Positions 1 through 64,000 of a stretch of DNA of 64,000 bases are shown one piece after another. The notes beneath the pieces are model-generated. The model saw only the letters and a list, made by a program, of their open reading frames with translations. It searched no databases and had not been told where the DNA came from. The stretch is taken from NCBI GenBank assembly GCA_016125475.1, contig WGLR01000014.1, forward strand, positions 1-64,000, in the 5' to 3' direction. Position 1 is the first letter of the stretch. Every line of letters begins with the position of its first letter. This DNA comes from Betaproteobacteria bacterium (GTDB taxonomy: Bacteria > Pseudomonadota > Gammaproteobacteria > Burkholderiales > Ga0077523). A program made the position numbers and the translations under genes.

Positions 1-3000
1 CAGGATCGCGTGCATCGGCGTACGCAGCTCGTGCGACATGTTCGCCAGAAACTCCGACTTCGCCTGGTTCGCCCTCTCCGCCTCCTCCTTCGCCCTCAGC
101 AGCTCACCCGTCCTCTCACCAACCTCGCGCTCCAGCTCGTCTCGGTGACGCCTGAGTGCTTCCTGCGCGTGCCGGAACTCGGTCACGTCGATGTGCCCGC
201 CGACCATGCCGATCGGCTGTCCGCCCTCGTCCCGCCTTACCTGTGCACGGGACACGATGCTGCGCCAGGTCCCGTCCCGGTGACGCATGCGGAACTCCAT
301 CTCCATGCGATCGGTGCTCGACTCGAGCGCACGCCGCACGGACGCGAGCGCCGCGTCCACGTCGTCCGGGTGCAGGTGTTCCTGCCACGCCTGGAAGGAA
401 TCCTCGAATTCGTCCGGCCCGAAGCCGATCTGTGCCTTGTACGCCGGCGAGAACCTCACGTCGCACGAACGGATGTCCCACGACCACGTGCCCATGCCGG
501 ACGCCCACACGGTCGCGCGCAGCGTGGCCTCGCTGTCGCGCAGATCGCGTTCGACCCGCGCACGTTCGGCCTCCATCGATGCGTTGAGGTGCGCGACCTT
601 CAGGCTCTCCGCAACCTGCGCGAGCGTCTGCTTCTCGTGGCTCGTCCAGTCGTGGGCGTCGTTCCGAGCCACGAAGAGGCCGCCCCAGGGCTCGTTCTGG
701 AACGTGCTGGCCACGGCGACACCGATGAGCGAACGGGCCGCCGCGCCACCCACGCTGCGCACGAGCGACGCCCCCTCCGGGTCACCGCCGGCGTCGGAGA
801 ATGCGACGGTCTCGCCACGCCGCAGGATCGTCGCTGCACCGGGCGTCCCGTACAGTCCGACGCGCGGCGTCTCCGGTGTGCCGGGAACACCGTCCCTGGC
901 AGCGAACCGCGCGTCGAGACACTTGCCCTCGGCCCAGTCCCAGTAGGACACGTCGCACCCGGGAACGGCGCGCGACAGCGCGGCCACGGCGTGACGCAGG
1001 AGATCCGGGAGCGAAGTACCCCGATTGATCTCACCCGCGATCGCGTTCAGGACCTCGAGCCGCTTCTGCCCGTCCTTCGCGGCCTGCTCGAGCGCGCGCC
1101 GGTCGGTGATGTCCACGACCGCCGCGATCACGAAGTCGCCGGCGTCCCCGAGCCGCAGCGCCGTCTTCGTGCGCAGGACCCAGCGCCCCGCCGACCCGAA
1201 CCTCGCGACGAACACTTCGTCGACGAAGCCCCCGCCGTTCGCGAGCAGCCGGTCGTCCTCGCTCGCCAGGCGTTCGCCCAATTCGTCCTCGTGCAGGGAA
1301 GGTTCGTGGACCCCGACCAGGGCCTGGCGCGGGAGGCCGACCAGGGCCGCTGCCGCCTCGTTCACGGTCACGTACCGGTGACCGGCATCCTTCACGAAGA
1401 TTCCGATCGGCACCGCGTTGAGCACGGCGTCGAGGTATTGCAGTGCACGCTCGAGCGCACGCTCGGCCCGTTGCCGCTCCTCGCGGGTCTCGGTGAACTC
1501 GAGGGCGACGGCGAGCGAGTCGGAGATCTCCCGTACGACGTCCGTCTCGCGGGCACCCCAGGCGCGCGGTGCCGCCGTATCGAGCGACAGTCCGCCACGC
1601 AGGCGACCGTTGCGACGGATGCCCGCACCGAGCAGCGCACCGATCCCGCGACCGGACAGTTCCCGCGCGAGAGCGTGCCAGTCCCCCTGCGCGTCGACGT
1701 CCGGGATCGACACGATGCGTCCCGCGTCCAGTTCCGTCGCGATCGACGCGGCGGCACCACCCGCGAGTTCGAACCCGTCGAGGCTCTCTCCCGGGTCATG
1801 ACCGGCGTGTGCCGAGACGCGCAGCCGTTCCTGCTTGTCGACGGTCCAGTAGGCAGCGCGAACATTCGGCACCTGCGCGACGAGCGCATGCAGCGCCTGC
1901 GCGACGAGCTCGTCGAAGCCGTGGCCGGCGAGCGTCGCATCGGAGAGCGCGTTCAGGATCTCGAGCCGCCGGCGCGCTCCGACCGCGGCCAGTTCCGCCT
2001 GCTTGCGAGCGGAGATGTCCGTCGTGACGCCCAGCACGTAACGGCTCCCGTCCGGCAGCATCACGAGCGACTTGCTCTTCAGCAGCCACTGCATGCGCCC
2101 GTCGGGGCGCTGGACCTGCGTCTCGAAGACCAGATCGCGGCCCGTCTCGAGAACCTCGACGTCTTCGGCACGTCCCTCGGCCGCCGTCTCCTCGGGAAGG
2201 AGTTCGGCATCCGTCAGACCCGTCGCCTCGGCGAGGGGGCGTCCCAGCCAGCGCGCCGTCGCCTCGTTCATGAGGATCCACCGCCCGCCGGTATCCTTCA
2301 CGTACACGTTGTTGGGGATCGTGTTCAGGATCGCGTCGAGGAACGCACGGCTCCGGTCGAGCGCGATCTCCGCCTGCTTGCGGCGATCGATGTTGAAGAG
2401 GCAGACGGTCACGTACTCCTCTCCGTCGTCGAGGCGGAACGCGCGCTTGTTCTTCATGACCCAGTGGCGCTCGCCGGACGCGAACGTGTACTCGTCCTCG
2501 AAGGAGGACTCGCCGTTGTCGCTTCGCAGGGCCTCGTCCTGCTCGACGTTGCGACGCGCCGTCTCGGGCGCGAAGATGTCCCAGTCGGTCCTGCCCACGA
2601 ACGCCTCGCGCGGGAGCCCCTGGAACCGCAGCATCTCCTCGTTCGCGACGACGAACCGGTGGGCGCCGTCCTTCACGGTGATGGCCATCGGAATGGTCTG
2701 CAGCACGGCATCGAGGAACGCGCGGCTGCGCACGACCGCCGCCTCCGCGTCCCGCCTGTCCGTGATGTCCACGGACGAGACGACGATCATGCGCCGCCCC
2801 TCTTCGTCCTCGAGGCCACGCTTGGTCTTGAGGAGCAGGCGCGAGCGCCCCAGAGGATCCTCGAAGGCTTCCTCGACCGTGAACGCATCGTTCCTCGCGA
2901 GTGTCGCGGCATCCTCCGCGCGGTAACGGGCACCGGTCTCGGCACCGAAGATCTCGACGTCACGGCGTCCGACGACGGTATCCGTGCGCCGGCCGATCAG

Positions 3001-6000
3001 CTCGAGCTGCGCGTCGTTCGCGAACAGCCAGCGACCGGCATCGTCCTTCACGAGCATCGGATTCGGGAGCGCGTTGAGGATCCGCGACATGAAACGCTCG
3101 CTCTGCTCGGCGCGCGCCTGGGCCTGCTTGAGGTCCTCGATGTCCAGGTAGGCACCCACGATGTACTGTTCGCCGTCCTCCTGTCTGACCGCGACCTTGG
3201 TCATGAGCATCCATCGGCCTGGCCCGTCCAGCGTCCTCGCCCGGATCTCGCGCCGGATGGGCGTGTCGCTCGCCAGGGCCGCATCGTCCTCCTCGTACGC
3301 GATGCGGGCGAGTTCGGCGGGCAACAGGTCCCCGTCGCACCTGCCGAGCAGGTCCGCCCGGTCGACGCACATGGCGTCGGCAAAGGCCTGATTGGCGCGC
3401 AGGATGCGGTGGTCACGGTCCTTGACGACCATGGGCGCGGGCACGGCCTCCACGAGCATCGACAGGAATCGCTCCCCGGCCTCCGCACGCTGCTGGGCAG
3501 CCTTCAGTGCATCGATCGGGGTCACGAGCCCGACGACGTACTCCGTGCCATCCGAGAGAATCGCCGGTGACTTGTGCAGCGACACCCACTTCGCACCCGC
3601 CCGGTGATCCGCGGCGCGTCGCTCCTTCGAGACGACGACCCGGTGGGCGAGCACGTCGTCGTCCTCGGCGTGGGCCTCCCGGGCGAATTCGTCGGGGAGC
3701 GTCTCCGTGTCGGGACGGCCGACGAGCTGCTCGCGCGGGACACCGAGCCAGTCGGCACAGGCCCGGTTCACGAGCATCCACCGGTGCTCGCGGTCCTTTA
3801 CGAACAGCGGATGGGGCAGCGCGTCGATCGTCGCCTGCAGGAAAGCACGGCTGGATTCGGCGCGCGCGAGCGCCTCGTCGCGTGCCTTCCGGGCGGCGAG
3901 TGCCTCGGCGTGAGCCGCGAGCGCGGCCGCGACGTCACGTGCGCACCGCCGCTCCTGTTCCGTCCAGTGATGCGGTTCGCGACCGTCGATCGAGAGCAGC
4001 CCGACTGCGCGCTCCGTGCGCCGGATCGCGAGACCGAGCGTCGCCCGCACACCGATCGATTCGAAGAACGCGGCACTGTCCGCGAGACCCGGCTCGACCG
4101 ATACGTCCTCTGCCGCAAGTTCCTCGCCGGCATGCAGCCGGTCGAGGTAGCCCGGTGCGTCGCGCCCGAGGTCCAGCGTGACGTCTGCGAGCGGGACCAG
4201 GTCGGGCTGGCCGTCCGACACCGCGAGCACGTGCGCGCGACCGTCTTCGTCCAGGGTGCAGTAGTGCACGCGGCGCCCTTCGAACATCGCCGAGAGACGA
4301 CGCACCGCGAGCTCCACCGCCTGCCCGAAGTCGAGCCCCTTCAGCGCGACCGTCGAGAGATCGTTGATGAGCTCGAGCCGGGCACGGGACGATTCGAGTT
4401 CGGTCATGGCATCCCGTCGCTCCGTCACGTCCATCTGCGACACGACGAGGATCCGGTCTCCGTTCGCGAGTCGCACGGGATTCTTCATCTTGTACATCCA
4501 GCGCACGCTGCCGTCCGGCAGTTCGTACGGCTCCTCGAACACCTGCGGCTCCCCCGTCGTGAGCGCCGCTTCGTCCTGGCCGGCGAAGTGCGCCGCCAGC
4601 GCCTCGTTGCGCAGGTCGAACTCGGTCCTGCCCACCACCGCGTCACGCGCCAGTCCGTCCAGCGCGAGCGCTGCGTCGTTCACGAGCAGCCACCGGTGTT
4701 CCGGCGTCTTCGCGGCCACCGGGAACGGCAGCGCGTTCACGATGGTGTCGAGCAGGCTCCTGCTCGTCTCGACCTCCCTCGCGAGCCGGTTGCGCTCGGT
4801 CAAGTCGACGGCGGCCGTGACGATCAGGGGATCGTCGCCCGCACGCCGCAGGACGGTCTTCATCGAGAGTGTCTCGATGGCAGCACCCGAGTGCGGACGG
4901 TAGAGGGTCTCGTACCGGATCGCGCCGTCGGAGGCGGCGGCCTCGCGGTCCCGGACGCGGATCTGCTCCATGACGTCGGACGGAAACAGCTCCGCGTCCA
5001 TCCGCCCGACGAGGTCTGCGGAATCGCGTTCGAGCCAGCCGCACATGGCCCGGTTCACGACGACGTAGCGGCCCTGCCCGTCCTTCACGCTGACCGGCAC
5101 GGGCATTGCGTCGAGGAGATCTTCCAGGAGTCGCGAGCTGGCTGCACGCGCCTCCGAGGCGAGCTGGATCTCGTGGACGTCGAGTCCGGCGCCCACGTAC
5201 CCCTCGCAGCGACCTTCCGCGTCGAACCGCGGCTCGCCATTGACGACCATCCAGCGCCAGCTGCCGTCGGCGTGGCGCAGCCTCGCGTGGAAACGGAACC
5301 CCCGGGGTTCGGTGCGTACCGCGTCGAGCGTGGCACGCACGTCCGCGAGGTCGGCGGGCTCAACCGAATTCATCCACGCCTCGCCGCGCACCGAGTCTCG
5401 CGGGACTCCCGTGATGCGCTCCCACGCAGGATTCAGGTACTCGACCTGCAGGTTCGCGTCGGCCACCCAGACGATGAACGGCGCGGCGTCGGCGAAGGCC
5501 TCGAAGCGGCGCCGTTCGTTCGCACGTACCACCTCCAGGGATGCGCTGGCCCGGCGACGCGCGCGGTCGAGTCCGAGCGCGAGCCCGAACAGCGCGATCG
5601 AAGCAATGAGCCCGGCGGTCAGCATCCCGTAACCCGAATCACTCGCGGCCGCCCCCGAAGGCCCGGACCGGATCCACAACTCTCCGAGATCGCTTCCTCC
5701 CGCGGCGCGATGGATGCCGAACGCGATGCCACGATTACCGGAAGCCGCGGCGCCCGTCGCCGTGACCACCTCCCCGCCGATGCGCCAGGAGACATCGAGC
5801 GCGTCGCCCCCTTCCACGCTCGCGAGAAAGGGCTCCAGACGTACCGGCGTGACCACGACCCCCGTCGCCTCGCCCGTACCGTTCCGCCGGACCGCCGCGA
5901 CGATGAGTAGCGCGGGCTCCCGTTCCTGGCGCACCCGACGCTGGTCTCCGTCCGGAACGTGCAGGTGGATCAGGCCGCTGTAGGCAAGCCTGCCCGACTC

Positions 6001-6534
6001 CACGGCACGCACGATCGCGTCGCGGCGAACCGGCTCCGCGTAGAGGTCGAATCCGTGGAGCACGTGCTCGGTCTCGCCGGTACCCCGGGCGACGTGCACG
6101 ATCGGGTAATGCTCGGGCGCATCGCTGGCAGGCCAGACACGAAAGGCCGGGTGCTCGCGACGTTCTGACGCGACGAACGCAGGCAGTTGCGCCTGCGTGA
6201 CATGCGGTGCGTACACCTGCCCGGCGACGCTTCGGGCCGTACCGGAGGGCAGCAGCAGCTGCCGCGTGTACGTGCTCCACTGCGCATCCGTGAAATGGTC
6301 GTCGCGCGTGAGCATCGCCGCCGTCCCGAGCGTGACCTGTTCCAGCGTCGCGAGGCGCTCGTTGAACCGGTCCACGACCCCCCCGGCCTGCTCGTTGAAA
6401 CGTTGCGAGGCCCCCTGGCTTCGGTCATATTCGCGGTAGCCCCATGATCCGAGCGTCACGGCGAGACCCAGCAGCAGGACTAGCCACGGTACGATCGAGC
6501 GTCTGGTGGAAGCGTTGTCTGGAGGTGGATGCAT
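1..6534 (-). CDS. Giant CHASE-PAS-GAF sensor histidine kinase, C-terminus cut by window edge
   Basis: About 2178 residues are visible on minus; the gene runs off the left edge, so the six-frame track misses it. The N-terminus ([13 protein letters not shown]) is followed by a transmembrane helix near residues 14-30, a CHASE-like extracytoplasmic domain to about 260 and a second helix near 310. I then count about ten PAS units, many opening with the phrase VKD..HRW..VN, interrupted by three GAF-like stretches (LELINDL, LEILNAL, LEVLNAI). The last PAS is of the PAS_3 type. The window ends inside the HisKA H-box ([12 protein letters not shown]), so the ATPase domain must lie beyond the edge. It is an inner-membrane sensor; ligand and partner regulator are unknown. 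It is a paralogue of the next two kinases but is separated from them by DUF192 and a repeat region. Many large plus-strand ORFs here are its shadows. Confidence 0.9.
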
Positions 6535-6628
6535 GCGCGTGGTGTCTTTCCGGGATCTCGGCACCGCCCTCGTCGGGCGGCTTTTCACGGTCATCGTAGC
6601 CTTAACGGCCGTCCGGCAACGTCTCTTG

Positions 6629-7057
6629 ATGACGACCGTCCTGTTCGCGTGCACGGTTGCGCCGCTCGCCCACGCGGACCCGCTCCTCACGTTTCCCTTG
6701 CGGATCAAGGGTCACGCGCTGCGCGTGGAACTGGCCGACACGCCGGACACACGGCGCGTGGGACTCATGTACCGGAGCGAACTGCCCGGGGACGGCGGCA
6801 TGCTGTTCATCTTCGACCGGCCGTCGCCTCAGGCCATGTGGATGAAGAATACCGTCATCGCGCTGTCGGTCGCGTTCATCGGGGCCGACGGCCGGATCCT
6901 CGACGTCGAGGACATGCAGCCGATGACCGAGACGGCACATCCCTCCGCCGGCAACGCGCTCTACGCGATCGAAACCAATCTCGGCTGGTTCCGCCGGCAC
7001 GGCGTGAAGGCGGGCGACGCGGTCGAAGGGCTGGAGGCGGTGCGCAGGACACGGTAG
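6629..7057 (+). CDS. Exported DUF192 (UPF0127) family protein
   Basis: A small exported protein of 142 residues. The chosen ATG gives a compact signal peptide ([16 protein letters not shown]) followed by the DUF192 core: [21 protein letters not shown], a [18 protein letters not shown] block, [16 protein letters not shown], and the terminal [13 protein letters not shown]. The family has no established biochemical function. The track ORF begins at 6506, but that start would overlap the divergent kinase 1 gene (start 6534). The internal ATG leaves about 95 bases for two divergent promoters and places the signal peptide at the N-terminus. A start at 6533 (MRVVSFRD) remains possible. It is the only plus-strand gene among the kinases. 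The 250 bp direct repeat follows its stop. Confidence 0.82.
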
Positions 7058-7072
7058 GAGGCGTTCGCCCCC

Positions 7073-7322
7073 CACCCGGCCTCCCGCACAAGCGGAGAGA
7101 GGAGCGCGGGCATGTGGGTGGGCCACGGCCCACGCGGACAACGCAATGCGTTGTTCCCCACCCGAAACGTCCGCGAGCGATGGGGCGCCGCCCGGTGCGC
7201 CTTGCGCACCCTACGCACGTTTCGCCCCGCCACCCCAGCTCTCTCCGCGTCGCGCGAGGAGGCGCGCAGGCACATCCCGCATCTGATTCCCTCCTCCGCG
7301 TGCAGGGGAGCGTCAGGGTAGG
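7073..7322. repeat. Copy 1 of a ~250 bp imperfect direct repeat
   Basis: The block from CCGGCCTCCCGCACAAGCGG to the GATTCCCTCC stretch recurs about 278 bases downstream with scattered substitutions and a 2 base length difference. Shared landmarks are GGAGAGAGGAGCGCGGGCATG, CGAGCGATGGGGCGCCGCC, a GGTGCGC-CTT-GCGCACC hairpin and GGAGGCGCGCAGGCACATC. The C-rich hairpin at its right end is degenerate here (CCCTCCTCCGCGTGCAGGG). It lies directly after the DUF192 stop and codes for nothing convincing. It looks like a duplicated dispersed intergenic repeat. Confidence 0.85.
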
Positions 7323-7350
7323 GGCAGGCTGACGAGACAGCCCTTCCATC

Positions 7351-7599
7351 CCCCCGGCCTCCCACACAAGCGGAGAGAGGAGCGCGGGCATGTGGGTGGT
7401 CACGGCCCACGCGGACAACGCAATGCGTCGTTCCCCACCCGAAACCTCCGCGAGCGATGGGGCGCCGCCCGGTGCGCCTTGCGCACCCTACGCACTTTTC
7501 GTCCCGCGACCCCAGCTCCCTCCGCTTCGCGCGAGGAGGCGCGCAGGCACATCCACATCTGATTCCCTCCCCCGCTCGCGGGGGAGGGCCAGGGTGGGG
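7351..7599. repeat. Copy 2 of the ~250 bp direct repeat
   Basis: The second copy starts at CCGGCCTCCCACACAAGCGG and ends just past the C-rich hairpin, about 30 bases before the stop of the minus-strand kinase 2. It is separated from copy 1 by roughly 30 unique bases (GCAGGCTGACGAGACAGCC region). It keeps the terminal hairpin intact, unlike copy 1. Confidence 0.85.
7565..7588. terminator. 11-bp GC-rich hairpin, possible bidirectional terminator
   Basis: CCCTCCCCCGC and GCGGGGGAGGG form an 11 bp perfect stem with a 2 base TC loop. It sits between the convergent ends of the DUF192 gene and kinase 2. There is no T-tract on either strand, so intrinsic termination is plausible but unproven. It is also part of repeat copy 2. 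Confidence 0.5.
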
Positions 7600-7631
7600 G
7601 CCCGTCGCCTGTCACCCCGGGTTCCCCGGCC

Positions 7632-10600
7632 TCACGCCGCCCCCTGCTCTCCGACCCCGGCAGCCCCTGCGCGTGCCGGCACGATCACGACGAAGCGTGC
7701 ACCGCCCCCCGGACCGGCCTCGGCCCAGATCCGGCCGCCGTGCTGGGACACGATCTCGCGGCAGATCGCGAGCCCGAGGCCCGTGCCGCCTGCCCCGCTC
7801 TTCGTCTTGCTGCTCTGCACGAACTTGTCGAACACGGCCTCGAATTCGCCGTCCGGGATTCCCATTCCCTCGTCCGCGATGGCCAGCCGCACGGCGGGCG
7901 TTTCGCCATCGTCCAGGTGATCGGAGCCCACCGTCACGTACACGTGGCGTCCCGCCGGCGTGAACTTGATCGCGTTGCCGAGCAGATTGCGCACGACCTG
8001 GGCCATGCGCACGGGGTCGCACCATGCCGGTACGGGCCCCTGCTCCACGCGGGTCTCGACGACGACGCCGCGCTCGTGCGCCACCTCCGAGAGCTCGCCG
8101 ACGACACCTTCCGCCACCTCGAGCAGATCGTGCCGCCCGAAGTCGTAGTTCATGCGACCCGCCTCCAGCTTCGAGAGGTCGAGCAGGTCGTTGAGCAGCG
8201 CGAGCAGACGACGGCCGCTCTGCTGGATGCGTTCCAGGTATTGCGCGAGCTTGCCGGCGTCGGCCGTGTCAGCGCTCAGCCGGTCCGCACCGAGCTTCGA
8301 GAACGACAGGATCGCGTGCATCGGCGTACGCAGCTCGTGCGACATGTTCGCGAGAAACATCGACTTGGCCTGGTTCGCGGCCTCGGCCGTGTCCTTTGCC
8401 TTCTGCAACTCCCGGGTTCGCGCGTCGACGAGTCGTTCCAGTTCGTCGCGGTGACGGCGCAGCGCGATCTCGGCTTCGGTCCTGAGCTTCTCCGCATTTG
8501 CGTTCATGCTGGCGACCATGAGGTACTCGGCGACGCGACGCGCCGTGTCCCGCTCGTCGTCGGACCACCTGTGCGGCGCCGGACTCTTGATCGCGAGGAC
8601 GCCCACGGCCCCGCCGTCGAGACGGAACGGCGTGTCGAGTAAGGCCCCGACGTTCGTGGCGAGCATGCGGCCGCGGTGAGCACGTGCTTCGGGGTCGTCG
8701 GCGTCCACGTCCGCGACCTCCACGGACTTTCCTTCACGCAGGGCAGCCAGGGACGCCGTCGCCGGAGACAGGTCGAAGGAGAGGGCGGGGGCGTGCTCGG
8801 GTGCTCCGCCGACCGCCGACTGCAGGATCCGGAACACGTCGTCCGGCCCGAGCACACCGTACACGACCCGCATCGGCGTGAGCATGCGCGACAGGTCCCG
8901 CACGGCCAGCGCGGTGACCTCGTCGAAGCGCCGGCGCTCCGCCATCGCGGATGCGATGACGTTCAGGACCTCGAGCCGCTCGCGATGCGCGGCGAGCTGC
9001 TGCTCCGCGAGCTTCCTCGCGGTGATGTCCAGGTTCGCGCCGATCAGGTACTGCGAACCGTCCCCGAGCCGCACGGTGACCTTCGTCTTCATGATCCACA
9101 TCGGCGTGCGCCCGGGCAGGCACAGCAGCGCCTCCTTGAACATGCGTTCGTCGGAATCCCACAGTCGGTCCTCGTCCGCGCGTGACTCGTCGGCGTAGTC
9201 ACGCGGCAGGAAATCGTGATCGCTCCGACCGATGAGCTCTTCCCGCGGCCGGCCGAACTGCTTCGCCGCGGCCTCGTTCACGAGCAGCCAGCGGTGGTCC
9301 CGATCCTTCACGAACAGCGGCAGGGGCAGTCCGTTCACGATGGCGTCGAGGAACTCGCGGCTGTGCGCGAGATCGAGCTCCGCGCGCTTGCGCTCGGAAA
9401 TGTCGGCCGACGTGCAGACCAGGTAGCGCCGACCGTCCGCGAGCGTGACTGCCGACTTCGACTTGAGCAGCCAGTCCACGCCGATCCTGGCGTCCAGCGT
9501 GCGCTGCTCGAAATACTCGATCCTTCCGCTCTTCCAGGCCCGCTGGTCCTGGCGGTCGAGAATCGCGCCCACGCGATCGCCGAAGATCTCCGTGGAGGTC
9601 CGGCCGACAACGTCTTCCGGCGAACGCCGAATCAGCTCGTAGAAGGAACGGTTGGCCAGCACCATGCGACCCTGCGCGTCACGCACGAACACGCATTGCG
9701 GCAGCGAGTCGAGCAGTGCGTCGAGAAATGCCTTGCCCTCGCGGACGGAACGTTCCGCGTGTTCCCGCTCCCGACGCGTCTCGATGTGCTCGAGCGCGGC
9801 GGCCAGTGCGGACACCGCGTCCTGTGCCGCCCGCACTTCGTGCGGCGCCCAGGCACGGGCCGAGAACGCGTCGGCCTGCAGCGACCCCACGAGTACGCCC
9901 CGACGCACGAGCGGCACGTCGAGCAGCGCGCCGACCCCGTAACGGTCGACGATCTCGCGGGACGCGGGGGGCAGATCGGTGCGCCGCGCATCGTCGACGA
10001 CGATCCTGTGCCCGGACCGGAGTGCTTCCGCGTAGGCGGGCAATTCCGTGAGGTCCTGCTCCGCGACCACCACCGTGAGATCGGCGCTGTCTCCGGCCGC
10101 GTGGCGGACCCGCTGCAGGCCCCGTGCGTCCACCTCGCAGTAGCTCACGCGCGTGCCCGCGAAGAGCTTCGCGAGCGCCTGCACCGTGAAGGACACGATC
10201 TCGTCGAAGGGCAGGCCGGCCATGGCACCCGCCGCGATACGCTGCATCAGTGCGAGCCGGTGGCTGGTCGCGACGGCTTCCAGTTCCGCACGCTTCCGGT
10301 CGTCGATGTCGGTCGACACGCCCACGAGGTAACGCTGGCCTTCGGCGGTCCGGATGACCGATTTCGTCTTGAGGCGCCACCGGCGTTCGCCCCCGCCGAC
10401 GCTCGAATGCACCTCCGCCATCAGCGTGACGCCGGTGTCCAGGATCTGTCGGTCCTCGCTCCGCGTGCGCTGGGCGGCGTCCGCGGGAATCAGCTCGAAA
10501 TCGGTGAGGCCCGCCACTTCGCGACGGTTCACGCCGATCCACTCGGCGAACGCATCGTTCACGAGCAGCCAGCGGAACTGCTCGTCCTTCACGACGATCG

Positions 10601-12905
10601 GGTTCGGGATCGCGTTCAGAACCAGTTCGAGGAACGCGCGGCCGCGCTCGATCTCCGCCTCGGCGGCCTTGCGGTCGTCGATGTCGACGACCGACACCGC
10701 GAGATAGGTCGTCCCGTCGGCGAGGCGGAAGGCGCGCTTGCGCTTGAGCACCCAGTGCGGATCCCCGTCGTCCACCGAATAGGGTTCCTCGAAACTCGAC
10801 TCCCCGAGCACGGCCATCAGGGCGGCGTCCTGGGAGAAATTCCGCGCCGTGGTCTCCGGCCCGAAGATCTCGTGATCCGTCCGACCCACGACGCGTTCCG
10901 CAGCCTGGCCCGAGAAACGCAGCATCTCCGCGTTCACGACGATGTTGCGCCCTGCCGCATCCTTGACGGCCACGCCGACGGGGACCGATTGCAGTACCGC
11001 ATCGAGGAAGTCCCGCGAACGACGGGCGGCGTCGTGCGCCTCCTGCCTGGCCGTGACGTCGACGAACGTCGCCACGAGCATCCGCCCGCCGTCCGGCATC
11101 GATACGGGGGTCTTCGTCTTCGTGAGCCACCGGACCGCCCCGTCCGCACGCTCGTGCCGTTCGTCCACGACGAGCGGCTCGCCCGACGCGAACACGTCCT
11201 CGTCCTCCCTGCGGTTCGCGGCCGCGCGGTCGGGGTAGAGCTCGAAGTCGTCGTGGCCGACGAGCCGCTCCCGCTCGATGCCCAGAAAGGCGCAGGTGGC
11301 ATCGTTCGCCGCGACGATCCGGAAGTCGGCGTCCTTCGCGACGACGGGATAGGGCACGGCATTCAGCACGGTGTCGAGCAGCGTGCGGGCCGCTTCGAGC
11401 CGCCGTTCGAGCGCATGCGTGTGCGACACGTCGGTCATGGTGCCGAGACAGCGCGTCGCGCGCCCGTCTGCGTCCCGGACCGCACGACCCTGGACTCGAT
11501 ACTCGCGGTACGCGCCCGCACGGGTGCGAACCCGCAGGACGATGTCCAGAGGCACGTCGTCCCGCATGAGCGCGAGCAGGGCGCGTTCGCGCGCGACCCT
11601 ATCCTCCGGGTGGAGCCGGGTGTCGAAATCCTCGAACGCGCGCGGGGTCAGGAAGTGGCCTTCGCCGAGTTCGTCCGGAGCCATGTCGAATGCGGCGGGG
11701 TCGAGTTCCAGCAGCGCGAGGAAGTCGTTGCTGCAGTAGAGCCGTCCAGACACGAGATCCCATTCCCAGATGCCCGCGCCACCGGCGGTCACCGCGAGCC
11801 GGTAGCGCTCGCGCGCGATCTGCAGCTGATCGCGCGCGTGCTCCTGCGCACGCTCTGCTTCCGCGCGGCGGCGTTCGAGCCGCCGCACCAGCCAGAAGGC
11901 GACCAGGGAAATGACCAGCCCCGTCGCGAGAACGTCCACCGCCGAGATCCGCTCCGCGATCGCGAACGCGCGCGAGGGAGCGACGTCGAGTTTCCAGACG
12001 TCGCCGGCACGCCGGCTGTCGAGTGTCTCGCGCACCCCGGACGGTGAGCGCTGCCCGAACGACACGGACGTCGTCCTGCCTCCCGGGATGCGGAGAGTCA
12101 GCGCCATCCCGGCGCCACGCTGCCCGAGCACGGACTGCACGAGCGCATCGAGCCGGATCGCGGTGACCGCGTAGCCGACGTGCGACGAGATCGCGCCGCG
12201 GTCGTCACGCGTGAATGCCGGCGCGTACAGCAGCACGGCCGGCTCGCTGTCGGTGAGTGGTGCTGCGGTCTGCGGATCCCGGCGGTGCAGGTGCACGATG
12301 CCGGAATACGCGATGTCACGTTCCTCCAGCGCGCGGTCGAGCGCCGCGCGCCGTGACGCGTCGCTCGCGGCGTCGTAGCCGATCGGGGATTGTCGGCCCT
12401 GCCCCTGCGGCTCGTAGGTGAGCGTGAGCGGGTAGTAGACGGCACGGTCGCCGGCAGGCCAGACCCGGTACCCGGAATACTTGCGACGCATGGAGGCTTC
12501 GTGTCGTCCGAGTTCCGGGCGCGGCACGCGCGGCATGAATCCCACGCCCGTGATGGCGGTGGTGCCAGCCTCCGCGAGACGCAGGCTCCGCATGAAGGCC
12601 GTCCACTGCGCCTCCGTGAGGTCCGGCCCGAGCGCGAAGGTCTCGGCCGCGCTGCGCGTGACCTGCTCGATCGCCGCGAGTTCCCCCTCGAATCGCTGAT
12701 GGACCTGACGGACCTGCGTGTCGAAACGCAGCCGGTCGAAGCGCGTGTTATCGTGCCGCAGAGCCAGCGCGATCAGGACCGTGAGCGTCAGGAGCGTGAC
12801 GAACACGATCCACGCGACCGCCGGCCTGCGTGGCGGCACCCGCGCCATCGACGCCGGGCGGTCCGGCTGGTCCGCCACGAAATCGCCGGTCTCGCGCGCG
12901 GTCAC
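7632..12905 (-). CDS. Giant CHASE-PAS-GAF sensor histidine kinase (kinase 2)
   Basis: 1757 residues from the chosen GTG. Order: helix ([19 protein letters not shown]), CHASE domain (from [12 protein letters not shown] through [14 protein letters not shown] to [10 protein letters not shown]), helix ([15 protein letters not shown]), then PAS_3-like ([18 protein letters not shown]), three PAS, GAF ([14 protein letters not shown]), two PAS, GAF ([13 protein letters not shown]), HisKA ([13 protein letters not shown]) and HATPase with N-box ([11 protein letters not shown]) and G-boxes ([16 protein letters not shown]). There is no receiver domain. The track ORF starts at 13286 inside the upstream kinase, which is spurious. 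GTG at 12905 has AAAGGG five bases upstream; GTG 12911 and ATG 12848 (MARVPPRR) are alternatives. It lies about 10 bases after the kinase 3 stop, so the two are probably co-transcribed. Confidence 0.93.
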
Positions 12906-12915
12906 GGACACCCTT

Positions 12916-15900
12916 TCAGGCCACTCGCTGCGCGGCGGAGCCGTCGTCGAGGCGAGCCGCAGACAGGGGCTCGCGGGCGAGCACGACGACGAAGCACGTG
13001 CCGCCCGCCGGATTCGGCTCCGCCCAGATCCGTCCCGCATGCTGCGTGACGATCTCGCGACAGATCGTGAGGCCGAGGCCCGACCCTCCGGCACCGCTGC
13101 TCGTGGACGTGCTCTGCACGAACTTCTCGAACACGTCCTCGAGTTCGGATTCGGGAATCCCGACCCCTTCGTCGCGCACCGTGAACCGGCATGCCGCGAC
13201 CGGGTGCAAGGCACCGGCCACATCGAGCTCGGCCGCCCGGAATTCGAGGTGGATCGCACTGCCGCCGGGCGTGAACTTGATCGCATTGCCGACGAGATTG
13301 CGCACGACCTGCCCGATCCGGACGCTGTCGCACCAGACCGGTTCGGGCAGATAGCCGTCGGGCATCTCGAGCGTGACGTGCTTGTCGCGCGCGAGCGCGG
13401 ACAGTTCGATCACGGCCGCGTCGACGATGTCGCGGAGGTCGTGCGTGGCGAAGTCGTATCGCATCTTGCCGGCCTCGAGCTTCGAGAGATCGAGCAGGTC
13501 GTTCACGAGGGTGAGGAGCCGTTCGCCACTCGTGTTGATCCGGTCCAGGTAGACACCGATCTTGTCGCCGCCACCCGGGTGGGCGGGGAGCCGCTCGCGA
13601 CCGAGTCGCGAGAAGGAGAGGATCGCGTGCATCGGCGTGCGCAGCTCGTGCGTCATGTTCGCGAGGAATTCGGACTTCGCGCGATTCGCTTCCTCGGCCG
13701 CGATCTTCGCGTCGAGAAGCTCCTTCGTGCGACTCGCGACTTCCTGCTCGAGTTCGTCCCGGTGGCGACGCAGCGCGTCCTGCACGCGACGGAACTCGGT
13801 GATGTCGATGTGGCCGCCCACGAGCCGCGTCGCACGACCCTGCGCGTCGCGCTGCACCTGCGCGCGTGACACCAGATTGCGCCAGCTGCCGTCCTTGTGG
13901 AGCAGGCGGAACTCCACGTGGTAGAGCGTCGACTCGGACTCGAGCGTCTGCCGGAGCGTCGCGAGCGTCCGATCCCGGTCATCGGGATGGAGCCGTTCCT
14001 CCCAGGCACGGAGCGTGTTGGGGAACTCGTCCTCCGAGAACCCGAGCTGCGCCTTGTACTGCCCCGAGAACATGACCTCCGGACTGCCGACTTCCCACTG
14101 CCAGACGCCGAGCTCCGACGCCCAGATCACGGCCCGCAGCGTCGCCTCGCTGTCGCGAAGCGCAGTCCCGGCCCGCTCGCGAACCTGCTCGAGGATCTGG
14201 TTCGTGAGCAGGGTGGTCGCCGCTTCCACGACCTCGAGCACGATGGAGATCTCCTCCGACTTCCAGCCGTGGGCGTGCCCGGCCTCCAGACTCACCACGC
14301 CCCGGAGGTGACCGTCCGCGGATACGGGCGCCATGAGCACCGCACGCACGCCCCGGGACCGGAAGGCCTCGCGGTGGGCCGCGGCGAGTGCGTCCTGCTC
14401 GGCGTCGGCGATGCTGACGAGACGGGCCTGCGCGAGCATCCGGCGGAACGGCCCGGGAATCGAGACCGCGCCGCGGGAACCACCGGCGCCGGCATCCGGC
14501 ATGTCCGCGCCCGCGACGGCCAGCTCCGTCGCACCAGCGTCCGGACCGGAGAACTCGTGGAAGCGCACCGTGAGGTCCGGAAACAGTCGCACGAGGCCGT
14601 CGACGATCCGCCGCGCGAGTTCCGGGAGATCCATGCGCTGCGCGTCACCGTCCGAGAAGGCGTTCATCAGTCGCAGGCGCTGCGTCACCCGCTTCAGCGT
14701 GTTCTCGGTGCGCTTCTGGTCGGACACGTCGACCACCGTGCCGACGATCAGGGGCACGCCCTCCGGGTCGATCACGCGAACCTTGTGCTTCATCACCCAG
14801 CGGCCCGCACCGTCCGGCGTGACGAGCTGCTGCTCCTCGCGGAAGGGCGCGCCGCCGTGCAGCACGCTATCGTCCTCCGCACGGTAGCGCGCCGCCACTT
14901 CCGGGGCGTACAGATCCTCGTCGCCACGGCCGACCATCCAGGCCGCGTCGGCACCGATCATCTCGCCGAAAGCCCTGTTCGCGAAGATCCAGCGGTGGCG
15001 GGCGTCCTTCACGAACGCACCGTGCGGCAGCGCGTCCAGCAGCCGGCTCAGGAACGCCCGGCTGCGCTCCACCTCGAGCGCGGCGTCGTGCTGCGCCGTG
15101 GTGTCGATCATCACGCCCACCACGTAGCGTGTCCCGTCAGCGAGAACGAGTCGCGACTTCGTCTTCAGCATCCACGCACGGCCGCCCGTCCCCGTCCACT
15201 GCTCGCGCTCGGTTCTCAGCGTCTGCCCGGTGGCGAGCAGCGCGGTGTTCTCCTGCTCGTTGAGTATCGCGACGTCCGCGGGCATGAACTCGGCGTCCGT
15301 GCGCCCGAGGATCTCGTCGGCGCTGCGTCCGAGTCTCGCGCAGCCCGCACGGTTCACGAGGACCCAGCGATGCTTCTCGTCCTTGACGTACACCTGGTGC
15401 GGAATCGTGTTGAGGATCGCGTCCAGGAACGCCCGGCTCCGCTCGGTCTCCTGCTCGGCCCGGCGCCGCTCGGAGATGTCGACGTGCGCCCCCACGATCA
15501 GCCGGCGGCCGTCCGGCAGCGACACGCACCGCTTCGACTTCACGATCCAGACCCCCGCCCCCCGGTTCGCGACGTACTGCGGTTCCTCCACCGTGAGGTC
15601 CTCGCCCCCATCGAGGAGTGCACGGTCCTCGGCGAGGTAGCGCTCCGCACGTTCGGGCGGGAATATTTCCCGATCGGTACGGCCGATGACCTGATCCCGT
15701 GTCCAGCCGTGCATCGCGAGCGCCGCCTCGTTGAGCAGCACCCAGCGGGACTCCGCGTCCTTCGCGAGTACCGGCACCGGGAGCGCGTCGAGCACGGTCG
15801 CGAGCAGCTCACGCCCCGCCTCCCGCTCGCGCTCGAGCGCCTGCGCGTGTTCGCGTTCCTCGGTCACGTCGAACGTCGTCCCGAGGTAGCCCTCGAAGCG

Positions 15901-17217
15901 CCCCTCTTCGTCGAAGAGGGGTTCGCCACGCGATTCGAACGAGCGCAGGGCGCCCGAGGCTGTCCGGGCGCGGTATCGCAGCCGGATGGGCCGGTGCGCC
16001 TGGGCAGACAGGGCGAGTTCCGTGCGGATCGCTTCCTGGTCGTCGGGCTCGACCTGAGCGAACCACTGCGCGGACCAGTCCGCGGTGTCCGGCACCCCGA
16101 AGACCTCGTAGCCCTGGCGGTTCGCGAACGTGAGCTTCATCTGGTCGTCCAGCCGCCACATCACGATCGGCGCGGCGTCCGCGAACTTTCGCAGCCGCTT
16201 CTCGTTGCGCGAGACCGCGTCCGCGATGACGGTATGGCGGCGCGAACGTGCCGCGAGCAGGCCGAACGTGAGCCACGCGAAGGCGAGCGACGTCGCGAGG
16301 CCGGGCACCGGGACGCGCCCCGGCAGTGCCTTCAGGCACGCCTGGTCGAACTGGCGATCCGACGCGAAACCGAGCATCCATCGGCGGCCGCCCTGCTCGA
16401 TCGGGACGGACGTGTCGAACCGCGCCGGTCCCGTGTCCGCCGCGTTGCGCCGCACATCGACGATGCGTTCACCGTGCGGCGCCGACGCCGCGCGCAGCGT
16501 CACGCGACCGAGGGCAGCCGTCTGGCCGAGGACGTCGGTGAGCAGCGGTCGAAGGAGCACACTGCCGGCCAGCACCAGGGCGCCGGCGCCGTCGGCGGAA
16601 GCGGCGGAACCCCGCCCCGCCGGGCCGACCGGCACGAAGAACACGAGACCCGGGGACGAGGATGGCTGCTCGCCGGTGGAGAGATCGAGAATGCCGGTCG
16701 AGGCGACGTCACCTTCGCCGAGCGCGCGCGCCAGCGCGGCGCGGCGTTCTGCCTCCGGGGAGGCGATCGCGAAGGCCGGGCGGCGGGGGCCGGGCGTGTC
16801 GACCTGCAGGACGTGATACGTGACCGGACCGCGCCCCGCCACGCGACCGTCGACCTGAAGGAGTGCGATTCCGGCCGACTCCGGATGGCGCCGCGCGAGA
16901 TCGAGCTGCGCCGTGTAACGCCGCCAGCCGCGGACTTCGGCGTCCGGACCGTTCGCGACGAGGTGGGCCACTACCCCGCGCAGAATCTGTTCCTCGGCCG
17001 CCAGTCGCTGTTCCACGCGGCGCGTCACCTCGCCCGCGGCACCGAGGAAGTGATCGCGAAAGCTCTCCTCGACCGCGCGGCGTTCCTCCGTGCGGACGAT
17101 TACGCTCGACGTCGCACCGGCTGCAAAGATGGCCATGGCGACGGCATGGCGGAACCAGCGGGTGTTCAGGGTCGCGTGCAGACCGTGCTTGTGTCTGTCA
17201 ATGGGCTGGGCGGGCAC
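12916..17217 (-). CDS. CHASE-PAS-GAF sensor histidine kinase (kinase 3)
   Basis: 1433 residues, first of the kinase 3-kinase 2 pair. An N-terminal helix ([17 protein letters not shown]) precedes a CHASE-like periplasmic domain ([16 protein letters not shown] to [13 protein letters not shown]) and a second helix ([19 protein letters not shown]). Then come four PAS units, a GAF-like unit ([15 protein letters not shown]), a PAS_3 unit ([24 protein letters not shown]), HisKA ([13 protein letters not shown]) and HATPase ([26 protein letters not shown]). The PAS_3 unit closely resembles the last PAS of kinase 1 (GTWSWDIRS...[11 protein letters not shown]), so these genes share modules. The start is a GTG with no clear ribosome-binding site. 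No response regulator is adjacent. Confidence 0.93.
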
Positions 17218-17253
17218 GATTTGTCGGATTCGCGCTGGACTCGGTCCACGGAG

Positions 17254-17280
17254 GTAACGTCGCTCGACGGAAGAACTTTA
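17254..17280 (-). promoter_or_regulatory. Possible sigma-28 (FliA)-like promoter for kinases 3-2
   Basis: On minus, TAAAGTTC is followed after exactly 11 bases by GACGTTAC. The FliA consensus is TAAAGTTT-N11-GCCGATAA, so the -35 matches 7 of 8 positions and the -10 only 5 of 8. The element ends about 37 bases before the kinase 3 GTG. The weak -10 makes this tentative. Confidence 0.3.
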
Positions 17281-17361
17281 CCCCAGTGTGGGGAAAACGC
17301 GATGTCCGGTGATCTGAACGACGAGCCCGCGGCGCCCCTGCCGGGCGGGTCCGAAAAGAAG

Positions 17362-17386
17362 AAAGGGCCATCGGCGATGGCCCTTT
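17362..17386 (-). terminator. Intrinsic terminator of sodB
   Basis: AAAGGGCCATC-GGC-GATGGCCCTTT is a perfect 11 bp stem. Read on minus it is followed by the T-rich CTTCTTTTC tract, about 22 bases after the sodB stop. This is a textbook Rho-independent terminator. Confidence 0.9.
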
Positions 17387-17408
17387 CGGGGGTCGAGGCT
17401 GCCGGAAC

Positions 17409-17990
17409 TCAGCCGAAGTTCGCTGCCGCGAAATCCCAGTTCACGAGGCTGGAGAGATACGCCTCGACGAACTTCGGCCGGGCGTTGCGGTAGTCGATGT
17501 AGTAGGCGTGTTCCCAGACGTCGATCGTGAGGAGCGCCTTGTCCGAGCCCGTGAGGGGCGTGCCCGCGTTGCTCGTGTTCACGATGTCGACGCTGCCGTC
17601 GGTCTTCCGGACGAGCCACGTCCAGCCCGAGCCGAAGTTGCCGACCGCGCTCTTCGTGAACGCCTCCTTGAAGCCATCGAGCGACCCCCACTTCTTGCCG
17701 ATGGCATCGGCCAGCGCGCCGGCGGGCGCACCGCCGCCGCGCGGCTTCATGCTGTTCCAGAAGAACGTGTGATTCCAAACCTGCGCCGAGTTGTTGAAGA
17801 CGCCGCCGGAGGACTTGCGGATGATTTCCTCGAGCGACAGCGATTCGAACTCGGTGCCCTTGATGAGGTTGTTCAGGTTCGTGACGTAGGCCTGATGATG
17901 CTTGCCGTAGTGGAACTCGAACGTTTCCTTCGAGATGTGGGGCGCGAGCGCGTCCATCGCGTACGGCAAGTCCGGGAGCTTGTGTTCCAT
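17409..17990 (-). CDS. sodB: Superoxide dismutase, Fe/Mn family (SodB type)
   Basis: Cytoplasmic enzyme converting superoxide to oxygen and hydrogen peroxide. The 193 residue length equals typical SodB. Metal ligands are visible: the first His in [13 protein letters not shown], the second in [10 protein letters not shown], and Asp plus His in [13 protein letters not shown]. The [13 protein letters not shown] and [13 protein letters not shown] blocks are also typical. I favour iron from the SodB-like overall pattern, but metal choice cannot be settled by eye. The track start at 18113 is too far upstream; ATG 17990 ([10 protein letters not shown]) has AGAGAGG eight bases before it. It is monocistronic with its own terminator. 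A possible -10 (TAGAAT) lies about 60 bases upstream, with no convincing -35. Confidence 0.97.
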
Positions 17991-18095
17991 TGTGAAAACC
18001 TCTCTGAGCGGGAGTTTTGTTCGGGTTACGTCGTTCAGTCCGGCCGATTCTAGCGGATGGACATCACCCGGACCATAGACGGTCGATGAGCGACC

Positions 18096-18118
18096 GATCC
18101 GTGCCCGCGGCACGGATC
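18096..18118. repeat. 10-bp inverted repeat between the phosphatase gene and sodB
   Basis: GATCCGTGCC-CGC-GGCACGGATC is a perfect 10 bp stem with a 3 base loop, in the 257 base gap upstream of sodB and 130 bases past the PP2C stop. No T-run follows on minus, so it could be a weak terminator for the phosphatase gene or an operator. Confidence 0.45.
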
Positions 18119-18247
18119 AGGTGTCACGACTTACCTGCTGCGACAGCATGCGCGCGGCCGCGTTCACGCAATTACCGGCGGCCGGACGGCCGCACGGCGA
18201 CCCGGAATGCGCGCGCGGGGCCCGCACGCGGACGGACGACCTCCCCG

Positions 18248-19039
18248 TCAGGGTCCGAGCGCGACACAGGCGACCGACGCATCGTTGCGGCCCATGTACC
18301 GGCTCTGGCGATCGAGGGACTGACTCACGAGCACGTCCGCGACGCCCTGGGGTTCGCCGCACTCGAGCAGGACCCGGGCAAGCGCGTCGTCGCCGAGCAC
18401 CTCCCAGACGCCATCGGTCGCGAGCAGGAAGCGGTCGCCCGACCTGCAGGGTCCGTCGGCGAAGTCGACCACGAGGTGGGTGTCGAGGCCGAGTGCCCGC
18501 TTGGGCACGTGACGCAGGTCGTGCCGCGGCCAGCAGTGGTCGGTCGTGAGCTGCTTGAGTGCGTCGTCGCGTCGCACGTACACGCGCGTGTCGCCCACGT
18601 GGGCTAGGTAGTAGTGATCGGACCTGAGTATCAGGACGGACAGCGTGGTGAGCGCACCGTCCGCGTCGCGCCGGCGCGCGTTCTGGGCCCAGAGCCAGTC
18701 GTTGCAGCTCCGGAGCACGCGGTCGAGCGCCTTCGCGGGCGTCCAGCTCGCGGCCGTCGCGTAGTAATCCCTGAGCACGGCGTTCACCGCCAGCGCGGCG
18801 GCCTGCCCGCCGGAACCGTCACCGCCGACGCCGTCGGCGATCGCGATCGCGAGCCCGTGGGACGCGAGTTCGTCCGCTGCAGGACATGCGACACCGACCC
18901 GATCCTCGTTCCACTTGCCCGGGACCGACCGGCTGGCAATCCCGACGCGCGCACGGACCGGATCCGCTCCGGCGAGCGCGAACTCGACGCTCCCGGGTGC
19001 CGGGCCGACCGACTCCCGCTCCGATTCCCTTGTCATCAT
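18248..19039 (-). CDS. PP2C-type protein serine/threonine phosphatase
   Basis: Metal-dependent phosphatase expected to dephosphorylate Ser/Thr on proteins in the cytoplasm. Family motifs run in order over 263 residues: NEDRVGV (metal-binding Asp), AIADGVGGDGSGGQAAALAV, YLAHVGDTRVYVRRD, DRFLLATDGVWEVLGDD and GRNDASVACVAL at the C-terminus. Compact bacterial PP2C enzymes of this size (Stp1/PppA-like) usually oppose an Hanks-type kinase, but no such kinase and no type VI secretion genes are nearby. The track ORF extends to 19588 with low-complexity Arg-rich sequence that looks non-coding. ATG 19039 has GCGGAG five bases upstream. A second ATG follows immediately at 19036. Confidence 0.93.
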   Translation of the reverse strand: MMTRESERESVGPAPGSVEFALAGADPVRARVGIASRSVPGKWNEDRVGVACPAADELASHGLAIAIADGVGGDGSGGQAAALAVNAVLRDYYATAASWTPAKALDRVLRSCNDWLWAQNARRRDADGALTTLSVLILRSDHYYLAHVGDTRVYVRRDDALKQLTTDHCWPRHDLRHVPKRALGLDTHLVVDFADGPCRSGDRFLLATDGVWEVLGDDALARVLLECGEPQGVADVLVSQSLDRQSRYMGRNDASVACVALGP

Positions 19040-19382
19040 GACGACTCCGCAACGACTGTCCGTGGTCGCGCCTCGAGCCAGGGAGCAGCCCCCCCGACGC
19101 CTTCGCGACCGTCTGCCCTCCCGTGCAACGGATATGCCACCCGGCTGGCGCGAGCCCGCATCGGGTGGCGGGAAGGATGTTGCCGACGGGAAGCGTGCGG
19201 GCCGCAATGGCACGCGGTGCCACTGTCCGGACCGGACCGGGACTTCCCGCAAGGCGGAGCGGCGTGAGGAGGACCGGAAACGACCCTGGGCGGCGATGCC
19301 CTGAAATGGTGCCTGCGCACCCGAATGGACAAGGTCGGACGACCGGTCCCGCTGCCCGTGGCGACGCCGGGCCGGAGACCGT
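19040..19382. other. 343-base intergenic gap with no recognised gene
   Basis: This lies between the PP2C start and the stop of the DUF2007-like gene, both on minus, so it must contain the PP2C promoter if the two are not co-transcribed. Open frames through it are Arg/Gly/Ser-rich and show no motif. I see no hairpin with a T-run. Confidence 0.6.
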
Positions 19383-19685
19383 TCAGAGACTCTCTCCGCA
19401 ACGCCAGCACACGTCGAACGCCCCGGGATTGACCTCCCCGCAGGCGCGGCAGGTCCGATCGGGCCGCCGCGACTGGCTCTCGAGCGAGCGCAGGACTTCC
19501 CGCGCGCGCGTCTCGTCCGATGCCTCGCGCAGCCAGAGTTCCGGGTACGCGTGGGTGAACGGAATCTCGCCCAGCCCTCCCTGCGCATTCTCGTTGAAGA
19601 CGTGCACCTCGATGCCCGCCTGCGCGAGCAGGTCCCGAAACATGTGGGCCTCCGGCAGGGAGGCGCAGGTACAGAGGCGCTGCAT
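19383..19685 (-). CDS. DUF2007-like protein with C-terminal zinc ribbon
   Basis: 100 residues. The N-terminal half (CTCASLPEAHMFRDLLAQAGIEVHVFNEN... ELWLREASDETRAREVLRSLE) resembles the DUF2007 putative signal-transducing fold. The C-terminus carries two Cys pairs (CRAC and CWRC) spaced like a zinc ribbon. Function is unknown. ATG 19685 has GGGAGA about ten bases upstream; the track start at 19931 is not supported. It sits 112 bases downstream of the radical SAM gene on the same strand and may be read with it. Confidence 0.75.
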   Translation of the reverse strand: MQRLCTCASLPEAHMFRDLLAQAGIEVHVFNENAQGGLGEIPFTHAYPELWLREASDETRAREVLRSLESQSRRPDRTCRACGEVNPGAFDVCWRCGESL

Positions 19686-19797
19686 GGTCCCGGGCTCTCC
19701 CGTGAGTCGTTGTCCGTTGTCGTCTTCCACCCGCGAACGGGTCCGTCCCTGCCGGATTATGCGCCGTGACGGGGACCCGCGGCCCGCGGCCGCGCCG

Positions 19798-20892
19798 TCA
19801 GAACAGGTCGAGTTGCCCCCCGGACGACGGTGGCCGGAACCGGCTGCAGTCGAGCGGCGGAACCGCGCCGGCCAGGCCCAGGCGACGCCGCGCGTTCCCG
19901 AAGCGTGCGGCGAGCAGCCGTGCGAGTTCACCCTCCCCCGTCATCCGCGATCCGAACCGGGGGTCGTTCTCGCGCCCGCCACGCATCGCAGCGAGGCGCT
20001 GCACGACGTGCGCCGCCTTCAGGGGGTAGTGGTGGTCGAGCCAGGCGCGGAACAGGTCGCCGATCTCGTGGGGCAGGCGCAGCAGCACGAAGCCCGCGGT
20101 GACCGCGCCGGCGGCCGCGGCGGCTTCCAGCACGTGTTCCACGCCGTCGTCGGTGAGGAACGGGATCACCGGGGCGACGAGGACGCCCGCGGGCACCCCC
20201 GCCTCGGTCAGTGCACCGATCGCCTCGATCCGTCGCGCGGGGCTGCTCGCACGGGGTTCCAGGCGGCGGGCCAGGCCGTGGTCGAGCGTCGTCACGCTCA
20301 CGTGGACACGGCACAGCCCCTCCGCGGCCAGCGGGGCGAGGAGGTCGATGTCCCTGAGGACGCCGGCGTTCTTCGTGACGATGGTGAACGGGTGCCGACA
20401 CGCGGCGAGCACTTCCAGTACCTCCCGCGTGATGCCGAGCGGGCGTTCGACGGGCTGATAGGGGTCGGTGTTCGCCCCGAGCGCGATGGGTTCGCACCGG
20501 TATCCGGGCTTCGCGAGCGTCTCGCGCAGGAGGGACGCCGCATTCACCTTCGCGAAGAGCCGGGTCTCGAAGTCCAGCCCCGGAGACAGGCCGAGATAGG
20601 CGTGGCTCGGCCGCGCGTAGCAGTAGATGCAGCCGTGCTCGCAGCCGCGATACGGATTGACGGACTGGCTGAACGGAACGTCCGGCGAATCGTTGCGCGA
20701 GAGGATGCCGCGCGCGGTCTCGTGCGTGACGACCGTGCGCACCGCACGGGGCGCGTCGTCGTCCGGATCCCGTGCCCAGCCGTCGTCCCAGGGTTGGCGC
20801 AGGACGGACTCGAACCGGCCTTCGGGGTTGCAGGTCGCGCCGCGTCCCCTGGCGGGTCCGCCGCCCCGCCCGTCGTGGAGTTTCATGACCAT
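19798..20892 (-). CDS. PA0069-family radical SAM protein, likely SOS-regulated
   Basis: 364 residue radical SAM protein. The iron-sulfur motif CEHGCIYC lies near residue 84, preceded by SQSVNPYRG and followed by YARPSHAYLGLSPGLDFETR, which is typical of the PA0069/Rv2578c group related in its core to spore photoproduct lyase. The substrate is not established; a DNA-repair role is often suspected. A near-perfect LexA box abuts the start codon, and I recall PA0069 being listed in the Pseudomonas aeruginosa LexA regulon, which fits. There are two possible starts, ATG 20892 and ATG 20886, and neither has a clear Shine-Dalgarno, so the mRNA may be nearly leaderless. The track ORF 19928..20926 is a shadow. 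Confidence 0.93.
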   Translation of the reverse strand: MVMKLHDGRGGGPARGRGATCNPEGRFESVLRQPWDDGWARDPDDDAPRAVRTVVTHETARGILSRNDSPDVPFSQSVNPYRGCEHGCIYCYARPSHAYLGLSPGLDFETRLFAKVNAASLLRETLAKPGYRCEPIALGANTDPYQPVERPLGITREVLEVLAACRHPFTIVTKNAGVLRDIDLLAPLAAEGLCRVHVSVTTLDHGLARRLEPRASSPARRIEAIGALTEAGVPAGVLVAPVIPFLTDDGVEHVLEAAAAAGAVTAGFVLLRLPHEIGDLFRAWLDHHYPLKAAHVVQRLAAMRGGRENDPRFGSRMTGEGELARLLAARFGNARRRLGLAGAVPPLDCSRFRPPSSGGQLDLF

Positions 20893-20911
20893 ACTGTATT
20901 CTTGTACAGTC
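20892..20911 (-). promoter_or_regulatory. LexA (SOS) box
   Basis: TACTGTATTCTTGTACAGTC contains CTGT-N8-ACAG exactly and closely follows the E. coli SOS consensus TACTGTATATATATACAGTA. It overlaps the first base of the radical SAM start codon, so bound LexA would block transcription initiation or early elongation of that gene. Confidence 0.88.
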
Positions 20912-20948
20912 TGTCGCGAGGAGCAAGCGGAACGGACCCGAAAAACGA

Positions 20949-20972
20949 AAGACCCCTCCGCAGAGGGGTCTT
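20949..20972 (-). terminator. Intrinsic terminator of the alpha/beta hydrolase gene
   Basis: AAGACCCCTC-CGCA-GAGGGGTCTT forms a perfect 10 bp stem. On minus it is followed by TCGTTTTTCGG. It lies 45 bases past the hydrolase stop, and upstream of the radical SAM gene's SOS box, so it insulates that gene. Confidence 0.88.
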
Positions 20973-21016
20973 CGTGCCTGCGGCGACCGGGCCGGTCAGC
21001 CGCGGAGCAACGGCGT

Positions 21017-21865
21017 CTACGCGATCTTCATCATGCGCAGGGCCGCGCGGAACAGTTCGGAATCCGGATTCGCGAAGGTCTCGAGGATGCTGAAGTGGTT
21101 GTCGCGCGGGCACGGGACGTCCTCGGCGATCACCTGCGCCCAGCGTTCACGGATCAGGGCGTGCTGCTGCTGGAAGCCTTCGATCTCCCTGCCGCCGACC
21201 GTGACGTAGAACGGGGCATCGGTCGCAGGGGGCATGAACGCGGGGCTGCACTTGATCGCGGACTCCTCCGTGAGCCGCACGTCCGTATTGACGCTCGGCA
21301 CGTTCAGAAGCGCGGTGAGATCGTAGAGCCCGCTGATCGACAGGGCACCCTCGACCACCTTGTCCGGCAGGTCCGGCGAGTACTCGGGCCACTGCGCGGC
21401 CGCCATCATCGCGGCCAGGTGTCCGCCCGCGGAATGGCCCGCCACGTAGGTGCTGTTGCCGAAGGCGCCGTAGCGGCTGCCCGTCCGGTAGAGCCAGGAC
21501 GTGGCCTTGAGCATCTGCTGCACGATCTCCTCGATCGTGACCGACGGGCAGAGCGCGTAGTTGGGCATCGCCACAGTGACCCCGTGCTTCACGAACTCGT
21601 TCGCGATGAAGGAGTGATCCCGCTTGTCCAGCGAACGCCAGTACCCCCCGTGGATGAAGATGAGAAGCGCCCGACTGCGCCCCTCGGCGCGGAAGATGTC
21701 GACCTTCTCCATCGGGTGATCGCCATAGGGGATGTCGAGATCGCTGTCGAGTTCGTCCCGGGCACTCTTCGACAGCCGGGTCCACCGGTCGAAGTGCTGG
21801 GCATACTCCGGCACCGCTGCGCGATTGTTGTAGCGCCGTTCGAATGCCGCGGTGTAGTCGTCCAT
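21017..21865 (-). CDS. Alpha/beta hydrolase, arylformamidase/carboxylesterase-like
   Basis: 282 residue alpha/beta-hydrolase fold enzyme. The oxyanion-hole motif IHGGYWRSLDK lies near residue 77, and the nucleophile elbow GHSAGGHLAAMM marks the catalytic Ser. A late DNHFSILE gives the catalytic His. HGGYW with an N-terminal YNNRAAVPEY segment is typical of proteins annotated as arylformamidase-like esterases; the kynurenine link is only suggestive, since no other kynurenine-pathway gene is near. The track start at 22015 is unlikely; ATG 21865 follows GGGGGA at about ten bases. It has its own terminator. The 257 base gap to the divergent sulfurtransferase is AT-richer near 21940-22000 and includes a GGGCATGCCC palindrome, so promoters for both genes probably lie there. 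Confidence 0.85.
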   Translation of the reverse strand: MDDYTAAFERRYNNRAAVPEYAQHFDRWTRLSKSARDELDSDLDIPYGDHPMEKVDIFRAEGRSRALLIFIHGGYWRSLDKRDHSFIANEFVKHGVTVAMPNYALCPSVTIEEIVQQMLKATSWLYRTGSRYGAFGNSTYVAGHSAGGHLAAMMAAAQWPEYSPDLPDKVVEGALSISGLYDLTALLNVPSVNTDVRLTEESAIKCSPAFMPPATDAPFYVTVGGREIEGFQQQHALIRERWAQVIAEDVPCPRDNHFSILETFANPDSELFRAALRMMKIA

Positions 21866-22122
21866 GTTAACGAGGTCCCCCTGGAAATGGGCCGGATCGC
21901 GCCGCGCTCGGCGTCGGCCGCCCGGGCCTGCTGCCCTCACAAAAGCGTTATTGAACCTAATTGGGGCATGCCCTGTCCACTCCGGGTTACAAATAGATCC
22001 TCTAATCAGAGACATGCGGGTTCACGGCCGGAGATTTCGGGGTGCCCCGGAAGTTGCCTCGCACGCACCGCACACGCAAAATCGGCAATCCGGCCAACTA
22101 GACCTGCAAGGGAGTCAGACCC

Positions 22123-23010
22123 ATGAACGACGCCAGCGCCGCGTCCGGCTTCATCGTTTCCGCACAGTGGCTCGCCGATCACCTCGGCGATCCGGGTGTG
22201 GTCGTGCTGGATGCGACCACGCACCTTCTGCCGCGCCCCGTCGATCCGACGCCCGACGAGCCCTACGACGTCGTGTCGGGCCGGGCGGACTTCGAGAAGG
22301 GACACATCCCGGGCGCGCAGTTCGTCGACATCGACGGCGAGATCTCGGACCGGTCGAAGGACACCCACTTCATGCTGCCGCCGCCCGAGCAGTTCGCCGC
22401 GGTCATGGCGCGCCTCGGGGTCGGTGACGACACGCTGGTCGTCTGCTACGCGACGGCCTTCCACTGGTGGGCCACGCGGCTCTGGTGGATGCTCAGGGTC
22501 TTCGGCCACGAGCGTGCGGTGGTGCTCGACGGTGGTTTCCAGAAATGGGTCGCGGACGGACGTGCGGTCGAGACGGGTTCCGGCAAGGCGCGGGCCCGCC
22601 AGGTCTTCACGGCGCGCTTCGACCCCGATCTCGTCGCGGACCGCGACGACGTCCTGAAGGCGGTCCGCGAATCCGGGGCCTGCGTCGTCAATGCGCTGCG
22701 CCCCGAGCAGCACGCCGGCGGCGGCACGACCAACTACGGCCGGCCCGGCCACATCACCGGCAGCATCAACGTCGCCGCGTCGAACGTGGTCCGCGCGGAC
22801 AACACCTTCCGGCCGCTCGACGAACTGCGGGGGATGCTGGCCGACCACCTCGCGAAGCCCGAGGTGATCACCTACTGCGGCGGCGGCATTGCCGCGTCCA
22901 GCATCACCATGCTGCTCACCATGTTCGGCCACCGCGGCGTGCGGCTCTACGACGCGTCGCTCTCCGAATGGGCCCGGGACGGCTCGCTGCCCATGACCAC
23001 GGCCGGCTGA
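22123..23010 (+). CDS. Two-domain rhodanese-like sulfurtransferase
   Basis: 295 residues with two rhodanese domains, the size of thiosulfate or 3-mercaptopyruvate sulfurtransferases. The N-terminal domain ([12 protein letters not shown] to [17 protein letters not shown]) and the C-terminal domain ([16 protein letters not shown] to [18 protein letters not shown]) are clear. The C-terminal active-site loop is CGGGIAAS, which differs from the textbook CGSGVTA (mercaptopyruvate) and CRKGVTA (thiosulfate) loops, so the sulfur donor is uncertain. ATG 22123 follows AAGGGAG at a good distance. It is divergent from the alpha/beta hydrolase and 94 bases upstream of the ABC operon. Confidence 0.92.
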
Positions 23011-23104
23011 GTCTTTCCCGGCCGACACCCCCGGCATTTGCGCTGGATCAACCCGGGCACGTGCCGGCCGGGTGATTCTCGTGCGGTTCCGACAGGATCC
23101 GCAC

Positions 23105-23845
23105 GTGACCAACGGACCCCTCCCCTCTGCAGCCCCCTCCGCGCAGGCGGTGTTCCGCCTGCGCGGGGTGTCGAAGACCTATCGCATGGGCGAGGTCGAA
23201 GTGCACGCTCTGCGCGGCGTGGACCTCGACCTCTACGCGGGCGAACTGGTCGTGCTGCTCGGCGCGTCCGGCAGCGGCAAGTCGACCCTCCTCAACATCC
23301 TCGGCGGTCTGGACACGCCCACGGCCGGCGAGGTCCGGTATCTCGACCACGATCTGGCGAACGCCCCGGAAGAACTGCTCACGTCGTTCCGGCGGGAGCA
23401 CGTGGGCTTCGTGTTCCAGTTCTACAACCTGATCCCGAGTCTCACCGCGCGCGAGAACGTCTCGATCGTGACGGACATCGCGGAGCACCCCATGAAGCCC
23501 GACGCCGCGCTCGCGCTGGTGGACCTCGGGGAGCGGCTCGACCACTTCCCGGCGCAGCTCTCGGGCGGTGAGCAGCAGCGCGTGGCGATCGCGCGAGCGA
23601 TCGCGAAACGGCCCGACGTCCTGCTCTGCGACGAACCCACGGGCGCGCTGGACTTCGCGACCGGAAAGGTCGTGCTCGACGTGCTCCGGCACGTCAACGC
23701 GGAACTGGGCACGACCATCGCGCTCATCACCCACAACGCCGCGATCGGACGCATGGCGGACCGGGTGATCCGGATCTCCAGCGGGCGCATCGTGGCCGTG
23801 GAGGTCAACGCCACCCGGGCGAGTCCGGAGGACCTCGCGTGGTGA
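23105..23845 (+). CDS. ABC transporter ATPase, LolD/MacB type
   Basis: 246 residue ATPase energising the adjacent FtsX-type permease. Walker A is GASGSGKST, the signature is [16 protein letters not shown], Walker B is [12 protein letters not shown], and the H-loop is ITHNAAIG. The Q-loop region [21 protein letters not shown] is typical of the LolD/MacB/FtsE subfamily. GTG 23105 is chosen because AGGA lies about eight bases upstream; an in-frame GTG at 23072 would add 11 residues. The stop overlaps the permease start by 4-7 bases, implying translational coupling. Substrate is unknown. Confidence 0.93.
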
Positions 23846-26202
23846 CCCTGGACCGCAAGCTCGTGCGCGACCTCTGGCGCATGCGCGGGCACCTCACCGC
23901 GGTCGCGGTGGTCGCGTGCTGCGGCGTGGCGGTCTTCGTGACGATGCAGAGCGCCTACGACGCGCTCGTGCGGGCCCGTGCGGACTACTACGACCGGTTC
24001 CGGTTCGCGGACGTCTTCGCGACCCTCACGCGGGCGCCCGTGACCCTGCTGCCGCGCCTGCGGGCCGTGTCGGGCGTCGCCTCGGTCGACGACCGGATCG
24101 TGCAGGAGGTCACGCTCGACGTCCCGGACTTCACGGACCCCGCGACCGCGCTCGTCGTCTCGGTACCCGACGAGGGGCGTCCGCTGCTGAACGACGTGTT
24201 CATCCGTTCCGGCCGGTACCCGGAGCCCGATGCGCGGGACGAGGTGCTGGTCAGTGAGTCCTTCGCGCACGCCCACGGGCTGAGGCCGGGCGGCACGCTC
24301 GCGGCCGTGATCAACGGGCGCTGGCAGTCCCTGCGCATCGCGGGCATCGCGAACTCGCCCGAATTCGTGTACGTGATCGGGGGGGCCGGCGTGTTCCCCG
24401 ACGACCGTCGCTACGGGGTCGTCTGGATGACACGCACGGCCCTGGGCTCCGCGCTCGACATGCGGGACGGCTTCAACAGCGTCGCGATCCGGCTCGCGCC
24501 GGGGGCCGACGAACGATCCGTGATCGACGGCGTCGACGAGATCCTGCGCCCCTACGGCAGTCCGGGTGCATACGGACGGGACGAGCAGGTGTCGCATGCG
24601 ATGCTCGACGGCGAGATACGGCAGGACCGCGTGACGGGCATCGTCGTGCCCGCGATATTCCTGGCCGTGGCCGCGTTCCTCGTGCACAACGTGCTCATGC
24701 GCCTGATCGCGCTCCAGCGGGGCCAGATCGGGGTGCTGAAGGCGTTCGGCTATCCGGACGGGCGCATCGCGGCGCACTATCTCAAGCTCGCACTGGCGGC
24801 CGTGGTGGCCGGCGCGGCCGCCGGCGTCGCACTCGGCGACTGGTTCGGCGGCGGGCTCGCCGCCATGTACCAGCGCTTCTTCCACTTTCCGACACTCGCG
24901 TTCGAACTGTCGGCACGCAACATCGCGCTCGTCGTCGCGATCGCGGTGGCAGCGGCCGTGGCGGGCGCGTGGCCGGCACTGCGGCGCGCACTCGCACTGC
25001 CACCGGCCGAGGCCATGCGCAGCGAGTCGCCCCCCACCTACCGGCCGCTGCTGCTCGAACGCCTGGGGCTCGCCTCGCTGCTCACGCCCGTTGCGCGCAT
25101 GTGGCTGCGCGCCCTCGAACGCCGCCCCCTGCGTGCGGTGGCGGCGATCCTCGCGGTCGGTTTCTCCTGTGCGCTGCTCGTCGTCGGGCAGTTCGGACTG
25201 GACGCGCTCGAGGAGACCGTTCGCCTGCAGTTCCGGGAGGCTCGCCGGGACGACGTGCGCGTGGCGCTGCGCGAGGCCCGCGGCCCGTCGGTCGAGCAGG
25301 ATCTCGCGCACCTGCCCGGCGTCACCCGCGTCGAGGCGATGCGGGTCACCGTCGCGAACGTGCGCAACGGTCCGCGCTGGAAGCGCGTGACGGTGATGGG
25401 CCTCAGGCGCGACGGCGAGCTGCACCGGATCGTGGACGCGAGAGGCGCGGAGATTCCCGTTCCCGCGAACGGTGCCGTCCTGAGCGCGAGCCTCGCGCGG
25501 ATCCTGCGCACGCACGCGGGGGCGAGCGTCGAGCTGGACTTCCTCGAGCGGCGACGACGGCAGGTGCACGTGCAGGTGGCCGCCGTCGTCGACGAACCGA
25601 TCGGGCTGTTCGTGTACCTGGAGCGGGACGAGCTCTCGCGGCTCATGGGGGAAGGACCGGGATACACGGGTGCCTACCTGCGGGTGGACCACGACCGCCT
25701 CGGCGAACTCTACGACCGCCTGAAGCACCTGCCCGCGGTCTCGGGTGTCACGCTGCGGGAGGCGACGATCCGGAGCTTTCTCGCCACGATCGCGGAGAAC
25801 ATCCGCATCTCCGTCACGATCCTGATCGCGTTCGCGTGCACGATCGCGGCGGGTGTCGTCTACAACGGCGCCCGCATTGCGCTCTCGGAACAGGCCACGA
25901 CGCTCGCGAGCCTGCGCGTGCTGGGGTTCACCCGCGGCGAAGTGAGTGCGATCCTCCTCGGCGAGCAGGCGGTCCTCACCGCAATCGGCATTCCAGCGGG
26001 CCTGCTGATCGGCTACGCGCTCTGCGGCTGGCTCGCCCACCTGCTGGAAACCGACCTGTACCGCCTGCCGCTCGCGCTCGAGGCCACCACCTACGGGTAC
26101 GCCGGTGCGACCGTGGTGCTCGCCGCGGTCGTCTCGGGTCTCGCCGTGGCCTGGCGCGTGCGCCACCTCGATCTCGTTGCCGTCCTGAAGAGCCGTGAAT
26201 AG
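23839..26202 (+). CDS. ABC transporter permease with two FtsX domains
   Basis: 787 residue inner-membrane permease. It has an N-terminal helix ([16 protein letters not shown]), a long periplasmic domain, an FtsX helix block near 270-390 ([52 protein letters not shown]), a second anchoring helix and periplasmic domain, and a C-terminal FtsX block ([55 protein letters not shown]). The tandem arrangement resembles lipoprotein or exporter permeases rather than single-domain MacB, and the ATPase is separate. Start is GTG 23839 or GTG 23842. The stop overlaps the adaptor gene by 8 bases. Confidence 0.92.
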
Positions 26203-27412
26203 AACCGCTTCCTCCGCCGTCTGGCGCCATCGCGCGATCGCCGTGGCCGCCCTGCTCCTGGTGCTGGCCCTCGGATGGCTGATCTTTCGTCCCCGACCGC
26301 TCGTCGTCGACGTCGCCACGGCCGGTCGGGGACCGATGTCGGTGACGGTCGATCAGGAGGGCGAGGTCCGCGTGCACGACCGGTACGTGATCAACGCACC
26401 TGTCTCCGGCCGCATGGTGCGGATCGATCTCGACGACGGCGACACCGTACGTCCAGGCCAGACCGTTGCGGAAATCGAGCCCGTCCCGCTGGATCCCCGC
26501 ACGCGCGAGGAAGCCCTCGCCCGCGTCGCGGCGGCCGAGGCACTCGTGCGCGAGGCGTTGCAGAACGTCCGGCACGGACGCGCCGAACTCGGGCAGGCGA
26601 AGAGCGAGGAGGCGCGGATGGAGCGCCTCGCACGCGAAGCGTTCGTCGCGGACGAGATGGTCGAGAAGGCGCGCACCGCGCGGGTCACGGCCGCCGCCGC
26701 CGTGTCGGCCGCGGAAGCCCGCGCGACCGCCGCACGGTCCGAGCTGTCGGCGGCCCGGGCGACACTCCTCGCGATTCCCGGCAGCGACGGCCGCGCGCCG
26801 CGACACATCGCGCTGAAATCCCCGGTCGGCGGCCATGTGCTGCGCGTGCTCGAGAAGAGCGAACGGACCGTGGCGGCGGGTACGCCCCTCGTCATGATCG
26901 GCGACCCGACACGATTCGAGATCGTGGCCGACGTGCTCTCGAGTGACGCCGTGAAGATCCGGCCGGGTGCATCGGCACGCCTCGAGGAATGGGGTGGCGA
27001 CGCACCCCTGGCCGCGAAGGTGCGCACGGTGGAGCCCTACGCGTTCACGAAGGTCTCGGCACTCGGGATCGAGGAGCAGCGCGTGAACGTGGTGATGGAC
27101 CCCGTCGACCCGCTCGGCCGTCTCGGCGACGGCTATCGGGTGCTTGCGCGCATCGTCGTCTGGGCGGGCACGGATGTCCTCAAGGTACCTTCGAGCGCGG
27201 TCTTCCGCGACGGTGACGGCTGGGCCGTATTCACGATCGTGGATGGCATCGCGCGCCTCCGCCGCGTGGCCATCGGGCACCGCAACGGCCGGGACGCGGA
27301 GGTGACCGACGGTCTCGCGCCGGGTACGGTGGTCGTGCGCTACCCGACCAACGATCTCGCGGACGGCGTGCGCGTCCGCGCGCGCGGGACGGACGCCCCC
27401 CGGTCGCGTTAG
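26195..27412 (+). CDS. HlyD-family periplasmic adaptor protein
   Basis: 405 residues, membrane fusion protein of the ABC efflux operon. An N-terminal anchor helix (AIAVAALLLVLALGWLIF) precedes a barrel-sandwich segment (VINAPVSGRMVRIDLDDGDTVRPGQTV), an Ala/Arg-rich coiled-coil hairpin (about residues 105-200), a return lipoyl half (HIALKSPVGGHVLRVLEKSERTV) and a beta-barrel domain. It would bridge the permease to an outer-membrane channel, which is not in the window. GTG start overlaps the permease stop by 8 bases. Gene order ATPase-permease-adaptor is the reverse of the usual macA-macB order. Confidence 0.92.
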   Translation: MNRTASSAVWRHRAIAVAALLLVLALGWLIFRPRPLVVDVATAGRGPMSVTVDQEGEVRVHDRYVINAPVSGRMVRIDLDDGDTVRPGQTVAEIEPVPLDPRTREEALARVAAAEALVREALQNVRHGRAELGQAKSEEARMERLAREAFVADEMVEKARTARVTAAAAVSAAEARATAARSELSAARATLLAIPGSDGRAPRHIALKSPVGGHVLRVLEKSERTVAAGTPLVMIGDPTRFEIVADVLSSDAVKIRPGASARLEEWGGDAPLAAKVRTVEPYAFTKVSALGIEEQRVNVVMDPVDPLGRLGDGYRVLARIVVWAGTDVLKVPSSAVFRDGDGWAVFTIVDGIARLRRVAIGHRNGRDAEVTDGLAPGTVVVRYPTNDLADGVRVRARGTDAPRSR

Positions 27413-27482
27413 CATTCGTCGTCGCGCGTCGCGGACGCCGGTCGCGCGTCCCGCGATCCCGACGACGGAGGAGGAACCTGCG

Positions 27483-28454
27483 ATGCTCGATCGATTTCCG
27501 GTCTCGGCCGGCGACTATGACGGCCCCGTGCTCGTGACGGGGGCGGGCGGCTGCATCGGCAGCTGGGTGCTCGCACTGCTCCGGCGCGCCGGGGTGCCGT
27601 GCGCGGCGTTCGATCTCGTAGAGGACCGCAGGCGCCCGCGGCTGCTGATGTCCGATGCGGATCTGGATCGCGTCACGTGGCACACCGGGGACATCTCGGA
27701 CACCCGGCGGGTGCGCGAGGTCGTCGAGACGTCCGGAGCGCGCGCGATCGTGCACCTTGCGGGGCTGCAGGTCCCGTTCTGCAAGGCGGACCCGGTCGCG
27801 GGAGCGCAGGTGAACGTGGTCGGCACCGTGAACGTGTTCGAGGCGGCGCGAGCCGCCGGCATCCGCCGCGTGGCCTATGCGAGCTCCATCGGCGCGCTCG
27901 GCGCGTTTCCCGACAGCCGCTGGGGCGCGACCCTCTACGGAGCCTACAAGTACTGCAACGAGCAGACCGCGAAGGTGTACTGGCTGGACTGGAAGGTGCC
28001 CAGCGTCGGGTTCCGCCCCGGCGTGGTCTACGGCGTGGGACGGGATCAAGGCCAGACGTCGAAGACGACCGTGGCCCTGCTCGCGACCGTGCTCGGGCAG
28101 CCGTACACGATTCCGTTCACGGGACCGGTCTCGTGGCTGCACGCGGGCGAGGCGGCGTCGGCATTCCTGAAAGCCGTCTCGCGCGACGGACACGGCGCGC
28201 CGGTGTTCGACATCAACGGCGAATCCGCAACGGTGGAGGACGGCATCGCACGCCTGCGTGCGATCGAGCCCGGCGCGAAGGTCGCCTGCGAGGGAGGCAC
28301 GCTGCCGTACCCGATGGACCTCCCGGACGAACCGCTGCGCGCGTACCTCGGGGACTACGGGCGGATCGGCATCGAGGAGGGCATGCGTGCGACACTGGCA
28401 GCCTTCCGCGACCTCGTCGCACGCGGGCAGCTCGACGGCTCCCGCGTGAACTGA
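27483..28454 (+). CDS. NAD-dependent epimerase/dehydratase (extended SDR)
   Basis: 323 residue extended short-chain dehydrogenase. The nucleotide-binding motif TGAGGCIGS lies near residue 19, an ASSIGALG strand carries the catalytic Ser region, and YGAYKYCNE gives the YxxxK pair. Such enzymes act on nucleotide sugars, steroids or related alcohols; the substrate cannot be read here. GGAGGAGGAACC stands just upstream of the ATG. It is 70 bases past the ABC operon and 39 bases before the thioredoxin-like gene, and may be co-transcribed with both following genes. Confidence 0.9.
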   Translation: MLDRFPVSAGDYDGPVLVTGAGGCIGSWVLALLRRAGVPCAAFDLVEDRRRPRLLMSDADLDRVTWHTGDISDTRRVREVVETSGARAIVHLAGLQVPFCKADPVAGAQVNVVGTVNVFEAARAAGIRRVAYASSIGALGAFPDSRWGATLYGAYKYCNEQTAKVYWLDWKVPSVGFRPGVVYGVGRDQGQTSKTTVALLATVLGQPYTIPFTGPVSWLHAGEAASAFLKAVSRDGHGAPVFDINGESATVEDGIARLRAIEPGAKVACEGGTLPYPMDLPDEPLRAYLGDYGRIGIEEGMRATLAAFRDLVARGQLDGSRVN

Positions 28455-28493
28455 GACGCCGCACGAAACCCTCGCCCGACCGGAACGACGACG

Positions 28494-29006
28494 ATGCAGA
28501 CACGATTGCTCTCCCTCCTGCTCCCGCTCCTCCTCGTGACGGGCGGGCTGTTCGCCCCCGCGCACGCCCTCGCGGCCGTCGTGGAGGTCGGTGCCCCCGC
28601 GCCCGTGCTCAAGGGCCGGACCCTGTCCGGAGAGTCGTTCGACCTCGCCGACTACCGGGGCAAGGTCGTGCTCGTGAACTTCTATTCGAGCTACTGCAAG
28701 TTCTGCGCATACGAGATCGGCTCGCTCGAGTCCTATCGGGACGAGGTCCGTGACCGGGGCTTCGCGGTCCTCGTGATCGGCGTCGATCGTCTCGAGGACA
28801 AGGCACGCGTCGCGCGCATGCTCGGCATCTACAACCTCACGGGCGCGATGACGGACGAACTGGACGCCTGCGGCTTCGAACACCGCTACCCGACGCCGAC
28901 TGCGTTCGTGATCGACCGCGAGGGCATCGTGCGCGAGAAGCTCTGGGGCGCGAAGCCGCTCCCGCGGCTGCACGCGCTGGTCGACCCCTATCTGGAGAAG
29001 CCCTGA
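28494..29006 (+). CDS. TlpA-like exported thioredoxin-family protein
   Basis: 170 residues with a signal peptide (LLSLLLPLLLVTGGLFAPAHALA). The thioredoxin fold shows VLVNFYSSYCKFCAYEIGSLE with redox motif CKFC, and a cis-Pro region YPTPTAFVIDREG. It is probably periplasmic and reduces or oxidises disulfides, as TlpA/ResA proteins do. The stop overlaps the next start in TGATG, so the two are coupled. Its partner is unknown; no cytochrome c genes are near. Confidence 0.9.
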   Translation: MQTRLLSLLLPLLLVTGGLFAPAHALAAVVEVGAPAPVLKGRTLSGESFDLADYRGKVVLVNFYSSYCKFCAYEIGSLESYRDEVRDRGFAVLVIGVDRLEDKARVARMLGIYNLTGAMTDELDACGFEHRYPTPTAFVIDREGIVREKLWGAKPLPRLHALVDPYLEKP

Positions 29007-29566
29007 TGCCGCTCGTGAACGCGGCGCGGTCGGCGCTGCTGGTCGTCGACGTCCAGGAGAAGCTGTTCCCCCACATCCACGACTCGGCGAGGGTGCTGGA
29101 CCGGTGCATCTGGCTCGTGCGGCTCGCGCGGCGGCTCGACGTACCGGTCCTCGCCTCGGAACAGTACCCCGAAGGTCTGGGCCCGACCGTCGCACCGCTC
29201 GCGGCCGAGATCCCCGGAGCGTGCGTGCGACGCAAGGTTCACTTCTCTTGCGTGGCAGACGGCTGCTTCGACGGACTCGCGGCATGGGCTCGCCCGCAGG
29301 TCGTCGTGTGCGGAACGGAGTCGCACGTGTGCGTGCTGCAGTCCGCCATCGACCTCCGTGCTTCCGGGCGGGCGGTGTTCGTCGTGGAGGAAGCGGTGTC
29401 CTCGCGCCGCCCGGCAGACAAGACTCTCGCGCTGGAACGCATGCGGGCGCACGGCATCGAGATCGTTTCGGGGGAGATGGCGGGCTTCGAATGGCTCCGC
29501 CACGCGGGCGACGATCGGTTCCGGGACGTCAACAGGGCATTCTTCCGCGCGGGCACTTCCGGCTGA
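29006..29566 (+). CDS. Isochorismatase-family cysteine hydrolase
   Basis: 186 residues. The catalytic triad of the family is visible: Asp in LLVVDVQEKLF, Lys in RRKVHFSC, and Cys in CGTESHVCVLQSA. The family includes nicotinamidases and carbamoyl hydrolases, and small members like this (YcaC-like) often have unknown substrates. It is translationally coupled to the thioredoxin-like gene by an ATGA-type overlap. The downstream gap of 160 bases holds no recognised element. Confidence 0.9.
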   Translation: MPLVNAARSALLVVDVQEKLFPHIHDSARVLDRCIWLVRLARRLDVPVLASEQYPEGLGPTVAPLAAEIPGACVRRKVHFSCVADGCFDGLAAWARPQVVVCGTESHVCVLQSAIDLRASGRAVFVVEEAVSSRRPADKTLALERMRAHGIEIVSGEMAGFEWLRHAGDDRFRDVNRAFFRAGTSG

Positions 29567-29726
29567 TCTTCAGGCCGCCGCGAGCGTCCGGGTTGCGTCC
29601 GGCCGTGCGGTGTCGGGCCATCGCTGCCCCCCGCGGACACGGGAAAGTCCGCGACGGCGCGAACGACTGCGCGATGCCGGATGTCTACGTTTCGAGTGGA
29701 TCCTGAGCCAAGGGCGAATCGACGAC

Positions 29727-30479
29727 ATGAATTTGCGCAAACACTTGCTGCCGTTCGCGGTGCTGGCCGGACTCGGCGTGCCTGCAGCCCAGGGGGCCAC
29801 GCCGAGTTTCGTGTGCAGCCAGGCGAAGACCTGGGTCGAAAGGACCGTCTGCCAGTCCGACGCACTGGCCGCCCGCGACATGGAGCTCGCCTCCGTTCGA
29901 GCGCGGATCCTGTCGACCATCCAGGGATCGGCCCGCGCCGAGTTCGAGGACGGGCAGCGCACGTGGTGGTCGTCCCTCGCGGCGTGCCGCACGTCCCGGG
30001 CGCCGGAATCCTGCCTCGTCGAACACTACACCCGGCGGATTGCCGCGATTCGCGCGCGGCCGGATTATCCGGGCGACTCTCCCGTCGCGCCGGTGATCAG
30101 TTCGAAGCCGGCGCCGATCGCCTCTTCCGGTGAAGGCTGGACGCGCCATCTGTCCGAGTACCAGCGCGCACTGCGCGCATGCAACGAGGAAGCGTCCACG
30201 CCGATCGGCAAGGTCCTGGCCGCGTGGCCCGGCGACATGCCGGACACGGTCGGCCTGCGTCTGGTCGACGGCAACAGCCAGGAGTGGATATGCATCGCGC
30301 ACCGCGATGGCTACAAGGTCTACCGCTTTTCCCATCCGGCCGCCGACGAGATGCTCCCGCCCGCGGGACCCGTCTATCATCTGGGCGGCGAGAAACCGCC
30401 GCCCGGTTGCCACGATGCGGTCCAGGTACTGGATGCGCACGGCAAGTCCGTCGGCTGGATCAGCGAGGGGGACTGCTGA
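29727..30479 (+). CDS. Exported LprI/DUF1311-like protein
   Basis: 250 residues with signal peptide MNLRKHLLPFAVLAGLGVPAAQGA. The N-terminal third (SFVCSQAKTWVERTVCQSDALAARDMELASVRARIL ... WWSSLAACRTSRAPESCLVEHYTRRIAAIRA) matches the cysteine pattern of the LprI/DUF1311 family, some of whose members inhibit lysozyme. The C-terminal half (about residues 130-250) has further cysteines and no recognised domain. The track ORF starts at 29358 inside the isochorismatase gene, which is spurious. ATG 29727 has only weak purines upstream. Confidence 0.78.
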   Translation: MNLRKHLLPFAVLAGLGVPAAQGATPSFVCSQAKTWVERTVCQSDALAARDMELASVRARILSTIQGSARAEFEDGQRTWWSSLAACRTSRAPESCLVEHYTRRIAAIRARPDYPGDSPVAPVISSKPAPIASSGEGWTRHLSEYQRALRACNEEASTPIGKVLAAWPGDMPDTVGLRLVDGNSQEWICIAHRDGYKVYRFSHPAADEMLPPAGPVYHLGGEKPPPGCHDAVQVLDAHGKSVGWISEGDC

Positions 30480-30542
30480 GCCGGCGGACGTCCCTGCCGA
30501 CTTTCCGCCCGACCATTTCCGACACGGACACGTACTGCAGAA

Positions 30543-31007
30543 ATGACGCCCGCCAGCCTCGTGCGCCGCTACATGGCCGCCTGCAACAGCGCCGACCGGA
30601 CCACGCTCGAGGCCTGCTTCGCGGAGGACGTGATCGCGTACTTCATCGACATGCCCCCCGTCCGCGGTCGGCGGGAACTCGCGCATTTCTGGTGCCGGGT
30701 GCACGAGAAGACCGGTGCGCTGTGGACCTGCGACCGCGTGATGGCAGACGCCGACGCGGTGATCGTCGAGTGGACCGAGATGTGGACGCCCCGCGGGGCC
30801 GACGCACGCGTGCTCTCGCGTGGCGTCGATCTGTTCGAGACGCGCGATGGCCTGATTCACGAGATCCGCCAGTACCACCGGCCGGGCGCCCTGCCGTGGA
30901 GTCAGGCGTTCGAACTCGAGGGATTCCCGTACGAAGCGCGCGGCTACCCGCTGGCCGGGTCCTTTGACGAAAAGGTCGCGACGGCCGGGAAGAACGCCGG
31001 ATCGTGA
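30543..31007 (+). CDS. SnoaL/NTF2-like protein
   Basis: 154 residues. The pattern RRYMAACNSADRTTLEACFAEDVIAYFIDMPPVRGRRELAHFW, followed by VIVEWTEMWTPRG and GLIHEIRQYHRPG, fits the NTF2-like cone fold used by SnoaL-type polyketide cyclases, dehydratases and many orphan proteins. No catalytic assignment is possible. The start is ATG 30543 with no strong ribosome-binding site. Confidence 0.8.
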   Translation: MTPASLVRRYMAACNSADRTTLEACFAEDVIAYFIDMPPVRGRRELAHFWCRVHEKTGALWTCDRVMADADAVIVEWTEMWTPRGADARVLSRGVDLFETRDGLIHEIRQYHRPGALPWSQAFELEGFPYEARGYPLAGSFDEKVATAGKNAGS

Positions 31008-31168
31008 CGCCGCACGTCGCGGCGACGCTGCCCGGCCGGGAACCTTACCGCAGGCTTACATACTGATTCATAAAATGTTTTTTTGCCACGCACCCTCAAG
31101 TTCCCCCTTTCGGACGCGTTAAGTGATGCAAGGGACCGGTGGGTCCCGTCCCCTCCAGGAGAGCATCC

Positions 31169-31843
31169 ATGTCCACGACGAGCATCGGTTCGAGCACGCA
31201 GGTCTTCGCACTGTCGCAGGCTCGGGCAACGTCCGCGGCGCCCGCCACGCGCTCGCGCGACCGTGACGGCGATGGGGACGGCGGCGGTCCCGGCCGCAGC
31301 GGACGCGCAGGCGGCGGCTTCGCGCAGACCGTGCTGCAGGCACTCTCCCAGATCGGCGTGAACGTCGCGCCCCCCCCCGGCGGTACGGCCGCGGGCGGCG
31401 GAACCGATGCGGATGGCGACAGCGACGGCACGCGCGCAGGCGCCGGCGGACCCGGCAGTGCCGCGGGAAAGGCGGTTCACGCTCTCGTGCACGACCTTTT
31501 CCAGGCGCTGCGCGTCTCGGGAGGAACCCCGCAGACACCGTCGGGCGGCAACCCGGTCACGGCAACCGGGAGTTCCGCCGCCTACCAGGATCTGGCGACA
31601 CGGCTGCAGAACCTCGTCCAGCAGCTCTCGAACGGTTCCACGTCCGGGTCCGGCAACACCGCGGTCGATCGCCTGCAGGGCGATTTCCAGAAGGTGCTGG
31701 ACGTGCTCGGAAGTCCCGCGCAGGGCACCACCTCCTCCCTGCAGGGCTTCCTCGGAAATCTCCTGGCGACGGTGCAGAACGGAGCGGGCGCGGACACCAC
31801 ACTCCAGAACCCTCTCGGGGCCGTCGTGACGACTAGGGCCTGA
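31169..31843 (+). CDS. Gly/Asp-rich low-complexity protein of unknown function
   Basis: 224 residues, unrecognised. The N-terminus (MSTTSIGSSTQVFALSQARA) is Ser/Thr-rich with no signal peptide. It is followed by an Arg/Asp/Gly segment (DRDGDGDGGGPGRSGRAGGG), a second Gly/Asp run (GGGTDADGDSDGTRAGAGG), and a more regular C-terminal half with amphipathic stretches (YQDLATRLQNLVQQLSNG, AVDRLQGDFQKVLDVLGS, LQGFLGNLLATVQNGAG). Asp-Gly repeats could bind calcium, but no RTX nonapeptide is present. AGGAGAG lies upstream of the chosen ATG; the track start 31139 lacks one. An unusually AT-rich stretch (CATAAAATGTTTTTTTG) lies 90 bases upstream. Confidence 0.65.
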   Translation: MSTTSIGSSTQVFALSQARATSAAPATRSRDRDGDGDGGGPGRSGRAGGGFAQTVLQALSQIGVNVAPPPGGTAAGGGTDADGDSDGTRAGAGGPGSAAGKAVHALVHDLFQALRVSGGTPQTPSGGNPVTATGSSAAYQDLATRLQNLVQQLSNGSTSGSGNTAVDRLQGDFQKVLDVLGSPAQGTTSSLQGFLGNLLATVQNGAGADTTLQNPLGAVVTTRA

Positions 31844-31861
31844 CGGATCGGTGCGGCCCCA

Positions 31862-31920
31862 TCGGGGTCAGGCTTGCGGTGTTGCGTCATGAAAACGCAA
31901 CACCGCAAACCTGACCCCGA
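31862..31920. repeat. REP-like long inverted repeat
   Basis: Two 26 base arms, starting TCGGGGTCAGGCTTGCGGTG and ending CACCGCAAACCTGACCCCGA, pair with a single mismatch around a CATGAAA loop. GGGGTCAGG...CCTGACCCC outer sequence is familiar from intergenic palindromes linked to REP-associated tyrosine transposases. It fills the gap between the convergent Gly/Asp-rich gene and the small minus-strand gene. A half copy occurs at 42865-42888. Confidence 0.85.
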
Positions 31921-31925
31921 ACGCG

Positions 31926-32234
31926 TCATGCGGACGATTCCCCTCCCGACGCGAGCAGCGCCGTGACGATCTCCCCGCGCTCGGCGTCGAGATCTCCGCT
32001 CGCCACCGGGCGCCGTGCGCGCCGGTACCAGTAGCCGGCGTTGCCGAGGTCGCCTTCGACACGATGCAGGTGCGCGTGCACCCAGGCGCCTGCCGCCGAG
32101 TCGTCCGACTGCGCGATGGCGTGCGCCCGCGCCCAGTCGCCCGTCGCGCACCACCAGAGCGCGGCGAGCGACGCGTTCAGCTCCGCGGGTGGTGAAGACG
32201 ACGTGAGACTGGCCTGGAATTCTTCGCGAGTCAT
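31926..32234 (-). CDS. Small conserved-looking hypothetical protein
   Basis: 102 residues. Sequence such as LNASLAALWWCATGDWARAHAIAQSDDSAAGAWVHAHLHRVEGDLGNAGYWYRRARRP suggests a short helical, TPR-like arrangement. I recognise similar uncharacterised proteobacterial proteins but no function. ATG 32234 lies only four bases after the ilvE stop, so it is probably translated from the ilvE mRNA. The track start at 32294 would overlap ilvE. Confidence 0.75.
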   Translation of the reverse strand: MTREEFQASLTSSSPPAELNASLAALWWCATGDWARAHAIAQSDDSAAGAWVHAHLHRVEGDLGNAGYWYRRARRPVASGDLDAERGEIVTALLASGGESSA

Positions 32235-32238
32235 GGGT

Positions 32239-33336
32239 TCACGCGACGCTCCGTTCGGCGATCGCGGTCGTGTCGACGATGCGTGTCCACCCATACGGAT
32301 CGTCCGCCTGCCCGTACTGGATCGCGACGAGCGTGTCGTAGATGCGCCTGGCGACGGGGCCAGCTTCCCCGCGTCCGACGATGGTGTCCTCGCCGTTGCG
32401 CCCGATCCGCCCGATCGGCGCGATCACCGCGGCGGTGCCCATGCAGAATGCCTCGGTGATGCGGCCCTCGCGAATGTCGCGCAGCACGTCGTCCAGCGCG
32501 AGACGTGCCTCGCGGATGCGGAATCCCAGGTCCGGCGCGAGACGCAGCACCGAATCCCGCGTGACGCCCGGAAGGATGCTGCCCGTGAGCGCCGGCGTCA
32601 CGATTTCCTCGCCGCCATACACGAATGCGACGTTCATCGCGCCGGCCTCCTCCACGAACCGGTGCTCCGCGGCGTCCAGCCAGAGAACCTGCTGATAACC
32701 GGCCGCACGCGCGGCCTCCGACGCTGCGAGGCTCGCTGCGTAGTTCCCGAGCGTCTTCGCCGCGCCCGTCCCGCCCGGGGCCGCGCGCACGTGAGACCCC
32801 TCGACGCGAACGCTCACCGGCTGGAACCCCGACGCGAAGTACGGATCGGCCGGGCTCAGGATGACGTAGTGCAGGAACTCGCGACTCGCACGCACCTCGA
32901 GCGTCGCCTCGGTCGCGATCATCACGGGCCGGATGTAGAGCGACGCGCCTTCCGACCGCGGCACCCACTCGCGCTCCAGTGCGACGAGCGTCTCGATCGC
33001 GCTCACGAAGTCGGCGGGATCGACCTCGGGCATCGCGAGGCGACGTGCGGACTGGTTGAAGCGTGCGGCGTTCGCGTCGGGCCGGAAGAGCTGCAGCCGT
33101 CCGTCGGGTCGCGGGTACGCCTTGGTCCCCTCGAAGATCGCCTGCCCGTAATGCAGGGTCTGAGCCGCCGCGTCGATCGAGAGCGGACGGTAGGGACCGA
33201 TGGCCGCATCGAGCCAGCCCCTGCCCGCCTCGTAGCGCCGGGTGAACATGCGCCGCGTGAACACGCGGCCGAAGCCGAGCGGGCGCGGCAGCTGGACGGG
33301 GCCGCTCTCGACGGCGGGATCGATTGCGATCTGCAT
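32239..33336 (-). CDS. ilvE: Branched-chain amino acid aminotransferase
   Basis: 365 residue PLP enzyme of fold type IV, interconverting leucine, isoleucine and valine with their 2-keto acids. Visible signatures are LHYGQAIFEGTKAYPRPDG near residue 75, the PLP lysine in GGTGAAKTLGNYAASL, and the family motif VEEAGAMNVAFVY, followed by ALTGSILPGVTRDSVL. The length and FEGTKAYP pattern fit the eukaryote-like long BCAT subgroup rather than the 300 residue E. coli type. ATG 33336 has GGAGAG seven bases upstream; the track start 33384 lacks support. The small gene 31926-32234 follows four bases later. Confidence 0.94.
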   Translation of the reverse strand: MQIAIDPAVESGPVQLPRPLGFGRVFTRRMFTRRYEAGRGWLDAAIGPYRPLSIDAAAQTLHYGQAIFEGTKAYPRPDGRLQLFRPDANAARFNQSARRLAMPEVDPADFVSAIETLVALEREWVPRSEGASLYIRPVMIATEATLEVRASREFLHYVILSPADPYFASGFQPVSVRVEGSHVRAAPGGTGAAKTLGNYAASLAASEAARAAGYQQVLWLDAAEHRFVEEAGAMNVAFVYGGEEIVTPALTGSILPGVTRDSVLRLAPDLGFRIREARLALDDVLRDIREGRITEAFCMGTAAVIAPIGRIGRNGEDTIVGRGEAGPVARRIYDTLVAIQYGQADDPYGWTRIVDTTAIAERSVA

Positions 33337-33461
33337 GCAGTGCTCTCCAACGGATGCCCCGCGCGGCCCGCCACACGGGGCCACGCGACCCGGGGATTCT
33401 ACCGCGCGGACCGCGGGCGACCTCGCCGGTCGCCGGACGGCGCCGTCCCGGCCGCCAGCGC

Positions 33462-34292
33462 TCAGCGAGCCGCGACCTTCCGCTTCCAGAGCTGCCAGGC
33501 GCGTTCGTACCCGCCCGGCAGGGCAAGCACCCGGGCAGCCTCTTCCTGCGACAGGTACGTCGGGGTTCCGCCGAGCGCGATCGCCTCTGCCTGCAGCCGC
33601 GCATTGAGCTGGAGGTAGACGCTGCGCCCCACAGACTCGGGGAGCGAGCGGCCGACGACCACCGCCCCGTGCCCGCGCATGAGCAGCGCGGGCTTGTCTC
33701 CGAGGGTCTGCGCGAGCGCACGGCCCAGTTCCGGCGTGCGGACCAGCATGTCGGTCACGCCCCCCGCGTCACGGATCTCGAACACCGGCACGCCCGCGGC
33801 GATGAACGCCGACATGTGGTACACGGGCCGCAGCGGCACGCCCGTGATCGCGAACGGCAGGATCGCGGGAGAATGGTGGTGCACGACGGACCGCACGTCC
33901 GGACGTGCCTTGTAGATCTCGCCGTGGATGAAGCGCTCGAGGTAGAGCCGCTGTCCCCGGTCGTCGACCGGATTGCAGTCGAGATCGAGTTCGACGATGT
34001 CGTCCGCGGTCACGAGTTCGGGCGCGATCGAACGCGCGATGAGGAACCGGTCCGGGGACCTGTCGTGACGCACGCTCACGTGGCCGTAGCCGTCCACGAC
34101 GCCCTGGTCGGCCAGGATGCGATTCGCGGCCACGAGGTCGTCGATCAGCGCGGGATCCGCCGGTCCGGCCGATCGCGGCATCGCGAGTGCCCGGGACGGT
34201 CGCCCCACGACGGCAGCTGCCGCCAGACCGGCGCACGCCGCCACGAACCGCCTGCGGTTCAGTCCGGAATCCCCCGGCACGAATCCGTTCAT
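33462..34292 (-). CDS. Tat-exported class II aldolase/adducin-family protein
   Basis: 276 residues. The N-terminus LNRRRFVAACAGLAAAAVVG carries a twin-arginine-like signal, followed by an aldolase II domain: DGYGHVSVRHD, FIHGEIYKARPDVRSVVHHHSPA (zinc-ligand histidines), and RGHGAVVVGRSL. Family members cleave or decarboxylate sugars and sugar phosphates such as fuculose-phosphate, but usually in the cytoplasm. Export is the odd feature here, and it makes phosphorylated substrates less likely. AGGAG lies five bases before the ATG. It is divergent from the HDOD gene across 156 bases. Confidence 0.88.
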   Translation of the reverse strand: MNGFVPGDSGLNRRRFVAACAGLAAAAVVGRPSRALAMPRSAGPADPALIDDLVAANRILADQGVVDGYGHVSVRHDRSPDRFLIARSIAPELVTADDIVELDLDCNPVDDRGQRLYLERFIHGEIYKARPDVRSVVHHHSPAILPFAITGVPLRPVYHMSAFIAAGVPVFEIRDAGGVTDMLVRTPELGRALAQTLGDKPALLMRGHGAVVVGRSLPESVGRSVYLQLNARLQAEAIALGGTPTYLSQEEAARVLALPGGYERAWQLWKRKVAAR

Positions 34293-34448
34293 CGCTCCTC
34301 TCCTTCGATTCTCCGTCGTCCACGCACGGTCCCGGCGCGCCGTCTCCGCGACGCGATGGAAGTGTATTGCACCACCCGAAAGATCGTCGAACGCGCGCCG
34401 TTAACCGGGGCACCATCCCCGCAGCGCGGCCGTCGGGCCTCTCCAAAG

Positions 34449-35327
34449 ATGTCAGTCCAGTCAGTCTCCCACCCCGCCGACCTGTCGGTTTCCGAGATCG
34501 AGCACGTCTTCGCGACCGTCGACATTCCCGCCTGCCCGGCGATCCTCGCCGACGTGATGAAGGAAGCCCAGCGCGACGTTCCCGACGTGCGGGCCCTGTC
34601 CCGCGCCATGGCTGCGGACATCGGCATGTCCGCGATCGCGATCAAGCTCGCGAACTCCACGCTGTTCCGCACGGGCGCCGCCGTCGCGTCCGTCCGCGGC
34701 GCGGTCGACAGGCTCGGCATCCGGAACGTGGTCTGTGTCGTGGCCGCCGCGGCGCTGCGCGCGTCGATGACCGGTCTGAAGCCTGCCTGGATCGACGGCT
34801 TCTGGACGCGCACTTCGGCGATCGCCATGGCCGCGGGCATGATCGCGAGAAGGCAGTACGGGATATCTCCCGACGCGGCCTACACGTATGCACTGTTCCA
34901 CGATGCGGGCATCCCGCTGCTCATGCGACGGTTCCCCGATTACGAGCAGGTGGTGGCCCAGAACAGGAAGATGGGTTACCTCACGATCGAGGCGGAGAAC
35001 GAGTACTTCCCGTGTACGCACCCGATCGTGGGCTCGCTCCTGGTCCGCAACTGGGGACTGCCGCCGAGCATCGGCCGCGCCGTGCTGTTCCACCACGACC
35101 CGGCTGCCTACGACCTCCCCGAGAAGACCCTTCCGGGCATTTCCGTTTCCCTGATCGCGGTCACCCATGTCGCCGAGCACGTCGTGAGCGAACTCTCCCG
35201 CGAACACGATCTCGAGGTGGGCGAGGCGCTCTACGAGCGAGGTCTCGCGCATCTGGGCGTCGCCGAGGACGACGTGGATCAGCTGAAGGAAGACATTTCG
35301 GCGGCGACGGCGGAGGCCGCCACCTAG
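34449..35327 (+). CDS. HDOD domain signalling protein
   Basis: 292 residues dominated by one HDOD domain: PACPAILADVMKEAQRDVPDVRALSRAMAADIGMSAIAIKLANSTLF, then VRGAVDRLGIRNVVCVVAAAALR, and ALFHDAGIPLLMRRFPDYEQV. HDOD proteins are HD-related domains without full catalytic metal sites that act in signalling, motility or stress control. The track ORF begins at 33324 inside other genes; ATG 34449 (MSVQSVSHPADL) is the first start that makes sense although no strong ribosome-binding site is seen. It converges with the YceH gene. Confidence 0.9.
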   Translation: MSVQSVSHPADLSVSEIEHVFATVDIPACPAILADVMKEAQRDVPDVRALSRAMAADIGMSAIAIKLANSTLFRTGAAVASVRGAVDRLGIRNVVCVVAAAALRASMTGLKPAWIDGFWTRTSAIAMAAGMIARRQYGISPDAAYTYALFHDAGIPLLMRRFPDYEQVVAQNRKMGYLTIEAENEYFPCTHPIVGSLLVRNWGLPPSIGRAVLFHHDPAAYDLPEKTLPGISVSLIAVTHVAEHVVSELSREHDLEVGEALYERGLAHLGVAEDDVDQLKEDISAATAEAAT

Positions 35328-35387
35328 CCGGACGGACGACCGGCAGGGAGAGCTTCCGGACCGGCAGCAGGCTCCGCCGTCGCGGCG

Positions 35388-36044
35388 TCAGCTGCCCAGC
35401 GCCGACTCCAGGCGGTCCAGGCGCTCCCGCAACTCGGCCACTTCGGCCCGCAGCCGCTCCAGCTCGGCGCGAGGCACCTGGTCCCCGGCGCTTTCGGCTG
35501 CCGGCGGTTCACCGGTCCCCGCCGCTGCCACCACGGGTCCGCTCAGGAGCTGCGCCCAGCGCGCCTCCCGCTCGCCGGGCTGTCGCGCGAGCCGCGTGAC
35601 GAGTGGCACGGCGGCTCGCGTGATCATGTCCTCGAGGTACGCCTCGACCGAGGACGTGTCTGCGAAGTGGTACATGCGGTCGCTCGTCGTGCGCAGCTCA
35701 CCGGCCGTGAGCGGGCCGCGCAGCATGAGGCTCGCCAGGAGCGCAAGCATGGGCTGGCCGACGCCGAGCACCTTCGCGAGATTGTGCGCGTAGCGCAGCA
35801 CCCGCCCGGAAGCGCCGTAGCTCTCGATCACGAGACTCCGGTGCTTGAGGTCCTCCAGGGCGGGCAGGAGATCGGCCTCGGCCAGCGTCATCACGGGGTG
35901 ACGGCTGGTCTTCTGACTGCAGCCGGCCGAGAGCGCGTTGACCGTGAGGGGGTAGGTGTCCGGCGTGGCGTACTGCTTCTCGACGAGCACACCGAGGATG
36001 CGCGTCTCGACGGCCGTGAGCGGGGACGTCTCGAAGTCGATCAT
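35388..36044 (-). CDS. YceH-family (DUF480) protein
   Basis: 218 residues. TAVETRILGVLVEKQYATPDTYPLTVNALSAGCSQKTSRHPVM is the hallmark of DUF480, which folds as tandem winged helices. A C-terminal coiled coil (RAELERLRAEVAELRERLDRLESAL) follows a Pro/Ala-rich linker. The function is not established. It starts 31 bases downstream of the aldehyde dehydrogenase stop on the same strand and may be co-transcribed. Confidence 0.92.
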   Translation of the reverse strand: MIDFETSPLTAVETRILGVLVEKQYATPDTYPLTVNALSAGCSQKTSRHPVMTLAEADLLPALEDLKHRSLVIESYGASGRVLRYAHNLAKVLGVGQPMLALLASLMLRGPLTAGELRTTSDRMYHFADTSSVEAYLEDMITRAAVPLVTRLARQPGEREARWAQLLSGPVVAAAGTGEPPAAESAGDQVPRAELERLRAEVAELRERLDRLESALGS

Positions 36045-36075
36045 CGGTGTGCCCTGCGCCGGATACCGGGGCCGC

Positions 36076-37524
36076 TCAGACGAGCGGTGCGACGTAGGCG
36101 GTCTTCACGGTCGTGAAGAACTCCTGGGCGTAACGTCCCTGCTCGCGCGGACCGTAGCTCGAGCCCTTGCGACCGCCGAACGGCACGTGATAGTCGACGC
36201 CTGCGGTGGGCAGGTTCACCATGACCATCCCCGCCTGGCTGTTCTTCCGGAAGTGCGAGGCGTGCTTCAGCGACGACGTGCATATCCCGGAGGTGAGCCC
36301 GAACGGCGTGTCGTTCGCGACTGACAGCGCCTCGTCGTAATCCTTGACCGCGATCACGGTCGCGACGGGTCCGAAGATCTCCTCCCGGTTGACGCGCATG
36401 GAGTTGTCCGTCTCGGTAAACAGCGCGGGTTCGAGGTAGAAGCCCTTCGTCTCGCGCTCGAGGAGGCTGCCGCCCTGGACGAGCTTCGCACCGGCCTTCT
36501 TGCCTTCCTCGATGTAGAAGAGATCCTGGTTGAGCTGGTTCTGGTCCACGACCGGACCCACGTGCACGCCCGACTTGAGCGCGTTGTCCACGACCAGACC
36601 CTTCATGCGCTCGATCATCGCCGCCACGAACCTGTCGTGGATGCCGCGCGTCACGATGAGGCGCGAAGAAGCCGTACAGCGCTGGCCCGTCGAGAAAAAC
36701 GCACCGTTCACCGCGCTCTCGACGGCCGTCTTGAGGTCCGCGTCGTCGAGCACGACGAGCGGGTTCTTGCCGCCCATCTCGAGCTGGAACTTCTTCATGG
36801 TCGCGACCGCCTTCTGCGCGACCTTCTGCCCGGTCTCGACGGACCCGGTGAACGTCACGGCATCGACGCGCGGATCGGCCAGGATCGCCTCGCCGACCAC
36901 GGAACCGCGCCCCATGCAGAGGTTGAACACGCCTGCGGGGAAACCCGCGCGCTGGATGATCTCGGCGATCGCCCAGGACGAGCCGGGCACGAGGTCCGCG
37001 GGCTTGAACACGACGCAGTTGCCGTGCGCGAGCGCGGGTGCGACCTTCCAGGCGGGGATCGCCGAGGGGAAGTTCCAGGGCGAGATGATGCCGACGACGC
37101 CCATCGGCTCGCGGACGATCTCGACGTCGATGCCGGGCCGGACGGACGAGAGGAGCTCGCCGGACTTGCGCAGCACCTCGCCCGCGAAGAACTTGAAGAT
37201 GTTGCCCGCGCGCACGACCTCGCCGATGCCCTCCGGCAGGGTCTTGCCTTCCTCGCGCGAGAGCAGCGCGCCCAGTTCGTCCTTGCGTGCGATCATCTCG
37301 ACGCCGACCTTCTCCAGCAGGTCGGCGCGCGCCTGGGTGTTGAAGGCCGCCCAGCCGGGTGCCGCGGCACGCGCCGCCTCGATGGCCTGCGCCGTCTGCG
37401 CCGCGTCGGCCTGGGCGTACTCGCCGATCACGTCGGCGGTATCGGAAGGATTGATGTCGCGCGTGTACTGCGCGCCGGCGACCCACTCACCGTTGATCAG
37501 GTTCGAATGCTGCTGGATGCTCAT
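36076..37524 (-). CDS. Aldehyde dehydrogenase, 2-oxoglutarate-semialdehyde dehydrogenase-like
   Basis: 482 residue NAD(P)-dependent aldehyde dehydrogenase. It shows PWNFPSAIPAWKVAPALAHGNCVVFKPA, the general base Glu in QLEMGGKNPLVV, and the nucleophilic Cys in FFSTGQRCTASSRLIV, plus EEIFGPVATVI. The overall pattern resembles 2,5-dioxovalerate (alpha-ketoglutarate semialdehyde) dehydrogenases of sugar-acid or hydroxyproline catabolism, though no such pathway genes are near. AGGAGA lies before ATG 37524; the track start at 37566 is less likely. Enzyme class is firm, substrate is inference. Confidence 0.93.
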   Translation of the reverse strand: MSIQQHSNLINGEWVAGAQYTRDINPSDTADVIGEYAQADAAQTAQAIEAARAAAPGWAAFNTQARADLLEKVGVEMIARKDELGALLSREEGKTLPEGIGEVVRAGNIFKFFAGEVLRKSGELLSSVRPGIDVEIVREPMGVVGIISPWNFPSAIPAWKVAPALAHGNCVVFKPADLVPGSSWAIAEIIQRAGFPAGVFNLCMGRGSVVGEAILADPRVDAVTFTGSVETGQKVAQKAVATMKKFQLEMGGKNPLVVLDDADLKTAVESAVNGAFFSTGQRCTASSRLIVTRGIHDRFVAAMIERMKGLVVDNALKSGVHVGPVVDQNQLNQDLFYIEEGKKAGAKLVQGGSLLERETKGFYLEPALFTETDNSMRVNREEIFGPVATVIAVKDYDEALSVANDTPFGLTSGICTSSLKHASHFRKNSQAGMVMVNLPTAGVDYHVPFGGRKGSSYGPREQGRYAQEFFTTVKTAYVAPLV

Positions 37525-37596
37525 GACGTGCGTCTCCTCTCGAGAATCGGGGATGCTACCAAACAATGCCGTCGTGCGGCCCCCGTCGGGTACGGC

Positions 37597-38580
37597 TCAG
37601 GCCGCAAGTGTCTTGCGCAGGTACATCACGACGACGAGGATCACGAGCGACACGAGCCAGCCGAGCACGTAGACGATCATCGCGCGGTTGGCCTTCTCCT
37701 TCTCGTGCCAGGTCCGTGGCCGGATGTCCTTCACGAAGAACACGATCTTCGCCGCGAGATTCACGCTCACGATGTTGACCGTCAGCAGCAGCGCCGCCCC
37801 GGCGGCGAGCGCGTACTGCTGGTGGCCCAGCATCAGGCCGAAGGTCGCCGCCGGCGGCAGCAGCGCGACGGCGACCATGACCCCGACCAGCACGCTCGAG
37901 AGTCCCGTGGTGAGCGACAGCGCGGCAGCCGCCCCGGATGCCAGTGCGAGCCCGATCGAGTCCAGCCCGGCATGGGTCCGCAGGGCCAGCTCAGAACCGC
38001 CCGTGTCGAACGGCCAGACTGCGCTCAGCGCGGCCGACAGCACCACCGTGACGACGACACCCGCGAGCAGTGCCTTCGCGGACTTGCGCACGAGCGCGAG
38101 GTCGCCCAGCGCGGTCCCGAGACTCAGTGCGAGGTTCGGGCCCAGGAGCGGCGCGATCACCATGGCGCCGATCACGACGGCCACGTTGCTCTCGATGAGG
38201 CCGATCGCCGCGACGACCGTGGACAGCACGACGAGCACCAGATAGTTGCCGTCCAGCCGTGAACTGCGTTCGACCGACTCGTAGAGCGCCTCGCGGGTGG
38301 CCGTGCCGGTCTCCTGCGTGTCCTCGGCCGGTGTCTCGGGCTTGGGGAGGGACACCTCGATCTCGAGCACGACGATGCGGGCGGTCGGCTGCGCGCCGAG
38401 CACGTGCTGCAGCGTGTCGAGCACCGACTGAAGCCTGTCGTCGGCCACGAGCATCCGCATCGGCTGCATGCCGTCCTCGCCCACGACCCCCAGCCTCACG
38501 TCGGGTGCCTTGTACTTCTCGGCGATCGCCATGACCGTCGCCGCACTGCCCGCGTCCGCGACAATTTCCACGTATTTCAT
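37597..38580 (-). CDS. DUF389 / TIGR00341-family membrane protein
   Basis: 327 residues. A soluble N-terminal domain (KYVEIVADAGSAATVMAIAEKYKAPDVRLGVVGEDG) is followed by about six hydrophobic helices, with the diagnostic SNVAVVIGAMVIAPLLGPNLALSLG segment, then TGLSSVLVGVMVAVALLPPAATFGLML. Function is unknown. It is 72 bases after the aldehyde dehydrogenase start on the same strand. The 266 base gap to the divergent chemoreceptor contains a sigma-28 promoter for the latter. Confidence 0.9.
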   Translation of the reverse strand: MKYVEIVADAGSAATVMAIAEKYKAPDVRLGVVGEDGMQPMRMLVADDRLQSVLDTLQHVLGAQPTARIVVLEIEVSLPKPETPAEDTQETGTATREALYESVERSSRLDGNYLVLVVLSTVVAAIGLIESNVAVVIGAMVIAPLLGPNLALSLGTALGDLALVRKSAKALLAGVVVTVVLSAALSAVWPFDTGGSELALRTHAGLDSIGLALASGAAAALSLTTGLSSVLVGVMVAVALLPPAATFGLMLGHQQYALAAGAALLLTVNIVSVNLAAKIVFFVKDIRPRTWHEKEKANRAMIVYVLGWLVSLVILVVVMYLRKTLAA

Positions 38581-38720
38581 GCGTCACCCCCTGGCCCCGG
38601 GACATCCGCCCACTGCGGCGCCGGCCGGGTGCCGCCCAATAGTGCACGGAAACCGTGCCGGCACGTACACGACCATGCAGGTCGCCGGGCGCACGACCCT
38701 GCCGTGCGGCCGACCCGCCT

Positions 38721-38747
38721 CAAGTCCGGGTCTTTCCGGCCGATTAG
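38721..38747 (+). promoter_or_regulatory. Sigma-28 (FliA) promoter of the chemoreceptor gene
   Basis: TCAAGTCC, exactly 11 bases, then GCCGATTA. The FliA consensus is TAAAGTTT-N11-GCCGATAA, with TCAAG common at -35 in many proteobacteria. Seven of eight -10 positions and the spacing match. It lies 100 bases before the chemoreceptor ATG in the right orientation. A GACACGTGTC palindrome sits at 38748-38757 next to the -10 box. Confidence 0.85.
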
Positions 38748-38846
38748 ACACGTGTCGACTGGGGCAGGCCCCTCCGTATCGTGCGGAGCGGCGCCGGATG
38801 CCCACCGCCGACCTGTGTGATCGTCTCATCCGGAACCCCTTACGCC

Positions 38847-40847
38847 ATGAACGCCTTCTTCGCGCCCGCCGTCCTGCTCATGAACCGCTTCCGCTACCTC
38901 TGGAAGTTCGCCCTGCTCGCGTCCGTCTTCGCGGTCACGTGCTGCACCTTCCTCGGTGAGATCGTGTGGAACCAGTGGCAGGACATCCGCGTCGCCTCGC
39001 GCGAGGTGGACGGCGCACGCGCCATGCCCGCTCTCGTGGCGCTGCTGGATGCGGTCCAGAAGCATCGCGGCGTGGCTGCGGCCGTGCAGGGCGGCAGCCG
39101 GGACCTCGTTCCCGAGCTCGAAAAGCGGAAGGCGGCGGTGGAACAGGCCTTCGATGCCGTCGGCGACGGCGGCGGCCTGGGCATCGGTCCCGACGTCCAG
39201 CGACTGCGCACCGCCTGGGAGAACGTCGCGGCGGCATCCACGACCGCGTCGGAGACCTTCCGGGCCTACACGGGCGTGGTGACGGGCGTCCTCGCGCTGA
39301 TCTCCGAGGTCAGCGAGAAGTCGCGACTCGCCCTGGACTCCGACCCCGCGGCTCACACGCTGGCGGGTCTCGCGACCGACGTCGCACCGGGACTCGCCGA
39401 GACGTACGGTCGCGTGCGCGGACTGGGTGCAAAGTCCCTGGCCGACGGCACGCTCCAGGCGGAAGAATACGAACGCCTCGCCCTGGAGATGGATGCGACC
39501 GACGCCGCACGCGCGAAGCTCGAGCACGTCGCCGAGGCGATGAGCACCGGACACCCCCGGTTCCACGACGCGCTCGCTCCGCTGGTCGCGGACCTCGGAC
39601 AGTCACGCGAGGCGATCGGCCGGACGCTCCGCGAGGCCCGTGACGGAACCGCCGTCCCGAGCGCGAGCTTCTTCGCACTCGCCTCGAAACCCGTAGACCT
39701 CTCCTATCGCATCCTCGACGTGACCCTGCCCGAGCTGAACTCGATCATGGAGGCACGCATGCACGGCCTGGTCGTCGGCATGATCGCCCGTCTCGGGTTC
39801 GCCGCCGTCGCGAGCCTGATCGTGCTCTACCTGATAGCCGGCTTCTACTTGTCCGTGCACCGTTCCGCGGCCGAACTCGGGCGCGCGGCCAAGGCATTCT
39901 CCGGCGGGGACTTCTCGACCCGCATCGAGGTGGCCTCCCGTGACGAGATCGCGGACATCGCCCGGGAGTTCAACGCGATGGCCGACGGCGTCGGCACGCT
40001 GCTGCACGAGGTGCGACAGGGCGTGCGAACCCTGAACGAGTCCGTCGCACAGCTCGGTGCGGCATCCAGTCGCGTCGCGGAAGGTTCCCGCGAGCAGGCG
40101 GAAGCCGCCCAGTCCACGGCGAGTGCCGTCGAAGAGATGAGCGTGAGCATCGCGAACGTCGCCGAGAACGTCGAGGAGACCGTGACCACGTCGAAGCGGG
40201 CCCGCGAACTGTCCGACGCAGGCGAGCGCATCGTCGTCGAGGCGGTCGGCGAGATCCGCATGATGGCCGACGCCGTCCACGCATCGAGCGAGACGATCGA
40301 GCAACTGTCGGAACATTCGACCCGCGTGAGCGGGATCGTGCGCATCATCCGTGACGTGGCCGACCAGACGAACCTGCTCGCGCTGAACGCGGCCATCGAG
40401 GCGGCCAGGGCGGGCGAGCTCGGTCGCGGCTTCGCGGTGGTCGCCGACGAGGTCCGCAAGCTCGCGGAACGAACCGCCCAGGCGACGACGGAGATCGCGT
40501 CGGTCATCACCAACATCGAGAACGGCACCCGCAGCAGCGTGGAAGGCATACGCAGCGCGGGCACCCGGGTCGAACAGGGGGTCGAACAGGCGAATCGCGC
40601 GGCGGCCGCACTCTCGGAGATCCACGGTGGCACGACGGTGACACTGGACCGCATCGCCGAGATGGCGGCGGCGGCGAAGCAGCAGCGCACGGCGAGCCAG
40701 GACATCGCACGCAACGTCGAGGCCATCGCACGCCGCGCCGAAGAAAACTCGGTGTCGGTCCACGACATCGAGGACGCGTCACGACGCGTCGCGACGCAAG
40801 CCTCGGCGCTCTCCGCGCTCGTGCAGAAGTTCCGGACCGCGGCCTGA
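38847..40847 (+). CDS. Methyl-accepting chemotaxis protein
   Basis: 666 residue chemoreceptor. First helix ([21 protein letters not shown]), a long periplasmic helical domain with a [18 protein letters not shown] segment resembling NIT-type sensors (about residues 45-320), second helix ([20 protein letters not shown]), HAMP (about 350-400), and a signalling domain. The tip [43 protein letters not shown] is complete, so it should couple to CheA/CheW. Ligand is unknown; nitrate/nitrite is only a guess from the NIT resemblance. No CheR-tethering pentapeptide ends the protein ([11 protein letters not shown]). Start ATG 38847 is chosen over the track's 38781. It is probably transcribed from the FliA promoter just upstream. 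Confidence 0.95.
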
Positions 40848-40848
40848 G

Positions 40849-42711
40849 TCAGACCGCAGTCGGTACTCCCTCCGCCCCGGTCGGCCCGCCGCCGGGGCGA
40901 AGTTCTCCCGTCAGGTCCTTCAGGGCCGCTTCGTCCAGCGTCTCGCGCCGCAGGAGTTCCCGGGCGCAACGCTCCAGCACCGCCCGGTGACGCTCGAGCA
41001 GTGCGCTCGCGTGCCGGAACGCGTCCATCACGATGCTGCGCACGGCCTCGTCGATCCTTTCCTGTGTTTCGGGACTCACCCGGCATCCGCCCTGGAGATG
41101 ATTCGGCAGATCCAGGAACCGGGGCTGCTGCGATTCGTAGGCGACGTACCCGAGATCCTCGACCATGCCGTACCGGGTGACCATGTCGCGCGCGATGTCG
41201 GTCACCTTCGCGAGGTCGTCGGCCGCACCCGTCGAGAGGTGGCCGAACACGAGCTTCTCCGCCGCGCGCCCACCGAGAAGCACCATGATCTTGTGCACGA
41301 GTTCCTCGCGCGTCATGAGGAATCGGTCCTCCGTGGGACGCTGGATCGTGTAGCCGAGCGCGCCCACGCCACGCGGGATGATGGATACCTTGTGCACCGG
41401 GTCCGTGCCCGGCAGCGACATCGCGACGAGCGCGTGCCCCATCTCGTGATAGGCCACGACCTCCCGCTCGCGCGGATTCAGGACCCGGTTCTTCTTCTCG
41501 AGACCCGCGACGATCCGCTCGATCGCGACCGTGAAGTCGATCAGCGCGACGTCCTGCGCGCCGCGCCGCGTCGCGGCGAGCGCCGCCTCGTTGCAGAGGT
41601 TCGCGAGGTCCGCGCCCGTGAAGCCCGTCGTGAGCGCGGCGACCTGCTCGAGATCGACTTCCGCGGCGAGCCGGATCTTCCTGCTGTGCACCTGCAGGAT
41701 CTGCACGCGGCCGGCCTTGTCGGGTCGGTCCACGAGCACCTGCCGGTCGAAACGCCCGGCGCGGAGCAGCGCCGGGTCGAGGATCTCCGGCCGGTTGGTC
41801 GCCGAGAGCAGGACGAGCCCGGACGAACTGTCGAAGCCGTCGAGTTCGACGAGCAACTGGTTCAGCGTCTGTTCCCGCTCGTCGTGGCCGCCGACCGGCC
41901 CGCCGGCGCCCCGCGCGCGGCCGAGGGCGTCGAGTTCGTCGATGAAGATGATCGCCGGGGCCTTCGCACGCGCCTGTTCGAAGAGATCCCGAACGCGCGC
42001 CGCGCCCACGCCCACGAACATCTCCACGAACTCGCTGCCCGAGATGCTGTAGAACGGCACGGCCGCCTCGCCCGCGACCGCCTTCGCGAGCAGGGTCTTG
42101 CCCGTGCCGGGCGGACCGACCAGCAGGACACCCTTGGGCATGCGCGCCCCCAGGCGACCATAGCCCTGCGGGTCCTTGAGGAACGAGACGATCTCCTGGA
42201 GCTCCGCCTTGGCCTCGTCCACGCCCGCGACGTCCGCGAACGTCACTCCGGTGTTCTTCTCGACGTAGACCTTCGCGCGGCTCTTGCCGATGTTCATGAA
42301 GCCCCCGACGCCCTGGCGTTCGGCCATGCGCCGGATCACGAAGAACCACAGGCCGAAGAAGAGCAGCACGGGCACGACCCAGGACAGCAGGTCCCTCACG
42401 AACGTGCTCTCGACCACGCGCGTGAACGGCACGTCGTACCTGGACAACCTGTCGGCGAGCGCCGGCTCGACGCGCGTCGCGACGATCACCGTCTTGCCGC
42501 TCGCATCCGGTGACTTGAGCTTGCCCGTGATCGTCTGGTCGCCGATCGTGATCTCCGAGACGCGCCCCTGCGCGAGCGCCTTCTCGAACTCGCTGTAGGG
42601 CACCGATTCGACCCTGCGCTGCGTCTGCCAGAGATTCTGCAGCGAGAGCAGGGCGAAGACGACGACGAGCCAGTAGCCGACGTTCCACCGGATCTTGGGG
42701 TCGGGTTTCAT
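40849..42711 (-). CDS. ftsH: FtsH-family ATP-dependent zinc metalloprotease
   Basis: 620 residue membrane protease for quality control of membrane and some soluble proteins. Two N-terminal helices ([34 protein letters not shown]) flank a small periplasmic domain. The AAA domain has Walker [14 protein letters not shown], Walker [12 protein letters not shown] and SRH ([20 protein letters not shown]). The zinc motif is HEMGH. It ends with a Pro/Gly-rich tail. Its sequence departs from housekeeping FtsH (for example [41 protein letters not shown]), and no ftsJ or folP follows, so it is probably a second copy. Its stop is one base from the chemoreceptor stop, convergent with no room for a terminator. 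Confidence 0.93.
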
Positions 42712-42864
42712 GAGCGGCGATGTCGTTGGGCGAATGCGATGCGGATCACTTTATGGGGTGCCCGGCGCCCGGTCAACGACGGGAGTCCCGCCAGCCCCCC
42801 CGGAAACGCGACGAGGCAGGTTCGACCCGGACGGCCTCTTGTGAACCCTGGTAGTCACAACCCC

Positions 42865-42888
42865 GGGGTCAGGCTTGCGTTGTTGTAT
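42865..42888. repeat. Half copy of the REP-like repeat
   Basis: GGGGTCAGGCTTGCGTTGTTG... matches the left arm at 31864-31887 in 21 of 24 positions. No matching right arm follows; the ABC permease stop codon begins four bases later. It appears to be a truncated or decayed element. Confidence 0.7.
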
Positions 42889-42892
42889 TGCT

Positions 42893-44032
42893 TCAGTCGA
42901 GCGTGCGCCTGTACACCCGCAGCCCGAGCAGCAGCACGACGACCATGAAGAGCAGGATGGGCCAGACCTGCGGCCAGAGCTCGACCGGCGTGTTCCCCTT
43001 GAGCAGGATGCCGCGCACGAGGTGCAGGAAGTGCGTGAGGGGCAGCAGGTTGCCGATCACCTGCGCCCACTCCGGCATGCCCCGGAACGGAAACATGAAT
43101 CCCGACAGGAGCATCGAGGGCAGGAAGAAGAAGAACGTCATCTGCATCGCCTGGAGCTGGTTCCGCGCGAGGGCGCTGAAGGTGATCCCGAGCGTGAGGT
43201 TCGCGCTGATGAAGATCAGCACGACGCCGAGCAGCAGCAGCAGGCTGCCTTCCATCGGCACGCCGAAGATCACGCGCGCGGCCACGAGGATGATGCTGAC
43301 CTGGATGAGTCCGATCAGGATGTACGGCACGATCTTGCCGGTCATGACCTCGAAGGGCAGTGCAGGCGTCGCGAGCAGGTTCTCGAAGGTGCCCCGCTCG
43401 CGTTCCCGGGTCATCGCGAGTGCGGTCATCAGGATCATCGTCATCGTGAGGATGACCCCGAGCAGGCCGGGCACGATGTTGTAGGCCGTGATCCCCTCCG
43501 GGTTGTACTGGCGGTGGATGCGAAGATCGAACGGCGGAAGGCCCGGCCGCAGCGTCTCGAGCGGCCCGTCCAGGTCGCGGTCGAACACGGTCTGCGCGAG
43601 CTGCTCCAGCGCACCCACCGCGTTGCCGGTGGCCGACGGATCGGTCGCGTCCGCCTCCATCAGGATGGCGGGCCTGCGTCCGCGCACCAGATCGCGCTCG
43701 AACGCGGGCGGGATCGTCAGCACGAACTGGACGTCCCCTTCCGCGAGCAGCCGCTCGCCCTCCTCGGCCGAAGCGATGAACGAGACCACGTCGAAGTACC
43801 CGCTGTTCTGGACCGCAGCCGTGAACGTCCGCGCGAACACGCTGTTGTCCTGCGAGAGAATGGCGGTGGGCAGGTGCTTCGGATCGCTGTTGATCGCGAA
43901 ACCGAACAGGACGAGCTGCACGACCGGGATGCCCACGATCATGCCGAACGTGAGGCGGTCGCGACGGAGCTGGATGAACTCCTTCACGACGATGCCGAGC
44001 CAGCGCGAGAACGAGAAGCCGTCGAGTCTCAC
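42893..44032 (-). CDS. ABC-2 type transporter permease
   Basis: 379 residues. An N-terminal helix (FGMIVGIPVVQLVLFGFAI) is followed by a large periplasmic domain (about residues 45-175) and five C-terminal helices, with TRERERGTFENLLATPALPFEVMTGKIVPYILIG and the PSMLLSGFMFPFRGMPEWAQVIGNLLPLTHFLHLVRGI segment typical of YbhS/YbhR/YhhJ exporters. It is the membrane unit of the TetR-HlyD-ATPase-permease operon. GTG 44032 overlaps the ATPase stop (GTGA), so the track start 44104 inside the ATPase gene is not used. Only one permease is present. Confidence 0.93.
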   Translation of the reverse strand: MRLDGFSFSRWLGIVVKEFIQLRRDRLTFGMIVGIPVVQLVLFGFAINSDPKHLPTAILSQDNSVFARTFTAAVQNSGYFDVVSFIASAEEGERLLAEGDVQFVLTIPPAFERDLVRGRRPAILMEADATDPSATGNAVGALEQLAQTVFDRDLDGPLETLRPGLPPFDLRIHRQYNPEGITAYNIVPGLLGVILTMTMILMTALAMTRERERGTFENLLATPALPFEVMTGKIVPYILIGLIQVSIILVAARVIFGVPMEGSLLLLLGVVLIFISANLTLGITFSALARNQLQAMQMTFFFFLPSMLLSGFMFPFRGMPEWAQVIGNLLPLTHFLHLVRGILLKGNTPVELWPQVWPILLFMVVVLLLGLRVYRRTLD

Positions 44033-44955
44033 GAATAGTTGTCCCGTGCGTGGCTCATCAGGTGGATGAAGACGTCCTCGAGCGTCGCGCTGCTTTGCGT
44101 CCACTCGAAATCACCGGTCTTGCGCAGGTCGCGCGTGAGCCGCTCGACCTCTCCGGCATCGGTCCCGATCACGTGCAGCTTGGATCCGAACGGTGTCACC
44201 TGCACGGCCGGTGCGAGCCCGCGCAGACGGGCCTCGAGTTCCGCCAGGTCCGCACCCGACACGGTCCAGGTCACGAGCCCCTGGCTGTCGATCACTTCCT
44301 GGGCGGTTCCCGAAACGAGCAGCTCGCCGTAGGCGATGTACGCGAGCCGGTGACAGCGCTCGGCCTCGTCCATGTAATGCGTGGCGACGAGCACCGAGAT
44401 GCCTGCAGCCGCGAGTTCGTGGATCTCGGCCCAGAAATCCCGCCGGGCCTTGGGGTCGACGCCGGCCGTGGGCTCGTCCAGCAACAGAAGCTTCGGCTCG
44501 TGGAGCATGCAGGCCGCGAGCGCGAGGCGCTGCTTCCAGCCGCCCGACAGGGTGCCCGCGAGCTGGTTCTGGCGCGCCAGCAGACCGAGCCGGTCGAGCG
44601 CGTTCCGGACCGTCTCCCGACGGCGCTTCATGCCGTACATGCGCGCGATGAAATCGAGGTTCTCGCGGATGGAGAGGTCTTCCCAGAGCGAAAAGCGCTG
44701 CGTCATGTAGCCGACTTCCCGCTTGATCTCCGCGCTCTCGCGCAGGATGTCGCGCCCGAGACAGGTCCCCGACCCGGAATCCGGCGTGAGCAGTCCGCAC
44801 AGCATGCGGATGGAAGTCGTCTTGCCGCTCCCGTTCGGGCCGAGAAAGCCGTAGATCTCGCCCTTGCGCACGCGGAGCGCGAAATCCTTCACGACGCGCC
44901 GGCCGCCGAAGCTCTTGTTCAGCCCCTGGACGTCGATCGCGAGTTCACCGTTCAT
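44029..44955 (-). CDS. ABC transporter ATPase (drug/export type)
   Basis: 308 residues. Walker A GPNGSGKTTSIRML, Q-loop YMTQRFSLWEDLSIRENL, signature LSGGWKQRLALA, Walker B LLLLDEPTAGVDP and H-loop VATHYMDEAERC are all intact, with a C-terminal extension (about 215-308) usual in ABC-2 exporters. It starts in an ATGA overlap with the adaptor gene and ends in a GTGA overlap with the permease, giving a tightly coupled export operon resembling E. coli ybhGFSR. Confidence 0.95.
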   Translation of the reverse strand: MNGELAIDVQGLNKSFGGRRVVKDFALRVRKGEIYGFLGPNGSGKTTSIRMLCGLLTPDSGSGTCLGRDILRESAEIKREVGYMTQRFSLWEDLSIRENLDFIARMYGMKRRRETVRNALDRLGLLARQNQLAGTLSGGWKQRLALAACMLHEPKLLLLDEPTAGVDPKARRDFWAEIHELAAAGISVLVATHYMDEAERCHRLAYIAYGELLVSGTAQEVIDSQGLVTWTVSGADLAELEARLRGLAPAVQVTPFGSKLHVIGTDAGEVERLTRDLRKTGDFEWTQSSATLEDVFIHLMSHARDNYS

Positions 44956-45920
44956 CGGCCGGCGACCTCCACGTCCACGGGCTGACCGGGATTCAGCGTG
45001 CCAGCCCGGGAGGCGTCGACGGCGGCCTCCACGAGGAACACCAGCTTCGCGCGCGACTTCCGGCTGTAGATCACGGGGGGCGTGAATTCGGCCTGCGTCG
45101 AAACGTACGAGACGGTCGCGTCGATGGTGGCCGCACAGCCGTCACAGTGGGCCACGACCTTCAGGCCGGGCCGGAAACCCGACACCGCCGCCTCGGGCAC
45201 GAAGAAGCGCAGCTTCACGTTGCCAGGCGGAAGCAGACTCACGACAGGTCGTCCCGCCGCGACCCACTCGCCCTCGACGTAAAAGGTGTCGTGCACCCTC
45301 GCATCGGCGGTCGCCCGCATCGCCCGCTGGTCGAGACGCCACTTCGCCTGATCCACCACGGCCTGCGCCGCCTCGGCGTCGGCCCGGGCCGCGGCAACCT
45401 CCTTCGGCCGTCCCACACTGTCGTGCGCGAGGCGCAGTCGCGCCTGCACCTCCGCCACGCGCGCCTCGTCCCGGGCGAGGTTCGCACGCGACTCGTCGAG
45501 TTTCGCCCCCGATATGAAACCCTTCGCGAACAGCGCCTGGTCACGCCGCAGCTGGTCGGCCGAGAGTCGCCGTGAGGCCCCTGCCTGGTCGGCCTGCGCC
45601 CGCAGCGCCGCGACCTCGGGCCGTCTCTGGGCGGCATGGAGGTTGGCGAGCCGCTCCTGCGCGGCCCGGAGCCGGTCGCGGGCCTCCTGCTCCGCGGCCA
45701 ACTCGTTTTCCTGCTCGAGCGCGAAGAGCGCGTCGCCGTCGTGCACTTCGCCCCCTCGCGCGACCGACAGCCGGTCCAGCCGGCCCGCGTACGGCGCGGC
45801 GACGAGCACGTACTCACCCTCGACGTAGCCGTAATAGCGCGGGGCCTGCGGCGTGTCACGACCGCACGCTGCGAGGGTGAGCACCAGGGGAATGGCCAGG
45901 AATGCCGACAGTCGTTTCAT
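44952..45920 (-). CDS. HlyD/YbhG-like adaptor lipoprotein
   Basis: 322 residues. The N-terminus MKRLSAFLAIPLVLTLAACGRD has a lipobox (LAAC), so it should be lipid-anchored. A lipoyl segment (YVLVAAPYAGRLDRLSVARGGEVHDGDALFALEQ), a long coiled-coil hairpin (about residues 75-190) and a barrel domain (VKLRFFVPEAAVSGFRPGLKVVAHCDG) follow. It is the periplasmic component of the export operon. Its ATG overlaps the TetR stop by four bases. Confidence 0.92.
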   Translation of the reverse strand: MKRLSAFLAIPLVLTLAACGRDTPQAPRYYGYVEGEYVLVAAPYAGRLDRLSVARGGEVHDGDALFALEQENELAAEQEARDRLRAAQERLANLHAAQRRPEVAALRAQADQAGASRRLSADQLRRDQALFAKGFISGAKLDESRANLARDEARVAEVQARLRLAHDSVGRPKEVAAARADAEAAQAVVDQAKWRLDQRAMRATADARVHDTFYVEGEWVAAGRPVVSLLPPGNVKLRFFVPEAAVSGFRPGLKVVAHCDGCAATIDATVSYVSTQAEFTPPVIYSRKSRAKLVFLVEAAVDASRAGTLNPGQPVDVEVAGR

Positions 45921-46561
45921 CTCGTGCTCCGACGGGCCGATCGACCCCGAGTGTTCGACGAGGGTTCCGTCACCGTGTCGCCGGCGAGCACCCGGGCCAC
46001 GCCGAGCCTCACCACGCTCCGACAGTCGGCCCGTGCCGCCTCGTCGTCCTGCGCGACGTTCAGGACGGCCGCGCCGACGACCATCGCGTGGAACGCCGTC
46101 ACGTCACCGGTGTCCGCCCGTGCCCCGATCGCGCGTGCGATCTCCGCGAGCGTGGCGCGCACACGCCCCACCAGCTCGCGCAGAAACGCCTTGATGCGCG
46201 GATCCTCGTCCGACGCCACCACGAGCCCGAGCATGACTCGCGCGCGCCGTCCGTCCGCGACGACCTCGCCGAGCGCCTCGCCGAGCGTCGCAGCGTTCAG
46301 GCTGCCCTCGGCGACACCGACGGAGACCTGACCGAGCGTCGAGGACACGAAGTGCATGGCCACGGCCATCAGCAGATCCGCCCTCGTCCGGAAATAGTAG
46401 GTGAGGTGACTCTGGCGAACACCCGCCCGGCGCGCGACCTTGGGCTGCGTGAGCTCGTTCACGCCCTGGTCCGCGAGCAGGTCCAGCGCGGACTCGAGGA
46501 TGCGCGTGCGAACGTCCGTTGCGCCATCACCGGACGGGATAATCGTCGAATTGGTAGCCAT
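45917..46561 (-). CDS. TetR-family transcriptional regulator of the export operon
   Basis: 214 residues. The DNA-binding head is TRILESALDLLADQGVNELTQPKVARRAGVRQSHLTYYFRTRADLLMAVA, with the helix-turn-helix in QPKVARRAGVRQSHLTYYF. The C-terminal domain (ligand/dimer) is variable. It is the first gene of an operon with adaptor, ATPase and permease, reminiscent of the CecR-ybhGFSR arrangement. Two identical palindromes TTGGTA-N4-TACCAA lie at its 5' end, one spanning the start codon, which predicts autorepression. ATG 46561 is chosen; ATG 46570 adds MFG. The track start 46882 is spurious. Confidence 0.93.
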   Translation of the reverse strand: MATNSTIIPSGDGATDVRTRILESALDLLADQGVNELTQPKVARRAGVRQSHLTYYFRTRADLLMAVAMHFVSSTLGQVSVGVAEGSLNAATLGEALGEVVADGRRARVMLGLVVASDEDPRIKAFLRELVGRVRATLAEIARAIGARADTGDVTAFHAMVVGAAVLNVAQDDEAARADCRSVVRLGVARVLAGDTVTEPSSNTRGRSARRSTR

Positions 46562-46566
46562 ACCAA
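46551..46566. promoter_or_regulatory. Operator palindrome 1 (overlaps TetR start codon)
   Basis: TTGGTAGCCATACCAA is a perfect 6-4-6 palindrome containing the TetR start codon at its centre. It is repeated exactly in form at 46573-46588, 22 bases away centre to centre, about two helical turns. It is a likely binding site for the TetR protein. Confidence 0.82.
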
Positions 46567-46572
46567 ACATTC

Positions 46573-46588
46573 TTGGTACATTTACCAA
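46573..46588. promoter_or_regulatory. Operator palindrome 2
   Basis: TTGGTACATTTACCAA has the same 6 base arms as operator 1. It lies upstream of the TetR gene and 113 bases before the divergent aminotransferase gene, which it might also influence. Confidence 0.82.
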
Positions 46589-46700
46589 ACCTGTCAACCT
46601 CCGCGTGCGTGTCAGTCCGGCACAGGGGCACGGCAGCGCTTGGGAGCGCCGGGGCTGCATGCGACAATGGCATGACATCCCGCCTCCGCGACGACAGGTC

Positions 46701-47891
46701 ATGACGCACTCCCTCACCGCCCGCCCCGAAGTCCTCCGTCTGCGCAGCTCCAAGATCCGTGAAGTGGCGAACGCGGGCATGGGCCGGAAGGACGTCGTCG
46801 CGTTCTGGTTCGGGGAACCCGACGAGGTGACGCCGGAATTCATACGACGGGCCGCGATCGAGGCCCTCGAGGACGGAGACACGTTCTACACGCAGAACCT
46901 CGGCGTGCCCGCACTGCGCGAGACGATCGCGACGTACGTGTCCGGACTCCACCGCCCGACCACCGTCGACGAGATCGCCGTGACCAATTCGGGCATGTCG
47001 GCGCTCATGCTCGTGACCCAGGCACTCGTCGGCCCCGGCGACCGCACCGTGATCGTGACGCCGCTCTGGCCCAATCTCGTCGAGATCCCGAAGATCCTCG
47101 GCGCCGAAGCCGTCACGGTCCCCCTCTCGTTCTCGCGGGAAGGCTGGCATCTCGACCTCGACCGTCTGCTCGACGCCCTCACGCCGTCGACGCGCGTCCT
47201 CTATCTCAATGCGCCGAACAATCCGACCGGCTGGACCATCGACGCGACGTCGCAGCGCGCGATCCTGGAACACTGCCAGCGGCACGGCATCTGGATCCTC
47301 GCGGACGATGCCTACGAGCGCCTCTACTTCGGTGCGGGTGACGGCGAAACCCCTCCGGTCGCTCCGTCGTTTCTCGACATCGCTGGCGCCGGGGATCGCG
47401 TCGTGAGCACGAACACGTTCTCGAAGTCGTGGCTGATGACCGGATTCCGCCTCGGCTGGATCACTGCCCCCCCTCCGCTCGTGACGGAACTCGCGAAGCT
47501 CATCGAGTACAACACGTCCTGCGCGCCCGGCTTCATCCAGCGCGCGGGCATCACCGCGATCCGCGAAGGCGAAGGCGTGATCGCGCGCACGCGTGCGCGC
47601 TTCATGACGGCACGCGACCACCTCGTGCGACGGCTCAATGCACTGCCCGGCATCGATGCCGCGCTGCCGTCCGGCGCCATGTACGCGTTCTTCCGCGTGG
47701 AAGGCATGCGCGACAGCCTCGCGTTCTGCAAGCGACTCGTGGCGGAGCACGGACTGGGCCTCGCACCGGGCATCGCGTTCGGCCCGGAGGGTGAGGGCTT
47801 CGTGCGGTGGTGCTTCGCGTCGGACACCGCACGCCTCGACGAGGGCCTGGAACGCCTCGAACGCGGACTGCGCTTCAGACACGCCGCGTGA
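46701..47891 (+). CDS. PLP-dependent class I/II aminotransferase
   Basis: 396 residues. The N-terminus (VAFWFGEPDEVTPEFIRRAA) and NAPNNPTGW, DDAYERLYF, then FSKSWLMTGFRLGW with the PLP lysine, identify an aspartate-aminotransferase-like fold I enzyme. The amino donor is not known. Start ATG 46701 (MTHSLTARPEV) has AGGTC immediately upstream; ATG 46659 is possible and the track start 46440 lies inside the TetR gene. Its stop overlaps the next GTG start (GTGA). Confidence 0.93.
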   Translation: MTHSLTARPEVLRLRSSKIREVANAGMGRKDVVAFWFGEPDEVTPEFIRRAAIEALEDGDTFYTQNLGVPALRETIATYVSGLHRPTTVDEIAVTNSGMSALMLVTQALVGPGDRTVIVTPLWPNLVEIPKILGAEAVTVPLSFSREGWHLDLDRLLDALTPSTRVLYLNAPNNPTGWTIDATSQRAILEHCQRHGIWILADDAYERLYFGAGDGETPPVAPSFLDIAGAGDRVVSTNTFSKSWLMTGFRLGWITAPPPLVTELAKLIEYNTSCAPGFIQRAGITAIREGEGVIARTRARFMTARDHLVRRLNALPGIDAALPSGAMYAFFRVEGMRDSLAFCKRLVAEHGLGLAPGIAFGPEGEGFVRWCFASDTARLDEGLERLERGLRFRHAA

Positions 47892-48907
47892 AATCCGTTC
47901 CGGCCGAAGCGACGCGGCACGACGTCGCCGCCTGGATTCTCGCAGGCGTCGCACTCTTCTCCGTCCTGCATCTGCGCCTGCTGCCCGCCCTGCTCGCAGG
48001 CCTGCTCGTCGCGGAACTCGTGCACGTCATCGTGCCGCGGCTGCGCATCTTCCGGATCAGCGGCCCGCGCGGAAGGCTGGTCGCGGTCGCGCTGCTCGCG
48101 GTCGTGATCTCTTCGCTCATCACCGTAGGCATCATCGCGCTCGTCGCATTCTTCCGCAGCGACGCGGGCAGCCTCTCGACACTGCTCGCGAAGATGGCCG
48201 ACATCGTCGACGCCGCGCGGGACAAGCTGCCCGTCTGGATCGGCGACAAGCTGCCGGACGACGCCGAGTCCCTGCGCGTGGCGTTCACGGACTGGCTGCG
48301 CACCCACGCGGACACCATTCAGGTGGCCGGCGCCACGCTCGGGATCACGCTCACGCAGATCCTCGTCGGTCTGGTGATCGGGGCGCTGGTCGCCCTGCGC
48401 GAGGTGCAGACGAGCCGCAGCCCCGGTCCGCTCGCGGCAGCCATGGCCGCCCGCATCATCGCGTTCGGCGAGGCGTTTCGCCGCATCGTGTTCGCGCAGG
48501 TCCGGATCTCCGCACTGAACACCACGCTCACGGCGGTCTACCTCATGGTCGTGCTGCCTTCGCTCGGCGTCCACCTGCCGCTGCGCAAGACGATGATCGC
48601 CGTGACGTTCTTCATCGGCCTCATGCCGATCATCGGCAACCTGATCTCGAACACCGTGATCGTGATCGTGAGCCTGTCGCACTCGCTCGGCGTCGCCCTC
48701 GGATCGCTCGGCTACCTCATCCTGATCCACAAGCTCGAATATTTCATCAACGCGCGGATCGTGGGCACACAGATCCACTCGAAGGCCTGGGAACTCCTGA
48801 TCGCCATGCTCGTGATGGAGGCCGCATTCGGAATTCCCGGCGTGATCGCCGCCCCCATCTACTACGGTTACATCAAGTACGAACTCGCCAAGCGTCGCCT
48901 CCTGTGA
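47888..48907 (+). CDS. AI-2E/PerM-family membrane protein
   Basis: 339 residues with about seven helices, a GRLVAVALLAVVISSLITVGIIALVAFF pair near the start and the C-terminal IGLMPIIGNLISNTVIVIVSLSHSLGVALGSLGYLILIHKLEYFINARIVGTQI block characteristic of the family. Members are transporters or permeases of poorly defined substrate; some are sodium/proton antiporters. GTG 47888 overlaps the aminotransferase stop, replacing the track's upstream start at 47807. Confidence 0.9.
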   Translation: MKSVPAEATRHDVAAWILAGVALFSVLHLRLLPALLAGLLVAELVHVIVPRLRIFRISGPRGRLVAVALLAVVISSLITVGIIALVAFFRSDAGSLSTLLAKMADIVDAARDKLPVWIGDKLPDDAESLRVAFTDWLRTHADTIQVAGATLGITLTQILVGLVIGALVALREVQTSRSPGPLAAAMAARIIAFGEAFRRIVFAQVRISALNTTLTAVYLMVVLPSLGVHLPLRKTMIAVTFFIGLMPIIGNLISNTVIVIVSLSHSLGVALGSLGYLILIHKLEYFINARIVGTQIHSKAWELLIAMLVMEAAFGIPGVIAAPIYYGYIKYELAKRRLL

Positions 48908-49010
48908 GGTGAGCGTCCGCGCACGCGGGACCTCCCGTTCATGGGACAATCGACCGAGTCGCGCGCCTGCCCGCGACCCGCACTCCATCACGCGAATTCC
49001 CGGATTGCCC

Positions 49011-49667
49011 ATGAAGGTTCTCGTCGTACCCGTCACGCCATTCCAGCAGAACTGCTCCGTGCTCGTCTGCGAGCGCACCCGCAAGGCCGCGATCGTCGAT
49101 CCGGGCGGAGACCTGGATCGCATCGTGAACGCCGTCGAGGCTCAGGGCGCTACGCCCGAGAAGATCCTGCTCACGCATGGACACATCGATCACTGCGGCG
49201 GCACGGCCGAGCTCGCCGCCCGCCTCGGCATCCCCGTCGAGGGGCCGCAGCACGAGGACGCCTTCTGGATCGACCAGCTCCCCGAACAGGGCCGGATGTT
49301 CGGGTTTCCGAGACTGTCCGCATTCACGCCCGACCGCTGGCTCGAAGGGGGTGACACCGTGCGTTTCGGCGAACAGGAAATGACGGTGCGTTTCTGCCCC
49401 GGGCACACGCCGGGCCACGTGATCTTCTTCCATCCGCACGACCGTGTCGCGTTCGTGGGCGACGTCCTGTTCCACGGCTCGATCGGACGCACCGACTTCC
49501 CGCGCGGAGACCTGGAAACTCTGCTCGGCTCCATCGTGTCCCAGCTCTGGCCGCTCGGTGACGACGTGACGTTCGTACCCGGCCACGGCCCCGCGTCGAC
49601 GTTCGGCGAGGAACGCCGGTCCAATCCGTTCGTGTCGGACGCCGCGCTCGCGCGTCACGGCGCCTGA
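49011..49667 (+). CDS. MBL-fold hydrolase (YcbL/glyoxalase II-like)
   Basis: 218 residues. The metal motif THGHIDHCGG lies near residue 59, followed by CPGHTPGHVIFFHPHDRVAFVGDVLFHGSIGRTDFPRGD and a late FVPGHGPASTFGEERRSNPF. This is the YcbL subgroup of glyoxalase II-like metallo-beta-lactamase-fold hydrolases, which act on thioesters such as S-lactoylglutathione. ATG 49011 (MKVLVVPVTPF) is the family start; the track's 48909 start adds unrelated residues. Confidence 0.92.
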   Translation: MKVLVVPVTPFQQNCSVLVCERTRKAAIVDPGGDLDRIVNAVEAQGATPEKILLTHGHIDHCGGTAELAARLGIPVEGPQHEDAFWIDQLPEQGRMFGFPRLSAFTPDRWLEGGDTVRFGEQEMTVRFCPGHTPGHVIFFHPHDRVAFVGDVLFHGSIGRTDFPRGDLETLLGSIVSQLWPLGDDVTFVPGHGPASTFGEERRSNPFVSDAALARHGA

Positions 49668-49747
49668 ACCGCGGCATGCGGGACCCGACGACCCCGAACC
49701 GTCCTAACATGGAAACCTGACTGCACGACCGAACCCGAGCCGACATC

Positions 49748-50704
49748 ATGCGCCTGCCCCCCCTCGACCAGCTTCAGAACGCTGCCGACATCGTCTACCG
49801 CTCGATGCTGCCGACCCCCCAGTACAGCTGGCCGCTGCTCAACGCGCGCGTGGGCGCCGAGGTCTGGCTCAAGCACGAGAACCACACGCCCGTCGGGGCC
49901 TTCAAGATCCGTGGTGGCCTCGTGTATTTCCACGAACTCGCCGCCGGGCCGAAGCCGCGCGGCGTCGTGACCGCGACCCGTGGCAATCACGGACAGTCCG
50001 TCGCGTTCGCGGCACGCAAGTACGAGATCCCCGCGACGATCGTGGTGCCTCACGGCAACAGCCGCGAGAAGAACGAGGCGATGAAGGCGCTCGGCGTCAG
50101 GCTCGTCGAGCACGGCGACGACTTTCAGGCTGCCCGCGAGCACGCCGTCTCCCTCGCCGAGTCGGAAGGCCTGCACATGGTGCCGTCCTTCCACCCCTAT
50201 CTCGTGAAAGGGGTCGCGAGCTACGCCCTCGAGATGCTGAACTCGGTGGCCGACCTGGACGTGCTCTACGTGCCGATCGGGCTCGGCTCCGGGATCTGCG
50301 GGGCGGTCGCCGTACGCGAGGCGCTCGGGCTCGCGACGGAGATCGTCGGCGTCTGTTCGGCCGACGCGCCGGCCTACGCGCGGTCCTTCGAGTACAAGGA
50401 AGCCGTGGAGCGGCCCGTGCGCACGCAGCTCGCCGACGGACTCGCGTGCCGGGTTCCGGAGAAGTCCGCGCTCGAGACGATCCTACGGCACGTGTCGCGG
50501 ATCGTCGAGGTCACCGACGAGGAAGTCGCTCAGGCGATGCGGCTCCTGTTCTCATCGACGCACAACGTCGCGGAGGGAGCGGGGGCCGCCGCCGTCGCGG
50601 CGATCGTCCAGGAGCGAACCGAGATCGCGGGTCGCCGTGTCGGCGCCGTGCTCTGCGGCGGCAACGTCGACCGCGACGTGTTCGCGAGCATTCTCGCGGG
50701 CTGA
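49748..50704 (+). CDS. Threonine/serine dehydratase-like PLP enzyme
   Basis: 318 residue fold-II PLP enzyme. LKHENHTPVGAFKIRGGLVY carries the Schiff-base Lys, ATRGNHGQSVAFAARK the substrate/PLP loop, and GLGSGICGAVAVREAL the phosphate-binding loop. It lacks the C-terminal regulatory domain of biosynthetic IlvA, so it is of the short catabolic type acting on threonine, serine or a related hydroxy-amino acid. It lies 80 bases downstream of the MBL gene and 51 bases upstream of phoX. Confidence 0.92.
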   Translation: MRLPPLDQLQNAADIVYRSMLPTPQYSWPLLNARVGAEVWLKHENHTPVGAFKIRGGLVYFHELAAGPKPRGVVTATRGNHGQSVAFAARKYEIPATIVVPHGNSREKNEAMKALGVRLVEHGDDFQAAREHAVSLAESEGLHMVPSFHPYLVKGVASYALEMLNSVADLDVLYVPIGLGSGICGAVAVREALGLATEIVGVCSADAPAYARSFEYKEAVERPVRTQLADGLACRVPEKSALETILRHVSRIVEVTDEEVAQAMRLLFSSTHNVAEGAGAAAVAAIVQERTEIAGRRVGAVLCGGNVDRDVFASILAG

Positions 50705-50755
50705 GCGCAGGGTCAGCCGGCCCGCGCCCGCCCGCATGCGACGAAGGAGTACACG

Positions 50756-52705
50756 ATGCACGACCCCGCCGACCGGGTTGCCAACACGTCCGGCAACCGG
50801 TCCTTCGACGACGTCCTGCGCGTCGACCGCCAGCGCCGGCGCCTGATCGCGGGCGGTCTCGGCGCGACCGCGGCTGCCTTCGTGGGCCTGCCACCTCGCG
50901 CGGCACACGCGACGATCGGCGAGCCGCCCGTCACGTTTCGTGCCGTGCCGGTGTCGACCGAGGACACCGTCCACGTGCCCGAGGGCTACGTCGCCGAAGT
51001 GCTCTTCGCGTGGGGGGATCCGGTCTCGAACGGCCCTGCCTTCGCGCAGGATGCGAGTCAGTCGGCGGAGGATCAGGCCCTGCAGGCCGGCATGCATCAC
51101 GACGGCATGCACTACTTCCCGCTGCCGCCGGATCCCGGCGAGCGCAATCGCGGACTGCTCGCCGTGAATCACGAATACACGGACGACGGCCTGCTGCACC
51201 CGGACGGCATGAAGACCTGGACGGCCGCGAAGGTCCGGAAGTCCCAGATGGCCCATGGCGTGTCGATCATCGAGATCCGCCAGCGCGGCGACCGCCGGTG
51301 GGAAGTCGTGCGCCCCTCGCGCCACGCGCGCCGTATCACGGCGGCCACGCCGATGAGGCTCTCGGGGCCGGCGGCCGGTCACGAACGGCTTCGCACGGCC
51401 GCCGACCCGGACGGCAGTCGCGTGCTCGGGACGCTGAACAACTGCTCGAACGGCTGGACGCCCTGGGGAACCTACCTCACGTGCGAGGAGAACTTCTACG
51501 CGTACTTCGTGAACCGTGGCCGGATTCCGGCGGACCAGCAGCGTTACGGGATCACCGCCAACGGGTTCGGATACCGCTGGCACGAGCACGACGACCGCTT
51601 CGACGCGGCGGCACATCCGAACGAACCGAACCGCTTCGGCTGGGTCGTCGAGATCGACCCCTTCGATCCGGACTCCGTGCCCGTGAAGCGCACGGCGCTC
51701 GGGCGCATCAGCCACGAAGGCGCGGTGCCCGCGATCGCGCGCGACGGCCGTGTCGTGGTCTACCTGGGCGACGACCAGCGCAACGAGTACCTGTACAAGT
51801 TCGTGTCCCGCGGTCGCTACGATCCCGAAGGCGGACGCGCCAATCGGGACCTGCTCGACGAGGGAACGCTGTACGTCGCGCGGTTCGACGACGACGGTAC
51901 GGGGCGCTGGATTCCCCTCGTGCACGGCGGCAACGGTCTGACGCCGGAACACGGATTCCGCGACCAGGCCGAGGTGCTGATCCGCACGCGCCAGGCCGCC
52001 GACCGGGTCGGCGCGACGATGATGGACCGGCCCGAGTGGATTGCGGTGCAGCCGGGCACCGGCCACGTCTACTGCTCGCTCACGAACAACAATCACCGCG
52101 GCGGAACAACGGGCAATGCACCGGACGGCACGACGCGTTCGGGCTCGGCGAGGCCTCCGGTGGACGCCGCGAATCCTCGCCCCGACAACGTCTTCGGACA
52201 CATCGTCCGCTGGCGGGAAGACCGGGACGACGCCAGCGCCACGACCTTTGCGTGGGACGTCTTCGTGCAGTGCGGAGACCCCGGGAGCGCGGACCCCGCG
52301 CGTCGCGGCAACGTACAGGGCGACCAGTTCGCGAACCCGGACGGCCTGTGGTTCGATCCGGACGGTCGCCTCTGGATCGAGACCGACATCTCTTCCAGGG
52401 AACTCGGCATCGGAGAGTTCGCGGTGATGGGGAACAACGCCATGCTCTGCGCCGACCCGGCCACCGGCCTCGTGCACCGTTTCCTCACAGGCCCGCGCGG
52501 CTGCGAGATCACCGGACTCACCCAGCCCCAGGATCAGCGCACGCTGTTCGTGAACATCCAGCACCCCGGCGAAAGCCCGGACGGTCGCAGCGACCCGGAT
52601 CATCCCAAGGCAGTGAGTGCCTGGCCCGATGGCACGGCCGGCGGACGTCCCCGGTCCGCGACGCTCGCGATCCGACGCGAGGACGACGGCATCATCGGAA
52701 CCTGA
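50756..52705 (+). CDS. phoX: Tat-exported PhoX-family alkaline phosphatase
   Basis: 649 residues. A twin-arginine signal (RQRRRLIAGGLGATAAAFVGL) exports the folded enzyme to the periplasm or beyond. The PhoX (DUF839) domain shows GLLAVNHEYTDDGLLHPDG, NNCSNGWTPWGTYLTCEENF, RISHEGAV, GDDQRNEYLYKFVSRG, RPEWIAVQPGTGHVYCSLTNN and TLFVNIQHPGES. PhoX enzymes hydrolyse phosphomonoesters with calcium and iron. AGGAG sits before the ATG. It opens a phosphorus-related cluster; the same landmarks recur in the PEP-CTERM protein at 56427. The gene converges with the BASS transporter gene (7 base gap). Confidence 0.93.
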   Translation: MHDPADRVANTSGNRSFDDVLRVDRQRRRLIAGGLGATAAAFVGLPPRAAHATIGEPPVTFRAVPVSTEDTVHVPEGYVAEVLFAWGDPVSNGPAFAQDASQSAEDQALQAGMHHDGMHYFPLPPDPGERNRGLLAVNHEYTDDGLLHPDGMKTWTAAKVRKSQMAHGVSIIEIRQRGDRRWEVVRPSRHARRITAATPMRLSGPAAGHERLRTAADPDGSRVLGTLNNCSNGWTPWGTYLTCEENFYAYFVNRGRIPADQQRYGITANGFGYRWHEHDDRFDAAAHPNEPNRFGWVVEIDPFDPDSVPVKRTALGRISHEGAVPAIARDGRVVVYLGDDQRNEYLYKFVSRGRYDPEGGRANRDLLDEGTLYVARFDDDGTGRWIPLVHGGNGLTPEHGFRDQAEVLIRTRQAADRVGATMMDRPEWIAVQPGTGHVYCSLTNNNHRGGTTGNAPDGTTRSGSARPPVDAANPRPDNVFGHIVRWREDRDDASATTFAWDVFVQCGDPGSADPARRGNVQGDQFANPDGLWFDPDGRLWIETDISSRELGIGEFAVMGNNAMLCADPATGLVHRFLTGPRGCEITGLTQPQDQRTLFVNIQHPGESPDGRSDPDHPKAVSAWPDGTAGGRPRSATLAIRREDDGIIGT

Positions 52706-52712
52706 CGCGGCG

Positions 52713-53573
52713 TCAGCGCGGGACGAAGCGGCGCCCGTAGAGCATCGCGGGCACGAGCACGCCCGCCTGCACGACGAAGAACACCACCGCGAACGCGAGG
52801 AACTCCAGGCTCGCGAGCACGTTCAGCGCAACCAGGGTCGCGACGCTCAGGCTGCGCGACGGGAATCCAGCAACCATCGCGACCGTCTCGCCGGCGGTGC
52901 ATCGAAGCACCCGGGCAACGACGAGCCCCAGCGCGACGGCCATCGCGGTAAACACCAGGGCGGCCACCACGATCGCGCGGAGGTTCGAGGCGATCGCGTC
53001 GGCCTGCGTCGCCATCACGGTCACCAGCAGCACCACGAGTGCCGCGAGGCTCGCACGTTGCAGCGGAACACGACAACGCGCCGCGAAACGCGGCGCGCGG
53101 TGACGGATCAGCATGCCTGCTCCGATCGGCAGCAGGATGCCCGTGACCACCTGACGCATGACGGGCCCGACCGGAAGGCGTGCGCGCGAGGAATCGCCAT
53201 CCAGCAGGAGGTCGAAGCCCAGCGACGCGATCCAGGGCGTCGTCACGAGCGCGGTCACGCTGGAGACGGCAGTGAGGGTGACCGACAGCGCGACGTCCGA
53301 TCGTGCGAGCAGACAGTAGAAGCTGGAGATCGTCGCCTGCGGCGCGGCCGCGACGAGAATCAATCCTCCTGCCACGACCGGGTCCGGACGCAGCAGGACG
53401 ATGATCGTCGCCCCCGCGATCGGCAGCAGCAGCGTCTGCGCGCCGAGCGCGAGACCCACGTGCGCCGGGTAGTGAAGCACGCGCGCGAGGTCGGCCCGCG
53501 TGAGTTCGAGACCGACGACCGTCATCGCGAACACGATGATGCCCTGCAGACCGCCGTGGACGAGAGCATCCAT
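52713..53573 (-). CDS. BASS/SBF-family transporter
   Basis: 286 residues with about nine hydrophobic helices. APQATISSFYCLLARSDVALSVTLTAVSSVTALVTTPWI is close to the bile-acid:sodium symporter family signature. Substrate is unknown; family members move organic anions and some carry small inorganic anions. It begins 16 bases after the phnE stop on the same strand, so it looks like the last gene of a phnD-phnC-phnE-BASS operon, an unusual addition. Confidence 0.85.
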   Translation of the reverse strand: MDALVHGGLQGIIVFAMTVVGLELTRADLARVLHYPAHVGLALGAQTLLLPIAGATIIVLLRPDPVVAGGLILVAAAPQATISSFYCLLARSDVALSVTLTAVSSVTALVTTPWIASLGFDLLLDGDSSRARLPVGPVMRQVVTGILLPIGAGMLIRHRAPRFAARCRVPLQRASLAALVVLLVTVMATQADAIASNLRAIVVAALVFTAMAVALGLVVARVLRCTAGETVAMVAGFPSRSLSVATLVALNVLASLEFLAFAVVFFVVQAGVLVPAMLYGRRFVPR

Positions 53574-53589
53574 CGGGCCTGTCCGGACG

Positions 53590-54393
53590 TCAGGACGCCA
53601 GCACGCGCGCGCGCAACCGGCTGGACAGATAGTCGGCGGTCATGACCATCGCGAGGATCACGAGGACGCAGGTGGCCGTGTCCCGGTACTGAAACAGCTT
53701 CATCGAACTCACGAGCTCGAATCCGATGCCGCCCGCGCCGATCATGCCGAGGATCGTCGCCGCGCGCAGATTCACTTCGAACCGGTACAGGGTGGACGCG
53801 ATCCACGACGGCACGACCTGCGGCAGCACGCCGAAGACGACGACGAGCGCCGGCCGTGCGCCCGTGGCCCGAAGCGCCTCGACGGGGCCGGGCTCGATCT
53901 CCTCGATCGCCTCGGCGAAGAACTTGCCGAGCATTCCGGCACCGTGGATGGACAGCGCCAGCACCCCGGCAAACGGGCCGAGGCCGACCGCCGCCACGAA
54001 GACGAGGGCGAAGATGATCTCGTTGATGCCCCGGAGCGCATTCAGAACCTGACGCATCAGGTGGAAGACGGCCGGATTCGGGCTGAGGTTGCGCGCCGCG
54101 AAGAAGCAGAGCGGCAACGCGAGCAGGACACCGAGCAGCGTTCCCCAGATCGCGATCTGGACGGTTTCGACGACCGGCCGAACGAGCCGGTCGGCGAACG
54201 CCCAGTTGGGCGGCAGCATGCGGGACACGAGATCGACGACCCAGGGAAGCCCGCGCACGAGCTCGATCGGACTGAGTCCGATGCCGCGCGCGCTCCAGAC
54301 GAGTACCGCGACGGCGATACCGAGTGAGGCACACCACGCGAGGACACGGCGGGCCGTCCATGCCCCGCCCATCAGAACGCGCACCTTCCTCAC
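53590..54393 (-). CDS. phnE: Phosphonate/phosphite ABC transporter permease
   Basis: 267 residues, inner-membrane subunit. Six or so helices with the transport-coupling loop EAIEEIEPGPVEALRATGARPALVVVFGVLPQVVP matching the PhnE family, and LGMIGAGGIGFELVSSM near the end. GTG 54393 overlaps the phnC stop (GTGA). The antisense track ORF 53500..54327 is a shadow. Confidence 0.93.
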   Translation of the reverse strand: MRKVRVLMGGAWTARRVLAWCASLGIAVAVLVWSARGIGLSPIELVRGLPWVVDLVSRMLPPNWAFADRLVRPVVETVQIAIWGTLLGVLLALPLCFFAARNLSPNPAVFHLMRQVLNALRGINEIIFALVFVAAVGLGPFAGVLALSIHGAGMLGKFFAEAIEEIEPGPVEALRATGARPALVVVFGVLPQVVPSWIASTLYRFEVNLRAATILGMIGAGGIGFELVSSMKLFQYRDTATCVLVILAMVMTADYLSSRLRARVLAS

Positions 54394-55184
54394 GGTACGG
54401 CCTCCCCGACAGGGTCGAGGACGGTGCGCTCGCCCGTGCGCGTGCGTGCGACGACGAGCCCGGGGTAGATGGCGGCGAGCGCGTCATCGTCGAGAGCCGC
54501 GGGGGATCCGGAAAACACCACCCGCCCGCCCTCGATGCCGACGATGCGGTCCGCGAACTCGATCGCGTACTCCACCTGATGCAGATTGCAGAGCACGGCG
54601 ATGTCGAGTTCGTGCGCCGCACGCCTGAGGTCGTCCAGCACGAGCCGCGCGGTCTTCGGATCGAGGCTCGCCACGGGCTCGTCGGCGAGAATCACCTGGG
54701 GCTCCTGCGCGAGAGCGCGCGCGATCCCGACGCGCTGCTGCTGCCCACCCGACAGACGGTCGGCACGCTGTCCGGCCCGATCGGCGAGCCCCACGCGCGC
54801 CAGGGCTGACAGTGCAATGTCGATGTCGCGGCGCGGGAACACCTGCAGCACGGCGGCCGCGAACGGCATCGTCGCGAGACGCCCGGTGAGCACGTTCTTC
54901 AGGACCGACAGGCGCGGCACGAGGTTGTGATCCTGGAAGATCATCCCGACGTGCCGGCGCACTTCACGCAGCGCGTGACTGGCACGCGGCACAGGCCTCC
55001 CGGCGATGCGGACCTCGCCGGCGGTCGGTTCGGTGAGACGGTTCACACAGCGGAGCAGCGTCGACTTCCCGGCCCCCGACGGGCCCAGGACGACACACAT
55101 CTCGCCTGCCTTCACGTCGAGGTCGACGCCCCGCAGCGCCGGAAACGCGCCGTAGGTCTTCTCGAGCCCGCGGATCTCGATCAC
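54390..55184 (-). CDS. phnC: Phosphonate/phosphite ABC transporter ATPase
   Basis: 264 residues. Walker [25 protein letters not shown]-loop [24 protein letters not shown], signature [19 protein letters not shown], Walker [14 protein letters not shown] and H-loop CNLHQVEYA are all PhnC-like. It is hidden in the long track ORF 54390..56306, whose upstream part is a frame through phnD. The true GTG start at 55184 overlaps the phnD stop (GTGA). Confidence 0.94.
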
Positions 55185-56062
55185 TTCATCTTGCGCAGAT
55201 CGAGATTGAGCACCTTTGCCGTCTCGCGGACCACGGCGTAGTTCGCGTCCCTCGCCGGGACCCAGCGCGTGATGACGGTCCCCTTGCTCCACGGAATGTC
55301 GTGCATCGCGGCGAAGGCGGCCCGGATGCGCGCCTTCAGCGGCTCCGGCAGGTCGCGCCGCATGACGACCGGCGCGCCGGGGATCGGATCGGACTTCCAG
55401 ACGATCACGATCTCGTCCGCCTTGACCATGCCGCGCGCGATCGCGGCATCCAGCAGTGCGTCGGCCACGGCGGCGGCGTCGACCTTGCCGTTCTGCACCG
55501 CGATTACGGAGGCATCGTGACTGCCCGCGAAGATCGCGCGCAGGTCGCGGTCCGGATCGAGGCCCGCCCGGATCATGCCGGTCTTCGGGAACAGGTGTCC
55601 GGACGTCGAACTCGGGTCCACGAACGCGAAGGTCCGGCCCTTGAGGTCCGCGAGCGTGCGGATGCCGTGGTCCTTGCGCGCGACGATGAGCGAGTGATAG
55701 CTCGCACCCTGGCGCTTCGTTTCGGGGACCGCGACCGGATCGACCGCGGCGATCGACGCCGCGAGCACATAGGAGAACGGCCCGAGCAGCGCGACGTCGA
55801 GCCGCCTGGCCCGGAGGGCCTCGATCACGCCGTTGTAGTCGGTCGCGACGAACGGCCTCACGTCCATGCCGACGCCATCGCGGAGCGCACCGATCAGCGC
55901 CTCGTTGTCCGCGATCATGAGCCGGGGATCCTCCGCGGGAACGAGCCCCACGTTGAGCACATCCCCTGCCCGGGCCGGCAGCGCGGCTGCCAGACCAAGA
56001 GCGACTGCCGCGCCCACGCACCGGCGGCGGCCCCCAGAAAACGGCCAACGTGCGTCTCCCAT
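55181..56062 (-). CDS. phnD: Phosphate/phosphite/phosphonate-binding protein
   Basis: 293 residues, periplasmic. The signal region (GGRRRCVGAAVALGLAAALPARAG) precedes LNVGLVPAEDPRLMIADNEALIGALRDGVGMDVRPFVATDYNGVIEAL and the ligand loop DPSSTSGHLFPKTGM typical of PhnD. Affinity for phosphonate, phosphite or phosphate cannot be told. ATG 56062 has GGGGAGAG upstream; the track start 56197 adds unlikely residues. No C-P lyase or phosphonatase genes follow, so the imported compound may be phosphite or phosphate. Confidence 0.93.
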   Translation of the reverse strand: MGDARWPFSGGRRRCVGAAVALGLAAALPARAGDVLNVGLVPAEDPRLMIADNEALIGALRDGVGMDVRPFVATDYNGVIEALRARRLDVALLGPFSYVLAASIAAVDPVAVPETKRQGASYHSLIVARKDHGIRTLADLKGRTFAFVDPSSTSGHLFPKTGMIRAGLDPDRDLRAIFAGSHDASVIAVQNGKVDAAAVADALLDAAIARGMVKADEIVIVWKSDPIPGAPVVMRRDLPEPLKARIRAAFAAMHDIPWSKGTVITRWVPARDANYAVVRETAKVLNLDLRKMK

Positions 56063-56426
56063 CTCCCGGCTCTCCCCTAGCGTCTTCGCATTCTCGAGTC
56101 GATCGGCGAGGCCACCGAATCGCCGTCCGGCGTGCCCGGGAAAGCCCCGGCAATCGCGGTTCACCCCGACGCCGCAGGCCTTCCCGGCTGAAAGCATACG
56201 CGTTCCCGGAATTCCTTGCGGACGGGCTGTGGGCGAAGAGACACGACCCTCGACGACAGTCGGACGAGCGGCCCGATGGCTGGTCCCAACTGACTATGCG
56301 GGACATACCCCACGGTCATGCCACCGCCAACGCGCGGCGATAGGGTCGGGACAGCGTCGGGACCGAGCGTGTCGGTAAAGGCGCACAGACAGTTTCGTTC
56401 AAATCCTCTTCTTCGGGAGACTCATC
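56063..56426. other. 364-base divergent intergenic region
   Basis: This lies between phnD and the PEP-CTERM gene at 56427 and must hold both promoters. I see no Pho box, sigma-54 site or strong hairpin. There is a loose run of GTCGG units near 56345-56380 and GGGAG before the plus-strand gene. Confidence 0.6.
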
Positions 56427-57800
56427 GTGACACAACGCACCCGCGTGGCCGTTGCGGTCGGGCTTGCGCTCGCCGCCTCTCAGGCCCCTGCCGCAGACAA
56501 CACCTACTTCGACAACTTCACTCCCCTCACGTCGTCCGTCCCGGCAGGCTCGCTGCCGGAAGCGACGCCGCTCGTGCTCTCGTCGCCGAACTTCTCGCAG
56601 AAGACCCTCTTCGCGAACGACCTCGGCGCCCGGAACGGTGGCGTCAGGCTCGGCGACAACTGGGACATGAACACCGTGAACGAAACGGGCCCGGACGCCG
56701 GCCGTTACCTGTTCCATCCCTACGAGACGGGCATGGGCGGCGTGTTCCGCGGTGATCTCACGACGGGGATGGCCGTCTCGATCGTGCCGGAAGGCACGCA
56801 GGGCTTCCGCTCGGGCGACGCCTCGCGCTGGACACCCTGGGGCACCTACATCACGGCCGAGGAATCCTGGGGCACGGGCAGCACGCACGGCCGCCTCTTC
56901 GAGGTCACGAACCCGCTCGCCGAGCCCGGTTCGGTGAACTTCGTACAGCGGAACATCATCCCGCGCGTCTCCCACGAGGGCCTCACGTTCGACGCCCAGG
57001 GCAACCTCTACTTCATCGACGAGGTGAACGGCGGCGCGCTCTACAAGTACACCTCGCAGACGCCGAACACCTCGACGTTCTTCGATGCGGGCCAGACGTT
57101 CGTGCTGAAGACCGCGGGCGGCAACAACGAGCGCGCCACGGGCATGGCGGTCTGGGAGCCGATCACGGACACGAGCGGCATCCCGCTCGACTTCACGAAT
57201 GTCGTGAACGGCGGCGGCACGCTGGCCATCGACGGTCGCGCAGCCGCCGACGCGTTCGGTGCGACGGTCTACAACCGGCCCGAGGATCTCGAGATCCAGA
57301 CGCTCGCCGACGGCAGCCAGATGCTCTACATGGTCACGACCACGAACGACGAGGTCTATTCGATCAGGCTCACCGACGCGACGAACGCGGTCGTGAACCG
57401 CTTCGTGTCGCAGGACACGATCGATCAGGCCACCGGCGCGGCCGTTGGCGGTGTCTTCAACGACCCCGACAACCTCGCGATCGACGCGAACGGCAACATC
57501 TACGTCGTCGAGGATCAGCCGGCAGGCGTGGCCGACATCTGGTTCGCGATGGATGCCGACCGCGACGGTGTCGCCGAATCCGTCGGCCGCTGGGCCACGA
57601 TGTCGACCGAGGGCGCCGAGCCGACGGGCCTGTACTTCGATCCGTTCGACCCGAACGTTGCCTACGTCAACATCCAGCACACGGGCAGCGACATCGATCG
57701 CACCATCCTGATCAGCGCCGTTCCCGAACCCGGTACCTACGCGATGATGTGCGCCGGTCTGGGCCTCCTGGGTCTGCTCGCACGACGTCGCCGCGGCTGA
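56427..57800 (+). CDS. PhoX-like protein with PEP-CTERM sorting tail
   Basis: 457 residues. Signal peptide MTQRTRVAVAVGLALAASQAPAA, then a PhoX-like (DUF839) body with WTPWGTYITAEESWG, PRVSHEGLTFDAQGNLYFIDEVNGGALYKYTS, NRPEDLEIQ, DNLAIDANGNIYVVED and AYVNIQHTGSD; several are recognisable in the Tat-type PhoX at 50756. The C-terminus is a full PEP-CTERM signal: VPEPGTYAMMCAGLGLLGLLARRRRG (motif, helix, Arg-rich end), which predicts exosortase processing and surface or exopolysaccharide association. Phosphatase activity is inferred from homology. GGGAG precedes the GTG start by about nine bases. A terminator hairpin follows at 57836. Confidence 0.88.
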   Translation: MTQRTRVAVAVGLALAASQAPAADNTYFDNFTPLTSSVPAGSLPEATPLVLSSPNFSQKTLFANDLGARNGGVRLGDNWDMNTVNETGPDAGRYLFHPYETGMGGVFRGDLTTGMAVSIVPEGTQGFRSGDASRWTPWGTYITAEESWGTGSTHGRLFEVTNPLAEPGSVNFVQRNIIPRVSHEGLTFDAQGNLYFIDEVNGGALYKYTSQTPNTSTFFDAGQTFVLKTAGGNNERATGMAVWEPITDTSGIPLDFTNVVNGGGTLAIDGRAAADAFGATVYNRPEDLEIQTLADGSQMLYMVTTTNDEVYSIRLTDATNAVVNRFVSQDTIDQATGAAVGGVFNDPDNLAIDANGNIYVVEDQPAGVADIWFAMDADRDGVAESVGRWATMSTEGAEPTGLYFDPFDPNVAYVNIQHTGSDIDRTILISAVPEPGTYAMMCAGLGLLGLLARRRRG

Positions 57801-57835
57801 TCCCCGGCCCGCCCGGACGACATCGGGCAAGCCGC

Positions 57836-57864
57836 GAGGAAGGCCGCCGCAGGCGGCCTTCCTC
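57836..57864 (+). terminator. Hairpin after the PhoX-like PEP-CTERM gene
   Basis: GAGGAAGGCCGCC-GCA-GGCGGCCTTCCTC is a perfect 13 bp stem 36 bases past the stop. No T-run follows, so termination is likely but of a GC-rich type. Confidence 0.7.
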
Positions 57865-58010
57865 GCCGTCACGGGGACGAGAAGACCGGTGCGTCGCGCA
57901 TGATCCACCTGGATCGTCGGTCGGATCTTCGCTGCAATCTCCCCGTCATGGGGTCGTGCGAAGCTCCTTCGCCCTGCCCCACCCATTCCGGAACCGTTCC
58001 GCAGACGCGC

Positions 58011-58637
58011 ATGACCACCCCCGTTCTGAAGGGCGTCGAGCCGCTCTTCTTCACGCCGCTGGTTTCCTTCCAGATCCCCGATTCCGAGGCGCTGAACCGC
58101 CGTCTGCTCGAAGAGATCGGCATGCGCCGGGGCACATCCGAGGGGGTTCACGTGAGCAATCAGGGGGGGTGGCACTCGGAACCGGACCTGTTCGAACGTC
58201 CGGAGCCGGGCTTTCGCGCGCTGTGCACACACATCCTCGCGGCGCTGGGCAGCGCGACAGCCGCGATCGCGCCCGGGTTCGACATGCGTTCGGCGGCCGT
58301 GCATTGCGAAGGATGGGTCAACGTGAACGGCCCCGGCGCGTACAACACGCCCCACGACCATCCGGGGTGGGCATGGTCCGGCACCTATTACGTGCGGGTA
58401 CCCGCTGACACCACCGGACGCAGCGGGTCATTCGAACTCATCGACTCCCGTACGAACGTGCGCGTCGTGACCGTGGAAGGGGCCAACTGCTTCGCGGGCA
58501 AGTACACGGTCCGGCCGCAGGCGGGACTCATGATCATCTTCCCGTCGTACGTGCGCCACTGGGTCTACCCGAACGAATCCCGGGACGAACGCGTGTCCAT
58601 CGCATTCAACGCCCGCTTTGCGCGTCGCAATCGGTAG
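58011..58637 (+). CDS. 2OG-Fe(II) oxygenase, TIGR02466-like
   Basis: 208 residues. The iron ligands are visible as HDH in NVNGPGAYNTPHDHPGWAWSGTYYV and a distal His in IIFPSYVRHWVYPN, with Arg in ERVSIAFN for the 2-oxoglutarate carboxylate. The HPG and PSYVRHWVYP spacing matches the TIGR02466 family of putative oxygenases. The substrate is unknown. ATG 58011 is the chosen start; the track's 57900 start would run through the terminator region. It lies between two PEP-CTERM genes. Confidence 0.8.
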   Translation: MTTPVLKGVEPLFFTPLVSFQIPDSEALNRRLLEEIGMRRGTSEGVHVSNQGGWHSEPDLFERPEPGFRALCTHILAALGSATAAIAPGFDMRSAAVHCEGWVNVNGPGAYNTPHDHPGWAWSGTYYVRVPADTTGRSGSFELIDSRTNVRVVTVEGANCFAGKYTVRPQAGLMIIFPSYVRHWVYPNESRDERVSIAFNARFARRNR

Positions 58638-58825
58638 GGAAGGAAAGCAAGAGGAAGAAAGGGGCGAGGCGACGCTCCGCTGATCCATTCGGCGCATGAA
58701 ATGACTTCATGGCGTCAAAAGACTGCATTGACGCGTCGAGATAATCGGATCGGGGCCATGCACCGTCAGCTAGCCACCAGAAGAATATGTTCCCTGTCTT
58801 TCTATACACTTTCGGGAGATCTTCC

Positions 58826-60445
58826 GTGACCAACTTCAAGCTTTCCGCCATCGCACTCGCGATCGCCGCCGTCGCACCGGCACACGCCGCAAGCATCACG
58901 GGTCCGAGCAGTTCCCAGGCTCCGTACCTGCAGGCCGTGGCCCCCAACGTCGACATCGGTTCCGTCCTCACGTCGGGCGACCTCGTCGGTTCGTACCGCA
59001 TGGGCGGCATCCCCGACGGCCTCGGTGCGTTCGACAACGGCAACGGCACGTTCACGCTGCTCATGAATCACGAACTCGGCGACACGCTCGGCGTGACGCG
59101 CGCGCACGGCGCCATCGGTTCGTACGTGTCCGAGTGGGTGATCAACAAATCCGACTTCTCCGTCGTGAGCGGACGTGACCTCATCCAGAGCGTCTACACC
59201 TGGGACACCGCGACCCAGTCCTCCAGCCTCACGCCCACGGTCGTGTCGTTCAACCGGTTCTGCTCGGCAGACCTGGCCCCCGTCTCCGCGTTCTACAACC
59301 CGACCTCGGGTCTCGGCACGCAGTCGCGCATCTTCATGAACGGCGACGAGAGCGGCTCGACCGGCCTTGCGATGGCGCACGTGGCCACCGGCGCCGGCGC
59401 GGGCAACAGCTTCGTGCTGGGCAAGTTCAACACGGACACGAACGGTTCCGGCGGAACGGACCACGGCGGCTGGGAGAACCTCCTCGCGAACCCGCTCGCG
59501 CAGGACAGGACCGTCGTGATCGGCAACAACGACGGCGGCTCGGGAATCATGAGGAATGCGCTCGCGGTCTACGTCGGCACCAAGACGAACGCCGGCACCG
59601 ACGCCGACCGCGCGGGTCTCACGAACGGCACGACGAAGTTCGTGAACCTCGACGGCTTTGCCGCCGAGGCCCCGGACGCCGATCGCCACACGGCCATCAC
59701 GAACGGTACGCGTTTCACGCTCAGCGACTCGGCCTCCACGGTGTTCTCGCGTCCCGAAGACGGCGCCTGGAACCCGAACAACCCGAACGAGTACTACTTC
59801 GTGACGACCGACACGCGCGACACGACGGACCTCACGGGCGGTACGAGCAAGGGCGGCACGCGGCTCTGGAGACTCACCTTCGACGACATCACGAACCCTG
59901 ATGCCGGCGGCAAGATCGACATCCTCATCGACTCGTCCAACATGCCGGGCGGCGTGGGCGTCGACAAGCCGAACATGTTCGACAACATCTCCGCGAACGC
60001 GGACGGCACGATCACGTTGCTCGAGGACGTCGGCGGCGCCGATCACAACGGCAAGGTCTGGCAGTTCGACCCGGCCAGCGGTCAGCTCACGATGCTCGCG
60101 AAATTCGACCCCGCGCTGTTCGGTGACATCGTGAACGGCTCGTTCGTCGCCGGTACGCACACGAACGACGAGGAAACGTCCGGCGTGATCGACCTCACCA
60201 ACGTGCTCGGCTTCAACGATGGTGCGTCGTACCGTCTGCTCGTTGCGCAGGACCACTCCGATGCCCAGCACCTGATCGACATCGGCGCCATGGATCCGAA
60301 CGCGAATCCGGCCGAGATGATCGAGGGTGGCCAGCTCCTGGTCATGCGCATCGCGCCCGTACCCGAGCCCGAGACCTACGCGCTGATGGCCGCCGGCCTC
60401 GGCATCGTCGGTGCCGCGGCTGCGCGTCGTCGCAAGCACAAGTAA
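58826..60445 (+). CDS. PEP-CTERM protein, distant PhoX/DUF839-like body
   Basis: 539 residues. Signal peptide MTNFKLSAIALAIAAVAPAHAA, then a repeat-rich body of NGDESG, HGGWENLLANP, NHELGDTLG, FSRPEDGAWNPNNPNEYYFVTTD and TLLEDVGGADHNGK that recalls beta-propeller phosphatases; the EDGAW and NHE landmarks resemble those of PhoX but less closely than the 56427 protein. C-terminal PEP-CTERM tail: VPEPETYALMAAGLGIVGAAAARRRKHK. GTG 58826 has GGGAG eight bases upstream; the track's 58787 start would be less suitable. Function is inference. Confidence 0.82.
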   Translation: MTNFKLSAIALAIAAVAPAHAASITGPSSSQAPYLQAVAPNVDIGSVLTSGDLVGSYRMGGIPDGLGAFDNGNGTFTLLMNHELGDTLGVTRAHGAIGSYVSEWVINKSDFSVVSGRDLIQSVYTWDTATQSSSLTPTVVSFNRFCSADLAPVSAFYNPTSGLGTQSRIFMNGDESGSTGLAMAHVATGAGAGNSFVLGKFNTDTNGSGGTDHGGWENLLANPLAQDRTVVIGNNDGGSGIMRNALAVYVGTKTNAGTDADRAGLTNGTTKFVNLDGFAAEAPDADRHTAITNGTRFTLSDSASTVFSRPEDGAWNPNNPNEYYFVTTDTRDTTDLTGGTSKGGTRLWRLTFDDITNPDAGGKIDILIDSSNMPGGVGVDKPNMFDNISANADGTITLLEDVGGADHNGKVWQFDPASGQLTMLAKFDPALFGDIVNGSFVAGTHTNDEETSGVIDLTNVLGFNDGASYRLLVAQDHSDAQHLIDIGAMDPNANPAEMIEGGQLLVMRIAPVPEPETYALMAAGLGIVGAAAARRRKHK

Positions 60446-60455
60446 CACGTCTCAC

Positions 60456-60485
60456 GCCATGGCCGGCATGGCTGCCGGCCATGGC
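60456..60485. repeat. 13-bp perfect inverted repeat after the PEP-CTERM gene
   Basis: GCCATGGCCGGCA-TGGC-TGCCGGCCATGGC is a perfect 13 bp stem with a 4 base loop, ten bases past the stop. It has no T-run itself and is followed by a second hairpin with a T-run. Confidence 0.8.
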
Positions 60486-60496
60486 AGATGCATGAC

Positions 60497-60526
60497 AAGG
60501 GGGAGGTCCGTTCGGCCTCCCCTTTT
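60497..60526 (+). terminator. Intrinsic terminator of the second PEP-CTERM gene
   Basis: AAGGGGGAGGTCC / GGCCTCCCCTTTT forms a GC-rich stem with one bulged G and ends in TTTT. With the hairpin just before it, this gives a double terminator. The rest of the 326 base gap to 60771 holds no other recognised element, apart from the AGGAG of the next gene. Confidence 0.85.
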
Positions 60527-60771
60527 CCATTCATGGTTCCGCCCGTCTGCCACACCCGCACTCGGCGACGTGCGGCGTCAGGTCTCCTCATGTCACCGCC
60601 TTCTCCCCGAGTAAGTCTGCGGAAAGCGCGGCTTCATTCCGGATACATAGTCAAAACCTAGAGTGATCGCGCGGCAGCCACTTGCACGGCTCGAGCGTCG
60701 GAAACGGCACACGCGTTGTCGCGAACGGGCATGCCGCATCTTCGCAGAGGTCAACCGATCAGGAGAACCGA

Positions 60772-62610
60772 ATGATCATGAGTGGACAATTCAAGCTTCA
60801 CCGGTGCGCCATCGCGCTCGCCGCCGTCTGGGGCGTCATGGCGCAGGCGCACGCAACGACGACCCCGATCGAGCACGTCATCGTGGTCGTTGGCGAGAAC
60901 CACACGTTCGACAACGTGTTCGGCGTCTATCGCCCGCATCGCACGCAGTCGATCATGAACCTGCTTTCAGAGGGCATCGTGAAGGACGACGGCACGCCGG
61001 GCCCGCGCTTCCAGGTCGCTGCCCAGCGCCCCGCGACCCAGACGGGCAGCTACTCGATACAGCCAACGACCGGCGCGCCGTATGCCTCGCTCCCGCAGCC
61101 CGACACGACGTACGCGACCGGACAGCCCGGAAATTCGCCGGACCCCCGGTTCCCGGCCGACATGCCCAACGGGCCGTTCCAGATCACCCGGTACGTGCCC
61201 TACAGCGCGTTCATGGGCGACCCGATGCACCGCTTCTTCCAGATGTGGCAGCAGGTCGACGGCGGCAGGAACGACCTCTTCGCGTGGACTGCGATGACGG
61301 CCGGCATCGGCAATCACAACGATGGCTTCGGAACGGGACCCGACGACACCCACCAGGGCGGTGTCGCGATGGGTTTCTACAACATGGAAACGGGTGATGC
61401 GCCGCTGTTCAAGGCGATGGCCGACAACTACGCCATCAGCGACAACTATCACCAGGGCGTGATGGGTGGCACGGGCGCCAACTTCCTCATGCTCGTGACG
61501 GCCGACGCGGCCTTCTACAACGTGGGTGGCACGGCGACCGTTCCCCTCACCGCCATCAACATGTATGGCGTCACCGCGAGCCAGGTCGAGAACCCGAACC
61601 CGCAGGCAGCCGGATCGAACACCAACTGGTACACGGAAGACGGTTACCGGGGCGGCTCGTACGTCAACTGCGCGGACGAGTCCCAGCCTGGCGTGGGCGA
61701 GATCGCGAAGTATGTCCGTGCGAACGGCGCCAGGACCAATTGCGCGCCCGGCCACTACTATCTCCTGAACAACTACAACCTCGGCTACAAGGCCGACGGG
61801 ACACCGGTCGACCTCACGGCGAGCCCGTTCACCCTGCCCCCGCAGCCCGCGAGCCTGCCCACGATCGCAGACGAACTCTCCGACAACGGCGTTTCGTGGA
61901 AGTATTACTCGGGGGGGCGCGGCAACGGCACGAACACGAGCGGTGACTATTGCGGGATCTGCGATCCTCTCACGGGGTTCACGTCAATCATGACGGACCC
62001 GTCGAAGCGCGCGAACCTCCAGGACGTCAATTCGCTCTATGCGGACATCGCATCGGGCAACCTTCCGTCGGTCTCGTTCGTGCGTCCGCCCGAGATCATG
62101 GCCGGGCACCCCGCGAACGCGACGCTCCCGCTCTACGAGAACTTCTCGGCGGACCTCGTGAACATGGTGCACAGCCACCCGGATCTCTGGAAGTCCACCG
62201 CGATCATCATCACGACGGACGAAGGCGGCGGCTACTACGATTCGGGCTACGTGCAGCCGGTGGACTTCTTCGGCGACGGCACGCGGATTCCGCTGATCGT
62301 CGTCTCACCATACGCGCGCAAGGGCCACGTCGACCACGTCTACAACGATCACGCGTCGGTGCTCAAGTTCATCGAACACAACTGGGGGCTTGGCCCGCTG
62401 TCTTCCCGCAGCCGCGACAACCTCCCCAACCCGGTGCAGTGGGGCACGAGCTACAAGCCGCAGAACGCGCCGGCAGTCGGCGATCTCATGACGCTGTTCG
62501 ACTTCAGCAACTATCGCGACAATGCGCCCGCAATCACGGTCTCGCAGTCCGACGGACGCGACCGTGACGAAGGCGAACGTCGCGAGCACGCCTGGCGTCG
62601 TCACCGCTAA
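60772..62610 (+). CDS. Exported phosphoesterase (acid phosphatase/phospholipase C-like)
   Basis: 612 residues. Signal peptide (CAIALAAVWGVMAQAHA), then the phosphoesterase family core: IEHVIVVVGENHTFDNVFGVY (metal and nucleophile region), SDNYHQGVMGGTGANFLML, ITTDEGGGYYDSGYVQPVDFFGDGTRIPLIVVSPYARKGHVDHVYNDHASVLKFIEHNWGL. Family members hydrolyse phospholipids or phosphomonoesters. The C-terminus (DGRDRDEGERREHAWRRHR) lacks PEP-CTERM features. AGGAG precedes ATG 60772; the track start 60682 is upstream of it. It closes the phosphorus-related cluster. Confidence 0.9.
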   Translation: MIMSGQFKLHRCAIALAAVWGVMAQAHATTTPIEHVIVVVGENHTFDNVFGVYRPHRTQSIMNLLSEGIVKDDGTPGPRFQVAAQRPATQTGSYSIQPTTGAPYASLPQPDTTYATGQPGNSPDPRFPADMPNGPFQITRYVPYSAFMGDPMHRFFQMWQQVDGGRNDLFAWTAMTAGIGNHNDGFGTGPDDTHQGGVAMGFYNMETGDAPLFKAMADNYAISDNYHQGVMGGTGANFLMLVTADAAFYNVGGTATVPLTAINMYGVTASQVENPNPQAAGSNTNWYTEDGYRGGSYVNCADESQPGVGEIAKYVRANGARTNCAPGHYYLLNNYNLGYKADGTPVDLTASPFTLPPQPASLPTIADELSDNGVSWKYYSGGRGNGTNTSGDYCGICDPLTGFTSIMTDPSKRANLQDVNSLYADIASGNLPSVSFVRPPEIMAGHPANATLPLYENFSADLVNMVHSHPDLWKSTAIIITTDEGGGYYDSGYVQPVDFFGDGTRIPLIVVSPYARKGHVDHVYNDHASVLKFIEHNWGLGPLSSRSRDNLPNPVQWGTSYKPQNAPAVGDLMTLFDFSNYRDNAPAITVSQSDGRDRDEGERREHAWRRHR

Positions 62611-62627
62611 GCGGGACGCCGCGTCTT

Positions 62628-62666
62628 CGTCGAGCGAACGGGCCGCTGCAGCGCGTTCGCTCGACG
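62628..62666. terminator. 13-bp hairpin between convergent genes
   Basis: CGTCGAGCGAACG and CGTTCGCTCGACG pair perfectly around a 13 base spacer, 18 bases past the phosphoesterase stop. It could terminate both strands. No T-run is seen. Confidence 0.55.
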
Positions 62667-62775
62667 GAGCGCCGTGTGTGCGCGCACACGACATCCCTGG
62701 CCGGCGTCAGGGCTGTGGACGACGGCAGCCCCGACGTCGCGTGCGGCATTCCGGACACACTGTCGCGAGACGTCG

Positions 62776-63396
62776 TCACGACGAGGCGGACTCCCCTGCT
62801 CGCGGGGGCTCGCACAGGTCGACCTCGAGCACCTCGTCGCCGCCGGACGTCCTCGCTGCCGTTTCGGTGGCCGCCCGGATCACCCTGACTCCGACGGTGA
62901 CGCCCTGCGCAAGCGCGGCATCGCGAACGCGCACGAGATCCGCGTGCTCCGCCTTGACCGCGACGAGCCGCTCGCCCGCCCGGATCTCCTTGATTCCCAC
63001 CTGCTCTTCCAGGATGACCGCCGGCAGTCGGACACGCAGACGGCGCCGGGTCGACGTGATGTCGAAATGACGGTGCCGGGACTCCAGCACCCGATAACCC
63101 CAGACACCGAGATCGAGCCCGAGGATCAGCGCAATGCGCTCCTCGAGCGAGGCGTCGACGTCGACGAGCAGCACGTGCCCGGGGCGCCCCTTCTTCCCGA
63201 GGCTCGCAAGGACCTGGAGGTTGCGGGCGCCGGCGGCGTGAAGGCGCTCTGCGACGTCCTGGAGCACTTCGCCGGTGGCATCGTCCACCTGCACGAGCAT
63301 GAGAATCGTGTCAGCCACGGCAGACGGTGTTCCGGCGACGCGCAGGAGCGCCGTCCATCCGGGCGAAAGAGGTGTGCCGCTGCGGGCGTGCTTCAC
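62776..63396 (-). CDS. LarC C-terminal-domain-like protein (DUF111)
   Basis: 206 residues. TILMLVQVDDATGEVLQDVAERLHAAGARNLQVLASLGKKGRPGHVLLVDV and GLDLGVWGYRVLESRHRHFDI match the C-terminal half (LarC2) of the nickel-pincer cofactor synthesis protein LarC, including the A-x(n)-KKGRPG pattern. The LarC N-terminal half is absent from this ORF. GTG 63396 lies three bases past the upstream stop, so the pair is translationally coupled. No larA, larB or larE was seen in the window. Assignment by eye only. Confidence 0.6.
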   Translation of the reverse strand: MKHARSGTPLSPGWTALLRVAGTPSAVADTILMLVQVDDATGEVLQDVAERLHAAGARNLQVLASLGKKGRPGHVLLVDVDASLEERIALILGLDLGVWGYRVLESRHRHFDITSTRRRLRVRLPAVILEEQVGIKEIRAGERLVAVKAEHADLVRVRDAALAQGVTVGVRVIRAATETAARTSGGDEVLEVDLCEPPRAGESASS

Positions 63397-63399
63397 TCG

Positions 63400-64000
63400 T
63401 CATGGCGCGTGCCGCGCGATGCGTGCCGCCATTCGGGCAGCCGCCTCCGCACGCTGTTTAGCACCGGGAATTCCCGCGCTCACGAACGCGCCCGCGACCG
63501 CGGCCTCGGCGGCTTCCTCGGGTGGCGCGACCCCGAGCGCGACCGCCATGGCGGCGGGCACGGTCACGTTCTGGATCACGTTGCCCGCGACCAGGAGTTC
63601 TCCGACCGCCGGTGCCGCGAGCGTCACCGCGGGAGCGAGTTCCGCGAGTTCGCCGGTCGACACACGCGGGACGATGTCGTCGACGAAGTGAGGCAGACGG
63701 GTGGTGACGCCATCGACCTCCACTTCGACATCGATCGACGGATCGAACGCGAGCCAGCGCCGCGCCATCCTGCTCGTGCGGCGTGCGCCGGCCTCCACGC
63801 GCGTGATCCGGATCTCCACCGGCTTTCCGAGCGTTCCGGCATGGCGCACACCGAGCCGCCGTGTGATCGTCTCGAGTCGCTCGCGATCGAGTTCCTCCAC
63901 GACGTCGCGGACCGACGATCCAGCGGTCAGGCGGTCGTAGGCCAGGGTCGCGCGGTGCATCAGCGCGGACGTCCGACCCGGCTCGGTCGCGGCCAGGAGA
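63400..64000 (-). CDS. Unrecognised protein, N-terminus beyond window edge
   Basis: About 200 residues visible; the frame stays open to the edge (LLAATEPGRTSALMHRATLAYDRLTAGSSVRD), so the track's ATG at 63960 may be internal. Visible sequence includes RITRVEAGARRTSRMARRWLAFD, LPHFVDDIVPRVSTGELAELAPAVTL, AGNVIQNVTVPAAMAVALG and a C-terminal Ala/Arg helix (GAKQRAEAAARMAARIARHAP). I do not recognise the family. It is immediately upstream of the LarC-like gene and probably in one operon with it. It does not resemble the usual LarC N-terminal half. Confidence 0.6.
   Translation of the reverse strand, partial: LLAATEPGRTSALMHRATLAYDRLTAGSSVRDVVEELDRERLETITRRLGVRHAGTLGKPVEIRITRVEAGARRTSRMARRWLAFDPSIDVEVEVDGVTTRLPHFVDDIVPRVSTGELAELAPAVTLAAPAVGELLVAGNVIQNVTVPAAMAVALGVAPPEEAAEAAVAGAFVSAGIPGAKQRAEAAARMAARIARHAP

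Follow-up and report, generated by a model that had tools for sequence, protein, structure and literature searches.

In a Betaproteobacteria bacterium, two proteins encoded on contig WGLR01000014.1, here called PhoX-PEP and Fam2, combine a beta-propeller related to the alkaline phosphatase PhoX with a C-terminal PEP-CTERM sorting tail, and sequence comparison supports the placement of both in the PhoX superfamily. Judged by its sequences, Fam2 is a largely unrecognised, remotely PhoX-like family whose predicted tags show surface-type sorting across several phyla. We infer that both proteins have phosphatase activity and sit at the surface in the source organism, where they would likely release phosphate. 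Specifically, we propose with moderate confidence that these two PhoX-superfamily propellers would be exported via Sec, that exosortase A would act on their tails and bring them to the outer surface or the exopolysaccharide (EPS), that a metal centre in the mouth of the propeller would hydrolyse phosphate esters there, and that the freed phosphate would enter the cell through ordinary transporters.

PhoX, an iron-calcium enzyme, is a major natural route to organic phosphate, and PhoX enzymes are usually counted by a Tat signal together with a Pfam match. If Fam2 is a family of surface phosphatases, environmental phosphatase potential has been undercounted, more than half of the sampled members escaping the PhoX profile.

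The locus and the sorting system

The window analysed spans 64,000 nucleotides, and an earlier note had read its positions 50756-62610 as a phosphorus-acquisition island; all the genes that it named were found there (Table 1). The canonical PhoX matches the P. fluorescens enzyme (3zwu) at 1.7e-182 in phmmer and retains every landmark residue. The transporter genes resemble PhnCDE in that PhnE and PhnC exceed their equivalog cut-offs, whereas the binding protein falls short of the PhnD equivalog cut-off (TIGR03431; 232.1 against 261.1 bits), a BASS permease is added, and PhnJ was not found anywhere in the genome (96.7% complete), in agreement with the earlier remark that C-P lyase is missing. 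The exported phosphoesterase carries no PEP-CTERM tail and scores under the TIGR03397 cut-off. As to gene starts, that of the binding protein possibly lies near 56059, and that of the phosphoesterase is likely the ATG at 60772.

Table 1. Genes of the locus, with positions in the window and best profile evidence
Feature	Position	Strand	Evidence
Canonical PhoX, twin-arginine type N-terminus RQRRRLIAGG	50756..52705	+	Pfam PhoX 2.1e-185
BASS/SBF-family permease, last gene of phn operon	52713..53573	-	PF01758 2.7e-23
PhnE permease	53590..54393	-	TIGR01097 3.3e-91, above equivalog cut-off
PhnC ATPase	54390..55199	-	TIGR02315 2e-93, above equivalog cut-off
PhnD-type phosphonate/phosphite/phosphate binding protein	55181..56197	-	TIGR01098 6.5e-71, above subfamily cut-off
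PhoX-PEP	56427..57800	+	PhoX 9.4e-20, PEP-CTERM 6e-9
2OG-Fe(II) oxygenase, Fam2-linked clade	58011..58637	+	TIGR02466 92 bits
Fam2	58826..60445	+	PEP-CTERM 8.1e-8
Exported phosphoesterase (phospholipase C / acid phosphatase superfamily)	60682..62610	+	PF04185 3.9e-58

Of the earlier interpretation, the PhoX kinship, the PEP-CTERM tails and the exosortase system stood, but the island as one functional unit did not. In a congener, the PhoX-PEP orthologue lies alone next to a threonine dehydratase gene, without neighbouring phoX, phn, oxygenase or Fam2, and Fam2 elsewhere is accompanied by the oxygenase and not by phn. In promoter scans, three loose Pho-box matches compare with 2.2 expected by chance, none falls at the phnD/PhoX-PEP promoter region, sigma-54 (PrsR-type) matches are at chance level, and the sigma-70 scan returned no match. 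A dedicated feed of released phosphate into PhnCDE is unsupported.

Both tails are genuine, matching PF07589 (Table 1) and exceeding the TIGR02595 cut-off, with PEP box, hydrophobic stretch and basic end all present. The exosortase on which such sorting depends was sought and found: the single exosortase of the genome is exosortase A (XrtA; TIGR03109, 308 bits against a cut-off of 208), located within a full PEP-CTERM EPS cluster with the XrtA gene set. The source organism thus resembles known PEP-CTERM/XrtA systems in tail motif, exosortase and EPS cluster, and differs in that the cargo is PhoX-related. A search of the open literature found no paper connecting PhoX with PEP-CTERM or exosortase, and the two proteins make the role of exosortase cargo testable.

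PhoX-PEP and its metal site

PhoX-PEP consists of a Sec-type signal, a Cys-less PhoX-family beta-propeller and the PEP-CTERM tail VPEPGTYAMMCAGLGLLGLLARRRRG. Its homology to PhoX (PF05787; P. fluorescens 3zwu/4alf) is evident from the profile search, which gave 71.7 bits against a cut-off of 24. In contrast to PhoX, which is exported by Tat, its N-terminus MTQRTRVAVAVGLALAASQAPAADN has no twin arginine and so, by eye, no Tat signal.

The iron of PhoX has thiolate ligation (PMC4223295). In PhoX-PEP, 12 of 14 landmark residues are identical to those of PhoX, D292 is replaced by Glu and Cys179 is missing; the tailed orthologues in two other genomes (G396 and G383; 55-56% identical) show the same two departures and keep the other landmarks. 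Because C179, presumably the iron-ligating thiolate of PhoX, is absent, the chemistry of PhoX-PEP may differ from that of PhoX, and the protein probably has a modified metal site, perhaps using the conserved nearby Asp131. PhoD, with its Asp and Cys subfamilies, offers a parallel. An AlphaFold model built from a two-sequence alignment was uninformative (pLDDT 32), the viral contigs searched held no match to PhoX-PEP, and the A1 profile matched none of the PDB sequences.

Fam2, a remotely PhoX-like family

Fam2 has a Sec-type signal, a remotely PhoX-like beta-propeller and a PEP-CTERM tail VPEPETYALMAAGLGIVGAAAARRRKHK, and belongs to a large family, with 322 relatives found in several phyla. 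The copy in the window is too divergent for Pfam detection and has no PhoX match of its own, but the profile is matched by 27 of 60 relatives (best 1.2e-11). A profile-profile comparison of Fam2 with the PhoX family in hhalign, run without the shared PEP-CTERM tails, gave an E-value of 9e-12, as against 0.04-0.06 for control beta-propellers and at most 19 bits for shuffles; the match to a two-sequence canonical PhoX alignment alone is weak (E 0.001-0.026). The distant PhoX-like body that the earlier note had ascribed to Fam2 thus gains indirect support from its relatives and from the profile comparison. Moreover, E96, C159, E188, E230, D249, K266, R322, E324, D399, E463 and H490 are invariant in all 60 and run parallel to E90, C179, E194, E273, D291/292, K300, R385, E387, D479, E532 and H551 of P. 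fluorescens PhoX, a pairing read by eye along common motifs and not from structural superposition. Such aligned landmarks, in Fam2 as in PhoX-PEP, do not prove catalysis. The AlphaFold model of Fam2 is confident and beta-rich (pLDDT 90); its top 50 Foldseek matches are generic beta-propellers with TM of at most 0.38 by query length, PhoX is not among the top 50 from the PDB, and the viral matches were uninformative.

Psip1, a phosphatase of marine picocyanobacteria, is likewise a PhoX-like beta-propeller missed by standard annotation, and the residues published for its metal site are nearly identical (PMC11098088). Psip1 has Lys at the position of R385, where Fam2 has an invariant Arg, and, unlike for Fam2, no PEP-CTERM tail is reported in the portions of that paper drawn on here.

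The export tags of Fam2 are lineage-specific: PEP-CTERM tails occur in 16 of 80 relatives, members from Bacteroidota carry a type IX tail, and cyanobacterial members form part of giant proteins; in Cyanobium Fam2 is fused to PhoD, and in Nostoc its fusion partner is an Exo_endo_phos (nuclease-type) domain. Because Fam2 is Sec-type with the cysteine and PhoX-PEP is Sec-type without it, the need of PhoX-type iron centres for Tat export becomes testable.

The tailed propellers might instead lack catalytic function and serve in the matrix or in adhesion with a fold taken over from PhoX; the phosphorus genes around them would then be accidental neighbours. The loss of the iron-ligand Cys from PhoX-PEP, the generic Foldseek matches of Fam2 and the unconserved neighbourhood would fit such a role, and many PEP-CTERM proteins are not known to have an enzymatic function. 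We nevertheless consider it rather unlikely: the landmark acids, Arg, Lys and His are invariant in 60 diverse Fam2 proteins, PhoX-PEP and its orthologues depart from the landmarks only at C179 and D292, and Fam2 is fused to PhoD and nuclease-type domains. True phosphoesterases, on the other hand, could remodel phosphorylated EPS or surface phospholipid and have no part in phosphate nutrition, as might be expected from the position of XrtA in an EPS cluster, the location of the G383 orthologue of PhoX-PEP in a run of PEP-CTERM genes, the missing Pho box and the TIGR03118 PEP-CTERM genes that recur in Fam2 neighbourhoods. This, too, seems improbable to us, given the PhoX, PhnCDE and exported phosphoesterase genes around the tailed proteins and the cyanobacterial fusions, which suit nutrient scavenging; phosphate release for uptake remains our preferred reading.

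The oxygenase next to Fam2

The oxygenase, with an open frame from 57900 (57900-58637) and no signal peptide by eye, resembles other TIGR02466/PF13759 2OG-Fe(II) oxygenases in scoring above the family cut-off of 62.5 bits and in its conserved His-rich motif and C-terminal His, but differs in belonging to a separate clade known so far only next to Fam2 genes. Its gene adjoins that of Fam2 in 8 of 80 loci, and the Fam2-adjacent oxygenases, from Proteobacteria and Planctomycetota, form a single clade (support 98/99) that was not found in genomes without Fam2 among about 680 sampled. To our knowledge, TIGR02466 has no established function, and the association with Fam2 gives a new lead on it.

We infer that the cytoplasmic oxygenase serves Fam2: it might hydroxylate the Fam2 precursor, or it might convert an organophosphorus compound with which Fam2 also deals. 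The substrate could be a small organophosphorus molecule, such as a phosphonate imported by PhnCDE, in which case the pairing would reflect a shared pathway and not modification of Fam2. We regard this as possible but doubtful: some 2OG oxygenases use phosphonates, and here a PhnDCE operon lies close by and C-P lyase is absent, but the flanks examined at the other loci with both Fam2 and oxygenase hold no phn homologue. Still more tentative, and on present evidence decidedly unlikely, is the fuller proposal that Fam2 proteins are widespread, largely unannotated surface phosphatases and that a dedicated TIGR02466 oxygenase hydroxylates their precursors in the cytoplasm, ahead of export by Sec and sorting by exosortase or the type IX system; if true, Fam2 would be a metalloenzyme that works outside the cell and owes its maturation to a protein hydroxylase. 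The PEP-CTERM tail is an unlikely substrate, because four oxygenase-linked Fam2 proteins (L086, L093, L096 and L100) have none. A search of Fam2 for residues correlated with the oxygenase revealed no clear substrate site; the best candidate is N287, present in all oxygenase-linked members and in one third of the others.

The gene set and its place in the genome

All the genes named in the earlier note are present in the window, their families confirmed by Pfam and NCBIfam profiles (see table). Both Pfam PhoX genes of the organism's own genome (4.88 Mb, 96.7% complete) lie inside the window. The exosortase looked for genome-wide was found once, typed as exosortase A (XrtA), and the noted absence of C-P lyase extends to this genome, in which PhnJ was not found.

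Features of the window and of compared loci
Feature	Location	Strand	Remark
Canonical PhoX	window		profile-confirmed
phnD-phnC-phnE-BASS operon	window	-	profile-confirmed
PhoX-PEP	56427-57800	+	PhoX family, PEP-CTERM tail
TIGR02466 2OG-Fe(II) oxygenase	58011-58637	+	profile-confirmed
Fam2	58826-60445	+	second PEP-CTERM protein
PF04185 phosphoesterase	window		profile-confirmed
Gene pair resembling split LarC (nickel pincer cofactor) halves	62776-63960	-	by eye
XrtA/PEP-CTERM exopolysaccharide cluster	L078 7995-19355 (G000:C11)		own genome; complete, with exosortase A
TIGR02466 homologues	G000:C20:144706-145296; G000:C33:53218-53538		own genome
Phytase-like (PF13449) protein	L073 9018-10445		PEP-CTERM tail; adjoins G383 PhoX-PEP orthologue
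Giant Fam2 protein, Cyanobium	L095 1974-8336		fused with PhoD
Fam2 protein, Nostoc	L097 6752-15016		fused with Exo_endo_phos (endonuclease/exonuclease/phosphatase) domain and RTX repeats
TIGR03118 beta-propeller	L087 12424-13857		near Fam2

PhoX proteins with PEP-CTERM tails

Judged from sequence, PEP-CTERM-tagged members of the PhoX superfamily are real and modestly novel; they are putative phosphatases that may be displayed on the cell surface and may respond to phosphate. No joint mention of PhoX with PEP-CTERM or with exosortase was found in the open-access literature searched. The nearest precedent is Psip1, which PMC11098088 describes as a phosphatase likewise PhoX-like and missed by standard annotation.

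The PhoX assignment of PhoX-PEP stands, its match to the Pfam profile spanning residues 136-420 and phmmer pairing it with Pseudomonas fluorescens PhoX at 9.9e-9. Full-length orthologues, 55-56% identical, occur in two of 200 genomes of the order, one of the same genus (G396) and one of another family (G383), both with complete PEP-CTERM tails; no such tail was found on the full sequences of remoter relatives (~34-41% identity over most of their length). All metal-site landmarks of P. fluorescens PhoX are retained but two, Cys179 being missing and D292 replaced by Glu. We take Cys179 to be the iron-ligating thiolate, and conjecture that Asp131, near-invariant in alignment A2, is a candidate stand-in. 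The iron of PhoX has a thiolate ligand, and PhoD, an unrelated family, divides into Cys and Asp subfamilies (PMC4223295); R385 and D292 are named in PMC11098088.

As a conserved unit, the proposed phosphorus island did not hold up. In G396, PhoX-PEP lies ~1.3 kb from a threonine-dehydratase gene (78.7% identical), and the contig stretch examined around it holds no homologue of phoX, phn, the oxygenase, Fam2 or PF04185; in G383 PhoX-PEP sits inside a run of PEP-CTERM genes. Because these neighbourhoods differ from that in the window, the window's gene set is an assemblage rather than a conserved operon, located at what seems to be a longer-standing PhoX-PEP site. Scans for Pho boxes and for sigma-54 promoters each gave matches at chance number.

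Fam2, a widespread relative of PhoX

Fam2 belongs to a broad, largely unannotated family, with 322 relatives recovered by scanning genomes with an alignment and spread over Proteobacteria, Verrucomicrobia, Planctomycetes, Cyanobacteria, Bacteroidetes, Actinobacteria and other phyla. The distant PhoX-like body proposed for it stands through these relatives, although the window protein itself lacks a Pfam PhoX match: 27 of 60 aligned Fam2 sequences match the profile (best 1.2e-11), and when profiles are compared without the tails, Fam2 matches the PhoX-PEP family at E 9e-12 (eight-sequence alignment) and 1.5e-6 (60-sequence alignment), against 0.04-0.06 for an unrelated PEP-CTERM beta-propeller, with column shuffles reaching at most 19 bits versus 56. 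Since a two-sequence canonical PhoX alignment matched weakly (E 0.001-0.026), Fam2 is linked to PhoX through the PhoX-PEP-type branch. Invariant in 60/60 sequences are E96, C159, E188, E230, D249, K266, R322, E324, D325, D399, E413, D414, E463 and H490, which we matched to PhoX landmarks by visual comparison of motifs. AlphaFold models the protein with confidence (pLDDT 90, pTM 0.87); the Foldseek top 50 for this model held generic propellers alone (TM by query length ≤0.38), PhoX not among them. We thus regard homology to PhoX as well supported at the level of sequence, but not a close structural likeness.

Across 80 loci, Fam2 tails vary with lineage. PEP-CTERM-like tails, counted with a simple pattern, occur at 16 (Proteobacteria, Verrucomicrobia, Planctomycetes), a Bacteroidota protein (L150) carries a type IX secretion tail, and cyanobacterial Fam2 forms part of giant multidomain proteins. 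These differences point to a putative extracellular enzyme whose export tag is exchanged to fit the host, and the cyanobacterial fusions hint that it may cleave phosphate esters. TIGR03118 beta-propeller genes recur near Fam2 (L087; also L088, L089, L112, L117, L120, L125), one with a PEP-CTERM tail, and in Bacteroidota (L133, L142, L152, L156, L159) a cytochrome-c-peroxidase-like gene, identified by eye, directly follows Fam2.

Pairing of Fam2 with an oxygenase

The Fam2 family probably has a dedicated oxygenase. TIGR02466 genes lie within 2 kb of Fam2 at 8 of 80 loci. In most of these the gene directly follows Fam2; in Schlesneria it is on the opposite strand, and in the window it lies upstream. 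Given the gene's frequency in the order (any homologue in 45/200 genomes), we estimate the chance expectation at far below one locus in 80. Linked oxygenases are 47-59% identical to that of the window, versus 36-42% for the best unlinked homologues, and form a single branch (support 98/99) spanning Proteobacteria and Planctomycetota. Among 20 Fam2 genomes, members of this clade sit nowhere but beside Fam2, with one exception: in Methylobacter psychrophilus the gene lies at the edge of a different contig, as would be expected if a contig break fell within the Fam2 locus. Among 141 genomes of the Roseateles-type family the clade was found only in the Fam2 genome that served as centre. Because linked cases were found via Fam2, itself rare (at most 5 of 200 random genomes of the order), we read the clade's absence elsewhere as suggestive rather than final. 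On the Fam2 tree, five changes are required to account for the linked state, so the pair has been repeatedly gained or lost. Furthermore, four linked Fam2 proteins have no PEP-CTERM tail, so the tail is not likely the oxygenase substrate.

In the open-access literature searched, TIGR02466 is mentioned in a single paper, on a cyanophage genome. The own genome encodes two more, distant homologues (32-34% identity).

Follow-up and report, generated by a model that had tools for sequence, protein, structure and literature searches.

What does the C-terminal domain of LarC do when a bacterium encodes it alone, directly behind a gene of no recognized family? The question is raised by the right end of a 64,000-nucleotide stretch of the genome of a Betaproteobacteria bacterium (assembly GCA_016125475.1, contig WGLR01000014.1, positions 1 to 64,000; hereafter the window), where an initial annotation had placed a stand-alone LarC2-like domain three bases after the stop of an unrecognized gene. 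LarB, LarE, and LarC are established as the proteins that synthesize the nickel-pincer nucleotide (NPN), the cofactor on which the 2-hydroxyacid racemases and epimerases of the LarA superfamily (PF09861) depend, and in Lactobacillus it is likewise established that LarC1 and LarC2 are made from two reading frames. Two readings of the upstream gene had been offered: it might encode a partner of a different kind, not linked to LarC2 before, or a LarC that has diverged. Attention had also been drawn to the ribosomal frameshifting known for some LarC1/LarC2.

The LarC2 assignment itself was borne out. On the minus strand, an open reading frame (ORF) extends over 62776-63396; it matches the NCBIfam model NF052512 (nickel_LarC2) over its cut-off (2.3e-14), and PF01969 aligns to it with only its C-terminal third (profile positions 240-363 of 375). 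The three-base spacing is correct for GTG 63396, the earliest possible start in this frame relative to the upstream stop (63400-63402), but the likely real start lies further in. In relatives, the LarC2 gene begins at the residue corresponding to GTG 63318, which makes 62776-63318 (minus strand, 180 aa) the probable true gene; the 26 codons that the longer frame has ahead of this start are not conserved.

Evolutionarily, the stand-alone LarC2 proteins form a clade of their own, separated from the LarC2 domains of complete LarC proteins with 100/100 support and by a branch of about 5.9 changes per site. This separation identifies the stand-alone LarC2 as its own protein and not a local LarC fragment, and it rules out a recent break-up of the host’s own LarC. 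A profile built from seven relatives matched, among solved structures, the LarC2 structure 6bwo (4.9e-6) and, more closely than any other, the uncharacterized MK0293 of Methanopyrus kandleri (PDB 3c19, 2.7e-9), which by chain length is also a free-standing LarC2-type protein, though an archaeal one. Identity to LarC is 23-26%, and the alignment shows D12, D13, E17, a KKGR motif, R76, K110, K122, and D127 to be invariant between the two. The protein is thus homologous to the C-terminal domain of LarC and keeps the charged residues they share, but it lacks a LarC1 domain, is encoded with the upstream gene, and is additional to a complete LarC. LarC is described as cytidylylating the precursor using CTP, ahead of nickel insertion, in a study that cites earlier work for this step (PMC11796402), and since the LarC2-like protein keeps residues invariant with LarC, it probably binds CTP or a cytidylylated cofactor intermediate.

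Reading the contig (C20) beyond the right edge of the window, as had been proposed, completed the upstream gene. Its C-terminal 199 codons occupy 63400..64000 (minus strand) and the frame continues to position 65202, giving a complete ORF of 600 aa (C20 63400-65202). Homologues are 56-79% identical (79% in a same-genus relative, 67% in another Burkholderiales family, and about 56% in Rhizobiaceae), and differences from the nearest relative are concentrated in third codon positions, which differ ~3.5 times as often as first and second positions; on these comparisons, the ORF is a genuine and strongly constrained gene. Its description as unrecognized was accurate, in that neither single sequences nor a family profile gave anything above noise in Pfam, NCBIfam, or PDB. 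Structurally, AlphaFold2 yielded a pLDDT of 43.7 for the full protein (three sequences) and a usable model for the C-terminal 199 residues (pLDDT 79.6, pTM 0.74), for which Foldseek returned nothing significant (best E 0.33 in the PDB and 0.20 among viral proteins); no relatives were found in viral contigs. Within the family, H195, H248, H284, H339, C341, and nine lysines (K129, K152, and K156 among them) are invariant, all candidate metal, cofactor, or substrate contacts, and such residues would be suitable for a putative cofactor site. A divergent LarA was considered and rejected as the identity of this protein: Lar_N (PF09861) had no match in seven family members, and hhalign of the family against LarA gave a probability of 0.15%, so that a relation to LarA, if any, is undetectable by profile comparison.

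The same comparisons bear on a further possibility, a split LarC in which the upstream protein would be LarC1 in a divergent form and frameshifting might join the two parts. The two-frame genes of Lactobacillus offer a precedent, and in the window both ORFs happen to lie in one frame, but this frame relation varies across relatives, which argues that frameshifting is not involved. Moreover, hhalign of the 600-aa family against LarC gave a probability of 0.25%, Pfam Ni_insertion is absent from every family member, the LarC2 clade is separate, and a complete LarC adjoins the pair in Rhizobiaceae and exists elsewhere in the window’s genome (C11:85242-86468). No fusion of the 600-aa and LarC2 genes occurs among the junctions examined; apparent LarC fusions in relatives (open frames of 902 and 783 aa) proved to be long GC-rich open frames and not fusions. 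We consider the split-LarC explanation refuted for practical purposes. With neither LarC1 nor LarA related by profile and no family match for the 600-aa protein, the suggestion of a divergent LarC fails, whereas that of a previously unlinked partner survives.

The junction itself (63319..63399, minus strand) spans 81 bases if LarC2 starts at 63318. In the relatives, judged from the junction sequences of eight loci, the two genes overlap or lie 2-7 bases apart, and the stop/start overlap seen in several suggests translational coupling of the pair. In the window, a 30-codon ORF (63311-63403, minus strand) begins with an ATG that overlaps the stop codon of the 600-aa gene and ends with a stop overlapping GTG 63318, the likely LarC2 start; in relatives, it is the start of LarC2 that overlaps the 600-aa stop or comes directly after it. 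The small ORF may be a coupling device, a decay product, or a small indel.

The partnership is strict. At every locus found, the LarC2-like gene comes after the 600-aa gene, the loci being those of the window’s genome, Ga0077526, SJ887, and TGS_PRO36 in Burkholderiales, and plasmids of R. tropici CIAT 899, CCGE531, CCGE532, CB3090, and Ciceribacter thiooxidans. Profiles of the 600-aa protein and of the stand-alone LarC2 each match the same four of 399 Burkholderiales genomes, and among 14 close relatives an extra LarC2 is present only in the three genomes that have the 600-aa gene. The family is rare in the genomes sampled: it was found in one of 399 genomes of the phylum (the window’s own) and in none of 398 genomes of a Rhizobiaceae-like family (assigned to Rhizobiaceae only indirectly). 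Since the contig scan relied on patterns that miss the Rhizobium sequences, distant relatives in other phyla may have gone unnoticed.

It is in Rhizobiaceae that the genomic context points to a function. On five plasmids the pair (55-57% identity) heads larC-larE-larB, in the order 600-aa gene, LarC2-like gene, larC, larE, larB, followed in the Rhizobium plasmids by a Ni/Co transporter gene (NiCoT); LarE and LarB of these operons were confirmed over cut-off. Other Rhizobium plasmids, among them that of R. ruizarguesonis, have the order larA-larC-larE-larB, and the pair therefore occupies the place of larA. Ten plasmids of Rhizobium and Ciceribacter have larB; five of these also have larA, the other five have the pair, and none has both or neither. 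The Lar_N model, which found larA on a control plasmid, had no match on four complete plasmids that carry the pair. Sitting where larA normally sits, the pair is a candidate for a second kind of NPN-using enzyme. A common origin is probable for the Rhizobiaceae operons, and the replacement of larA may therefore have happened once. Within them, larE occupies two separate ORFs in CIAT 899 (L012:18610-19014 and 19051-19416) and likewise in CCGE531 (L015:15544-15948 and 15985-16350), through either gene decay or a real split, and is whole in CCGE532, CB3090, and Ciceribacter. We found no literature linking the lar genes of Rhizobium to the 600-aa gene.

From this gene context, we infer that the 600-aa protein is an NPN-dependent enzyme, or failing that an apoprotein that holds NPN, unrelated to LarA and with the LarC2-like protein as its dedicated partner, a reading to which we give somewhat better than even chances. 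LarB, LarE, and LarC, whose genes are present, would make NPN; the LarC2-like protein would load it into the 600-aa protein or serve as its subunit; and the 600-aa protein would act with it on what is probably a small, polar metabolite, transferring hydride in the manner of LarA. Some molybdenum enzymes use a cytosine dinucleotide form of their cofactor. A comparable proposal here, that the 600-aa protein would be the first NPN enzyme without the LarA fold and would use a cytidylylated (dinucleotide) NPN made or held by the stand-alone LarC2, seems to us improbable.

Some observations count against an NPN enzyme: the pair stands apart from the lar genes in the Burkholderiales genomes, and the window’s genome encodes LarA-domain proteins. 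The check for larA, larB, and larE proposed by the initial annotation was positive, with all of them on another contig (C11), where larA-like, larE, and larB genes lie beside the complete larC. LarB is present in all four Burkholderiales genomes with the pair; three of them were tested for a full LarC, and each has one. Lar_N proteins of the window’s genome number three, on three contigs: C11 (L004:7191-11425), C22:201192-201680, and C23:18578-19189. That on C23 is a classical LarA, and the other two are divergent, being 62% identical to each other and, for one of them, 21% identical to the classical form; one of the divergent genes adjoins larC-larE-larB.

Such LarA-domain proteins are what would be expected if the pair belonged to the biosynthesis side, as an auxiliary NPN nickel insertase, carrier, storage, or repair factor, with a LarA encoded elsewhere as the user. 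LarC2 does, after all, belong to a biosynthetic enzyme, and the finding that larA is absent where the pair is present holds for the Rhizobium plasmids. Relatives without the pair, however, commonly have larB and larC, and since they possess the same pathway genes, NPN synthesis does not require the pair, which is better explained as an NPN user. That larA and the pair are mutually exclusive on Rhizobium plasmids, and that every operon in Rhizobiaceae includes a complete LarC of its own, also speak against a biosynthetic role, which we regard as unlikely, if still a serious contender. The distance of the pair from the lar genes in Burkholderiales, together with the far divergence of the stand-alone LarC2 from LarC, would fit a different alternative, in which the LarC2-like protein takes part in some other CTP- or metal-dependent reaction, the 600-aa protein works with another metal or cofactor, and the Rhizobiaceae linkage is due partly to chance or to co-regulation of nickel genes. 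Overlapping genes within one operon, the exact substitution of larA, and a nickel transporter in the same operon are hard to reconcile with this, and we give it little credence.

Returning to the candidate NPN enzyme, its wider neighborhood provides weak hints to its reaction. TGS_PRO36 and the Rhizobiaceae have in common, near the pair and in differing orders, genes for a GcvA-like LysR regulator (64-68% identity), a flavin amine-oxidoreductase (44-48%), a zinc alcohol dehydrogenase (69%), and an MFS transporter (72% or 47%), at L010:5058-10221, L012:77-4495, L013:3092-7254, and L014:9601-10827 and 18256-22611. A ChrR-type cupin joins this recurring module in Rhizobiaceae, and R. tropici and its close relatives additionally have a PatB-type C-S lyase, RidA, and an amino-acid ABC transporter near the pair. 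Of the four Burkholderiales genomes with the pair, three lack the alcohol dehydrogenase, so the module is optional, and a catabolic role defined by its alcohol dehydrogenase, flavin oxidase, LysR, and MFS genes was rejected; an optional catabolic module surrounding the candidate enzyme is what the arrangement suggests. Beside the pair in the window, the genes for a PEP-CTERM protein (58787-60445) and a phosphoesterase-family (PF04185) protein (60682-62610), both on the plus strand, are not conserved with the pair in relatives. Upstream of the 600-aa gene in the same genome lie genes for a HAD-type hydrolase (C20 65747-66376; L003:5748-6377) and the 2-methylaconitate isomerase PrpF (C20 67014-68156; L003:7015-8157; over the TIGR02334 cut-off), and no conservation of their linkage to the 600-aa gene was seen.

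NPN proteins other than LarA have been predicted from genomes with larBCE and without larA (PMC11796402), and we found no literature that names one, though such proteins are postulated. The orphan larB/larC/larE sets of cyanobacteria (PMC11796402) resemble the Rhizobiaceae operons in being NPN gene sets without larA that point to a non-LarA user; no candidate user is named there, whereas the Rhizobiaceae operons themselves contain the gene for one. Like LarA, the proposed user stands at the head of larC-larE-larB, and unlike LarA, it is about 600 rather than about 430 aa long, bears no sequence or profile similarity to that superfamily, and is always followed by a stand-alone LarC2. The 600-aa family is thus a specific, small, and testable candidate, in which larA has been replaced within otherwise ordinary lar operons and a private LarC2 always comes along. 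If the 600-aa protein does bind NPN, the chemistry of this cofactor would not be confined to one superfamily, and stand-alone LarC2 could serve as a marker of non-LarA NPN enzymes elsewhere, with the neighborhood of MK0293 and the cyanobacteria as possible places to look.
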